Of a stretch of DNA of 46,120 nt, positions 1-46,120 are shown piece by piece. The notes under the pieces were generated by a model, which made no database searches, had not been told where the DNA came from, and was given only the letters and a program-made list of their open reading frames with translations. The stretch is from Geopsychrobacter sp. (GTDB lineage Bacteria; Desulfobacterota; Desulfuromonadia; Desulfuromonadales; Geopsychrobacteraceae): contig JAAXQE010000155.1 in assembly GCA_012974425.1 (NCBI GenBank), positions 1 through 46,120 of the forward strand. Direction: 5' to 3'. Position 1 is the first letter of the stretch. The number at the start of each line of letters is the position of its first letter. The position numbers were made by a program, and so were the translations under genes.

Positions 1-114
1 CGGCAGACGCAAGTCGGCTGGTCTCAGGCCACTGCCTCACCAGCTGCGCCATTCGAAGAGAGGTCGGCCGCAATCGGGATTGCCTTGGACGCCGCCGAAT
101 TTGGCAAATACTAA
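1..114 (+). CDS. possible 3' end of an unidentified gene
   Basis: The first reading frame is open from base 1 to a TAA at 112-114 and encodes 37 residues ending in DAAEFGKY. It is cut by the window edge. I do not recognise a family. An open stretch this short can arise by chance, but the 13-bp stem-loop 55 bases downstream is where a terminator for such a gene would sit. There is no sign of rseP or dxr, which often precede ispG in relatives. Confidence 0.25.
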   Translation, partial: RQTQVGWSQATASPAAPFEERSAAIGIALDAAEFGKY

Positions 115-168
115 AGCCAGCCACATCTCTTTGCATGTGATTCACTCGTGCACGGATAGAAAAAACTA

Positions 169-225
169 AAGAAGGGCCGCTACTCCACTGTCGCAAAAGT
201 AAATGGTCGAGAAGCGGCTCTTCTT
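169..225. terminator. long-loop stem-loop, possible bidirectional terminator
   Basis: Bases 169-181 pair with 213-225 over 13 bp with one G-U pair, leaving a 31-nt loop. The right flank is only mildly T-rich, but the left flank (158-168, A-rich) would give a U-rich tail on the minus strand. It may end transcription from the left edge or from the opposite direction. The long loop makes it weaker than a typical intrinsic terminator. Confidence 0.35.
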
Positions 226-585
226 CGTTCTTATAGTCAGGGCTTGGGATCAGGCTTGCCAGCCTGTAAGAAGGGGGACAGAGGGTGTCGTGGAAGTGGA
301 CAGGTGGATGTATTTCATAAGCCGCGAGGGGTATTGCGATCAGGATCGAATCCTATGGTCCCGCCTTGGTCGCCGCGCTGCCCCCCGGAAGAGTTGCGCA
401 ACGCGGTGCAGCCTTCGGCAGCTCCAGCTTTATGGCATGCGAGGTTGCCGCCGCAATGGCAACTGAAGCGCGTGGATTCCGTTGCGTCTGCCAGCCTGTT
501 CGTCTTGACTTCCTGCGCCTTCACTGGCTAGTCTCGCCCTTTCTATTTATCCCCCCATTTCTAAAGCAAGGGACATCAGCAATAT
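226..585. other. intergenic region with no recognisable gene
   Basis: About 360 bases before ispG. Several open frames of 60-105 codons exist on both strands, but none shows a family motif, good codon use or a ribosome binding site. Two small features are visible. One is a perfect 6-bp hairpin with a TGCC loop (251-266), followed by a GGGGGACAG string (273-281). The other is a 10-base direct repeat, GCCAGCCTGT, at 258-267 and 490-499. The ispG promoter should lie here, but no convincing -35/-10 pair is seen. Confidence 0.4.
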
Positions 586-1656
586 ATGCGACATCAAACC
601 AGACAACTCAAGCTGGGCGACCTCGCCATCGGCGGCGGCGCGCCGGTGGCCGTGCAGTCGATGTGCAACACCGATACCCGTGATACCGCGGCGACCCTGG
701 CTCAGATCGAGCGGTTGGCCGAGGTTGGCTGTGAGATTGTGCGCTGTGCGGTGCCCGATATGCAGGCCGCCGAAAATCTGGGTTCGATCGTGCGGGATTG
801 CCCGATGCCCTTGGTGGCCGATATCCACTTCGATTACCGCCTGGCGCTGGCTGCGCTGGAGCAGGGGGTGGACGGGTTGCGCCTGAATCCGGGCAACATC
901 GGCGAACGCTGGAAGGTTGAAGAGGTGGTCAAGGCCTGTGCCGAGCGCAAGGTACCGATCCGCATCGGGGTCAACGGTGGCTCCCTCGAAAAAGAGCTGT
1001 TGGCAAAGTATGGCCACCCCAGCGCTGAAGCGATGGTTGAGAGTGCTCTCGGCCATATCCGGCTGCTCGAAGAGTTGAACTATCCCGAAATCAAGGTCAG
1101 CCTCAAGGCTTCGGATATCCCGCGCACCGTCGAGGCTTACCGTTTGTTGGCCGGGCAGGTCGATTATCCACTGCATATCGGGATTACCGAAGCGGGTACG
1201 ACCTGGAGCGGCACGATCAAGAGTGCGATCGGGCTGGGTATCCTGCTTTATGACGGGCTGGGTGATACCCTGCGCGTCTCCTTGACCGGTGATCCGGTCG
1301 AAGAGGTGCGGGTCGGCTTTGAAATATTGAAGAGCCTGGGCCTGCGCGAGCGTGGCCCGATCTTTATCAGCTGTCCGACCTGCGGCCGTTGTCAGGTCAA
1401 CCTGATTCAGGTCGCCGAAGAGGTCGAGCAGCGTCTGCATGATCTGCCGGTCGCCCTGACGATTGCGGTGATGGGCTGCGTGGTCAATGGACCGGGTGAG
1501 GCGAAGGAGGCCGACCTGGGTATCGCGGCGGGCAAGGGGCAGGGGATTCTGTTTCGGAATGGTGAAGTCGTGCGCAAGGTTCCCGAGGATCAACTCGCCG
1601 ATGCCCTGGTCGAAGAGGCGCAGGCAATGGCTGCTGAGCGACAGCAGGGGGAGTAA
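586..1656 (+). CDS. ispG: 4-hydroxy-3-methylbut-2-enyl diphosphate synthase (IspG/GcpE)
   Basis: Cytoplasmic [4Fe-4S] enzyme of the non-mevalonate (MEP) isoprenoid pathway; it reductively converts 2-C-methylerythritol cyclodiphosphate to HMBPP. The 356-residue protein has the short bacterial form, a TIM barrel followed by the iron-sulfur domain. The N-terminus shows the family block GGGAPVAVQSMCNTDT. Cluster ligands are C263 and C266 (CPTCGRC) and C298 in the GCVVNGPGEA block, the spacing expected of the family. The ATG at 586 is chosen because the conserved N-terminal block begins a few residues later; an AAGGGA sequence lies about 10 bases upstream. The next gene, a decayed DUF3187 frame, follows after 8 bases, and proS after that. 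Confidence 0.96.
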   Translation: MRHQTRQLKLGDLAIGGGAPVAVQSMCNTDTRDTAATLAQIERLAEVGCEIVRCAVPDMQAAENLGSIVRDCPMPLVADIHFDYRLALAALEQGVDGLRLNPGNIGERWKVEEVVKACAERKVPIRIGVNGGSLEKELLAKYGHPSAEAMVESALGHIRLLEELNYPEIKVSLKASDIPRTVEAYRLLAGQVDYPLHIGITEAGTTWSGTIKSAIGLGILLYDGLGDTLRVSLTGDPVEEVRVGFEILKSLGLRERGPIFISCPTCGRCQVNLIQVAEEVEQRLHDLPVALTIAVMGCVVNGPGEAKEADLGIAAGKGQGILFRNGEVVRKVPEDQLADALVEEAQAMAAERQQGE

Positions 1657-1664
1657 CCGAGGTT

Positions 1665-2082
1665 ATGGCGTTGCGCGCACTCTTTTTACTCTTTGCGCTT
1701 GGCGTTGGTTTACCGGCTTGGGCCTCAGGCTTCGAACTGCTCCCCTTGACGACGCGCAACCTTTCGCCGCTAGCCCGCGGCTACGGCTTACCGTCCCTTG
1801 GCGCGGCCAACGTTCTGTCGCCCGGTGCGGGGCGGGTGCAGTCTGGGGATTGCCTGGCAGCCCTGGGCAGCCTTTGGCTTGCCGCTTCAGTTCGGCGGGC
1901 ATAGTGCTCTTTTCAAGGGGGGCTGGCAGCGGGAACTGAATCAGTTCGCAGGCCAATTGGCTATGGGCGGGAGTATCGCGGTGGGAGAGCATAGCGCTCT
2001 GGAACTGGCAGTCGTTGAGGATATCGTTGTCGGTACCGCTCCCGATGTTGTCTTTCCTCTGGCCTTAAGGACGCAAATCTAG
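1665..2082 (+). pseudogene. DUF3187 family protein remnant (internal deletion plus frameshift)
   Basis: The first frame (ATG at 1665, stop at 1904) encodes a signal peptide ending AWASG, then LLPLTTRNLSPLARGYGLPS, which resembles the N-terminus of DUF3187 predicted outer-membrane proteins. A second frame, one base shifted and open to the TAG at 2080-2082, carries what resembles the C-terminus of the same family: ALELAVVEDIVVGTAPDVVF followed by PLALRTQI. Intact members are around 300 residues or more; here only about 60 N-terminal and 65 C-terminal codons remain. The barrel-forming middle is therefore missing and the two ends are out of frame, somewhere near 1830-1890. The start lies 8 bases after the ispG stop with a purine-rich RBS, so the ancestral gene was probably co-transcribed with ispG. 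The family assignment is from memory of the pattern. Confidence 0.65.
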
Positions 2083-2199
2083 TTTCATATGGCTCACCTT
2101 AGGTCGCAACCACTCTTGCTTTTCCTGCCAATTCGGAGTAGTTTTCTAGCTCATTTTGTTGTTTATAAACCAGCTCAATAGAAGATCAGGATCGATTCC

Positions 2200-3909
2200 A
2201 TGCGCTACAGTCAGTATTTACTCCCCACCTTAAAAGAGAGCCCGGCCGACGCCGAGATTATCAGCCACCAGTTGATGACCCGAACCGGCATGGTCCGTAA
2301 GGTCGCGGCTGGAATCTACAGCTACATGCCTTTCGGGTTGCGTGCGATCCGCAAGGTCGAGCAGATCGTGCGTGATGAGATGAACCGCGCGGGAGCGATC
2401 GAATGCCTGATGCCGATGGCTAACCCGGCCGAACTTTGGCAGGAATCGGGCCGTTGGGAAAAATATGGCAAGGAGCTGTTGCGCTTCAAGGATCGCAAGG
2501 AGACCGAATTCTGCATGGGACCTACCCATGAAGAGGTGGTGACCGATATCGTGCGCAATACGGTTAACTCCTATCGCCAGTTGCCGCTTAATCTCTATCA
2601 GATCCAGACGAAATTTCGCGATGAAATTCGTCCCCGTTTCGGCCTGATGCGTGGGCGCGAATTTATCATGAAGGATGCCTATTCCTTCGATCTGGAAGAA
2701 GACAGCGCTGATAAGTCCTACGAGAAGATGTATCAGGCTTATCGGCGCATTTTCGAACGTTGCGGGCTTAATTTTCGTGCGGTCGAGGCCGATTCTGGTG
2801 CCATCGGTGGCTCCTTCAGCCATGAGTTCATGGTGTTGGCCGAAGCGGGAGAGGATGCTATCGTCTCCTGTGACAGCTGTGAGTATGCCGCTAACGTCGA
2901 AAAGGCCGAGATCCGGGTCAGTGACGCCGCTGCCGCACTGGCCGGGCAATCTCTCGAGAAGGTCGCAACGCCAAACCAGAAGACGATCGAAGAGGTCGCG
3001 GCTTTCCTTAAACTTTCTGCCCGCAAGCTGGTTAAGACCCTGATCGTGCAAACCAGCACTGATCAGCTGGTCGCGGTGCTGCTGCGTGGTGATCATGAGC
3101 TGAACGAAATCAAACTGCATAACCTGCTCGGGAGTGAGTGGGTGGTGATGGCAGAGGATGCCGATGTGGTTAAGGCGACTGGCGCGCCAACCGGTTTCGC
3201 CGGTCCGATTGGTCTGAAACTGCGGATTATCGCCGATAATGATGTGCGCCAGATGAGCGATTTTGTGGTCGGAGCCAACGAGCAAGATGCACACTATATA
3301 GGTGCCAACCTCGAACGTGATTTTGGCGTCGAAACCTTCGCTGATTTGCGTCAGGCGGTTGCTGGCGATCCCTGCCCGCACTGTAGCGGTAAGCTGGAAG
3401 GCTGGCGCGGGGTTGAGGTTGGACATGTCTTCAAGCTGGGGGTCAAATATTCCGAGGCGATGGGCGCTACGGTTCTCGATGATCAGGGTAAGAGCCGTAA
3501 TCTGATTATGGGTTGTTACGGGATCGGCATCGGGCGTACCGTCGCCGCTTCGATTGAGCAGAATCACGATGATGATGGAATCATCTGGCCAATGCCGATC
3601 GCCCCCTTTCAGGTGCTGGTGGTGATGCTTAACCCCAAGGACGACACAGTCCGCGAAGCGGCTGAGAAGCTCTATGCCGATCTGCTCGAGGTCGGGGTTG
3701 AGGTTCTGCTCGATGACCGCGATGAGCGACCCGGTGCCAAGTTTAAGGATGCTGATTTGATCGGTATCCCACTCCGGGTGACGGTTGGAGCGCGCGGGCT
3801 TAAAGAGGGTCAGGTTGAGCTTAAGGCACGTGCTGGGAGTGACATAGAAATGCTATCCCTTGCCACGGCGGCTGAAAAATTGCGAAGCAGGGTTGATGCG
3901 GCGCTTTGA
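2200..3909 (+). CDS. proS: prolyl-tRNA synthetase, bacterial type with editing domain
   Basis: Charges tRNA-Pro with proline in the cytoplasm. At 569 residues it has the usual length of the bacterial form with an inserted editing domain. The class II core opens with MRYSQYLLPTLKESPADAE. Motif 2 lies around residues 138-162 (FRDEIRPRFGLMRGREF) and motif 3 around 438-450 (GCYGIGIGRTVAAS). The insertion at roughly residues 230-390 is the YbaK-like domain that deacylates mischarged Ala-tRNA-Pro. The C-terminal part (about 465-569) is the anticodon-binding domain. The ATG is supported by the conserved N-terminus; the RBS is weak (CAGGA). About 117 bases separate it from the DUF3187 remnant, with no clear promoter. 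The DUF4388 gene follows after 43 bases. Confidence 0.97.
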   Translation: MRYSQYLLPTLKESPADAEIISHQLMTRTGMVRKVAAGIYSYMPFGLRAIRKVEQIVRDEMNRAGAIECLMPMANPAELWQESGRWEKYGKELLRFKDRKETEFCMGPTHEEVVTDIVRNTVNSYRQLPLNLYQIQTKFRDEIRPRFGLMRGREFIMKDAYSFDLEEDSADKSYEKMYQAYRRIFERCGLNFRAVEADSGAIGGSFSHEFMVLAEAGEDAIVSCDSCEYAANVEKAEIRVSDAAAALAGQSLEKVATPNQKTIEEVAAFLKLSARKLVKTLIVQTSTDQLVAVLLRGDHELNEIKLHNLLGSEWVVMAEDADVVKATGAPTGFAGPIGLKLRIIADNDVRQMSDFVVGANEQDAHYIGANLERDFGVETFADLRQAVAGDPCPHCSGKLEGWRGVEVGHVFKLGVKYSEAMGATVLDDQGKSRNLIMGCYGIGIGRTVAASIEQNHDDDGIIWPMPIAPFQVLVVMLNPKDDTVREAAEKLYADLLEVGVEVLLDDRDERPGAKFKDADLIGIPLRVTVGARGLKEGQVELKARAGSDIEMLSLATAAEKLRSRVDAAL

Positions 3910-3952
3910 GCCGAACATTTAACTGTTGAAGTGACGTCGGAATAGTAAGCGT

Positions 3953-5188
3953 ATGGAAACGGAAAAAATCTATATAGATAAACTGGGGCAGGTCGCGCTG
4001 AACAGCGAGTTGCATGAGTTGCTCGGAGACGATCCGCTGGTGAATCTCTCCTGTTCGCGGCGGCACCTGGTGCTCGGCCGGGAAGAAGAGGGCGAGCGGG
4101 TGGTGATGGCCGGTTTCCTCGGGGATATGCTCATTCCTGATCTGCTCTCTTTCTTCAATATGTTCCGCAAAACCGGTATCCTGCACTTCAATCTGGCGGC
4201 CGGTGAGAAATCCCTCTATTTCCAAAACGGCGAGATCGTTTTTGCGACCAGTAACTTTACCAATGAAGATATTGGCGAGATCCTCTTTGCCACCGGCATG
4301 GTAGAACGCGATGCCTTGCAGCATGCCCGGGGTGTCTCCACGGGGCGTACGACCCTTGGCAAGGTTTTGGTTGAAAGGGGGGTGGTTTCGCCCAAGGATC
4401 TGTGGCTGGCGGTCCGCACCCAGGTTGAGGGGATCGTCTACCAACTGTTTACGGCCGAAAGTGGCAGCTTTGCCTTCTGCGCCAAGACCCTCGACAGCGA
4501 GCAGATTATCCGGCTGTCGATGAGTACCCAGAATATCATTATGGAGGGGTTGCGTCGTCAGGATGAGGGTGCGCTCTTTATGCGTAAGATCATCTCTCTC
4601 GAGCACTTTCCCCGTGGAACAGACCGGCTGCCTGCCGATCTTTCCCAGGCGGAAAAGAAATTCTATACCTATTCCCGGTCTGGGCAGGTCTCTGCCCTGG
4701 ATCTGTTTCGTAAGTGCGGGATGCGCGAGTTCGACGGGATGCGTGTGCTCTATGCTCTGCTCGAAAAGCGGATGCTGGCGATGGAAGAGCAGGCGGTTAC
4801 TGAAATAGGTGGTGATCTCGGTCAGGTGCTGATGATTTACAACAGCGTTCTCAAGGCAATCTACGGCCGGGTTACCAAGGAATTTGCGGGTTTTTCCGAA
4901 GAGATCAATCTCTTTCTGGGGGACCTGCCGCAACCCTACTCTTTCGTCCTGCGTGATGTCGAATTGAAGGAGGATGGAACCCTCGACGGCAATCGCGTGG
5001 TGCAGAACCTTGCCGGGCTTGAAGAGGGCGATAAGAAAAAATTACTCGCTGATGCACTTGGCGAACTGGTTCACATGGAATTGCTGGCGGTACGCCGCGA
5101 ACTTGAAACGGCGCAAGCCCAGGCGTTGATCGTGCGGGTACAGGAGATCAGCAACCGGGTCAAGGCGCTGGTTGGGAGAAACGACTGA
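3953..5188 (+). CDS. DUF4388 domain protein
   Basis: A 411-residue soluble protein without signal peptide or membrane segments. Residues about 50-150 carry a DUF4388-like (PatA N-terminal-like) region: GFLGDMLIPDLLSFFNMF, then KTGILHF, then LYFQNGEIVFATS. The rest looks helical, and the family has no assigned catalytic activity. In delta-type bacteria such proteins are often linked to signalling or gliding/polarity functions, but nothing in this sequence shows that. Its stop codon overlaps the first ATG of pyrF (TGATG at 5186-5190), so the two are probably translationally coupled. This placement among housekeeping genes is context only and does not assign a role. The start at 3953 follows a weak GGAATAG purine stretch. 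Confidence 0.8.
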   Translation: METEKIYIDKLGQVALNSELHELLGDDPLVNLSCSRRHLVLGREEEGERVVMAGFLGDMLIPDLLSFFNMFRKTGILHFNLAAGEKSLYFQNGEIVFATSNFTNEDIGEILFATGMVERDALQHARGVSTGRTTLGKVLVERGVVSPKDLWLAVRTQVEGIVYQLFTAESGSFAFCAKTLDSEQIIRLSMSTQNIIMEGLRRQDEGALFMRKIISLEHFPRGTDRLPADLSQAEKKFYTYSRSGQVSALDLFRKCGMREFDGMRVLYALLEKRMLAMEEQAVTEIGGDLGQVLMIYNSVLKAIYGRVTKEFAGFSEEINLFLGDLPQPYSFVLRDVELKEDGTLDGNRVVQNLAGLEEGDKKKLLADALGELVHMELLAVRRELETAQAQALIVRVQEISNRVKALVGRND

Positions 5189-5922
5189 TGATGGAAGAGG
5201 CACGCAAGCGACTGATCTTTGCCCTGGATGTTGATAGCTTTGAGAAGGCCCAGGAGTGGGTTGAGCTGTTGCATCAGCAGGTTGGTCTGTTCAAGGTCGG
5301 TAAGCAGCTTTTTACCCGCTGCGGGCCACGGGTTGTCGAAATGATTCGTGAGCGCGGGGCCGACGTTTTCCTCGATCTCAAATATCATGATATCCCCAAT
5401 ACCGTTGCCAAGGCCGGGGTTGAGGCCTGTCGTCTCGGGGTGGGCATGTTTAATGTCCACGCCCTGGGCGGTCTTGAAATGATGCAGAAAACCGTTGAAG
5501 AGGTTGATGCCTGGTGTCAGCAGCATAACCAGCCACGTCCGATCATGCTGGCGGTGACAATATTGACCTCTTCCACCGAGGAGACCCTGCGTGGTGTCGG
5601 TATCGATCGACCGGTAGCGGAGATGGTGCCGCGCCTGGCCGAGTTGACCAAACTGGCGGGTTTCGACGGTGTGGTTGCTTCCCCCAAGGAGGTCGCATTG
5701 ATCCGTGCGGCCTGCGGCGATGATTTTGCCATTGTGACTCCCGGGGTACGGCCATCTTTTGCGGCCATGGATGATCAGAAGCGGGTGACAACCCCGGCTG
5801 AGGCGATTGCTGCTGGTGCCAGTCACCTGGTGGTTGGCCGTCCGATCTCTGCGGCGGCGGATCCGGCCGCAGCGGCGCGATTGATTCTTGAAGAGATCGC
5901 TGGAGCCTTGAACCTGAAATGA
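5188..5922 (+). CDS. pyrF: orotidine 5'-phosphate decarboxylase
   Basis: Last step of de novo UMP synthesis: decarboxylates OMP to UMP. The 244-residue TIM barrel has the catalytic block LDLKYHDIPNT with D63, K65 and D68, the D-x-K-x-x-D triad of the family. It also has the N-terminal strand FALDVD and the phosphate-binding C-terminal stretch ASHLVVGRPISAA. Either ATG (5188 or 5191) could start translation; the first overlaps the preceding stop codon, and the second gives a one-residue shorter protein. The stop overlaps the rlmB start as ATGA (5919-5922), so DUF4388-pyrF-rlmB form a tightly coupled group. Confidence 0.96.
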   Translation: MMEEARKRLIFALDVDSFEKAQEWVELLHQQVGLFKVGKQLFTRCGPRVVEMIRERGADVFLDLKYHDIPNTVAKAGVEACRLGVGMFNVHALGGLEMMQKTVEEVDAWCQQHNQPRPIMLAVTILTSSTEETLRGVGIDRPVAEMVPRLAELTKLAGFDGVVASPKEVALIRAACGDDFAIVTPGVRPSFAAMDDQKRVTTPAEAIAAGASHLVVGRPISAAADPAAAARLILEEIAGALNLK

Positions 5923-6665
5923 GTGATTTGCTGCATGGTATAAACCCCGTCGCTGAGGCGCTTACTGCTGGCGAGCGCAAGCCGCTTGAATTGATTTTGC
6001 CGAATGGCCGTCTGGCCCCGCGGCTGGAAGAGTTACGCGCCCAGGCTGAAGAGCAGAATGTGCGTATCCGGCTGATCGACAAGCCGGAGCTTGACCGCCT
6101 GGCGGGCCATAATCGCCATCAACAGGTGTTGTTGCGTCTCCCGCCCTTTGTCTACGCCGAGTTTGATCAGCTGCTCGCCTGTTGGCGCAATAGTGGGCGG
6201 AGTGCGTTTTTTCTGATTCTGGATGGTGTTACCGATCCACATAACTTCGGCGCCATCCTGCGTAGTGCCGAGGTAGCCGGTTGTCATGGTGTGTTTGTCG
6301 CCAAGGATCGCAGCTGTTCGGTGACCCCGGTGGTAGAAAAGACCGCGGCCGGGGCGCTCAGCCACCTCTTGCTCTGTCAGGTCACAAACCTCTCACGCAC
6401 GATAGAAGAATTAAAGAAAGAGGGGGTCTGGTGCTATGGCCTGGCAGGAGACGAGGGCTCGCAGGATCTCTTCTCTGTCGATTTAACCGGCAACCTGGCC
6501 TTGATTGTCGGCAGCGAGGGGAAGGGGATGCGTCCCAACGTCCGCAACCATTGTGATGGACTGCTGGCGATTCCGATGTCTGGCCAGATTGAATCTCTCA
6601 ATGCTTCAGTTGCGGCGGCCGTCGCCCTGTTTGAGGTCGTGCGCCAGGGTAATGCCAATAAATAG
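5919..6665 (+). CDS. rlmB: 23S rRNA (guanosine-2'-O-)-methyltransferase RlmB-type (TrmH/SpoU family)
   Basis: SPOUT-class, SAM-dependent 2'-O-ribose methyltransferase, by family the enzyme for G2251 in the 23S rRNA peptidyl-transferase region. The 248 residues comprise an N-terminal L30e-like RNA-binding domain (about 1-75) and the knotted catalytic domain. SpoU motif 1 is at about 101-118 (LDGVTDPHNFGAILRS), motif 2 at 196-204 (IVGSEGKGM), and motif 3 from 218 (IPMSGQIESLNASVA). The length and N-terminal LLHGINPVAEAL favour RlmB over the shorter TrmL/TrmH enzymes. The exact target nucleotide is inferred from the family. The start overlaps the pyrF stop. Confidence 0.9.
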   Translation: MSDLLHGINPVAEALTAGERKPLELILPNGRLAPRLEELRAQAEEQNVRIRLIDKPELDRLAGHNRHQQVLLRLPPFVYAEFDQLLACWRNSGRSAFFLILDGVTDPHNFGAILRSAEVAGCHGVFVAKDRSCSVTPVVEKTAAGALSHLLLCQVTNLSRTIEELKKEGVWCYGLAGDEGSQDLFSVDLTGNLALIVGSEGKGMRPNVRNHCDGLLAIPMSGQIESLNASVAAAVALFEVVRQGNANK

Positions 6666-6783
6666 GGACGCTCTTGTTCGTTTGTAGGGGGGGACTTTCG
6701 CGGCTCTGGTCAGGGACGGAGCAAGCTTCAGTCTGGCAACCCGTAATCCCTGTTTCGAACTAATCGATCCGGAAGGTCTCATC

Positions 6784-6988
6784 GTGGAGAAAAACGTTCA
6801 CATCTATGATCGCATTGCGCGAATTGTCCTAGGGCTTGGGCTGCTCGTTTTTTTTCGTATTGAGCAATCATGACTTGCGGGTACTTGCGCTCCTGGGCTT
6901 TATTCCCCTGATTACCGGTTTCGTTGGATTCTGCTTCGTCTATAGCTTGCTTGGTATTAATGGTTGTGCGAGTAAAAAATCATCCTGA
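6784..6988 (+). pseudogene. DUF2892 (YgaP-type) small membrane protein, frameshifted in a T8 run
   Basis: A GTG at 6784 behind a good RBS (GGAAGG, 6771-6776) starts MEKNVHIYDRIARIVLGLGL, typical of the DUF2892 family. The frame stops at TGA 6871-6873. The rest of the family, LRVLALLGFIPLITGFVGFC followed by FVYSLLGINGC, lies in the frame one base over and ends at TGA 6986-6988. The shift falls exactly at eight Ts (6848-6855): with seven Ts the two parts join into one 67-residue protein with two hydrophobic segments. This could be a true mutation, a homopolymer sequencing error, or a slippage site. Neighbours are rlmB upstream and a terminator downstream. Confidence 0.75.
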
Positions 6989-7041
6989 TGATTATCTTTA
7001 AGCGTATTGCCGCAAATTAGTATCGCCGTGCTTTAGTGTCG

Positions 7042-7082
7042 ACTCGGGTGCTTTCATAATTCTGGAAGTACCCGAGTTTTTT
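7042..7082 (+). terminator. intrinsic terminator after the ispG-DUF2892 group
   Basis: Bases 7042-7055 pair with 7064-7077 in a continuous 14-bp stem (two G-U pairs) with loop ATAATTCT, followed by six Ts (7077-7082). This is a strong Rho-independent terminator separating the upstream group from the tRNA-tuf operon. Confidence 0.85.
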
Positions 7083-7233
7083 ATTGATCAGTGGAGTGAA
7101 GCGGGTAGCAGCATGCGTGTGGGCCGACCGGGAGGATGGTCGTGCGCGATGGTGTTAAGTTACTGTTTGGACGCTTGGACTCGCTTTAGCGAAGGCCTCT
7201 CTGTCGCGGGGATATTTTTTTTCGCTAAAAACC
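7083..7233. other. upstream region of the tRNA-tuf operon
   Basis: No gene seen. A 9-base inverted repeat, TTTAGCGAA (7185-7193) and TTCGCTAAA (7221-7229), ends just before the -35 of the first promoter. The T8 tract (7213-7220) and the A-run beside it could act as an AT-rich UP element for the RNA polymerase alpha C-terminal domain. The role of the inverted repeat is unknown. Confidence 0.4.
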
Positions 7234-7262
7234 TTGACACTGATCAAGCCTTGGTATAAATA
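7234..7262 (+). promoter_or_regulatory. promoter P1 of the tRNA-tuf operon
   Basis: A perfect -35 TTGACA (7234-7239) is followed after 17 bases by TAAATA (7257-7262); the overlapping TATAAA at 7255 would give a 15-base spacer. An AT-rich stretch lies directly upstream. Sigma-70 type. Confidence 0.65.
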
Positions 7263-7318
7263 TCGTTGCTTGTCGCGCCTGACCCAAGGGGCCTGTCGAC
7301 GATGCGATAATTTTATGC

Positions 7319-7347
7319 TTGCATTGTCTTTCAAACTGGGGTATAAA
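7319..7347 (+). promoter_or_regulatory. promoter P2 of the tRNA-tuf operon with GC-rich discriminator
   Basis: TTGCAT (7319-7324), 17-base spacer, TATAAA (7342-7347). The bases after the -10 are CGCGCCCG, a GC-rich discriminator of the kind found at stringently controlled stable-RNA promoters. Predicted transcription start is near 7354, just before the first tRNA at 7358. Confidence 0.75.
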
Positions 7348-7357
7348 CGCGCCCGTT

Positions 7358-7433
7358 GCTGGCGTAGCTCAACTGGTAGAGCACCTCACTTGTAATGAGG
7401 ATGTTGCGGGTTCAATTCCTGTCGCCAGCTCCA
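7358..7433 (+). tRNA. tRNA-Thr (anticodon UGU)
   Basis: Complete cloverleaf with acceptor GCTGGCG paired to CGCCAGC and an encoded CCA end. The anticodon loop CTTGTAA gives UGU, reading ACA and other ACN threonine codons. First of four tRNAs upstream of tuf, in the Thr-Tyr-Gly-Thr-tuf order also known from the E. coli tufB operon. Confidence 0.97.
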
Positions 7434-7489
7434 TTTATAAGCTTGACGGGCTTAACCCGACAAAAATTGAATATTGAACAAAGTCCCCT

Positions 7490-7574
7490 GGAGGGGTTCC
7501 CGAGTGGCCAAAGGGATCAGACTGTAAATCTGACGTCGTAGACTTCGGAGGTTCGAATCCTCCTCCCTCCACCA
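7490..7574 (+). tRNA. tRNA-Tyr (anticodon GUA)
   Basis: Class II tRNA with a long variable arm and an encoded CCA. The anticodon loop CTGTAAA gives GUA for the two Tyr codons. The acceptor stem contains one G-U pair at its inner end. Confidence 0.96.
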
Positions 7575-7725
7575 ACTTTGCTCGCCGGATAAGGTTTGGT
7601 TGCTGTATTCCAGGAGACCCTGAGGTCGTTTGAACTGGAGCAGGATTGATGCTGAGGTCCAGTTTATAGGCAGACAACAGTCTGTACAGCAATAGAATGC
7701 GTTTGTGCGCAGTCATGATGTTTAG

Positions 7726-7802
7726 GCGGGAATAGCTCAGCTGGCTAGAGCGTCAGCCTTCCAAGCTGAGGGTCGCGGGTTCGAATCCCGTTTCCCGCTC
7801 CA
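7726..7802 (+). tRNA. tRNA-Gly (anticodon UCC)
   Basis: Acceptor GCGGGAA pairs with TTCCCGC; the CCA is encoded. The anticodon loop CTTCCAA gives UCC, reading GGA/GGG. The 151-base spacer before it (7575-7725) is longer than the others in the cluster and shows nothing I can name; it may serve in RNA processing. Confidence 0.97.
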
Positions 7803-7829
7803 TAAACATCGGTGGCGGTTTTGGTATAA

Positions 7830-7905
7830 GCTCACATAGCTCAGATGGTAGAGCACATCCTTGGTAAGGATGAGGTCATCGGTTCAATTCCGATTGTGAG
7901 CTCCA
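7830..7905 (+). tRNA. tRNA-Thr (anticodon GGU)
   Basis: Acceptor GCTCACA pairs with TGTGAGC; the CCA is encoded. The anticodon loop TTGGTAA gives GGU for ACC/ACU. It is the second threonine tRNA in the cluster and is followed by a 109-base leader to tuf. Confidence 0.97.
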
Positions 7906-8014
7906 TATCGAAACAGCGGACGTTTGTTAAGTGCATCTGCTGCAGAATTCTCAGGCGTGTTCAACTCAAACAAAAACAGTAGACGTTAAAGACGACAAAA
8001 GGGAGGAATAATCA

Positions 8015-9208
8015 ATGGCCAAGGAAAAATTTGACAGATCGAAGCCGCACGTCAATATCGGGACCATCGGTCACGTTGATCACGGCAAAACGACTCTGAC
8101 TGCTGCAATCACCAAGGTTCTGGCTGAGGCCAGCGGTAGTGGCATTGTTAAGGCATTCGATCAGATCGACAACGCTCCAGAAGAGCGCGAGCGCGGTATT
8201 ACTATCGCCACCGCTCACGTCGAGTATGAAACCGAAAATCGCCACTATGCCCACGTTGACTGCCCGGGTCACGCTGACTACGTCAAGAACATGATCACCG
8301 GTGCCGCACAGATGGACGGCGCTATTCTGGTCTGTTCTGCCGCTGATGGTCCGATGCCCCAGACTCGTGAGCACATCCTGCTCGCTCGTCAGGTTGGCGT
8401 TCCTGCTATGGTCGTGTTCCTCAATAAGGCCGACATGGTTGATGACGAGGAGCTGCTCGAGCTGGTCGACATGGAGCTGCGTGAGCTGCTCTCCAGCTAT
8501 GATTTCCCGGGTGATGATATCCCGATTATTGCTGGTTCCGCTCTGGCCGCCCTTGAGGGCCGTGATGACGAAATCGGTAAGAATAAAGTTCTCGAGCTGA
8601 TGGCTGCGGTTGACGAATACATCCCCGAGCCTGCTCGTGCGATCGACCTGCCGTTCCTGATGCCGGTTGAGGATGTCTTCTCAATCTCGGGTCGTGGGAC
8701 TGTTGCGACCGGTCGGGTTGAGCGCGGTATCATCAAGGTTCAGGAAGAGATCGAGATCGTCGGCATGAAGGATACTGCCAAGTCAGTTGTGACCGGTGTT
8801 GAGATGTTCCGCAAGCTGCTCGATCAGGGCCAGGCTGGCGATAACTGCGGTATCTTGCTGCGCGGTCTCAAGCGTGAAGATATCGAGCGTGGCCAGGTTC
8901 TGGCCAAGCCCGGCAGTATCACTCCGCACACCAAGTTCAAGGCTGAGGCCTACATCCTGAACAAGGAAGAGGGTGGTCGTCATACCCCGTTCTTCAAGGG
9001 GTATCGTCCTCAGTTCTATTTCCGTACCACTGATGTCACCGGGATTGTTACTCTCCCTGAAGGCATCGAGATGGTTATGCCTGGCGACAATATCGCTATG
9101 ACCGTAGATCTGATCACTCCGATCGCCATGGACAAAGAGCTGCGCTTCGCTATCCGCGAAGGTGGCCGTACTGTCGGCGCCGGTGTTGTCAGCGAAGTTA
9201 TCGAGTAG
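8015..9208 (+). CDS. tuf: elongation factor Tu, copy 1
   Basis: GTPase that delivers aminoacyl-tRNA to the ribosomal A site. The 397 residues comprise the G domain with P-loop GHVDHGKT (about 18-25), switch region, DCPGH and NKAD motifs, then two beta-barrel domains. The start is fixed by the RBS GGGAGG and the [15 protein letters not shown]-terminus. The protein is identical to that encoded at 24384-25577. At DNA level the copies differ at 14 synonymous sites in the first 237 bases and 2 near the 3' end, with 938 identical bases between (8252-9189), the pattern left by gene conversion. It is co-transcribed with the tRNAs upstream and probably with rpmG downstream. Confidence 0.98.
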
Positions 9209-9228
9209 GCAGCACTTTAGGTTTTATC

Positions 9229-9256
9229 CTTCGTCCCGGAGTCATCCGGGACGAAG
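9229..9256 (+). promoter_or_regulatory. perfect 12-bp hairpin between tuf and rpmG
   Basis: CTTCGTCCCGGA (9229-9240), loop GTCA, and its exact complement (9245-9256). No T-run follows on either strand, so it is not a classical terminator. It starts 20 bases after the tuf stop and ends 17 bases before rpmG. A role as an RNase III processing site, mRNA stabiliser or partial terminator is inferred. Confidence 0.6.
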
Positions 9257-9273
9257 ACATTAAGGACAACGAC

Positions 9274-9423
9274 ATGCGTGATATCGTCACTTTGGCCTGC
9301 ACTGAGTGCAAGCAACGTAATTATACGACGACCAAGAATAAGCGAAATACCCCTGACAAACTTGAATTCAGTAAATATTGTCGTTTCTGTCGTAAGCATA
9401 CCCCGCACCGGGAAACCAAGTAG
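9274..9423 (+). CDS. rpmG: 50S ribosomal protein L33
   Basis: Small large-subunit protein near the E site, 49 residues, usual length. It is the zinc-ribbon (C+) form: C9-x2-C12 and C36-x2-C39. The ATG at 9274 follows TAAGGA. It lies between the tuf hairpin and tRNA-Trp, the order tuf-rpmG-trp tRNA-secE-nusG being widespread in bacteria. Confidence 0.95.
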
Positions 9424-9464
9424 TATTCATTCTGCTTTGCGGGATGTTTTTTGCGATGGCTTGC

Positions 9465-9541
9465 AGGCCAGTAGCTCTAACGGCTAGAGCACCGGACTCC
9501 AAATCCGGGTGTTGGGGGTTCGAGTCCCTCCTGGCCTGCCA
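9465..9541 (+). tRNA. tRNA-Trp (anticodon CCA)
   Basis: Acceptor AGGCCAG pairs with CTGGCCT; the 3' CCA is encoded. The anticodon loop CTCCAAA gives CCA for UGG. It sits between rpmG and secE and is presumably cut from the shared transcript. Confidence 0.97.
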
Positions 9542-9576
9542 CTTTCACAGAATGCTTGTATAGGGGCCGACAGATC

Positions 9577-9762
9577 ATGATTGCTAAGACAAATGAGTTT
9601 TTCGCCAATGTAAAGGCGGAGTTGAAAAAGGTAACCTGGCCTACGCGCAAGGATACCTACGCCTCTTCTCTGGTCGTTATTGTTCTGGTCCTTGTTTCAG
9701 CGGTCTTTCTCGGCGGGGTTGATCTGATCCTGGCGCGACTGATTCGTATGATCCTTGGATGA
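9577..9762 (+). CDS. secE: preprotein translocase subunit SecE
   Basis: Inner-membrane subunit that clamps SecY in the protein-conducting channel. The 61 residues are the short single-span form: an amphipathic helix with the signature VKAELKKVTWPTRKDT, then one transmembrane helix (about 29-50). The ATG at 9577 is preferred because AGGGGC lies 9 bases upstream; a TTG seven codons earlier (9556) keeps the frame but has no RBS. The end overlaps the region just before nusG; secE-nusG is a conserved pair. Its partner SecY is encoded at 34656. Confidence 0.93.
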   Translation: MIAKTNEFFANVKAELKKVTWPTRKDTYASSLVVIVLVLVSAVFLGGVDLILARLIRMILG

Positions 9763-9781
9763 TCGCGGAGAAGGAAACACT

Positions 9782-10315
9782 ATGACCATGCGATGGTACG
9801 GCGTTCATACCTACTCTGGGTATGAGAACAAAGTAAAGCTGAGTCTCGAAGAACGTATACGTTCAATGGGGGTCGAGGATTGCTTTGAGGAGATTTTGAT
9901 CCCTGCCGAGACAGTGGTCGAGATGCGCAAAGGAGAGCGTCGAACTTCTACGCGTAAATTCTTCCCCGGATATATCCTGGTGAGGATGGAGTTGAATGAC
10001 GAGACCTGGCATGTTGTGACCGGTACTTCCAAGGTGACTGGTTTCGTTGGTGGCGGTCAGACCCCCCCGTCTATACCCGATGAAGAGGTCAAGAAGATCA
10101 CCAATCGGATGGAAGAGGGTGTTGAGAAGCCTAAGCCGAAGGTCTTGTTCGACGTGGGTGAAACGGTACGAGTGGTTGATGGACCATTTCTCAACTTCAC
10201 GGGTGTGGTTGAGGATGTCCGCCCTGAGCGTGGCACTCTCAAGGTTATGGTTAGTATATTTGGTCGGGGTACCCCGGTTGAACTTGAATTCATACAGGTA
10301 GAAAAGACCAGCTGA
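9782..10315 (+). CDS. nusG: transcription termination/antitermination factor NusG
   Basis: Binds the RNA polymerase clamp, suppresses pausing, and links polymerase to Rho or to ribosomal S10. The 177 residues have the NGN domain (WYGVHTYSGYENKVK near the start) and a C-terminal KOW domain from about residue 122 (DVGETVRVVDGPFLNFTGVV). The ATG at 9782 is preferred over an in-frame TTG at 9755, because GGAGAAGGA precedes it and the family begins just before the WY pair. It lies 36 bases upstream of rplK. Confidence 0.96.
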   Translation: MTMRWYGVHTYSGYENKVKLSLEERIRSMGVEDCFEEILIPAETVVEMRKGERRTSTRKFFPGYILVRMELNDETWHVVTGTSKVTGFVGGGQTPPSIPDEEVKKITNRMEEGVEKPKPKVLFDVGETVRVVDGPFLNFTGVVEDVRPERGTLKVMVSIFGRGTPVELEFIQVEKTS

Positions 10316-10351
10316 GCCGCGTGCGGCCGGTAAGTTCTTAAGGAGTCAGTA

Positions 10352-10774
10352 ATGGCCAAAAAAGTAATTGGACAGATTAAATTGCAGATCACTGCCGGAC
10401 AGGCGAATCCCTCGCCGCCGATTGGTCCCGCGTTAGGTCAGCACGGGGTTAATATCATGGAGTTCTGCAAGGCGTATAACGCCAAGACCCAGGACCAGGC
10501 CGGTCTGGTTATTCCGGTGGTTATCACCGTTTATGCCGATCGTTCTTTCACCTTCATCACCAAGACCCCGCCAGCTGCCGTTCTATTGATGCGGGCTGCC
10601 GGTCTGAAAAAGGGTTCCGGTGTGCCGAACAAGGAGAAGGTGGGCAAGGTCACAAATGCGCAGGTTCTTGAGATCGCGCAATTGAAGATGGCCGACCTTA
10701 ACGCTTTTTCTGAAGAAGCGGCAGTGCGGATCATCGAAGGAACTGCACGAAGCATGGGAATTGAAATCGCCTGA
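10352..10774 (+). CDS. rplK: 50S ribosomal protein L11
   Basis: Base of the L7/L12 stalk; binds the GTPase-associated region of 23S rRNA and is needed for RelA activation and factor binding. The 140 residues match the family, with the N-terminal [20 protein letters not shown] loop whose prolines contact thiostrepton and the C-terminal rRNA-binding helices. RBS AAGGAG. Followed after 26 bases by rplA, as in the standard L11 operon. Confidence 0.97.
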
Positions 10775-10800
10775 TTTAAGGTGAATAGTGGAGATATATC

Positions 10801-11502
10801 ATGGCAACAGGTAAACAGATTCGTAACGCCAAGGAGAAGGTTGACCGCTCGCGCGCTTATACGCTTGACGAAGCCCTTGCACTGCTCAAAGAGGGAACTT
10901 TCGCCAAGTTTGACGAGTCCGTAGAGGTGTGCGTCCGTCTCGGTGTTGACCCGCGTAAGGCTGACCAGATGGTCCGTGGTGCTGTCGTGCTACCGAATGG
11001 TCTGGGTAAAGACGTTCGCGTCTTGGTTTTTGCCAAGGGTGAAAAAGTTCAAGAAGCCGAAGCTGCTGGCGCAGACTATGTTGGTGGTGATGATCTGGCT
11101 GAAAAAATTCAGGGTGGCTGGTTCGATTTCGATACTGCCATTGCTGCTCCCGATATGATGGGTGTAGTCGGAAAAATCGGTCGTCTGCTCGGTCCTCGTG
11201 GTCTGATGCCTAACCCTAAGGTTGGCACTGTGACCCCAGATATCGCGCGTGCTGTCACTGAAGCAAAGTCCGGTAAGATTGAGTACCGTGTCGAAAAGGC
11301 CGGTATTATTCACGCTGCTGTTGGCAAGGCTTCTTTTGATGTCGTCAAATTGCGCGAAAATTTACTTTCGCTGCTTGATGTCTTGATTAAAGCCAAGCCT
11401 TCTTCGGCCAAAGGGATTTACATGAAGAAGATTTCGATCTCTTCGACCATGGGCCCTGGCATCCTCATTGATGTTGCCGACGTTCAGGCTGCTCTACGCT
11501 AA
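10801..11502 (+). CDS. rplA: 50S ribosomal protein L1
   Basis: Forms the mobile L1 stalk at the E site and in E. coli represses its own operon by binding the mRNA leader. The 233 residues are of standard length, with the signature [17 protein letters not shown] in the middle of the protein. No L1-type target hairpin was identified here in the short rplK leader. The L10 leader follows. Confidence 0.97.
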
Positions 11503-11534
11503 AACAGGTTGTCCGTAATGACGGCTTGCTATAC

Positions 11535-11688
11535 AGACCAAGTCCAAAGACAGCAGGCACGCCGCAAGGCGTTTAAAGGTAACACCTGCCGAGGCCCTAA
11601 AGGGTTCTGTGACGTTTTTATAACGTCTCCCCTGCCTTGACTTGGGTGGGATTTATATCCCGACACTACTTAAGAAAGGAGGAGATGT
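11535..11688 (+). promoter_or_regulatory. L10 leader (ribosomal protein autoregulatory element)
   Basis: The 186 bases between rplA and rplJ hold nested pairing that fits the L10 leader class. A closing stem pairs CCAAGTC (11538-11544) with GACTTGG (11639-11645). An inner stem pairs GCAGG (11553-11557) with CCTGC (11585-11589), and holds ACGCC-GCAA-GGCGT (11559-11572). A 6-bp hairpin GACGTT/AACGTC lies at 11611-11627. By family knowledge the L10-(L12)4 complex binds such a leader and represses rplJL; the binding here is inferred from fold and position. Confidence 0.8.
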
Positions 11689-12207
11689 ATGAACAGAACA
11701 GAGAAAGAGCAGATAGTTGCGGAACTCGCTGGCAAGATCAGCGGTACCAAGGCAGCATTCATCGCCGATTACCGTGGAATTAACGTTGATCAGGTAACCC
11801 GTCTACGCCGCGAACTCGTCACTGCGGGTGTTGATTATCGTGTTGTTAAGAACAGCCTGCTGCGTCTGGCCTCGAAGGGGACCCATCTTGCAGAACTCGA
11901 GAAGTTTTGTGCTGGGCCGACCGCGATTGCCTTTGCTGGTGATGATGTCGTAGCCCCTGCCAAGATTTTAGCCAAGTATGCTGCAGAGATCGAGACTTTT
12001 GAACTGAAAGCTGGTGTTCTTGACGGTAAGTTGCTCAGTGTCGCAGACATTACGGCTTTGTCAAAGCTGCCAAGTCGCGAAGAGCTGCTGGCGAAGGCTT
12101 TGAGCTCGATGAATGCCCCGGCTTCCAACTTTGTTGGAACCATGGCGGCCATCCCGCGCTCACTGGTTCAGGTTCTAGGTGCTATTGCCCAAAGCAAAGC
12201 AGCCTAA
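11689..12207 (+). CDS. rplJ: 50S ribosomal protein L10
   Basis: Carries the L7/L12 dimers on the ribosomal stalk. The 172 residues have the N-terminal rRNA-binding domain (GTKAAFIADYRGINVDQVT) and the C-terminal helix that anchors L12. The ATG is preceded by an unusually strong AAAGGAGG, directly downstream of the L10 leader, so repression would act on this start. rplL follows after 63 bases. Confidence 0.97.
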   Translation: MNRTEKEQIVAELAGKISGTKAAFIADYRGINVDQVTRLRRELVTAGVDYRVVKNSLLRLASKGTHLAELEKFCAGPTAIAFAGDDVVAPAKILAKYAAEIETFELKAGVLDGKLLSVADITALSKLPSREELLAKALSSMNAPASNFVGTMAAIPRSLVQVLGAIAQSKAA

Positions 12208-12270
12208 GACTGGTACCGTTTTTAAACGAAACTAAATACGCTCAAATCTATCTATAAGTGGAGGAACAAA

Positions 12271-12642
12271 ATGGCTGAAATCACCAAAGAACAAGTTGTA
12301 GAATTTCTGGGGAGCATGACCGTTCTCGAAATGTCTGAATTCGTTAAGGAACTCGAAGAGAAATTCGGCGTTTCTGCTGCTGCTCCTGCTGCTGCTGCTC
12401 CTGCTGCTGCTGGCGAAGCTGTTGCTGAGAAGGACGAATTTGATGTCGTCCTGACTAGCTGTGGTGACAAGAAGATCAACGTTATCAAGGTTGTTCGTGC
12501 TATCACCGGCCTCGGTCTTAAAGAAGCTAAAGACGTGGTCGACGGCGCACCTAATACCGTTAAGGAAGCCGTATCCAAGGATGAGGCCGAAGACATCAAG
12601 AAGCAGTTGGAAGAAGCCGGCGCGGGTGTTGAGCTCAAATAG
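12271..12642 (+). CDS. rplL: 50S ribosomal protein L7/L12
   Basis: Multicopy acidic stalk protein that recruits translation GTPases. The 123 residues comprise an N-terminal dimerisation domain, an Ala/Pro hinge (about 35-50, very alanine rich), and the C-terminal factor-binding domain with [23 protein letters not shown]. The hairpin after the stop probably lowers read-through into rpoB, fitting the excess of stalk protein over polymerase. Confidence 0.97.
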
Positions 12643-12665
12643 AGCTTTCGCCTAAACTTCACAGG

Positions 12666-12697
12666 TAGCCAAGGTCGTCTTTGTGCGGCCTTGGCTA
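12666..12697 (+). terminator. attenuator-like hairpin between rplL and rpoB
   Basis: Bases 12666-12677 pair with 12686-12697 over 12 bp with one G-U pair and an 8-base loop. Only a short T-poor tail (TTGTCGTT) follows, so partial termination or processing is more likely than full termination. The remaining 186 bases to rpoB have no gene; TTATCA (12704-12709) and TGATAA (12757-12762) could close a second structure. Confidence 0.6.
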
Positions 12698-12883
12698 TTG
12701 TCGTTATCAGCCTCGGCACTTTGTCGGGGCGGACCTATCTGTTGGTCCTGGCGTCGGTGATAAGCTACCGGCGTCTATAGTTGTTGCGAATGATGAATCT
12801 GAGTGCTTGATGTTATAGATAGTCGTTCCAATGGCTGGCTGGGGTAAGACTTTGCCCATTGATCCTGCTCAAAAGGAGAAATC

Positions 12884-15800
12884 ATGGCCTATTCGTTTGC
12901 GAATAACCCGCTCCTCCGGAAGCACTTCGCAAAATCCGGGAATATCATCGATATTCCGAATCTTATTGATATTCAGAAAACATCGTATACGCGATTCCTG
13001 CAGGCGGATCTTCCGTCTTCGGCCCGGCGTCCTATCGGTCTGGAGTCTGTATTTCGCTCTGTCTTTCCGATTCGTGATTTTAGCGATACCTGCTCGATGG
13101 AGTATGTCTCCTACGGCCTGGGTACGCCTAAGTACGATGTAGAAGAATGTCATCAACGGGGCATGACATTTGCCGCGCCAATTAAAGTCAAGGTACGCCT
13201 GGTCACCTGGGATGTCGATAAGGAATCGGGGACTCAATCGATTCGCGACATCAAGGAGCAGGAGGTCTATTTCGGCGAAATTCCGCTGATGACCGAGAAC
13301 GGTACCTTTATTATTAATGGCACCGAACGGGTCATCGTCAGTCAGTTGCATCGTTCGCCTGGAGTTTTCTTTTCTCACGACCGTGGTAAGACCCACTCGA
13401 GTGGAAAGATTCTGTTCAGTGCGCGAATCATCCCTTATCGCGGGTCATGGCTCGATTTCGATTTTGATCATAAAGATATCCTTTATGTGCGTATCGACCG
13501 TCGCCGTAAGTTGCCTGCGACAGTTCTGCTCAAGGCTCTAGGTTATAGTACTGAGGAACTCCTCAGGCATTATTACCAGCTGGAAGAGATCTCCTACGAC
13601 GGTACTGGTTACCGCAAGAAGGTGAACCTCTCTCTGTTGGCGGGCCAGCGTTCGAATGCCGATGTTGTTTCGGCTGCCGGTGACGTCATCGTTAAGGCAA
13701 ACCGCAAGTTTACCAAAGCCGCTATCCGTAAGATGGATGAGACCGGTATTGAGTCTATCGCTCTGACCGTCGAGGAGTTGGAAGGCAAGGTTGTTGTTTC
13801 CGATATCGTCGATACTGCGACCGGTGAAGTTGTTCTTGAAGCTAATGGTGAGCTGACAGAGTCTATTCTCGAAGAGCTGCGTGGCCGCGGCATCAATGAG
13901 TTTGAGATTCTCTTTATCGATAATCACGTTGCTGGACCGTACCTGCGCGATACCCTGTTGATCGATAAGATCGACAGTAGTGATGAGGGGATCATCGAGA
14001 TCTTCCGTCGTCTGCGTCCAGGTGATCCACCAACGGTTAAGACTGCCACCAATCTGTTCGGCAGCCTGTTCTTCAGCGCTGACCGCTATGATATCTCGCC
14101 AGTTGGACGTTTGAAGCTCAACCATAAGCTGAGCCTCGATTCTCCTGTCGATCTGCCGACCCTGACCAAGGAAGATATCCTTGAGGTGGTCGGTTATCTG
14201 ATCGGTCTGAGGGATGGCCATGGCCATATTGACGATATCGATCATCTCGGTAACCGTCGCGTGCGTGCCGTTGGTGAGTTGCTGGAAAATCAGTATCGCG
14301 TCGGTCTGGTCCGTATGGAGCGTGCAATCAAGGAGCGGATGAGCCTGCAGGATGTCGATGCTCTGATGCCGCATGACCTGATTAACTCGAAGCCTGTTTC
14401 GGCAGTCGTCAAAGAGTTTTTCGGTTCCAGTCAGTTGTCACAGTTTATGGATCAGACCAACCCGCTGTCTGAGGTGACTCACAAGCGTCGTATGTCTGCT
14501 CTTGGACCTGGTGGTCTGACCCGTGAGCGCGCTGGTTTTGAGGTGCGGGACGTACATCCGACTCACTATGGGCGAGTTTGCCCAATTGAGACGCCGGAGG
14601 GCCCGAACATCGGTCTGATCGCTTCTCTGGCAACCTACGCACGTATCAACGAATATGGTTTTGTTGAGACTCCCTATCGCTTGGTTAGCGAAGGGCAAGT
14701 CTCCAATGAAATTAAGTACTTTTCGGCACTCGAAGAAGAAAAGCACGCTATTGCCCAGGCTAACGCTCCACTTGATGCCAAGGGTAAATTTATCAATGAA
14801 CTGGTCAATGTCCGCCAGGACGGCGAGTTCATGCTCATGGCTCCTCCTGAGGTTACCTTGATGGACGTTTCGCCGAAGCAGATTGTTTCGGTCGCTGCCG
14901 CCCTGATCCCTTTCCTTGAGAACGATGATGCGAACCGTGCCCTGATGGGTTCGAACATGCAGCGTCAGGCGGTACCATTGTTGCGTGCCGATGCTCCATT
15001 GGTTGGGACTGGAATGGAGCGGGTTGTTGCCCATGATTCGGGTAACTCGGTCGTTGCGCGTCACGATGGGGTTGTTGAGAGTGTCGATGCTGGCCGGATT
15101 GTTGTTCAAATCGACGAGCAAGAAGTCGATGAGAGTGGCACCGGAGTCGATATCTACAATCTGCTCAAATTTACGCGTTCTAACCAGAACACCTGCATTA
15201 ACCAGAAGCCGATCGTTAAGGTAGGTATCCGGGTTAAGCGCGGTGATGTGATCGCTGACGGACCCTCGACCCAATGGGGCGAGCTGGCTCTGGGGCAGAA
15301 TATCCTGGTCGCATTCATGCCCTGGCATGGCTACAACTTCGAGGATTCGATTCTGATTTCCGAAAAGGTTGTTCAGGAGGATCGCTATACCTCGATTCAT
15401 ATTGAGGAGTTCGAGTGCGTTGCACGTGACACCAAGCTCGGCAAGGAAGAGATCACCGACGATATCCCTAACCTTGGTGAAGACGCCTTGGCGGATCTCG
15501 ATGAGTCGGGGATTATCCGGATCGGCGCAAACGTCAAGCCGGGCGATATCCTGGTCGGTAAGATTACTCCCAAGGGAGAAACCCAACTTTCCCCTGAAGA
15601 GAAACTGCTGCGCGCAATCTTCGGTGAAAAAGCTGGTGATGTACGTGATACCTCACTGCGTGTCCCGCCAGGAGAAGAAGGCGTGGTTATCGGCGCACGC
15701 GTCTTTTCCCGCAAGGGTTCAGACAAGGATGCCCGGACCGAGCACAACGAAAATATCGAGATCGAAAAGTTGCTGAAGGACCAGGATGATGAAATTCGCA

Positions 15801-16993
15801 TCCTGCGCACCTCAACGCGCAAATCGATCGGATCCTTGTTGATCGGCCAGACTTCGGCCGTCGGCATCTCTGATGAGGCGGGCAAGAGTCTCTTGCCGAA
15901 GAAACGCAAAATCAGCGATGAGATTTTTGACATGATCCCCTTCGCGCGGATGCGTGAAGTGTCACTCGATGACGCTGCTGATGTTGAGCAGAAGGTCAGT
16001 GATCTCCTGAACCGCCTTGCCGAACGTGAGCAACTTGTTCAGGCTGTGTTTGCCGATAAGATCGATAAGTGCAAACGCGGTGATGACTTGCCTCCGGGTG
16101 TCATCAAGATGGTTAAGGTCTATATCGCCATCAAGCGGAAGTTGCAGGTTGGTGACAAGATGGCCGGTCGTCATGGTAACAAAGGTGTTCTCTCGCGGAT
16201 TCTGCCGCAAGAGGATATGCCCTATATGGAAGACGGAACTCCGGTTGAAATCGTTCTGAATCCGTTGGGTGTACCTTCGCGGATGAACGTTGGGCAGATT
16301 CTCGAAACCCACCTGGGTCTTGCCGCACGCGGTCTGGGTCGCCAGATCCAAAAGGTCCTCGATAGTGGGGCCGCGATGCAGGACTTGCGTGAGCAGATCA
16401 AGACCGCCTACGATGATAAAGAGCTCAATGGCTTTATTGACGGCTTGGCAGAGGATGACCTCAAGGTTTTGGCGCGGCGTCTCTCCCATGGTGTGCCGAT
16501 GGCATCTCCGGTTTTCGAAGGTGTCAGTGAGAAGATCATGAAGCAGCAGATGGAGAAGGCCGGGTTCAATAGTAGCGGCCAGATGATCCTCTGTGACGGC
16601 AAGACCGGTATCCCCTTCAAGGAGAAGGTTACCGTCGGCATCATGTATATCCTCAAGCTGCATCACCTTGTCGATGACAAGATCCATGCGCGTTCGATTG
16701 GTCCCTACAGTCTTGTCACTCAGCAGCCGCTCGGTGGTAAGGCCCAGTTCGGTGGCCAGCGTCTGGGTGAGATGGAGGTTTGGGCGATGGAGGCTTACGG
16801 TGCGGCTCACGCACTGCAGGAATTCCTCACTGTTAAATCGGATGATGTTGCCGGTCGTACTCGGATCTACGAAGCGATTGTTAAGGGCAAGCATACCCTT
16901 GAGGCCGGACTCCCAGAGTCGTTTAACGTTCTCATCAAGGAGCTTCAGGCTCTCTGTCTTGACGTCGATCTGCTCGAAGAGGAGCGAGGCTGA
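12884..16993 (+). CDS. rpoB: DNA-directed RNA polymerase subunit beta
   Basis: Catalytic-core subunit of RNA polymerase. The 1369 residues fit the proteobacterial beta with its usual lineage insertions. The rifampicin pocket ([30 protein letters not shown]) has the sensitive-type residues D523, H533 and S538, equivalent to E. coli D516, H526 and S531. The C-terminus includes the [20 protein letters not shown] block that contacts beta'. The ATG at 12884 has AAGGAG upstream and is 241 bases after rplL. rpoC follows after 66 bases. Confidence 0.98.
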
Positions 16994-17059
16994 CCCGTTT
17001 TACGGTTGTCGGTCGTGCCCGCAAAGTACTGAACACTCATCCTATAAGGAGGATGCGTT

Positions 17060-20000
17060 TTGGAAGATATCTTAGGTCTGTTTGAGCGCCCCAAGGATCC
17101 ATTGAGTTTTAACGCGATTCAGCTCTCTCTTTCTTCGCCAGATAAGATTAGAGAGCGGTCCTTTGGCGAAGTCAAAAAGCCGGAAACGATCAATTACCGG
17201 ACATTCAAGCCGGAACGTGACGGCTTGTTTTGCGCCAAAATCTTTGGTCCAACCAAGGACTACGAATGTAATTGCGGCAAATACAAGCGCATGAAGCACC
17301 GCGGTATCGTTTGTGAAAAATGCGGTGTTGAAGTTATCCCGAGTAAGGTTCGCCGTGAGCGTCTTGGTCATATCGACCTGGCCTGCCCGGTTGCGCATAT
17401 CTGGTTCTTGAAATCCTTGCCTTCGCGCATAGGTGCTCTGCTCGATATGACCCTCAAGGACCTTGAAAAGGTTCTCTATTTTGAGGCTTATGTCGTCCTG
17501 GATGCAGGGGATACCGGTCTCGTCAAGGGACAGCTGCTCTCAGAAAACAAATATATTGAGGCGATGGACGAGTTCGCCGGACAATTTGTCGCTGGAATGG
17601 GTGCTGAAGCGGTTCGTGAGCTGATGGCTGACATCGATCTCGAGACTGAGGGCGATCAGCTACGCATCGACATGAAAGAAGCGACCAGTGAGGCGAAACG
17701 CAAGAAAACCTCGAAGCGCCTCAAGGTTATCAGTGCGTTCCGCAACAGTGGGAATCGTCCTGAATGGATGATCCTTGAGGTCATCCCGGTCCTGCCGCCT
17801 GAGCTGCGCCCACTGGTGCCGCTCGATGGTGGTCGTTTTGCGACCAGTGATCTCAACGATCTTTACCGGCGTGTCATCAACCGGAACAACCGTCTGAAGC
17901 GGCTGATGGAGCTGCGTGCTCCTGAGGTTATTGTCCGCAACGAAAAGCGGATGCTGCAAGAGTCGGTTGATGCCCTGTTTGATAACGGTCGTCGCGGTCG
18001 TGCCATTACTGGCCCGAGCAAGCGTCCGCTCAAGTCATTGTCTGACATGCTCAAGGGTAAGGGCGGTCGTTTCCGTCAGAACCTGCTCGGGAAGCGGGTC
18101 GATTATTCCGGGCGTTCGGTTATCGTCTGTGGACCAGAGCTGAAGCTCCATCAGTGTGGTCTGCCCAAAAAGATGGCGCTGGAGCTGTTTAAACCGTTCA
18201 TTTATCAGAAGCTTGAAGAGTACGGCCATAGCACCACGGTCAAAAATGCCAAGCGGATGGTTGAAAAAGAGAAGACCGAAGTTTGGGACGTACTTGAGGA
18301 GGTCATCAAGGAGCATCCGGTTATGCTTAACCGGGCACCGACCCTTCATCGTCTTGGTATTCAGGCGTTTGAGCCAGTCTTGATCGAGGGTAAGGCGATT
18401 CAGCTGCATCCCTTGGTTTGTACTGCGTTCAATGCCGACTTCGACGGTGACCAGATGGCGGTTCACCTGCCTCTCTCGATTGAGAGTCAGATCGAGGCCC
18501 GGGTCTTGATGATGTCGACCAATAACATCCTCTCGCCAGCCAATGGTAAGCCGATTATCGTGCCTTCACAGGATATGGTCCTGGGTCTCTACTACATGAC
18601 CCGCGAACGGCCCTTTGTGACCGGCAGCGGTAAGGCTTTTTTCTCGCCAGCTGAAGTCCGGATGGCGTTTGACTCGGGTGAGGTCGATCTGCAGGCTGGA
18701 ATTCGCGTGCGGATGAGCCCGGCAGAGGGGGCACCTCTGGAGTTGGTCAAGACGACGGTTGGTCGGATCCTGTTGCGTGAGGTAGTGCCTGCGACAATTC
18801 CGTTTGAACATGTCAATAAGGTTGTTGGTAAGAAGCAGGTTGGGGATCTGATTGATGCCAGCTTCCGTCTTGCCGGCAACAAGGATACGGTTATCCTTGC
18901 CGACAAATTGAAGGAGACCGGTTTTCGTTATTCGACGCTGGCCGGTGTCTCGATCTGCCTCGACGATATGGAGATCCCTGAAAGCAAGGGCGCCCGTATC
19001 GCGACCGCTTCTGAAGAGGTCAAGGAGATCATGCAGCAGTATACTGAGGGTCTGATCACCGATGGCGAGCGCTACAACAAAGTCATCGATATCTGGGCCA
19101 AATGTACTGAAGATATCGCGGGCATCATGCTCGGCAATATCGCGGTCGACAAGGTTAAATCTGAAGACGGTGAAGTCGTCGAGATCCCATCGTTCAATGC
19201 TATCCACATGATGGCTGATTCGGGAGCTCGGGGTTCTGCCCAGCAGATTCGTCAGTTGGCGGGAATGCGGGGCCTGATGGCTAAGCCAGACGGCTCGATC
19301 ATCGAGACTCCGATCACGGCGAACTTCCGTGAAGGACTGACGGTTCTGCAGTACTTCATCTCGACCCACGGGGCGCGGAAGGGTCTTGCCGATACCGCGC
19401 TTAAGACGGCTAACTCTGGGTACCTGACCCGGCGTCTGGTTGATGTTGCGCAGGATGCAATCATCATTGAGCATGACTGCGATACCATCGATGGGATTGA
19501 AGTTTCTACCCTCACTGAGGGTGGTGAAATTATTGAGCATCTCGGCGATCGGATTCTCGGTCGTGTTGCCCTCGACGATGTCTTTGATCCGGTCACTGAT
19601 GAGCTGTTGGTTGAATCTAACCAGCAGATCGATGAAGATCTGGTGAAGCAGGTTGAGGATGCCGGGATCGAAAAAATCAGCATCCGCTCAGTGCTGACCT
19701 GTAAGAGCAAGCACGGTATCTGTGCCCTCTGTTACGGTCGCGACCTGGCTCGCGGTCATCTGGTCAACCTGGGTGAGGCGGTCGGCGTCATTGCCGCACA
19801 GTCGATCGGTGAGCCTGGTACTCAGTTGACGATGCGGACTTTCCACATCGGTGGTACCGCTTCGCGGCGGGCCGAGCAGACCTCGCTTGAGGCACGCTTC
19901 GACGGTGCGCTGCAGTTTAATAACTTGACGACTGTTGATGATTTTGAAGGTTTCCCGATTGTCATGAACCGTAAGGGTGAAGTCCTTATTGTTGATGAGA

Positions 20001-21241
20001 CCGGTCGTGAGCGTGAGCGTTACCCGGTGGTTTACGGTGCTCGTCTGACGCGTCAAGAGGGCGGCCAAATCAAGTCTGGTGATGTCATCGCTGCCTGGGA
20101 TCCCTACACGGTACCGATCATTACAGAGGCAGCTGGTGTAGTCCATTTCGGGGATATCGCCGAAGGTGTCACCATGGAGGAGCAGGTCGATGAAGTTACC
20201 GGCCTCTCGCGTAAGGTTATTATCGAATCCAAGTTGGCCGATAAGCGTCCACGGATTACCCTTAAAGGCGAAGATGGCAAAGCGCTCAAGTTGCCTAATG
20301 GCAATCAGGCGCGCTACATGCTGCCGGTTGGTTCCAATATCTCCGTCGAGGAAGGGGCTACCATTCACGCCGGTACGATCATCGCCAAGATCCAGCGTGA
20401 AACCACCAAGACCAAGGATATCACCGGCGGTCTACCGCGGGTTGCCGAACTCTTTGAGGCACGTAAGCCGAAAGAGGTTGCGGTTATCACAGAGATAGAC
20501 GGGGTTGTCTCCTTCGGTAAGGACGCCAAGGGCAAGCGTAAGATTATTGTCACGCCGGAAATTGGTGAACCAAAAGAATATCTGATTGCCAAGGGTAAGC
20601 ACATTGCTGTCCATGAAGGCGATTACTTGCGAGCCGGGGAAGAGTTGGTTGATGGCTCATCCAATCCCCATGACATCCTGCGCGTGCTTGGTGTTAAGGA
20701 GCTCGCTAAGTTCCTTGTCGACGAGGTCCAGGAGGTCTACCGCCTTCAGGGTGTTAAGATCAATGACAAGCATATTGAGACGATCGTGCGTCAGATGCTG
20801 CGTCGGGTTGAGATCAGGGATGTCGGTGATACGAACTTCCTGGTCGACGATCAGATCGATCGTTGGATGTTCGAGGAGGAGAACGAGAGGGTATTGGCTG
20901 CAAACGGTCGCCCGGCGATCGGTGAGCCAGTTATGCTCGGTATTACCAAGGCCTCTTTGACGACAGAATCATTTATTTCGGCTGCATCCTTCCAAGAGAC
21001 CACAAAAGTCTTGACCCAGGCCTCAATTCAGGGCAAGGTCGACAACCTGCGTGGTCTCAAGGAGAATGTTATCATGGGTCGCCTTATCCCTGCGGGTACC
21101 GGTATCGCTAAGTACCGCGCTGCAGAGATCAGTACCCCTGAGCCAGAGCCGAAACTCGAAGAACCGATCGACTTTGATGCTGAGTATGAGAAAGAAATGG
21201 CGGCTGCCGGACAGGTTGAGACACCTGAAACTGGAGCTTGA
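17060..21241 (+). CDS. rpoC: DNA-directed RNA polymerase subunit beta'
   Basis: Largest RNA polymerase subunit, carrying the catalytic magnesium. The 1393 residues include the N-terminal zinc finger beginning C70/C72, continued by CEKC, the active-site motif NADFDGD at 458-464 (D460, D462, D464), and the second zinc site [11 protein letters not shown]. The start is a TTG at 17060, 7 bases after AAGGAGG (17046-17052). The nearby ATG at 17053 is out of frame, and the family N-terminus [12 protein letters not shown] begins at the TTG. About 40 bases after the stop a new promoter drives the str operon. Confidence 0.98.
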
Positions 21242-21282
21242 GCAAAACTTGAAATAGATTTGCGGTTAGGGCGAGATTTTGA

Positions 21283-21311
21283 TTGACAAGGTCTCGTTCG
21301 ATTGATAAGAT
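21283..21311 (+). promoter_or_regulatory. promoter of the str-S10-spc-alpha run
   Basis: Perfect -35 TTGACA (21283-21288), 17-base spacer, -10 TAAGAT (21306-21311); predicted start near 21318. The leader to rpsL contains a hairpin AGGCCATA/TATAGGCCT (21348-21370) that ends close to the rpsL Shine-Dalgarno, a possible site of translational control (inferred). Confidence 0.75.
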
Positions 21312-21381
21312 CCGCGAGTTTTTCCCCTTAATAATATTGGTCTGCGAGGCCATAAACATTTATAGGCCTGGGAGTTATCAG

Positions 21382-21753
21382 ATGCCAACAATCAATCAGC
21401 TGGTTCGTAAGGGTCGGCAGAAAAAAGTATCCAAATCGACTGCACCTGCGTTGAAGGCGTGTCCTCAACGTCGCGGTGTTTGCACGCGTGTTTATACCAC
21501 GACCCCTAAGAAGCCGAACTCCGCTTTGCGAAAAGTTGCTCGGGTTCGTTTGACCAATGGTCATGTTGTTACTTCTTATATTCCAGGAGTCGGCCACAAC
21601 CTTCAGGAGCACTCCGTGGTTCTGGTTCGTGGTGGTCGGGTCAAAGACCTTCCTGGTGTTCGTTATCATATCGTCCGCGGTGCTCTTGACCTCGCTGGGG
21701 TTAAGAATCGTATGCAGGGGCGTTCCAAGTACGGCGCCAAGCGGCCAAAGTAA
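21382..21753 (+). CDS. rpsL: 30S ribosomal protein S12
   Basis: Decoding-centre protein. The 123 residues are standard, with streptomycin-sensitive type K43 ([12 protein letters not shown]) and K88 (GGRVKDLPG); D89 is the site of beta-methylthiolation in many bacteria. The ATG at 21382 is chosen from the family N-terminus [11 protein letters not shown]; an in-frame TTG at 21283 is part of the promoter and cannot be the start. First gene of the str group. Confidence 0.97.
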
Positions 21754-22242
<489 letters not shown>

Positions 22243-22272
22243 TTAGTCCGACTGTGTATCAGGAGATATGAC

Positions 22273-24357
22273 GTGGCACGTCAGGTAACTTTAAATAAGA
22301 CCCGTAATATCGGGATCATGGCGCATATTGACGCCGGTAAGACCACCACTACCGAGCGGATCCTTTTTTATACTGGGGTTTCGCACAAGATCGGTGAAGT
22401 TCATGATGGTGCGGCGACTATGGATTGGATGGCCCAGGAGCAGGAGCGAGGGATCACAATTACCTCGGCTGCGACCACCTGCATGTGGGACGACCATCGC
22501 GTCAATATTATAGATACTCCGGGTCACGTTGACTTTACGATTGAGGTTGAGCGATCGTTGAAGGTTCTTGATGGCGCTGTTGCTGTATTCTGTTCGGTAG
22601 GTGGTGTTGAGCCCCAGTCCGAGACGGTTTGGCGTCAGGCTGACAAGTATCATGTCCCGCGTATCGCCTTTGTTAACAAGATGGACCGGATTGGCGCCGA
22701 TTTTCAGCATGGTGTTAAGATGATGAAGGATCGTCTTGGTGCAAACCCTGTTCCGATTCAGTTGCCCGTTGGCGCTGAAGAGAACTTCCTGGGCTGTATC
22801 GATTTGGTCCAGATGAAGGCGATTCTCTGGAATGATGAGTCGATGGGTGCCGAGTATGAGGTCGCTGATATCCCGGCGGATATGGTTGACGAGGCTGAGA
22901 TGGCTCGTGAGGCTATGCTCGAAGAGATCAGTGCTCATGATGATGATTTGATGGAGAAGTACCTTGCTGGCGAAGTCCTTTCGCAGGATGAGATTAAGGC
23001 TGGTATCCGCAAGGCTACAATTGGTCTGCATATCAATCCGGTTCTCTGCGGTAGCGCATTCAAGAATAAGGGGGTTCAGACCCTGCTTGATGCGGTTGTC
23101 GACTATATGCCGTCTCCGATCGATGTACCGCCGATCCCGGGAGTCAATCCGGATAAGGTCGAGGAAGTGCTTGATCGTCCGGCCGATGATTCTGCTCCCT
23201 TTGCCTCGTTGGCATTCAAGGTCATGACCGACCCATTTGTTGGTCAGTTGACTTTCTTCAGGGTCTACTCGGGTTTCGCGGAGTCCGGGTCGACCGTGTT
23301 GAACTCGACTAAGGGCAAGAAGGAACGTTTTGGCCGTCTGCTCAAGATGCACGCCAATAAACGTGAAGAAATCAAGCAGGTTTACGCCGGTGATATTGCT
23401 GCCGCGGTAGGCCTTAAGTATACAACGACTGGTGACACTCTCTGCGATATTAACAAGCCTTGCTTGCTTGAGTCGATGGAGTTTCCTGAGCCGGTTATCC
23501 ACCTGTCGGTTGAGCCCAAAACCAAGACCGACCAGGAAAAGATGGGCGTTGCCCTTGGTAAGCTGTTGTCCGAGGATCCTTCGCTGCGCGTACGTACTGA
23601 CCAAGAGACTGGCCAGACTATCCTCTCGGGGATGGGTGAGTTGCATCTGGACGTTATCGTCGACCGCATGAAGCGTGAATTCAGTGTCGAATGTAATATC
23701 GGTGCGCCGCAGGTTGCCTATCGCGAATCGATCACCAAGAGCGTTGAAGTGCAGGGCAAGTTTGTCCGTCAGTCTGGTGGTCGCGGCCAGTACGGTGACT
23801 GTTGGCTGCGTCTTGAGCCGGGTGAGCCTGGTGAAGGCTTCACATTTGTCGACGCGGTCAAGGGTGGCGTTATTCCTAAGGAATATATTCCGGCGGTTGG
23901 CAAGGGTGCCGAAGAGGCCTCTGTGAATGGCGTGATTGCTGGCTTTCCAATTGTTGATGTCAGGGTTACCTGTTTTGACGGTTCCTATCACGATGTTGAC
24001 TCCAACGAAATGGCCTTTAAGATTGCCGGCTCGATGGGTTTCAAGGAGGGTGCAGCCAAGGCGTCTCCGGTTTTGCTTGAACCGATCATGGCCGTTGAGG
24101 TTGTCGTTCCTGATGACTATATGGGCGACGTTATCGGCGACCTGAATAGCCGTCGTGGTCGTATCATGGGCATGGTGGCTCGCGGGCCCGCTCAGACCGT
24201 TAACGCTGAGGTGCCACTGTCGAGCATGTTCGGCTATGCTACTGATTTGCGCAGCTCTACCCAGGGCCGTGCCACTTATTCGATGGTCTTCGATCACTAC
24301 GATCAGGTTCCGAAGGCTATTAGCGAAGAAATTGTTGCCAAGGTCAAGGGCCAATAA
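22273..24357 (+). CDS. fusA: elongation factor G
   Basis: GTPase that drives tRNA-mRNA translocation and, with RRF, ribosome recycling. The 694 residues have the P-loop [33 protein letters not shown], and domains II-V with the C-terminal [21 protein letters not shown] start at 22273 behind AGGAG. This is the main housekeeping form by its place between rpsG and tuf. Confidence 0.98.
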
Positions 24358-24383
24358 GGTACTGACGACAAGGGAGGAACATC

Positions 24384-25577
24384 ATGGCCAAGGAAAAATT
24401 TGATAGGTCAAAGCCGCACGTCAATATCGGGACCATCGGTCACGTTGATCACGGCAAGACGACTCTGACTGCTGCAATCACCAAGGTTCTGGCTGAGGCC
24501 AGTGGCAGTGGTATCGTTAAGGCATTCGATCAGATCGACAACGCTCCAGAAGAGCGTGAGCGTGGTATTACTATCGCCACCGCTCACGTCGAGTATGAAA
24601 CTGAAAACCGCCACTACGCACACGTTGACTGCCCGGGTCACGCTGACTACGTCAAGAACATGATCACCGGTGCCGCACAGATGGACGGCGCTATTCTGGT
24701 CTGTTCTGCCGCTGATGGTCCGATGCCCCAGACTCGTGAGCACATCCTGCTCGCTCGTCAGGTTGGCGTTCCTGCTATGGTCGTGTTCCTCAATAAGGCC
24801 GACATGGTTGATGACGAGGAGCTGCTCGAGCTGGTCGACATGGAGCTGCGTGAGCTGCTCTCCAGCTATGATTTCCCGGGTGATGATATCCCGATTATTG
24901 CTGGTTCCGCTCTGGCCGCCCTTGAGGGCCGTGATGACGAAATCGGTAAGAATAAAGTTCTCGAGCTGATGGCTGCGGTTGACGAATACATCCCCGAGCC
25001 TGCTCGTGCGATCGACCTGCCGTTCCTGATGCCGGTTGAGGATGTCTTCTCAATCTCGGGTCGTGGGACTGTTGCGACCGGTCGGGTTGAGCGCGGTATC
25101 ATCAAGGTTCAGGAAGAGATCGAGATCGTCGGCATGAAGGATACTGCCAAGTCAGTTGTGACCGGTGTTGAGATGTTCCGCAAGCTGCTCGATCAGGGCC
25201 AGGCTGGCGATAACTGCGGTATCTTGCTGCGCGGTCTCAAGCGTGAAGATATCGAGCGTGGCCAGGTTCTGGCCAAGCCCGGCAGTATCACTCCGCACAC
25301 CAAGTTCAAGGCTGAGGCCTACATCCTGAACAAGGAAGAGGGTGGTCGTCATACCCCGTTCTTCAAGGGGTATCGTCCTCAGTTCTATTTCCGTACCACT
25401 GATGTCACCGGGATTGTTACTCTCCCTGAAGGCATCGAGATGGTTATGCCTGGCGACAATATCGCTATGACCGTAGATCTGATCACTCCGATCGCCATGG
25501 ACAAAGAGCTGCGCTTCGCTATCCGCGAAGGTGGCCGTACTGTCGGCGCCGGTGTTGTTAGTGAAGTTATCGAGTAG
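24384..25577 (+). CDS. tuf: elongation factor Tu, copy 2
   Basis: Second EF-Tu gene, in the classical str-operon place after fusA. The 397-residue product is identical to that of 8015-9208. All 16 DNA differences are synonymous third-position changes clustered at the two ends; 24621-25558 is identical to 8252-9189. The upstream bases ACGACA..GGGAGGA are also shared with copy 1, so the homology begins before the start codon. It is followed after only 15 bases by rpsJ, joining the str and S10 groups without an S10 leader. Confidence 0.98.
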
Positions 25578-25592
25578 GAAAAGGTTGATTTT

Positions 25593-25901
25593 ATGTCTAC
25601 CCAAAAGATCAGAATTCGTTTAAAAGCATACGACCACAATCTGCTTGATCAGGCCGTGGCCGAAATAGTCGATACCACCAAGCGTACAGGTTCGCGTCTG
25701 GTTGGACCGATTCCGCTTCCGACTGTCATCAACAAGTACTGCGTTCTGCGCGGACCTCATGTTGACAAGAAGAGTCGTGAGCAGTTTGAAATTCGTACCC
25801 ACAAGCGCCTGCTCGATATTATGGAGCCGACGCAGCAGACTGTCGATGCACTGATGAAGCTCGATCTTTCTGCAGGTGTAGATGTCGAGATCAAGCTCTA
25901 G
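25593..25901 (+). CDS. rpsJ: 30S ribosomal protein S10
   Basis: 30S head protein and, as NusE, partner of NusB and NusG in antitermination. The 102 residues match the family ([26 protein letters not shown]). The ATG follows GGAAAAGG. The 15-base gap from tuf leaves no room for an E. coli-type S10 leader, so L4 control of that kind is unlikely here. Confidence 0.97.
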
Positions 25902-25938
25902 TCTTGAGCAGTTTTAGTTTCAGTTAAGGGCATTTCAA

Positions 25939-26565
25939 ATGATCAACGGACTGTTAGGAAAAAAAATCGGCATGACTCAGGTCTATGCTGCAGATGGCCA
26001 GCGTATCGCAGTAACTGCGATTGAAGCCGGCCCTTGTGTTGTGTTGCAAAAGAAAACCGCGGCGACAGATGGATATGCTGCTGCCCAGGTTGGTTTTTTG
26101 CCAAAGCGGACAGACCGCGTTAATAAGCCTGAAATGGGTCACTTCAAAAAGGTTGGCAAGGGTGCATTCGCTCATTTGCGCGAATTCCCGGACACTGAAG
26201 ATGGCTGCAATGTTGGCGATGAGCTCACCTGTGAAATCTTTTCAATTGGTGATCGCATTGATGTAACTGGAACCAGCAAGGGTAAGGGTTTCCAGGGTGT
26301 CATCAAGCGTTGGGGGTTCGCTGGTGGTCGGTCGACTCACGGTTCTACATTTCACCGTGCTCCCGGTTCCATCGGCCAGTCTGCTACGCCGTCAAAGGTT
26401 TTTAAGGGTAAGAAAATGCCTGGTCAGATGGGCAATGCACGCGTCACCACCCACAACATGGTTGTTGTTGATGTGCGTCCAGAGCAGAATCTGATTCTGG
26501 TACAGGGTGCGGTTCCCGGCCCCAAAAATGGAATTGTGTCGATTCGCAAGGGAATCAAGGCCTAA
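25939..26565 (+). CDS. rplC: 50S ribosomal protein L3
   Basis: Early assembly protein whose loop reaches the peptidyl-transferase centre. The 208 residues have MINGLLGKKIGMTQVY at the start and the loop with FHRAPGSIGQSATPSKVFKG. The glutamine in GSIGQSA is the position methylated by PrmB in E. coli. AAGGG lies 8 bases before the ATG. Confidence 0.97.
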   Translation: MINGLLGKKIGMTQVYAADGQRIAVTAIEAGPCVVLQKKTAATDGYAAAQVGFLPKRTDRVNKPEMGHFKKVGKGAFAHLREFPDTEDGCNVGDELTCEIFSIGDRIDVTGTSKGKGFQGVIKRWGFAGGRSTHGSTFHRAPGSIGQSATPSKVFKGKKMPGQMGNARVTTHNMVVVDVRPEQNLILVQGAVPGPKNGIVSIRKGIKA

Positions 26566-26593
26566 TAGGCTTCCCGGCGACAGGAGATAGGTA

Positions 26594-27217
26594 ATGGCAA
26601 CTGTAACTGTATATGATCTTGAGAAAAAACAGGTCGGCGAGCGCGAGCTAGCTGACGAGGTATTTAATACCGAAGTCAAACGCTTCCTGTTGCATGACAT
26701 GGTGCGCTATCAGCTCGCCGCACGTCGCCAGGGAACCGCAGCGGTTAAGTCTCGCGGCAAGGTTGCTGGTGGCGGTAAGAAGCCTTTCAAGCAGAAGGGG
26801 ACCGGTAATGCTCGTCAGGGCACCATCCGTGCGCCGCACTTTGTTGGTGGTGGTGTTGCTTTCGGCCCACAGCCGCGTTCATATGCCTTTAAGTTGAATC
26901 GTAAGGTTAAGAAGTCTGCTTTGTGCAGCGCTCTCTCTTCACGTTTCCAGGCTGAAAAGCTGACTGTGCTTAAGGATATTGAACTGGAAGCGATCAACAC
27001 TAAGGCTTTTGTCGCTGTGCTGAAGCGTTTTGAGCTGGAGGGGACGCTGATCGTAATCGATCAGGCTGATCCGAAGGTAGAGCTTTCTGCCCGTAATCTT
27101 AAGAATGTCAAGGTTCTGCGTGCCGATGGCGTCAATGTCTACGACGTTCTGAAGTACCCTAATCTGGTGCTTACTGATGCTGCGGTAAGCCAGATCGAAG
27201 GAGCATTGGAAAAATGA
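26594..27217 (+). CDS. rplD: 50S ribosomal protein L4
   Basis: Lines the peptide exit tunnel and, in E. coli, regulates the S10 operon. The 207 residues have the tunnel loop around residues 45-95 ([19 protein letters not shown]). Its stop overlaps the rplW start (ATGA, 27214-27217), giving translational coupling. Confidence 0.97.
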
Positions 27218-27501
27218 AACCGTTGCACCAGATTATCCGCAAGCCGTTGATCTCTGAGAAGGCCAACCTTCTAAAGGAGGAAGCGAATGTTGTCTCCTTC
27301 GAAGTTGGTCGTGATGCTAATAAGATCGAGATCAAGGCAGCGGTAGAGCAGGCTTTTGATGTCAAGGTCAAGTCGGTTAAAACGATTGTGTACCGTGGCA
27401 AGGTTAAGCGGGTTGGCGCGAACTACGGCCAACGTAATAACTGGAAAAAAGCCTATGTGACCCTCGCAGAGGGTAGCAATATCGATTTTTATGGCGTTTA
27501 A
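27214..27501 (+). CDS. rplW: 50S ribosomal protein L23
   Basis: Exit-site protein and docking point for trigger factor and the signal recognition particle. The 95 residues have [14 protein letters not shown] at the N-terminus and the tunnel-edge loop [12 protein letters not shown]. It overlaps the end of rplD by 4 bases. Confidence 0.97.
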
Positions 27502-27534
27502 TGCCACGCGTTCAGCAGTAACGGAGTAATTACC

Positions 27535-28362
27535 ATGGGAATCAAGAAATTTAATCCGACCTCTCCCGGTCGGCGCCATATGGCTTCCGCGACTTATGAG
27601 GAAGTAACCTGTTCGACGCCTGAAAAGTCGCTTCTGGCTCCTCTGTCGAAATCGGGTGGGCGGAACAACAATGGCCGGATTACCAAGCGTCACACTGGTG
27701 GCGGGCATAAGCGTAGATATCGGATTATTGACTTTCGCCGCGACAAGAAAGAAGTTCCGGCAAAGGTTGCAACTATTGAGTATGACCCCAATCGCTCGGC
27801 ACGTATCGCACTCCTTCATTATGCTGACGGAGAGAAGCGCTACATCTTGGCACCAAATGGTTTGAATGTTGGCGATCAGGTTGTTGCCAGTGAGGCTGCT
27901 GATATCAAGCCGGGTAATACCATGAGTATCCGTTCGATTCCTTTGGGAACCTGGGTACACAATGTTGAGCTCAAGATTGGTCGTGGCGGTCAATTGGCGC
28001 GGAGTGCTGGCACCTATGCCTCGATTGCTGCTAAAGAGGGGCGTTACGCCCAACTTCGCTTGCCGTCGGGTGAGGTTCGTCTCGTGCTTATGGAGTGCCT
28101 TGCAAGCATTGGTCAGGTTGGTAATCTCGATTTCGAGAAAATCAAGCTGGGCAAGGCTGGTCGTTCCCGCTGGCTTGGTCGTCGCCCGCAAACTCGTGGT
28201 GTCGCGATGAACCCGGTTGATCACCCCCATGGTGGTGGTGAGGGTAAGAGCTCTGGTGGTCGCCACCCGGTTACCCCTTGGGGTGTGCCGACAAAGGGCT
28301 ACAAGACCCGGTCAAACAAGCGCACTGACAAGTTTATTGTTCGTCGTCGTAATAAGAAGTAA
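27535..28362 (+). CDS. rplB: 50S ribosomal protein L2
   Basis: Highly conserved protein near the peptidyl-transferase centre, needed for subunit joining. The 275 residues have the C-terminal [20 protein letters not shown] block with the histidine conserved near the active centre. The start is clear from [14 protein letters not shown]. Confidence 0.98.
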
Positions 28363-28393
28363 TTACTTTAGATAAATGCTGTAGGAGTGGATC

Positions 28394-28675
28394 GTGGCTA
28401 GATCAATTAAGAAGGGACCTTTTGTAGACGAAAGTCTGCTGCGCAAGGTCGATCTCGAAGGTGAGCCGAACCGCAGTAAGGTCGTCAAGACTTGGTCGCG
28501 CCGTTCGACTATCATTCCGGAATTTGTCGGTACTACCTTTGCTGTGCATAACGGTAAAAAGTTCATTCCGGTGTTCGTATCTGAGAACATGGTTGGGCAC
28601 AAATTAGGTGAATTTGCCCCGACACGGACCTACTATGGTCATGGTTCCGATAGGAAAAGCAAAGTCCGCAAGTAG
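28394..28675 (+). CDS. rpsS: 30S ribosomal protein S19
   Basis: 30S head protein that forms a complex with S13 near the A and P sites. The 93 residues run from [16 protein letters not shown] to a basic tail after [22 protein letters not shown] start at 28394 with TAGGAG upstream. Confidence 0.97.
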
Positions 28676-28701
28676 GACTTGCCGTGTAACAGGAGCTCCA
28701 C

Positions 28702-29034
28702 ATGGAATCTGTAGCAAAGCTTAGAAATGTTCGTCTTTCCCCACGAAAGGCGCGACTTGTTGTCGATTTAGTCCGTGGCAAAGGGATTCAGGAGGCGTTT
28801 AATACTCTCCAGTTCTCTCCGCAAAAGACTGCACCGATTCTCTCGAAATTGTTGAAATCCGCTGTTGCAAACGCAGAACAGAAGGGTGTCTCAGATGTTG
28901 ATCAGCTTTTCATTAAAGCTGTGAACGTTGATATGGGCCCGGTCCTCAAGCGTTTTATCCCGCGTGCTCAAGGGCGCGCCAGCAAGATTCGCAAGCCGAC
29001 CAGCCACATTACTGTGGTACTGGCCGTTAAGTAA
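28702..29034 (+). CDS. rplV: 50S ribosomal protein L22
   Basis: Its beta-hairpin lines the exit tunnel beside L4 and is a site of macrolide resistance changes. The 110 residues have [17 protein letters not shown] and the hairpin around [24 protein letters not shown] before the ATG. Confidence 0.97.
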
Positions 29035-29040
29035 GACGCC

Positions 29041-29050
29041 AAGGAGGTGA
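29041..29050 (+). promoter_or_regulatory. perfect Shine-Dalgarno of rpsC
   Basis: AAGGAGGTGA is an exact complement of the usual 16S rRNA 3' end. It sits 4 bases before a TTG, which supports that TTG (29055) as the S3 start. Confidence 0.85.
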
Positions 29051-29054
29051 CCCG

Positions 29055-29699
29055 TTGGGCCAGAAAGTACATCCGATAGGATTTCGTCTCGGAATTAACC
29101 GGACCTGGGAATCCAGGTGGTATGCCGATACTGATTATGCTGAGAAATTGCACGCTGATTTGAAGCTGCGTAATTTCCTCAAGAAACGCCTTTACCATGC
29201 AGGCATTTCCAAGATTGAGTTGGAGCGTGCCGCAAATAAGGTCAAGGTTAATATCTTTGCAGCTCGGCCAGGTATTATCATTGGTAAGAAGGGTTCTGAA
29301 GTTGAAGAACTCAAGCGTGAACTTGCCAAGCTGACCGCCGACGAGTGCTTCATCAATATTCAGGAGGTTCGTAAGCCTGAGGTTGATGCTCAACTGGTTG
29401 CCGAGAATATCGCACTACAAATGGAGCGTCGGGTTGCTTTCCGTCGTGCTATGAAACGCAGCGTGAGTATGGCGCTTAAGTTCGGAGCACAGGGAATCAA
29501 GATCGAATGTTCCGGGCGTCTCGGTGGTGCCGAGATGAGCCGTCGCGAGTGGTACCGTGAAGGGCGGGTGCCTCTGCACACCCTGCGTGCCGATATCGAC
29601 TACGGCTTTGCCGAAGCCAAGACAACTTATGGAATTATCGGTGTCAAAGTTCTCATCTTTAAAGGTGAAGTCTTTGGCAAAGATCAGCCAGCTGGCTGA
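29055..29699 (+). CDS. rpsC: 30S ribosomal protein S3
   Basis: Part of the mRNA entry tunnel and its helicase function, with a KH domain (about 38-106; [16 protein letters not shown]). The 214 residues are standard. TTG start behind a perfect Shine-Dalgarno; the family N-terminus [14 protein letters not shown] begins exactly there. Confidence 0.97.
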
Positions 29700-29717
29700 T
29701 AGCAGGAGTTTTACACC

Positions 29718-30143
29718 ATGTTAATGCCAAAGAAAGTTAAGCGCAGGAAACAGTTTACTGGTCGCATGACAGGTGCCGCCAGCCGGGGTACCGAAGTTAA
29801 TTTCGGTGATTTCGGTCTGCAGGCTCAAGATTGTGGGTGGCTTACTGCTCGTCAACTAGAAGCTGCTCGTCGTGCCATGACTCGTTACATCAAGCGCGGC
29901 GGTAAGATCTGGATTCGGACCTTTCCGCACAAGCCGTTAACGAGCAAGCCTGCTGAAACCCGGATGGGTAAAGGTAAGGGCTCGCCAGAAAAGTGGGTTG
30001 CCGTCGTCAAGCCCGGTCATATCATTTATGAAATGCAAGGCGTTGAAGAAGAGGTCGCCCGCGAGGCGTTCCGTCTGGCTGCTCACAAGCTTCCAATGAA
30101 AACTAAGTTTGTGAAGAGAGAGGCTGGGACTGATGAAGGCTAA
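29718..30143 (+). CDS. rplP: 50S ribosomal protein L16
   Basis: Binds 23S rRNA helices next to the A-site tRNA elbow. The 141 residues have [20 protein letters not shown] and [20 protein letters not shown]. The ATG at 29718 (MLMPKK) is taken as in related proteins; an ATG two codons later (29724) is possible. The last 11 bases overlap rpmC in another frame. Confidence 0.96.
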
Positions 30144-30324
30144 TGAAATCAAAGACCTCAGCGTTGAGGAATTAAAGTCCAAGGCTGCAGAACTAGAGCA
30201 AGAAGTGTTCAATCTGCGCTTTCAGCTTCATACTGGACACCTTGAGAACTCGTCCAAGTTGTCCCAGATTCGTAAGGATGTCGCCCGCGTCAAGACTGTC
30301 CTGAATCAGAAACTTGATGCCTGA
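30133..30324 (+). CDS. rpmC: 50S ribosomal protein L29
   Basis: Exit-site protein next to L23 and part of the trigger factor platform. 63 residues, two long helices ([17 protein letters not shown]). Starts inside the end of rplP (11-base overlap), so it is probably coupled to it. Confidence 0.95.
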
Positions 30325-30337
30325 GGTGAGGGAAACA

Positions 30338-30604
30338 ATGGAAAAGCAGCGTGGAAGCCGGAACACCCGGACAGGTATTGTGGTCAGCGACAAGATGGAC
30401 AAAACTATCGTCGTGCGTGTTGACCAAGTCGTAAAGCATAAGGTTTACAAAAAGTACATCAAGCGCAGTGTCAACTTTAAGGCTCATGATGAGTTGAACA
30501 CTTGTTGCGCTGGTGACAAGGTACTGATCGTTGAATGTCGCCCGCTGTCGAAAGACAAGCGCTGGCGGGTGCGTGAAGTGCTCGATAAAGCCGTAATCGC
30601 TTAG
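30338..30604 (+). CDS. rpsQ: 30S ribosomal protein S17
   Basis: 16S rRNA 5'-domain binding protein with an OB fold. 88 residues from the ATG at 30338 ([20 protein letters not shown]). This start has GAGGTGAGGG just upstream and leaves a 13-base gap from rpmC. An in-frame TTG-ATG at 30314-30319 would overlap rpmC and add residues not seen in the family. Confidence 0.95.
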
Positions 30605-30615
30605 GAGAACGAACC

Positions 30616-30984
30616 ATGATTCAGATGCAGACTAGGCTCAGCGTGGCCGATAATTCAGGGGCTAAAGAACTCTGTTGTATTAAGGTTCCTGGTGGCTCCA
30701 AGCGCAAGTACGCAGGCGTCGGTGACATTATCATTTGCAGCGTCAAGGAAGCTTTGCCGAACTCCAAGGTAAAGAAGGGTGAGGTTGTTCGTGCCGTCAT
30801 CGTTCGGACTGCCAAGGAAATTCGTCGCGAAGATGGTTCCTATATCCGTTTTGATACCAATTCGGCGGTTGTAGTCGGTAAAGGTAACGATCCAGTTGGT
30901 ACTCGTATTTTCGGGCCTGTTGCTCGCGAACTGCGTGCTCGCCAGTTTATGAAGATCGTTTCGCTGGCTCCTGAAGTACTTTAA
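30616..30984 (+). CDS. rplN: 50S ribosomal protein L14
   Basis: Contacts 16S rRNA helix 44 to form an intersubunit bridge and is the binding site for RsfS. 122 residues, standard ([19 protein letters not shown]). AGGAG upstream. First gene of what is the spc operon in E. coli; here it follows rpsQ after 11 bases with no visible promoter. Confidence 0.97.
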
Positions 30985-31009
30985 TTAAGAACGTTGGAGA
31001 TACAGATAG

Positions 31010-31339
31010 ATGGCAACTTTCAAATTGCATGTCAAAAAAGACGACATGGTGAAGGTGATGGCTGGTAAGGAAAAAGGCAAAACCGGTAAGGTCTTGCGTG
31101 TTTTCCCGACCAAAGGGCGCGTCGTAGTTGAGAGCCTGAACCTGGTCAAGCGTCACACCCGTCCGACCCAACTTAAACCCGAGGGTGGAATCGTCGAAAA
31201 GGAGGCAGCAATGAGCATAGCTAATGTTATGCTGATCTGTTCCTCCTGTAGTGAGGCATCTCGGACCGGGATTCGTACCCTCGAAGATGATAGCAGAGTT
31301 CGTTACTGTAAAAAATGTAACGAAAACGTAGATAAGTAA
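31010..31339 (+). CDS. rplX: 50S ribosomal protein L24, zinc-ribbon form
   Basis: Assembly initiator near the exit tunnel, with a KOW motif (KDDMVKVMAGKEKGKTGKVL). The 109 residues are of normal length, with a C-terminal CxxC pair set: C77, C80, C100, C103. This suggests a bound zinc, seen in many delta-type and other bacterial L24 proteins but not in E. coli L24. Confidence 0.96.
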   Translation: MATFKLHVKKDDMVKVMAGKEKGKTGKVLRVFPTKGRVVVESLNLVKRHTRPTQLKPEGGIVEKEAAMSIANVMLICSSCSEASRTGIRTLEDDSRVRYCKKCNENVDK

Positions 31340-31351
31340 ACGGAGAGTTTG

Positions 31352-31891
31352 ATGGCCAGGTTAAAGCAGGCATATCAGCAGGAACAAGTTCCTGCGCTGA
31401 TGAAAGAGTTCCAGTATCGGAACGTCATGGAAGTTCCCAGGATTGAGAAAGTAGTCCTCAATATGGGGCTGGGTGAGGCAATTCAGAATCCCAAGCTGCT
31501 GGAATCAGCGGTAGAGGAACTGGCTGCGATAACTGGTCAAAAAGCGCTCATCACTCGTGCCAAGAAGTCTATCGCAAGTTTCAAGCTGCGTGAAGAGATG
31601 CCGATTGGTACCTGTGTGACTCTGCGTCAGGACCGTGCATGGGAGTTTCTCGATCGTTTGATTAACGTTGCTCTTCCCCGGGTGCGTGACTTCAAGGGAA
31701 TCTCTGGCAAGGCTTTTGATGGCCGTGGTAACTACACCATGGGTATCCGTGAGCAGTTGATTTTTCCTGAGGTCGACATAGACACGATTGCCAAGGTCTC
31801 CGGATTGAATATCACTATAGTAACGACAGCCAAGACCGACGAGGAAGGGCGCGCCCTGCTTGCTGGTATGGGCATGCCGTTCCGGAAATAA
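31352..31891 (+). CDS. rplE: 50S ribosomal protein L5
   Basis: 5S rRNA-binding protein that contacts P-site tRNA and S13. 179 residues from the ATG at 31352 ([20 protein letters not shown]); the preceding in-frame TTG adds one residue and is not needed. CGGAGAG lies upstream. Signature [11 protein letters not shown] present. Confidence 0.97.
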
Positions 31892-31914
31892 GTATAGGCT
31901 AGCGGAGGATAGTT

Positions 31915-32100
31915 GTGGCAAAGAAGTCGATGATCGCCAAGGCCAAACGGCCTAGTAAATTTAAGGTTCGTGAGTATAACCGTTGCCCCATCTGCGGCCG
32001 TCCACGTGCTTATTATCGTAAGTTCAACATGTGCAGAATTTGTCTGCGGAAACTGGCTAACGAAGGGAAACTCCCTGGTGTAGTCAAGTCCAGCTGGTAA
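31915..32100 (+). CDS. rpsN: 30S ribosomal protein S14, type Z (zinc)
   Basis: 30S head protein. The short 61-residue zinc form, with C24-x2-C27 and C40-x2-C43 and the ending [14 protein letters not shown] start behind CGGAGGA. This form is usual outside the Gammaproteobacteria. Confidence 0.96.
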
Positions 32101-32124
32101 CAGCGCAATGAAGGAGCTTCACCC

Positions 32125-32523
32125 ATGTCAATGACCGATCCGATCGCGGATTTGCTAACGCGTATTCGCAATGCCGGAATGGCTAAGCACGCTAAGCTTG
32201 ATCTTCCTTCCAGCAATGTCAAAGTTGCAATCTGTGAAGTTCTTAAAGAGCTCGGCTATATCAAGAACTACAAGGCCATCTCTGATAGCAAGCAGGGTGT
32301 TCTGCGTGTATATCTGAAATATGATGAAAATCAAACTCATGTAATTCATGAGATTAAGCGAATTTCAAGCCCTGGTTGCCGCGTATATGTTGGTCAGGAT
32401 GAGATTCCTCGGATCAAAAATGGCCATGGTTGTTCAATCCTTTCTACCTCGAAAGGGGTGCTGGATGACGTTGCCGCCCGCCGTGAACAGGTCGGTGGGG
32501 AAGTAATCTGTACCATCTGGTAA
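32125..32523 (+). CDS. rpsH: 30S ribosomal protein S8
   Basis: Central-domain 16S rRNA binder and, in E. coli, repressor of the spc operon. 132 residues with [15 protein letters not shown] and the C-terminal [26 protein letters not shown] before the ATG. I did not find a clear copy of the S8 rRNA target near rplN or rplE. Confidence 0.97.
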
Positions 32524-32557
32524 GCAGATTCTAGTAGAGAGTGTAAGGAGCTTAACC

Positions 32558-33094
32558 ATGTCAAGAATTGGAAAACTTCCCGTTGCCATCCCATCTGGGG
32601 TTAAGGTCTCCCTTAACGGCAGTGAGATTAGTGTTCAGGGACCAAAGGGTAGCTTATGCCAACTTTTGCCTGAGCGGATGATTATCGCCGTTGAAGCAGA
32701 ACAGATTGTTGTAACTCGCCCAACCGATAGCAAGCAGGACAGTGCACTGCACGGTCTTAGCCGTTCCCTGATCAATAATATGGTTGTTGGTGTTAGTGTC
32801 GGGTTTACCCGTGAGCTAGAGATCAATGGCGTTGGTTATCGTGCCGAACTTAGCGGCAAGGTGCTGACTTTAAGCCTTGGTTATTCACACCCTGTTGTTT
32901 ATGAAATCCCCAAGGGGATCGAGATTGAAGTCGTAAAGCAGACTCGTGTGATTATCAAGGGCATTGATAAACAACTGGTTGGTTCTACGGCAGCCAAGAT
33001 TCGTTCCTTCCGTAAGCCTGAGCCTTACAAGGGCAAGGGTGTTAAGTACGCTGAGGAGCGCATCCTGCGCAAAGCCGGCAAGACCGGTAAGTAA
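32558..33094 (+). CDS. rplF: 50S ribosomal protein L6
   Basis: Two-domain protein beside the sarcin-ricin loop that helps EF-G and EF-Tu binding. 178 residues with [19 protein letters not shown] and the C-terminal [22 protein letters not shown] upstream. Confidence 0.97.
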
Positions 33095-33112
33095 TAGATA
33101 AGGAGTTTTGTT

Positions 33113-33481
33113 GTGAATGTTGCGCAGAATAGGCGACTCGCCCGGCTTAAACGCCAGGCACGTGTTCGCAAAAAGGTAACTGGTTCTCCTGAGCGTCCAC
33201 GTCTTTCGGTTTTCCGAAGTGCTGGTCACATCTATGCTCAGATCATTGAAGATACCAACGGCCTTACCTTGGCTGCTGCTTCAACTCTGAACAAAGAGAT
33301 CGCTGGTTCACTGAAATCAAAAGGGAATGTCGAGGCCGCCAAGGCGGTTGGTAAGGCTATCGCCAAGCTGGCGTTGGCTAGAGATATCGACACTGTTGTT
33401 TTTGACCGTAACGGCTTTTTGTATCAAGGCCGCGTTCAAGCTCTGGCTGACGCTGCCCGCGAAGCCGGCCTGAAGCTCTAA
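33113..33481 (+). CDS. rplR: 50S ribosomal protein L18
   Basis: 5S rRNA-binding protein of the central protuberance. 122 residues with [20 protein letters not shown] and the C-terminal [23 protein letters not shown] start at 33113 with AAGGAG; an in-frame GTG is preferred since no ATG lies near with an RBS. Confidence 0.97.
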
Positions 33482-33493
33482 GAGGAGAAGATC

Positions 33494-33976
33494 GTGCAAC
33501 GTATCGATCCGAATGAGATGGAATTGACCGACAAGGTCATTCATATCAACCGAAATTCAAAGGTCGTCAAGGGTGGTCGTCGTTTCAGCTTCTCCGCACT
33601 GGTTGTTGTCGGTGATGGTGCTGGACGTGTCGGCTACGGAATGGGTAAGGCCAAAGAGGTGCCCGAGGCAATACGTAAGGGTGTTGAGCAGGCGCGTAAG
33701 AGCCTGATTAATGTCCCACTGGAAGGAACTACCATTCCTTACGACGTGATTGGCAAATTCGGTGCTGGTAAAGTTATGCTTAGGCCTGCATCCGATGGTA
33801 CTGGTGTTATTGCCGGTGGTGCTGTACGGCCCGTTCTCGAGGCTGTTGGTATTCATAATATCTTGACCAAATGTTTGGGTTCAAATAACCCTCACAACGT
33901 GGTTAAGGCGACCTTTGAAGCCCTGAAAATGCTCAGAAGCCCGGCCGAGATTAAAGCTCGCCGTGGTCTGTCCTGA
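33494..33976 (+). CDS. rpsE: 30S ribosomal protein S5
   Basis: Involved in mRNA helicase activity and decoding fidelity; spectinomycin contacts its N-terminal loop. 160 residues with [20 protein letters not shown], of the sensitive type by pattern. GTG start behind AGAGGAG, 12 bases after rplR. Confidence 0.97.
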
Positions 33977-34012
33977 GTCTGCCTTTTTAGGCGATTTGCA
34001 AGGAGACTGGCC

Positions 34013-34192
34013 ATGTCGGCTGAAGTGAAAGTAACCCTGAAGAAAAGTCCAATTGGACGCGCTGCCTATTTTGGTAAAGTGCTCAAAGGACTTGGCCTTA
34101 ATAAGCTCCAACAGACCGTATGTCTTAAGGATACTCCTGAAATTCGTGGGATGATTCGCAAGGTAGAACACATGGTCGTTGTTGAAGACTGA
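34013..34192 (+). CDS. rpmD: 50S ribosomal protein L30
   Basis: Small protein of the large subunit, absent from some lineages. 59 residues: VKVTLKKSPIGR at the start, then GLGLNKLQQTVCLKDTPEI. AAGGAG 8 bases before the ATG. Position between rpsE and rplO is the standard one. Confidence 0.95.
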   Translation: MSAEVKVTLKKSPIGRAAYFGKVLKGLGLNKLQQTVCLKDTPEIRGMIRKVEHMVVVED

Positions 34193-34213
34193 TTTTCGTA
34201 GAGGACTACAACG

Positions 34214-34654
34214 ATGGATCTGAGTAATCTGCAACCGGCTCCCGGTTCAAAAAAAAATAGAAAGCGTATTGGCCGTGGTCCTGGCTCCGGAACTGGTAAG
34301 ACCTCCGGTAAGGGTCACAAGGGTCAAAAAGCCCGTAGTGGTGGTGGCATCAAGCCCGGTTTTGAGGGTGGCCAAATGCCTCTGCATCGTCGTCTGCCGA
34401 AGCGTGGTTTTACTCCGCTGAGCCGGAAAGAATATGCCCTGGTTAACCTTGGCGATCTTGAGAGTTTCGACGCGGGTAGCACGGTTAGTCTTGAGGCACT
34501 CACAACTGCTGGTCTGGTTGGCCGTCTCAAGGATGGTGTCAAGGTTCTCGCTTCTGGCGATTTTACTAAATCTTTGACCGTTCAAGCTCATAAATTCAGC
34601 AAATCAGCAGTAGCCAAAATTGAGGCTGCTGGTGGTAAAGTTGAGGTGATCTAA
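34214..34654 (+). CDS. rplO: 50S ribosomal protein L15
   Basis: Late-assembly protein that threads into the 23S rRNA core. 146 residues with a long glycine- and lysine-rich N-terminal extension ([20 protein letters not shown]) and a globular C-terminal domain. Its stop is one base before the secY GTG. Confidence 0.97.
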
Positions 34655-34655
34655 C

Positions 34656-35966
34656 GTGTGGAATACGCTGCAGAATATCATAGCCATTCCTGAACTGCGG
34701 CGCCGCATACTCTTCACTTTGGGCGTTCTTGCAGTCTACCGTATCGGTTGTCACGTCCCGACCCCTGGTATCGATTCTCAGATCCTGGGTACGTTTTTCG
34801 AGGGGACCGAGGGGACTCTGCTTGGCATGGTCAGTGCCTTTACTGGTGGTGCCCTGGAGCGCATGACTGTTTTTGCGCTTGGGATTATGCCGTACATCAG
34901 TGCCTCGATTATCCTGCAACTTCTGACGGTTGTTTTTGAGCCGATCGAAAAACTCTCAAAAGAGGGTGAGCAGGGTAAGCGTAAAATCACCCAATATACA
35001 CGTTATGGGACAATCGTCCTGGCGATTATACAGGGTGCAGGTATTGCCATTGGTTTGCAGACCATGACTGGCCCCGCCGGTGAGTTGGTTGTGCCTAATC
35101 CGGGTACAGGGTTTATCCTGATGACAATTCTGACCCTGACCGCTGGAACTGCATTTATCATGTGGTTGGGTGAACAGGTTACTGAGCGTGGAATTGGCAA
35201 CGGTATATCCCTGATAATTTTCGCAGGTATCGTTGCGGGTACTCCTTCTGCCATTGTTAATTCGCTGCGCCTGCTTGATACCGGTGCTATCACGCCAGCG
35301 ATCATGCTCTTTATCCTGATACTGATGGTTCTTGTTACGGCTGCGATCGTCTTCATGGAGCGTGCTCAGCGCCGTGTGCCGATTCATTATGCCAAGCGGG
35401 TCGTTGGTATGCGCAATATGGGTGGGCAAGCAAGCCACCTTCCACTTAAGATAAATATGAGTGGAGTCATTCCACCGATTTTCGCCAGTTCGATCATTAT
35501 GTTTCCGGCGACGGTTGCAAATTTGATCGATGTGCCCTGGGTACAATCTGTAGCTACGGTGATGTCACCTGGCCACTGGATCTATAACCTTTTTTATGTT
35601 GCATTTATTGTCTTCTTTTGCTACTTCTACACGGCTGTGACATTCAACCCGGTCAACGTGGCAGAAAATGTCAAAAACCAGGGCGGCTTTATCCCTGGGA
35701 TTCGACCTGGCAAGGAGACCGCTGATTACCTTGATACGGTACTCGGCCGTCTGACCTTTGTTGGGGCAATATATATATCAGTGGTCTGTGTGTTGCCGAC
35801 CTACATGATCAGCACGTTTAATGTTCCCTTCTTTTTCGGTGGGACATCACTCCTGATTGTCGTTGGGGTCGGTATGGATACGGCTTCTCAAATAGAGGCC
35901 CATCTAATCTCTCGGTCCTATGAAGGTTTTATGAGGGGCGTGTCGCTTAAAGGGCGTCACGGCTGA
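34656..35966 (+). CDS. secY: preprotein translocase subunit SecY
   Basis: Channel of the Sec translocon in the inner membrane, with SecE (9577). 436 residues, ten predicted transmembrane helices, with the plug-region and lateral-gate pattern of the family (YRIGCHVPTPGID; the cytoplasmic loop ERAQRRVPIHYAKRVVGM). Start GTG at 34656, one base after the rplO stop, so reinitiation is likely; no strong RBS is seen. Confidence 0.97.
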   Translation: MWNTLQNIIAIPELRRRILFTLGVLAVYRIGCHVPTPGIDSQILGTFFEGTEGTLLGMVSAFTGGALERMTVFALGIMPYISASIILQLLTVVFEPIEKLSKEGEQGKRKITQYTRYGTIVLAIIQGAGIAIGLQTMTGPAGELVVPNPGTGFILMTILTLTAGTAFIMWLGEQVTERGIGNGISLIIFAGIVAGTPSAIVNSLRLLDTGAITPAIMLFILILMVLVTAAIVFMERAQRRVPIHYAKRVVGMRNMGGQASHLPLKINMSGVIPPIFASSIIMFPATVANLIDVPWVQSVATVMSPGHWIYNLFYVAFIVFFCYFYTAVTFNPVNVAENVKNQGGFIPGIRPGKETADYLDTVLGRLTFVGAIYISVVCVLPTYMISTFNVPFFFGGTSLLIVVGVGMDTASQIEAHLISRSYEGFMRGVSLKGRHG

Positions 35967-35981
35967 TAAGGGTCTTTACTG

Positions 35982-36629
35982 ATGAAAATGATACTGCTTG
36001 GCCCCCCGGGCGCCGGTAAGGGTACTCAGGCTGCTCGGCTCGTCGAATATTTTGCTATTCCGCAGATCTCGACTGGCGATATGTTGCGTGCTGCCGTGCG
36101 TGCCCAGACGCCGATGGGCCTTAAGGCTAAGGCGGCCATGGATTCGGGTGCTCTGGTTACCGACGAGATTGTTATCGGTATCGTGAGTGAGCGTTTGCAG
36201 CAGGAAGATTGTTCTAGCGGATTTATCCTTGACGGCTTTCCGCGCACCCTGGCTCAGGCAGATGCCTTGAACGCGACCCTGCTGGACTTGGGTAAGAACC
36301 TGGATGCCGTTGTTTCGCTTCAGGTTGGGACTGATGTGCTCGTGGAACGTTTGACTGGCCGCCGCGCATGCCGTGGCTGTGCTCGTGGTTTTCATGTTCG
36401 TTTCGATCCTCCTGCTGTCGAGGGGGCCTGTGATGGCTGTGGCGCTGAGCTTTTCCAGCGTGACGATGACCAGGAGGCAACCATCCGCAACCGGATGGAT
36501 GTTTACCATAAGCAGACAGCTCCTCTTGAGGGCTATTATGGTCAGGCTGGTTTGCTGAAGGTCGTCGATGGTATGGCACCGATTGCAGATGTCCAGAGGC
36601 AGGTACTCGATATATTAAAGGCGATCTGA
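35982..36629 (+). CDS. adk: adenylate kinase, zinc-LID form
   Basis: Balances adenine nucleotides: ATP + AMP to 2 ADP. 215 residues with P-loop GPPGAGKGT (7-15), AMP-binding STGDMLR, DGFPRT, and a long LID. The LID carries four cysteines at C130, C133, C150 and C153, the zinc-binding form, where E. coli has other residues. The adk-map pair after secY is common in many bacteria. Confidence 0.97.
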   Translation: MKMILLGPPGAGKGTQAARLVEYFAIPQISTGDMLRAAVRAQTPMGLKAKAAMDSGALVTDEIVIGIVSERLQQEDCSSGFILDGFPRTLAQADALNATLLDLGKNLDAVVSLQVGTDVLVERLTGRRACRGCARGFHVRFDPPAVEGACDGCGAELFQRDDDQEATIRNRMDVYHKQTAPLEGYYGQAGLLKVVDGMAPIADVQRQVLDILKAI

Positions 36630-36630
36630 G

Positions 36631-37377
36631 ATGATCGTTGTGAAGTCTTCGGCCGAATTGGAACGGATGCGGTGTTCCGGCAGGATGGTTGCCGAGGTTT
36701 TGGAAACGCTTCGAAGTAAAGTTGCTCCTGGGATGACAACTCTGGAGCTGGATCGATACGCTGAAAATCAATGTAAGAAATGGAAAGCCAAGCCTGCTTT
36801 TAAGGGATATGGTGGTTTCCCATATACAATCTGTGCCTCACCCAATGATCGAGTTGTTCATGGGTTTCCGAACGCCGATCCATTGCTGGATGGTGACATC
36901 ATAAGTATCGACTTTGGTCTTATTTATGATGGTTTCTACGGAGATTCGGCCGTAACTCTGGCTGTCGGTGAAGTAGATTCCGAAGTGCAAAAGTTACTCG
37001 ATGTAACTTTACAGTCTCTCGAGGATGGCATCTTTGCTGCCCTTGTTGGTGGGAGGTTATCGGATATCTCACAGGCTGTTCAGCTCTGCGCTGAGGCGCA
37101 TGGTTACGGTGTTGTGCGCGAGTTTGTCGGGCATGGAATTGGTAGGGCACTGCATGAAGATCCGCAGATACCCAATTACGGACCTGCCGGGCGAGGGCCT
37201 CAGCTTAAGCCGGGGATGACTTTGGCTATCGAGCCGATGATTAATTCTGGAACCCCTGCGGTCAAGGTTCTTGAGGATGGCTGGACAGCCGTGACTCTGG
37301 ACGGTGGCATGTCTGCTCACTTTGAGCACACTGTCGCAGTGACCGAGAATGGTCCGGAGATATTGACCAAACTTTAA
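36631..37377 (+). CDS. map: methionine aminopeptidase, type I
   Basis: Removes the initiator methionine from nascent proteins with small second residues. 248 residues, pita-bread fold, with all five metal ligands: D94, D105, H168, E201 and E232. It starts one base after the adk stop. There is no N-terminal zinc extension. infA, often next in other genomes, is not present in the 71 bases to rpmJ. Confidence 0.97.
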
Positions 37378-37448
37378 GACGAACTTCCATTGGTACTGAT
37401 TTTGGTGGCCGATGGTTTTGTAACATGATCAATGAAAAGGATCTCAGG

Positions 37449-37562
37449 ATGAAGGTTAGATCTTCGGTTAAACCAATCTGTGATAAGTGCAAGATCGTTA
37501 AGCGCAAAGGGGTTGTGCGGGTCATCTGCGAAAATCCCAAGCATAAGCAAAGACAGGGATAG
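37449..37562 (+). CDS. rpmJ: 50S ribosomal protein L36
   Basis: Smallest large-subunit protein, 37 residues, zinc-binding form with C11, C14, C27 and H32 ([15 protein letters not shown]). RBS is CAGG only. It directly precedes rpsM, the usual order. Confidence 0.95.
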
Positions 37563-37581
37563 ACCCTAGGAGGACAGGAAA

Positions 37582-37950
37582 TTGGCACGTATTGCTGGAG
37601 TCGATTTGCCACGTAACAAGCGTATTGAAGTGGCCATGACCTATGTTTACGGTATTGGTCGTACCTCTTCACAGAAGGTTCTTGCTTCTGCTGGCGTGGA
37701 TTTGAATACTCGTACCGATGATTTGACGGAAGCCGAACTGGCTAAAATCCGTGAGATTGTTGATACGGATTATCGCATTGAAGGTGACCTCCGTCGTGAG
37801 GTGACCATGAATATCAAACGGTTGATGGATTTGGGTTGCTATCGCGGCCTTCGCCATCGTAGAGGGCTGCCTTGTCGAGGTCAAAAGACCAAGACTAATG
37901 CCCGGACCCGCAAGGGGCCAAAGAAAACCGTTGCCGGCAAGAAAAAGTAA
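37582..37950 (+). CDS. rpsM: 30S ribosomal protein S13
   Basis: Head protein in intersubunit bridges, contacting P-site tRNA through its basic tail. 122 residues; [19 protein letters not shown] at the start and [17 protein letters not shown] at the end. TTG start at 37582 with TAGGAGGA upstream. In E. coli rpsM heads the S4-regulated alpha operon; here the gap is 19 bases, so no long leader exists. Confidence 0.97.
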
Positions 37951-37962
37951 GCGGGAGATACC

Positions 37963-38358
37963 ATGGCTAAGTCGGGTAAAAAAGTTGTCAGGAAGAAGGC
38001 GGAGAAAAAGAATATTGCACGTGGTGTTGTGCATATTCAGGCCACCTTCAATAATACTATTGTAACCATCTGTGATCCTGCCGGGAACGTAATCGCCTGG
38101 TCGACATCAGGTGCAAAGGGTTTCAAGGGCTCACGTAAGAGCACTCCTTTTGCTGCTCAGATGGCTGCTGAAGATGCAGCTCTCAAGGCAAAAGAACATG
38201 GGATGAGGACGGTCGAGGCTTATGTGAAGGGACCAGGGAGTGGACGTGAGTCTGCACTGCGTGCTCTGTCACTTGCGGGTCTGACTGTAACCATGATTAA
38301 AGATGTTACCCCCATCCCCCACAACGGTTGTCGTCCGCCGAAGCGTCGTCGCGTTTAA
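37963..38358 (+). CDS. rpsK: 30S ribosomal protein S11
   Basis: Platform protein near the E site and the Shine-Dalgarno helix. 131 residues, with [20 protein letters not shown] and the C-terminal [15 protein letters not shown]. The Asn-Gly in that tail is the site of isoaspartate in E. coli S11. Confidence 0.97.
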
Positions 38359-38376
38359 GCGGTAAGGAGGAAGAAG

Positions 38377-39006
38377 TTGGCTAGGTATTCCGGAGCTGTC
38401 TGCCGTCAGTGCAGAAGAGAAAGTGCAAAGCTGTTCCTAAAAGGGGACAGGTGCTATACCGATAAATGTGCCATTGAGCGCCGTAATTATGCCCCAGGGC
38501 AGCATGGGCAGCGTCGCACCAAGGTCACTGAGTATGGTGTTCAGTTGCGTGAGAAGCAGAAGGTGAAACGCACCTATGGTCTGCAGGAGAAGCAGTTCCG
38601 TCTCTACTTCGCAAAAGCCGATCGCATGAAAGGTGTTACAGGTGAGAATCTGTTGACTCTGCTCGAGCGTCGCTTGGACACCATCGCTTACCGCCTTGGT
38701 TTCGCTGCATCTCGTGCACAGGCACGTACCATGGTGCGTCACGGTCATTTCAATATCGATGGTCGTAAGGTTAATATTCCTTCTTATCTTGTGCGGCCAG
38801 GTGATGTTATCGAATTGCGCGAGAAGAGTCGCGAAATTGTCACTTTCAACGATGCACTTGATAGTGTTATGCGCCGCGGTGTCCCTTCTTGGGTTGAGCT
38901 TGACCGTGAAAACTTCAAGGGGACCATCAAGGCCATGCCAGTTCGTGATGAACTGACCACGCCGGAATTCCAGGAACAACTGATTGTCGAGCTGTATTCC
39001 AAATAA
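38377..39006 (+). CDS. rpsD: 30S ribosomal protein S4, zinc form
   Basis: Primary 16S rRNA 5'-domain assembly protein; in E. coli it regulates the alpha operon. 209 residues; N-terminal zinc ligands C9, C12, C26 and C31, and an S4 RNA-binding domain (about 98-160, [20 protein letters not shown]). TTG start at 38377 behind AAGGAGG. Confidence 0.97.
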
Positions 39007-39049
39007 CAGTTTTTGATGTCAGGGTTGCCTTGAGAGGGAGTGCACGATT

Positions 39050-40066
39050 ATGTATAAAAACTGGAGAGATCTGATCAAGCCTTCACGGCTTCAGATCGAT
39101 GCAGATTCGCTGTCAGATTCGTATGGTAAGTTCGTAGCTGAGCCACTTGAGCGCGGTTTCGGAACTACGCTGGGAAATTCCCTGCGCAGGATTCTGCTCT
39201 CCTCTTTGCAGGGCGCAGCAATCACCTCAATGCGGATCAAGGACGTACAGCATGAATTCTCGAGCGTCTCAGGTGTAACTGAAGATGTGACCGATATCCT
39301 TTTGAATCTCAAAGGGGTCAAGGTTCGTCTTCACGGTCATGATACTCGTAATATCCGTATCGTAAAAAAAGGCGCTGGTGCCGTTAAGGCTGGTGATCTT
39401 ATCACTGATTCCAACGTTGAGATTTTGAATCCTGATCACCATATTGCAACTTGTGGTAAGGAAGCTGATCTCGAGATCGATATGACAGTTGCCTTGGGCA
39501 AGGGCTATGTCCCTTCAGAGCGAATTCGGGATGAGGAATTTCCGGTGGGCACTATTGCTCTCGATGCGATTTTCTCTCCGATTCAAAAGGTCAATTATAC
39601 TGTCTCTAACGCCCGTGTCGGTCAAATGACCGATTATGACAAGTTGACCCTAGAGGTTTTCACTGATGCCAGTGTGCGGCCTGATGATGCGGTAGCTTAC
39701 GCTGCCAAAATCCTCAAGGAGCAACTGCAGGTATTCATTAATTTTGATGAGTCTGACGAGCCTGTGATTGTTGAAACTGAAGAGGTTGGTTCACGTATCA
39801 ACGAGCACCTCTATCGTTCAGTTGAAGAACTTGAGCTGTCAGTACGTAGTGCAAATTGTTTAAAGAATGCTCAGATCAACATGATCGGTGAACTGGTTCA
39901 AAAGTCTGAAGCAGAGATGCTCAAGACCCAGAACTTTGGTCGTAAATCGCTCAATGAGATCAAAGACATTCTGTCCGAGATGGGACTGACTCTCGGTATG
40001 AAGACCGATGGTTTTCCCGATTCAGAATATTTGAAATTGATCCAACAGGGTCAGAGCGAAGAATAA
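39050..40066 (+). CDS. rpoA: DNA-directed RNA polymerase subunit alpha
   Basis: Dimer platform for beta and beta' assembly. 338 residues: N-terminal domain (about 1-230, [20 protein letters not shown]), linker, and C-terminal domain that binds UP elements and activators. R266 ([10 protein letters not shown]) corresponds to E. coli R265, the key UP-element contact. It lies between rpsD and rplQ, the classical order. Confidence 0.98.
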
Positions 40067-40102
40067 TCGTCTCCCTGTGAAGTTACGAAAGGATTACAAG
40101 TA

Positions 40103-40606
40103 ATGCGTCACAATAAGATCGGCAGGCGTCTCGGGCGGACCCCGACCCACCGCGTGCACATGATGCGCAATATGGTCATCTCTTTGCTAGAGCATGAAAA
40201 AGTGACCACCACCATTACTCGCGCTAAGGAACTGCGCCGTGATGTTGAGCGTGTTATCACTATGGCAAAGACTGATGATCTGCACTCGCGTCGCCAGGTT
40301 TTGAAGGTGGTTCATGATCGCAAAATTGTCGCCAAATTGTTCGAGACAATTGCGCCGCGTTACCAGGATCGCCCAGGTGGTTATACCCGGATTATTCGTC
40401 TGAATCCACGTGTCGGTGATAACGCCCCAATGTCGATTATTGAACTGGTTGAGGAGGAATTTACTCCCAAGCAGAAGAAGTCGACTCCTAAGGTAGAAGA
40501 AGCCAAGCCTGAGGCTGTTGCGGAAGTTGTAGTCGAGGAAGCAGCTACTGAAGAAGTAGTTGAAGAGACTACGGAAGAGGTTGCTGAGGAACAAGCAGCT
40601 AAGTAA
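40103..40606 (+). CDS. rplQ: 50S ribosomal protein L17 with acidic C-terminal tail
   Basis: Large-subunit protein near the exit site. The conserved domain covers residues 1-118 ([20 protein letters not shown]). A further 49 residues follow: a short lysine-rich stretch, then about 35 residues dominated by Glu, Val, Ala and Thr with 14 glutamates. Typical L17 is roughly 115-130 residues. The tail is probably disordered and could reach out at the tunnel exit; its role is unknown. The nucleotide sequence is uninterrupted and ends at a normal stop before the operon terminator. Confidence 0.95.
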
Positions 40607-40632
40607 CATCCGTGTTAGGTTAATTTCCAAGC

Positions 40633-40670
40633 GGGGCAGGGAGTCATAATCTCCTTGCCCCTTTTTTTTT
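40633..40670 (+). terminator. terminator of the str-S10-spc-alpha run
   Basis: An 11-bp GC-rich stem (40633-40643 with 40651-40661, one G-U pair), loop TCATAAT, then nine Ts (40662-40670). It is the only strong intrinsic terminator noticed after the rpsL promoter, 26 bases after rplQ. Confidence 0.92.
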
Positions 40671-40687
40671 AAGTACCCGCTGTCGCT

Positions 40688-40716
40688 TTGACTCAACCAT
40701 GCGGCGATGCTAGGGT
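40688..40716 (+). promoter_or_regulatory. possible mgtE promoter
   Basis: TTGACT (40688-40693), 17-base spacer, TAGGGT (40711-40716). The -10 is a weak match. Position after a strong terminator and 62 bases before mgtE makes a promoter here likely. A perfect 6-bp hairpin, CAGGTC/GACCTG (40739-40755), follows in the leader. Confidence 0.45.
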
Positions 40717-40778
40717 TTTTTTCGCGCAATTCGTTTGGCAGGTCGATTTGACCTGATTTGTACTACAGGGAGGTCGTC

Positions 40779-42137
40779 ATGCAGGATCAGAGGATGCAAG
40801 TTCTTCTCGGGACGGTTCAGAAACTCCTGCGTCGTGGTGCAAATACTAATCTCAAAAAAGTACTCACCAAGATTCACCCTGCCGATATCGCTCACCTGTT
40901 CCGCTATTTAGATTTAAAAGAACAAACATTACTGTTCGGACTTATTTCAGACAGGTCGCGTGCCGCAGATGTTCTCTCTGAGCTCGACTGGTCTGAGGGC
41001 GCACACCTTCTCGAAAAAATTGAACGGGAAACAATTATCGCCATCCTGCAGGAGATGGCAGATGATGATAGCGTTGAGCTGCTGCGCAATATGCCGGATG
41101 ATTTGGCCGATGAAATCCTCGCTGCCATGAAGACGGAGCATTCTGAGGAGATCGAACAGCTTCTCGGCTATGAAGAGGATACGGCCGGCGGGATTATGTC
41201 GACCGATGTCTTCTCGCTCGATCAAAATCTTTCCGTACAGCAGGCAATTGAGGCGTTGCAGGGTGCTGAAGGCTTTGAGATGGTCTTCTATGTCTATGTC
41301 ACCGATGAGCATAATCATCTGGTCGGTGTGCTCTCGTTGCGCCAGTTATTAACCGTTCCGGCAAAGACCTACCTGAAGGAAGTCATGACGACTGACGTTC
41401 TTAGGGTGCGTACCGATATGGATCAGGAGGAAGTAGCCGGTCTGGTCGCAAAATACAATATTCTCGGTATCCCGGTGGTTGACGATACTGGCAAGTTGAT
41501 GGGGATCGTCACCGTCGATGATGTCATTGATGTCATGCGCGAAGAGGCGACCGAGGATATATTTATGATGGCTGGCACCAGCCAGGAAGAGCTTGTGTAT
41601 GGTAATAAGTCCTTTCAAGTTGCGCGCTTGCGCCTGCCGTGGCTGCTGACGACCCTCTGTGGTGGTGTCGCAACTGGCTTTTTGATGTGGCTGTTTCGAG
41701 CGACACTTGAGCAGGCGATTGCCCTGATCACGTTTATCCCGGTTATCACCGGGATGGGTGGAAATGTCGGTGGTCAGACCTCGGCGATTGTCGTACGTGG
41801 TTTTGCCACGGGTCGCATCGATTTCTCAATAATCCGCAAGATTTTCTTTAAGGAGTTGCGGGTCGGACTGATCATGGGCTTGACCTGCGGGGTTGCTATA
41901 GCCGGTGTCGCCTACTTCTGGCATCATAACCCCTATCTCGGACTGGTTGTCGGTGTCGCCATGGCGGTCGCTATCTCTGTCGCAGCCTGTATGGGGGTTC
42001 TGGCCACGGCATTTTTCAAGAAGATTGGTATCGACCCTGCCATCGCAGCGAGTCCCTTCGTGCAGACCGTAAATGATATTACCGGAATCCTTATCTACTT
42101 CTCTACTGCGACCTTTTTCCTTGCCCATCTGATCTGA
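40779..42137 (+). CDS. mgtE: magnesium transporter MgtE
   Basis: Inner-membrane Mg2+ channel, dimeric and gated by cytosolic Mg2+. 452 residues: N-terminal helical domain (about 20-125, with the repeated ADDDSVELLRNMPDDLADEI pattern), paired CBS domains (about 130-250), plug helix, and five transmembrane helices in the last 165 residues. The ATG at 40779 is chosen for GGGAGG at 40768-40773; a TTG at 40758 in frame has none. recO starts 10 bases after its stop, so the two are likely co-transcribed. The leader is too short for a known Mg2+ riboswitch. Confidence 0.95.
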   Translation: MQDQRMQVLLGTVQKLLRRGANTNLKKVLTKIHPADIAHLFRYLDLKEQTLLFGLISDRSRAADVLSELDWSEGAHLLEKIERETIIAILQEMADDDSVELLRNMPDDLADEILAAMKTEHSEEIEQLLGYEEDTAGGIMSTDVFSLDQNLSVQQAIEALQGAEGFEMVFYVYVTDEHNHLVGVLSLRQLLTVPAKTYLKEVMTTDVLRVRTDMDQEEVAGLVAKYNILGIPVVDDTGKLMGIVTVDDVIDVMREEATEDIFMMAGTSQEELVYGNKSFQVARLRLPWLLTTLCGGVATGFLMWLFRATLEQAIALITFIPVITGMGGNVGGQTSAIVVRGFATGRIDFSIIRKIFFKELRVGLIMGLTCGVAIAGVAYFWHHNPYLGLVVGVAMAVAISVAACMGVLATAFFKKIGIDPAIAASPFVQTVNDITGILIYFSTATFFLAHLI

Positions 42138-42147
42138 GACCCGCGTC

Positions 42148-42900
42148 GTGCGACCTGAGCCTCGCAATACTTCTGCCATTGTGCTTCGCCGGATCGACTA
42201 CGGTGAATCCGACCTGATCGTCTCTCTCCTCACTGCTGAGCGGGGTGTTCTGCGCGGATACGCTCGCGCTGGCCGGAAAAGCGTTAAGCGTTTCGGTTCG
42301 GCTCTCGAGCCCTTTTCGCAGATAGAGATCCGCTGCCAACCAGGGAGAGGTGAGTTGTTGACCTTGCACGATGCCGATCTGATTTCATCGCGCCGTGGCC
42401 TGCGACTCTCGCTGCCGACCCTTGCCCTGGCTGGTTATGCGGTTGAGCTTTTGGAGATGCTTTTGCGTGAGGGGGAGGGTCAGCCAGAGCTATTCTGCTT
42501 GCTGCAAGGCTATCTCGATTATCTTGCAAGGCAGGGTGATCCTGAATTGGCGCGCTTACTTTTTGAATTAAGGCTGGTGCAGCACCTCGGCTATATCCCC
42601 CATCTGCTCCACTGTAGTGAATGTTTTATCCAGTTTGGCGAAGATGAGATTGCTTTTGCTCCCGCAAGAGGCGGGAGCCTGTGCACCTCTTGTGCAGGAG
42701 ATAGTCCGCTTCTGCGCGTTGGACTGGGAACCCTGGGCAGTCTATCGCGTTCATTGCAAACCCCGATTGGACTCTTTGAGGGCTTTTGTTTGGGCCCAAA
42801 GACTCTAGGTGAGGGTTCTGCGCTCTTATCGCTGGTATTGCAGTCGCTCCTGCCGCGCTCGCCTAAATCTCTGCGCTTCCTGCAGCAGACAACAGTTTGA
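42148..42900 (+). CDS. recO: DNA repair protein RecO
   Basis: Loads RecA on SSB-coated single-stranded DNA with RecR in the RecFOR pathway. 250 residues: N-terminal OB fold (TSAIVLRRIDYGESDLIVSL), then a helical domain containing a zinc finger with C156, C159, C179 and C182, of the Deinococcus-like form and absent from E. coli RecO. GTG start at 42148; no strong RBS, probably coupled to mgtE. Confidence 0.93.
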   Translation: MRPEPRNTSAIVLRRIDYGESDLIVSLLTAERGVLRGYARAGRKSVKRFGSALEPFSQIEIRCQPGRGELLTLHDADLISSRRGLRLSLPTLALAGYAVELLEMLLREGEGQPELFCLLQGYLDYLARQGDPELARLLFELRLVQHLGYIPHLLHCSECFIQFGEDEIAFAPARGGSLCTSCAGDSPLLRVGLGTLGSLSRSLQTPIGLFEGFCLGPKTLGEGSALLSLVLQSLLPRSPKSLRFLQQTTV

Positions 42901-42906
42901 CGAGCC

Positions 42907-42935
42907 TTGACATCCCTTATGCCGGGGGCTAAACT
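42907..42935 (+). promoter_or_regulatory. promoter of glyQS
   Basis: Perfect TTGACA (42907-42912), 17-base spacer, TAAACT (42930-42935). Predicted start near 42942 gives a leader of about 60 bases to glyQ, too short for a T-box. Confidence 0.7.
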
Positions 42936-43003
42936 GCCCGCATAAAAATCCAAAACATGACTCGCCTGCAAGGGTGGCTGTATAAACTCATAACGGAGGA
43001 CCC

Positions 43004-43876
43004 GTGAATTTTCAGGACTTGATTCTTTCCCTGCAGAACTATTGGGCTGCACAGGGTTGTATTATTCAGCAGCCCTACGACATGGAAAAGGGCGCAGGAA
43101 CCTTCAATCCGGCCACCTTTCTGCGTGCTCTTGGCCCCGAGCCATGGAAGGTCGCCTATGTTGAGCCTTCACGGCGGCCGACCGACGGACGCTATGGCGA
43201 GAATCCCAACCGCCTGCAACACTACTATCAGTTCCAGGTACTTCTCAAGCCTTCTCCACAGAACATCCAGGAGCTTTATCTCGACTCGCTCAAGAGCTTC
43301 GGGATCGATCCGTTGGCCCATGACATCCGCTTCGTAGAAGATGACTGGGAATCTCCGACTCTTGGCGCCTGGGGTCTGGGTTGGGAAGTCTGGCTCGACG
43401 GCCAGGAGATCACCCAGTTCACCTATTTCCAGCAAGCTGGCGGCATCGATCTGAAACCTATTTCCGGTGAAATTACCTACGGCATCGAGCGGATCGCCAC
43501 GGTCCTGCAGGGGGTCGACAGCGTCTATGACCTCGAATGGGTTGACGGGGTCAAGTATGGCGATATCCACCATCAGTCCGAAGTGGAATTTTCCCATTAC
43601 AACTTTGAAGAAGCTGATACCGCGATGCTTTTTCAACTGTTCGATATGTACGAGAAAGAATGTATCCGGCTGGCGGAAAAGGATCTGGTCTTACCCGCTT
43701 ATGACTTTGTGCTTAAGGGCTCGCACGCCTTCAACCTGCTCGATGCGCGGAGCGCCATATCGGTGACCGAACGCGCTGGCTACATCGGTCGTGTCCGGAA
43801 CCTTTCACGACTCTGCGCCGAAGGTTATGTCAAGCAGCGTGAAAAACTTGGATTCCCTCTGCTCAAGCAGGGCTGA
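43004..43876 (+). CDS. glyQ: glycyl-tRNA synthetase alpha subunit
   Basis: Catalytic subunit of the bacterial heterotetrameric GlyRS: activates glycine and charges tRNA-Gly. 290 residues, a compact class II domain with [20 protein letters not shown], then [20 protein letters not shown] (motif 2 region) and [23 protein letters not shown] start behind ACGGAGGA. glyS follows after 51 bases. Confidence 0.97.
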
Positions 43877-43927
43877 TTGAACTTTAGATAACGAAGAAGG
43901 GACCCCCTTTCTCGACTGGAGAATAGA

Positions 43928-45994
43928 ATGTCTGCAGAACTTTTTCTTGAAATTGGCACCGAAGAGATTCCGGCCGGTTTTATCCCCAAGGCCCTTGAGG
44001 ATATGCAGCGCTTGCTGTGCAAGGAGCTTGATCAGGCCCGCATCGCTTATGGACAGGTCCAGACTTTCGCGACACCGCGACGCCTCTGTATCGCCATTGC
44101 CGATGTCGCCCGCCAGCAACAGCGCCAGGAACTTGAGGTTACCGGACCGCCTGCACGCATCGCCTTTGATGCAGAGGGGAACCCGACCAAGGCTGCCGAA
44201 GGCTTTGCCCGGACCAACGGCGTTGAGCTTGCGGATTTGCAAACCATTGAGACCCCTAAAGGAGAGTATCTGTTTATCTCTAGGGTGATCGAGGGGGGAG
44301 ATTCTGCAACTCAGTTGCCAAGGATTCTTGAAGCGGTTATCGGCGGCATCCCCTTTCGCAAGTCGATGCGCTGGAAAGATCTTGATATCCGCTTCGCCCG
44401 GCCGATCCATTGGATTGTCGCTCTTTATGGCGGAGAAGTTGTCCCTTTCACCTTTGGTGATATTCAGGCGGGCAATCTTTCGCGTGGTCACCGTTTCATG
44501 GCCCCGGCTGAATTTACTGTCAGCTGTCTTGATGACTACCTGATCCAGGCCGAAGCACAGCACGTGATTCCACAGGTTGACAAGCGGCGTAGCCTGATTG
44601 AGGGCCAACTGGCGGAACTTGTCTCGAAATTGGGTGGCCGGATTAATCCCGATCCCGAACTGCTCGAAGAGGTCAGCTATCTGGTCGAAACCCCTCAGGC
44701 ATTGGCTGGTAGCATCGAAGCTCGTTTTCTCGCCTTGCCTCCAGAGTTGCTGATCACCAGTATGCGTGAACACCAACGTTACTTCACCCTGATCGACGCA
44801 AAAGGCAAACTGCTCCCCCACTTCATTACCATCGCCAACACGATTGTGACCGACCCCGGTGTGGTTATTGCCGGGAATGAGCGGGTGCTCAGGGCACGTT
44901 TGTCTGATGCCATGTTCTTCTGGCAGGAAGATCAGAAAACCCTGCTCGAGACCCGGCTTGAACCACTGAAAAAGGTGGTCTATCAGGCCAAGCTCGGCAC
45001 CAGCTTTGAAAAGATCGAACGCTTTAAAACTTTGGCCACTGAACTGGCCGAGCAGCTCAACCCAGAAATCAAGGGGTTGGTGGGACGTGCCGCCCTGCTG
45101 GCCAAATGTGATCTTGAGACTGGCATGGTTTACGAGTTTCCTGAACTGCAAGGGATCATGGGGCGTGAATATGCCCTGCTTGAAGGCGAAGACCCACGCG
45201 TAGCTAAGGCGATCTTTGAACATTACCTGCCGACTCAGGCTGGTGGTGAGTTGCCGTCCGATGATGTCGGCACCTTTGTTTCCCTGGCCGACAAGATTGA
45301 TACCCTGTGTGGCTGTTTTGCGGTTGGCCTGATTCCGAGCGGCACTGCTGATCCCTATGCCTTACGCCGTGCGGCGATCGGCATTTTGGCGATTATTCTT
45401 GAAGGGAACCTTGCTATCTCAATTCCGCGTCTGGTTGAGCGAAGTGTTGCACTGCTTGAGCAGAAGGCGACGCGTCCGCTCGATGAGGTCAGCGCTGAGG
45501 TTGTCGAGTTTATCCGCTTACGCCTGGTTAACCTGCTGGGTGGCCAGAATTTCCCGGCAGACGTGGTTGATGCCGTTCTCAGTGCCAGTTTCAACGAGCC
45601 AGCCGACGCACTGGCGCGGGTTAAGGCGCTGGCCGAATTGAAATCCCGCGAGGATTTCGAGCCACTTGCGGTCGCTTTTAAGCGAGTCGTAAATATCATC
45701 AAGGGTGGGGTCGAAGAGCAGGTAGATCCGGCCCTGTTTGAATCAGATTGCGAAAAGAGGCTGCAGTTGCAGTTGGAGCAGGTTCTGGGTGGGCTTGAAC
45801 CGCAGATCGAAGCGGGTGACTACGCAGCAGCGCTTGTTACCATCGCTGGCTTGCGCCCCGCCGTAGACAATTTCTTCGAAAATGTTATGGTTATGGCCGA
45901 GGATGATAAGGTCCGTACCAACCGATTGGCACTCTTGACTGCTGTTTCGCACCTCTTTACCGATATCGCGGATTTCTCCAAGATTACGGCCTGA
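43928..45994 (+). CDS. glyS: glycyl-tRNA synthetase beta subunit
   Basis: tRNA-binding subunit of bacterial GlyRS, needed with GlyQ for aminoacylation. 688 residues, near the family norm, with the N-terminal LFLEIGTEEIPAGFIPKAL, an HD-like central region (EGIMGR-type motif seen as LQGIMGREYALLEGEDP), and a C-terminal DALR-type anticodon-binding domain (ENVMVMAEDDKVRTNRLALL). ATG after GGAGAATAG. Confidence 0.97.
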   Translation: MSAELFLEIGTEEIPAGFIPKALEDMQRLLCKELDQARIAYGQVQTFATPRRLCIAIADVARQQQRQELEVTGPPARIAFDAEGNPTKAAEGFARTNGVELADLQTIETPKGEYLFISRVIEGGDSATQLPRILEAVIGGIPFRKSMRWKDLDIRFARPIHWIVALYGGEVVPFTFGDIQAGNLSRGHRFMAPAEFTVSCLDDYLIQAEAQHVIPQVDKRRSLIEGQLAELVSKLGGRINPDPELLEEVSYLVETPQALAGSIEARFLALPPELLITSMREHQRYFTLIDAKGKLLPHFITIANTIVTDPGVVIAGNERVLRARLSDAMFFWQEDQKTLLETRLEPLKKVVYQAKLGTSFEKIERFKTLATELAEQLNPEIKGLVGRAALLAKCDLETGMVYEFPELQGIMGREYALLEGEDPRVAKAIFEHYLPTQAGGELPSDDVGTFVSLADKIDTLCGCFAVGLIPSGTADPYALRRAAIGILAIILEGNLAISIPRLVERSVALLEQKATRPLDEVSAEVVEFIRLRLVNLLGGQNFPADVVDAVLSASFNEPADALARVKALAELKSREDFEPLAVAFKRVVNIIKGGVEEQVDPALFESDCEKRLQLQLEQVLGGLEPQIEAGDYAAALVTIAGLRPAVDNFFENVMVMAEDDKVRTNRLALLTAVSHLFTDIADFSKITA

Positions 45995-46120
45995 ATTTGG
46001 TAGCAGCGGGCACTGCTGCCGAAGCCCCGGGTTAACGCAAGGGTATATTGATCTGGATATTTTTTCGATGGCCGAATACTGGTCGTCGCCCTGAAGGTTC
46101 ATCATGATGAAGCTCGGGTC
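45995..46120 (+). other. downstream region of glyS with hairpin and possible next start
   Basis: GGTAGCAG (45999-46006) pairs with CTGCTGCC (46013-46020) across a CGGGCA loop, 8 bp with one G-U pair; no T-run follows, so termination is doubtful. ATGATG at 46104-46109, 6 bases after GAAGG, could begin the next gene, but only five codons are visible and no family can be named. Confidence 0.3.

Follow-up and report, generated by a model that had tools for sequence, protein, structure and literature searches.

A small DUF2892 gene with a frame break at a run of eight T residues in Geopsychrobacter sp.

The locus and the two halves of the gene

The window (the whole stretch of DNA that was analysed, 46,120 nucleotides) is contig C104 of a draft genome of Geopsychrobacter sp., which has a size of 3.28 Mb, consists of 327 contigs and is 99.8% complete. 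The gene studied here sits between a gene at 5919–6665, the product of which is a SpoU methylase and which we take to be rlmB, and four tRNA genes (7358–7905), the first being tRNA-Thr; these four tRNAs are the only Rfam matches found in the region 6600–8100. Judged by its named relatives, the rlmB protein comes from a Desulfuromonadales-like bacterium. On the forward strand a GTG start codon is present at 6784–6786, and its frame closes at a TGA stop (6871–6873), giving a product of 29 residues. The next frame is open as far as a stop at 6986–6988; the corresponding ORF, as listed mechanically, begins at TTG 6836. The frame break is located at a run of exactly eight T residues (6848–6855, +; sequence read, alignment and run count), hereafter a T8 run. 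Concerning the flanking signals, GGAAGG is found at 6771–6776 (+), 7 bases 5′ of the GTG, and read by eye it would be a good ribosome-binding site for the start at 6784. An intrinsic-terminator-like hairpin with a T tail lies 3′ of the gene (7041–7078, +); the consensus scan that identified it returned two sites in 6600–7440, compared with a mean of 1.3 in shuffled sequences. A promoter scan of 6600–7440 gave no site on the forward strand and one on the reverse strand.

We scored both halves and the read-through protein by hmmscan against Pfam-A, in which PF11127 (YgaP-like_TM, presumably the former DUF2892) has a gathering cut-off of 25.3 bits. The upstream half (6784–6873), approximately the first 22 residues of which match the N-terminal part of the family, aligns with profile positions 2–22 (E 0.0022, 18.5 bits; below the cut-off when taken alone), and the downstream half (6851–6988, +) aligns with positions 33–65 (E 3.9e-9, 37 bits; above the cut-off when taken alone). 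The read-through protein covers positions 2–65 of 66 (60.1 bits, E 2.3e-16). Also, a PF11127 profile search of the whole genome independently recovers the downstream half (35.7 bits). Because the two halves match neighbouring parts of the profile and the read-through protein attains 60.1 bits, the frame break cannot be put down to two ORFs lying together by chance: based on the sequence, both halves are one DUF2892/YgaP-like_TM gene, predicted to encode a small membrane protein. Proteins of this family have two membrane helices. An earlier note on this DNA had described the halves of one gene in adjacent frames with the shift at 6848–6855, a description that the sequence, the coordinates and the profile matches confirm. 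It had also held that the start codon, the ribosome-binding site and both halves look otherwise undamaged.

Relatives of the gene and distribution of the stretch that contains it

The downstream half has matches in 7 of the 136 genomes of the order at E≤1e-3 and in 6 of the 395 genomes of the phylum at E≤1e-6, each figure counting the own genome. The best non-self relatives are found in G135 (51% identity over 43 residues) and G005 (50% over 38 residues), and shorter local matches reach up to 65% identity over 23 residues; among the order and phylum genomes searched there is no near relative, the closest being about 50% identical. The same genome contains one other PF11127 match, an ORF of 63 codons starting from ATG (contig C186, locus L001), to which the downstream half gives no tblastn match even at E 10, so the family copy of the own genome is not a close one.

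None of the matches to the downstream half in the order (E≤1e-3) and phylum (E≤1e-6) searches contains an internal stop. We read 14 homologous places for breaks (L011 and L001 are omitted, as they have no match to the downstream half, and L119 duplicates L003; other PF11127 matches, including two partial ones in G014, lie outside the set), and the frame is open over the entire domain in all 14. The earlier note had proposed a count of the T residues in relatives, and the count goes against a conserved run: over the aligned segment, the longest run of T residues is between 2 and 6 in the 14 places, and the frame is unbroken throughout. The C-terminal motif is CP in 13 of the 14 places and CF in the window gene, and this change in a near-invariant residue would fit relaxed constraint. 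Apart from CF no decay is seen in the downstream half, and its stop is at the expected place. Compared with the YgaP-like_TM family, the window gene is alike in that its two halves correspond to successive parts of the profile; it differs by the broken frame, by CF in place of CP and by having no Crp/Fnr gene directly upstream. The two closest unbroken relatives (L003, 689–1713, and L118, 629–1632), which are those of G135 and G005 and come from different families of the order, each stand behind a gene for a Crp/Fnr-type regulator; in L003 a Thioredoxin_3 protein is encoded upstream as well.

The distribution of the locus within the genus was followed through rlmB, a match to which (E≤1e-60) is found in five of the nine genus genomes, own included; the four genomes with no match at this threshold are uninformative and stand outside the count. 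In all four of the other genomes with an rlmB match, the gene is absent between rlmB and tRNA-Thr. The start of tRNA-Thr lies 146–166 bases beyond the rlmB protein match in these four genus mates, versus about 700 in the window. DNA similarity between them and the window resumes at 7217, 7218, 7251 and 7257, and in the alignment the extra stretch of about 550 bases is a single gap in the genus mates. The stretch with no match in the four comparable genomes, which contains the broken gene, is thus given as 6666–7216 (about 551 bases, ends approximate); the aligner puts the left end of the gap inside rlmB, and therefore the end of rlmB (6665) was used as the left limit. Since this stretch is missing in four of four comparable genus genomes, the DUF2892 gene looks like an accessory, dispensable addition. 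The stretch would be a gain in this genome and not a loss in the genus mates.

Three of the four genus mates are apparently the same contigs as L032–L034 (identical matches) and were counted once. In the loci of rlmB relatives (L032–L111) neither half has a match at E 0.01, which is a weak negative, as several of the contigs end soon past rlmB and the upstream half is short. The gap between rlmB and tRNA-Thr (6666–7357 here) varies across the order: it is below about 166 bases in the four genus mates, and in L035 and L044 the rlmB–tRNA gap is 800–900 bases with DNA that looks coding by eye. The window has a second T8 run (7215–7222) at the right-hand end of the extra stretch, 5′ of the tRNA cluster.

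Concerning a mobile origin, the stretch has no second copy in its own genome (the sole other match is of 19 bases, E 0.85). Phages give no match and viral contigs contain no exact match of 28 bases; plasmids give two weak matches (E 1e-4 and 5e-4). A 16-base direct repeat is present at 6635–6650 and 7138–7153, with 14 of 16 positions identical and a distance of about 503 bases; one of its copies falls within the end of rlmB. It was considered as a target-site duplication and rejected: an equal identity arises in 15 of 200 shuffles.

Runs of eight T residues in the genome

Exact T8 runs number 197 in the genome, both strands counted. The window contains three (1.26 expected; at least three in 14 of 100 shuffles), and the T8 run is not special in this genome. 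We examined 98 distinct T8 runs, drawn from 100 of the 197 places in the genome and from the window. Of these, 24 are enclosed by a stop-to-stop open frame of 200 codons or more and sit 30 or more codons inside it, although some of these may be opposite-strand shadows of a true gene; their position well inside long open frames indicates that not every T8 run is broken by the assembly. At 13 of the 98 runs (L136, L137, L140, L148, L155, L164, L182, L192, L207, L209, L212, L213 and L215) an altered run length lengthens the open frame by at least 100 codons, a count that takes gene-end run-ins and breaks together. Errors or mutations may thus be more frequent than usual at the T8 runs of this assembly. 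A survey of 92 T8 runs based on codon usage called 8 ‘same frame’, 11 ‘strand change’, none ‘shift’ and 73 ‘other’; the run of the window itself is among the ‘other’, so the survey is underpowered for short genes, and nothing was rested on it.

Origin of the frame break

The reading that we favour, and consider probable, is that this accessory gene was recently inactivated by replication slippage in the T8 run. According to it, the run length would be real in the organism, and ordinary slippage during replication would have changed the length of the run by one base in a DUF2892/YgaP-like_TM gene that stands between rlmB and tRNA-Thr. Ribosomes starting from the GTG at 6784 would now yield a 29-residue peptide in which the domain is limited to its first part, and a useful full-length protein would presumably not be made.

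The strongest alternative is that the homopolymer length is wrong in the consensus or assembly and that the gene is intact in the organism; we regard this as possible but clearly the less likely origin. Homopolymers are a classic place for sequencing errors. The otherwise undamaged look of the gene speaks for this alternative, as do the draft state of the assembly with its 327 contigs and the 13 of 98 T8 runs at which another run length extends the open frame by 100 codons or more, whatever the causes. Against it stand the 24 of 98 runs well within long open frames, and the codon-usage survey with no same-strand frame change called at any of 92 runs, a weak test that left the run of the window uncalled too. 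The accessory look of the gene, the CP to CF change and the 24 T8 runs intact in long frames lead us, as a matter of judgement, to prefer a slippage indel to a consensus error. This preference is countered by the GeneTack survey: there, lone breaks confirmed by BLASTp and Pfam are attributed to sequencing errors or indel mutations, and singletons confirmed by BLASTp are expected to stem from sequencing errors and not from real indels (PMC3711429). The present case is like those singletons, being one lone homopolymer break that a family profile confirms and for which no conserved cluster was found, and we found no difference from them.

Phase variation, in which the T8 run would act as an on/off switch of the membrane protein within the population, appears very unlikely. 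In its favour are the position of a homopolymer within the coding sequence of a predicted membrane protein and the preservation of the two halves in their PF11127 matches. However, the run is short and ordinary here (197 exact T8 runs in the genome, three in the window where 1.26 are expected), and no T run is longer than six over the aligned segment of the 14 homologous places.

Recoding, in which some full-length protein would arise through a +1 ribosome slip of tRNA-Phe from UUU to UUC or through slippage of RNA polymerase, is the least probable of the origins weighed. After a one-base forward slip a tRNA has to re-pair, which here means tRNA-Phe moving from UUU to UUC; in the sequence read, a C follows the last UUU, and a +1 slip at the end of the run would be possible on paper. 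Programmed frameshifts are helped by a stimulatory downstream RNA structure, though it is not obligatory, and in 6848–6930 none was found (z +1.79; folding is as good or better in 196 of 200 shuffles). The T run is unconserved and the frames are open in 14 of 14 homologous places.

Published cases point in both directions. Some genes do use A/T runs, and in a large proportion of bacterial genomes selection against such runs becomes visible at a length of nine, with wide variation (Baranov et al., PMC1088944). The window gene resembles the genes with transcriptional slippage described there (Thermus dnaX, IS elements) in having a poly-T run at the frame change; it differs in that the run is of eight rather than nine, is unconserved in the places read and calls for a loss, or a gain of two (PMC1088944). 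Transcripts of Buchnera carry single-base homopolymer deletions, the rate of which rises with run length (15 or 16 such deletions, both figures being given; PMC5574713). On the other hand, rescue by the polymerase needs one U lost or two gained, whereas single-base insertions dominate in transcript homopolymers and homopolymer deletions are rare in E. coli, at under 1% of its deletions; in this transcriptome-wide study, no frame-restoring transcript error was observed (PMC5574713). The clusters of the GeneTack survey comprise five or more frame-broken homologs (PMC3711429); among the 14 places read here, which are a part of the PF11127 matches, none is broken. Programmed recoding thus finds no support, with the conservation of run and frame in the 14 places and the downstream structure counting against it. 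That the run is put to use, either by the UUU to UUC slip of tRNA-Phe or by variation of its length from cell to cell, and that the accessory gene thereby gives a share of full-length YgaP-like protein, is highly improbable.

The earlier note had left a recent mutation, a sequencing error and a slippery site side by side; the first two stand, while the slippery site finds no support here, given the unconserved run, the 14 unbroken frames, the missing downstream structure and the one-base loss (rare in E. coli) or two-base gain that transcriptional rescue would need. The import of the case is small: it may serve as a clean example for reading lone homopolymer frame breaks. If recoding were true, it would add a minor new case of slippage rescue at a non-conserved site. 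Where the site lacks conservation, a lone homopolymer break in an accessory gene would best be taken for an indel or an error and not for recoding.
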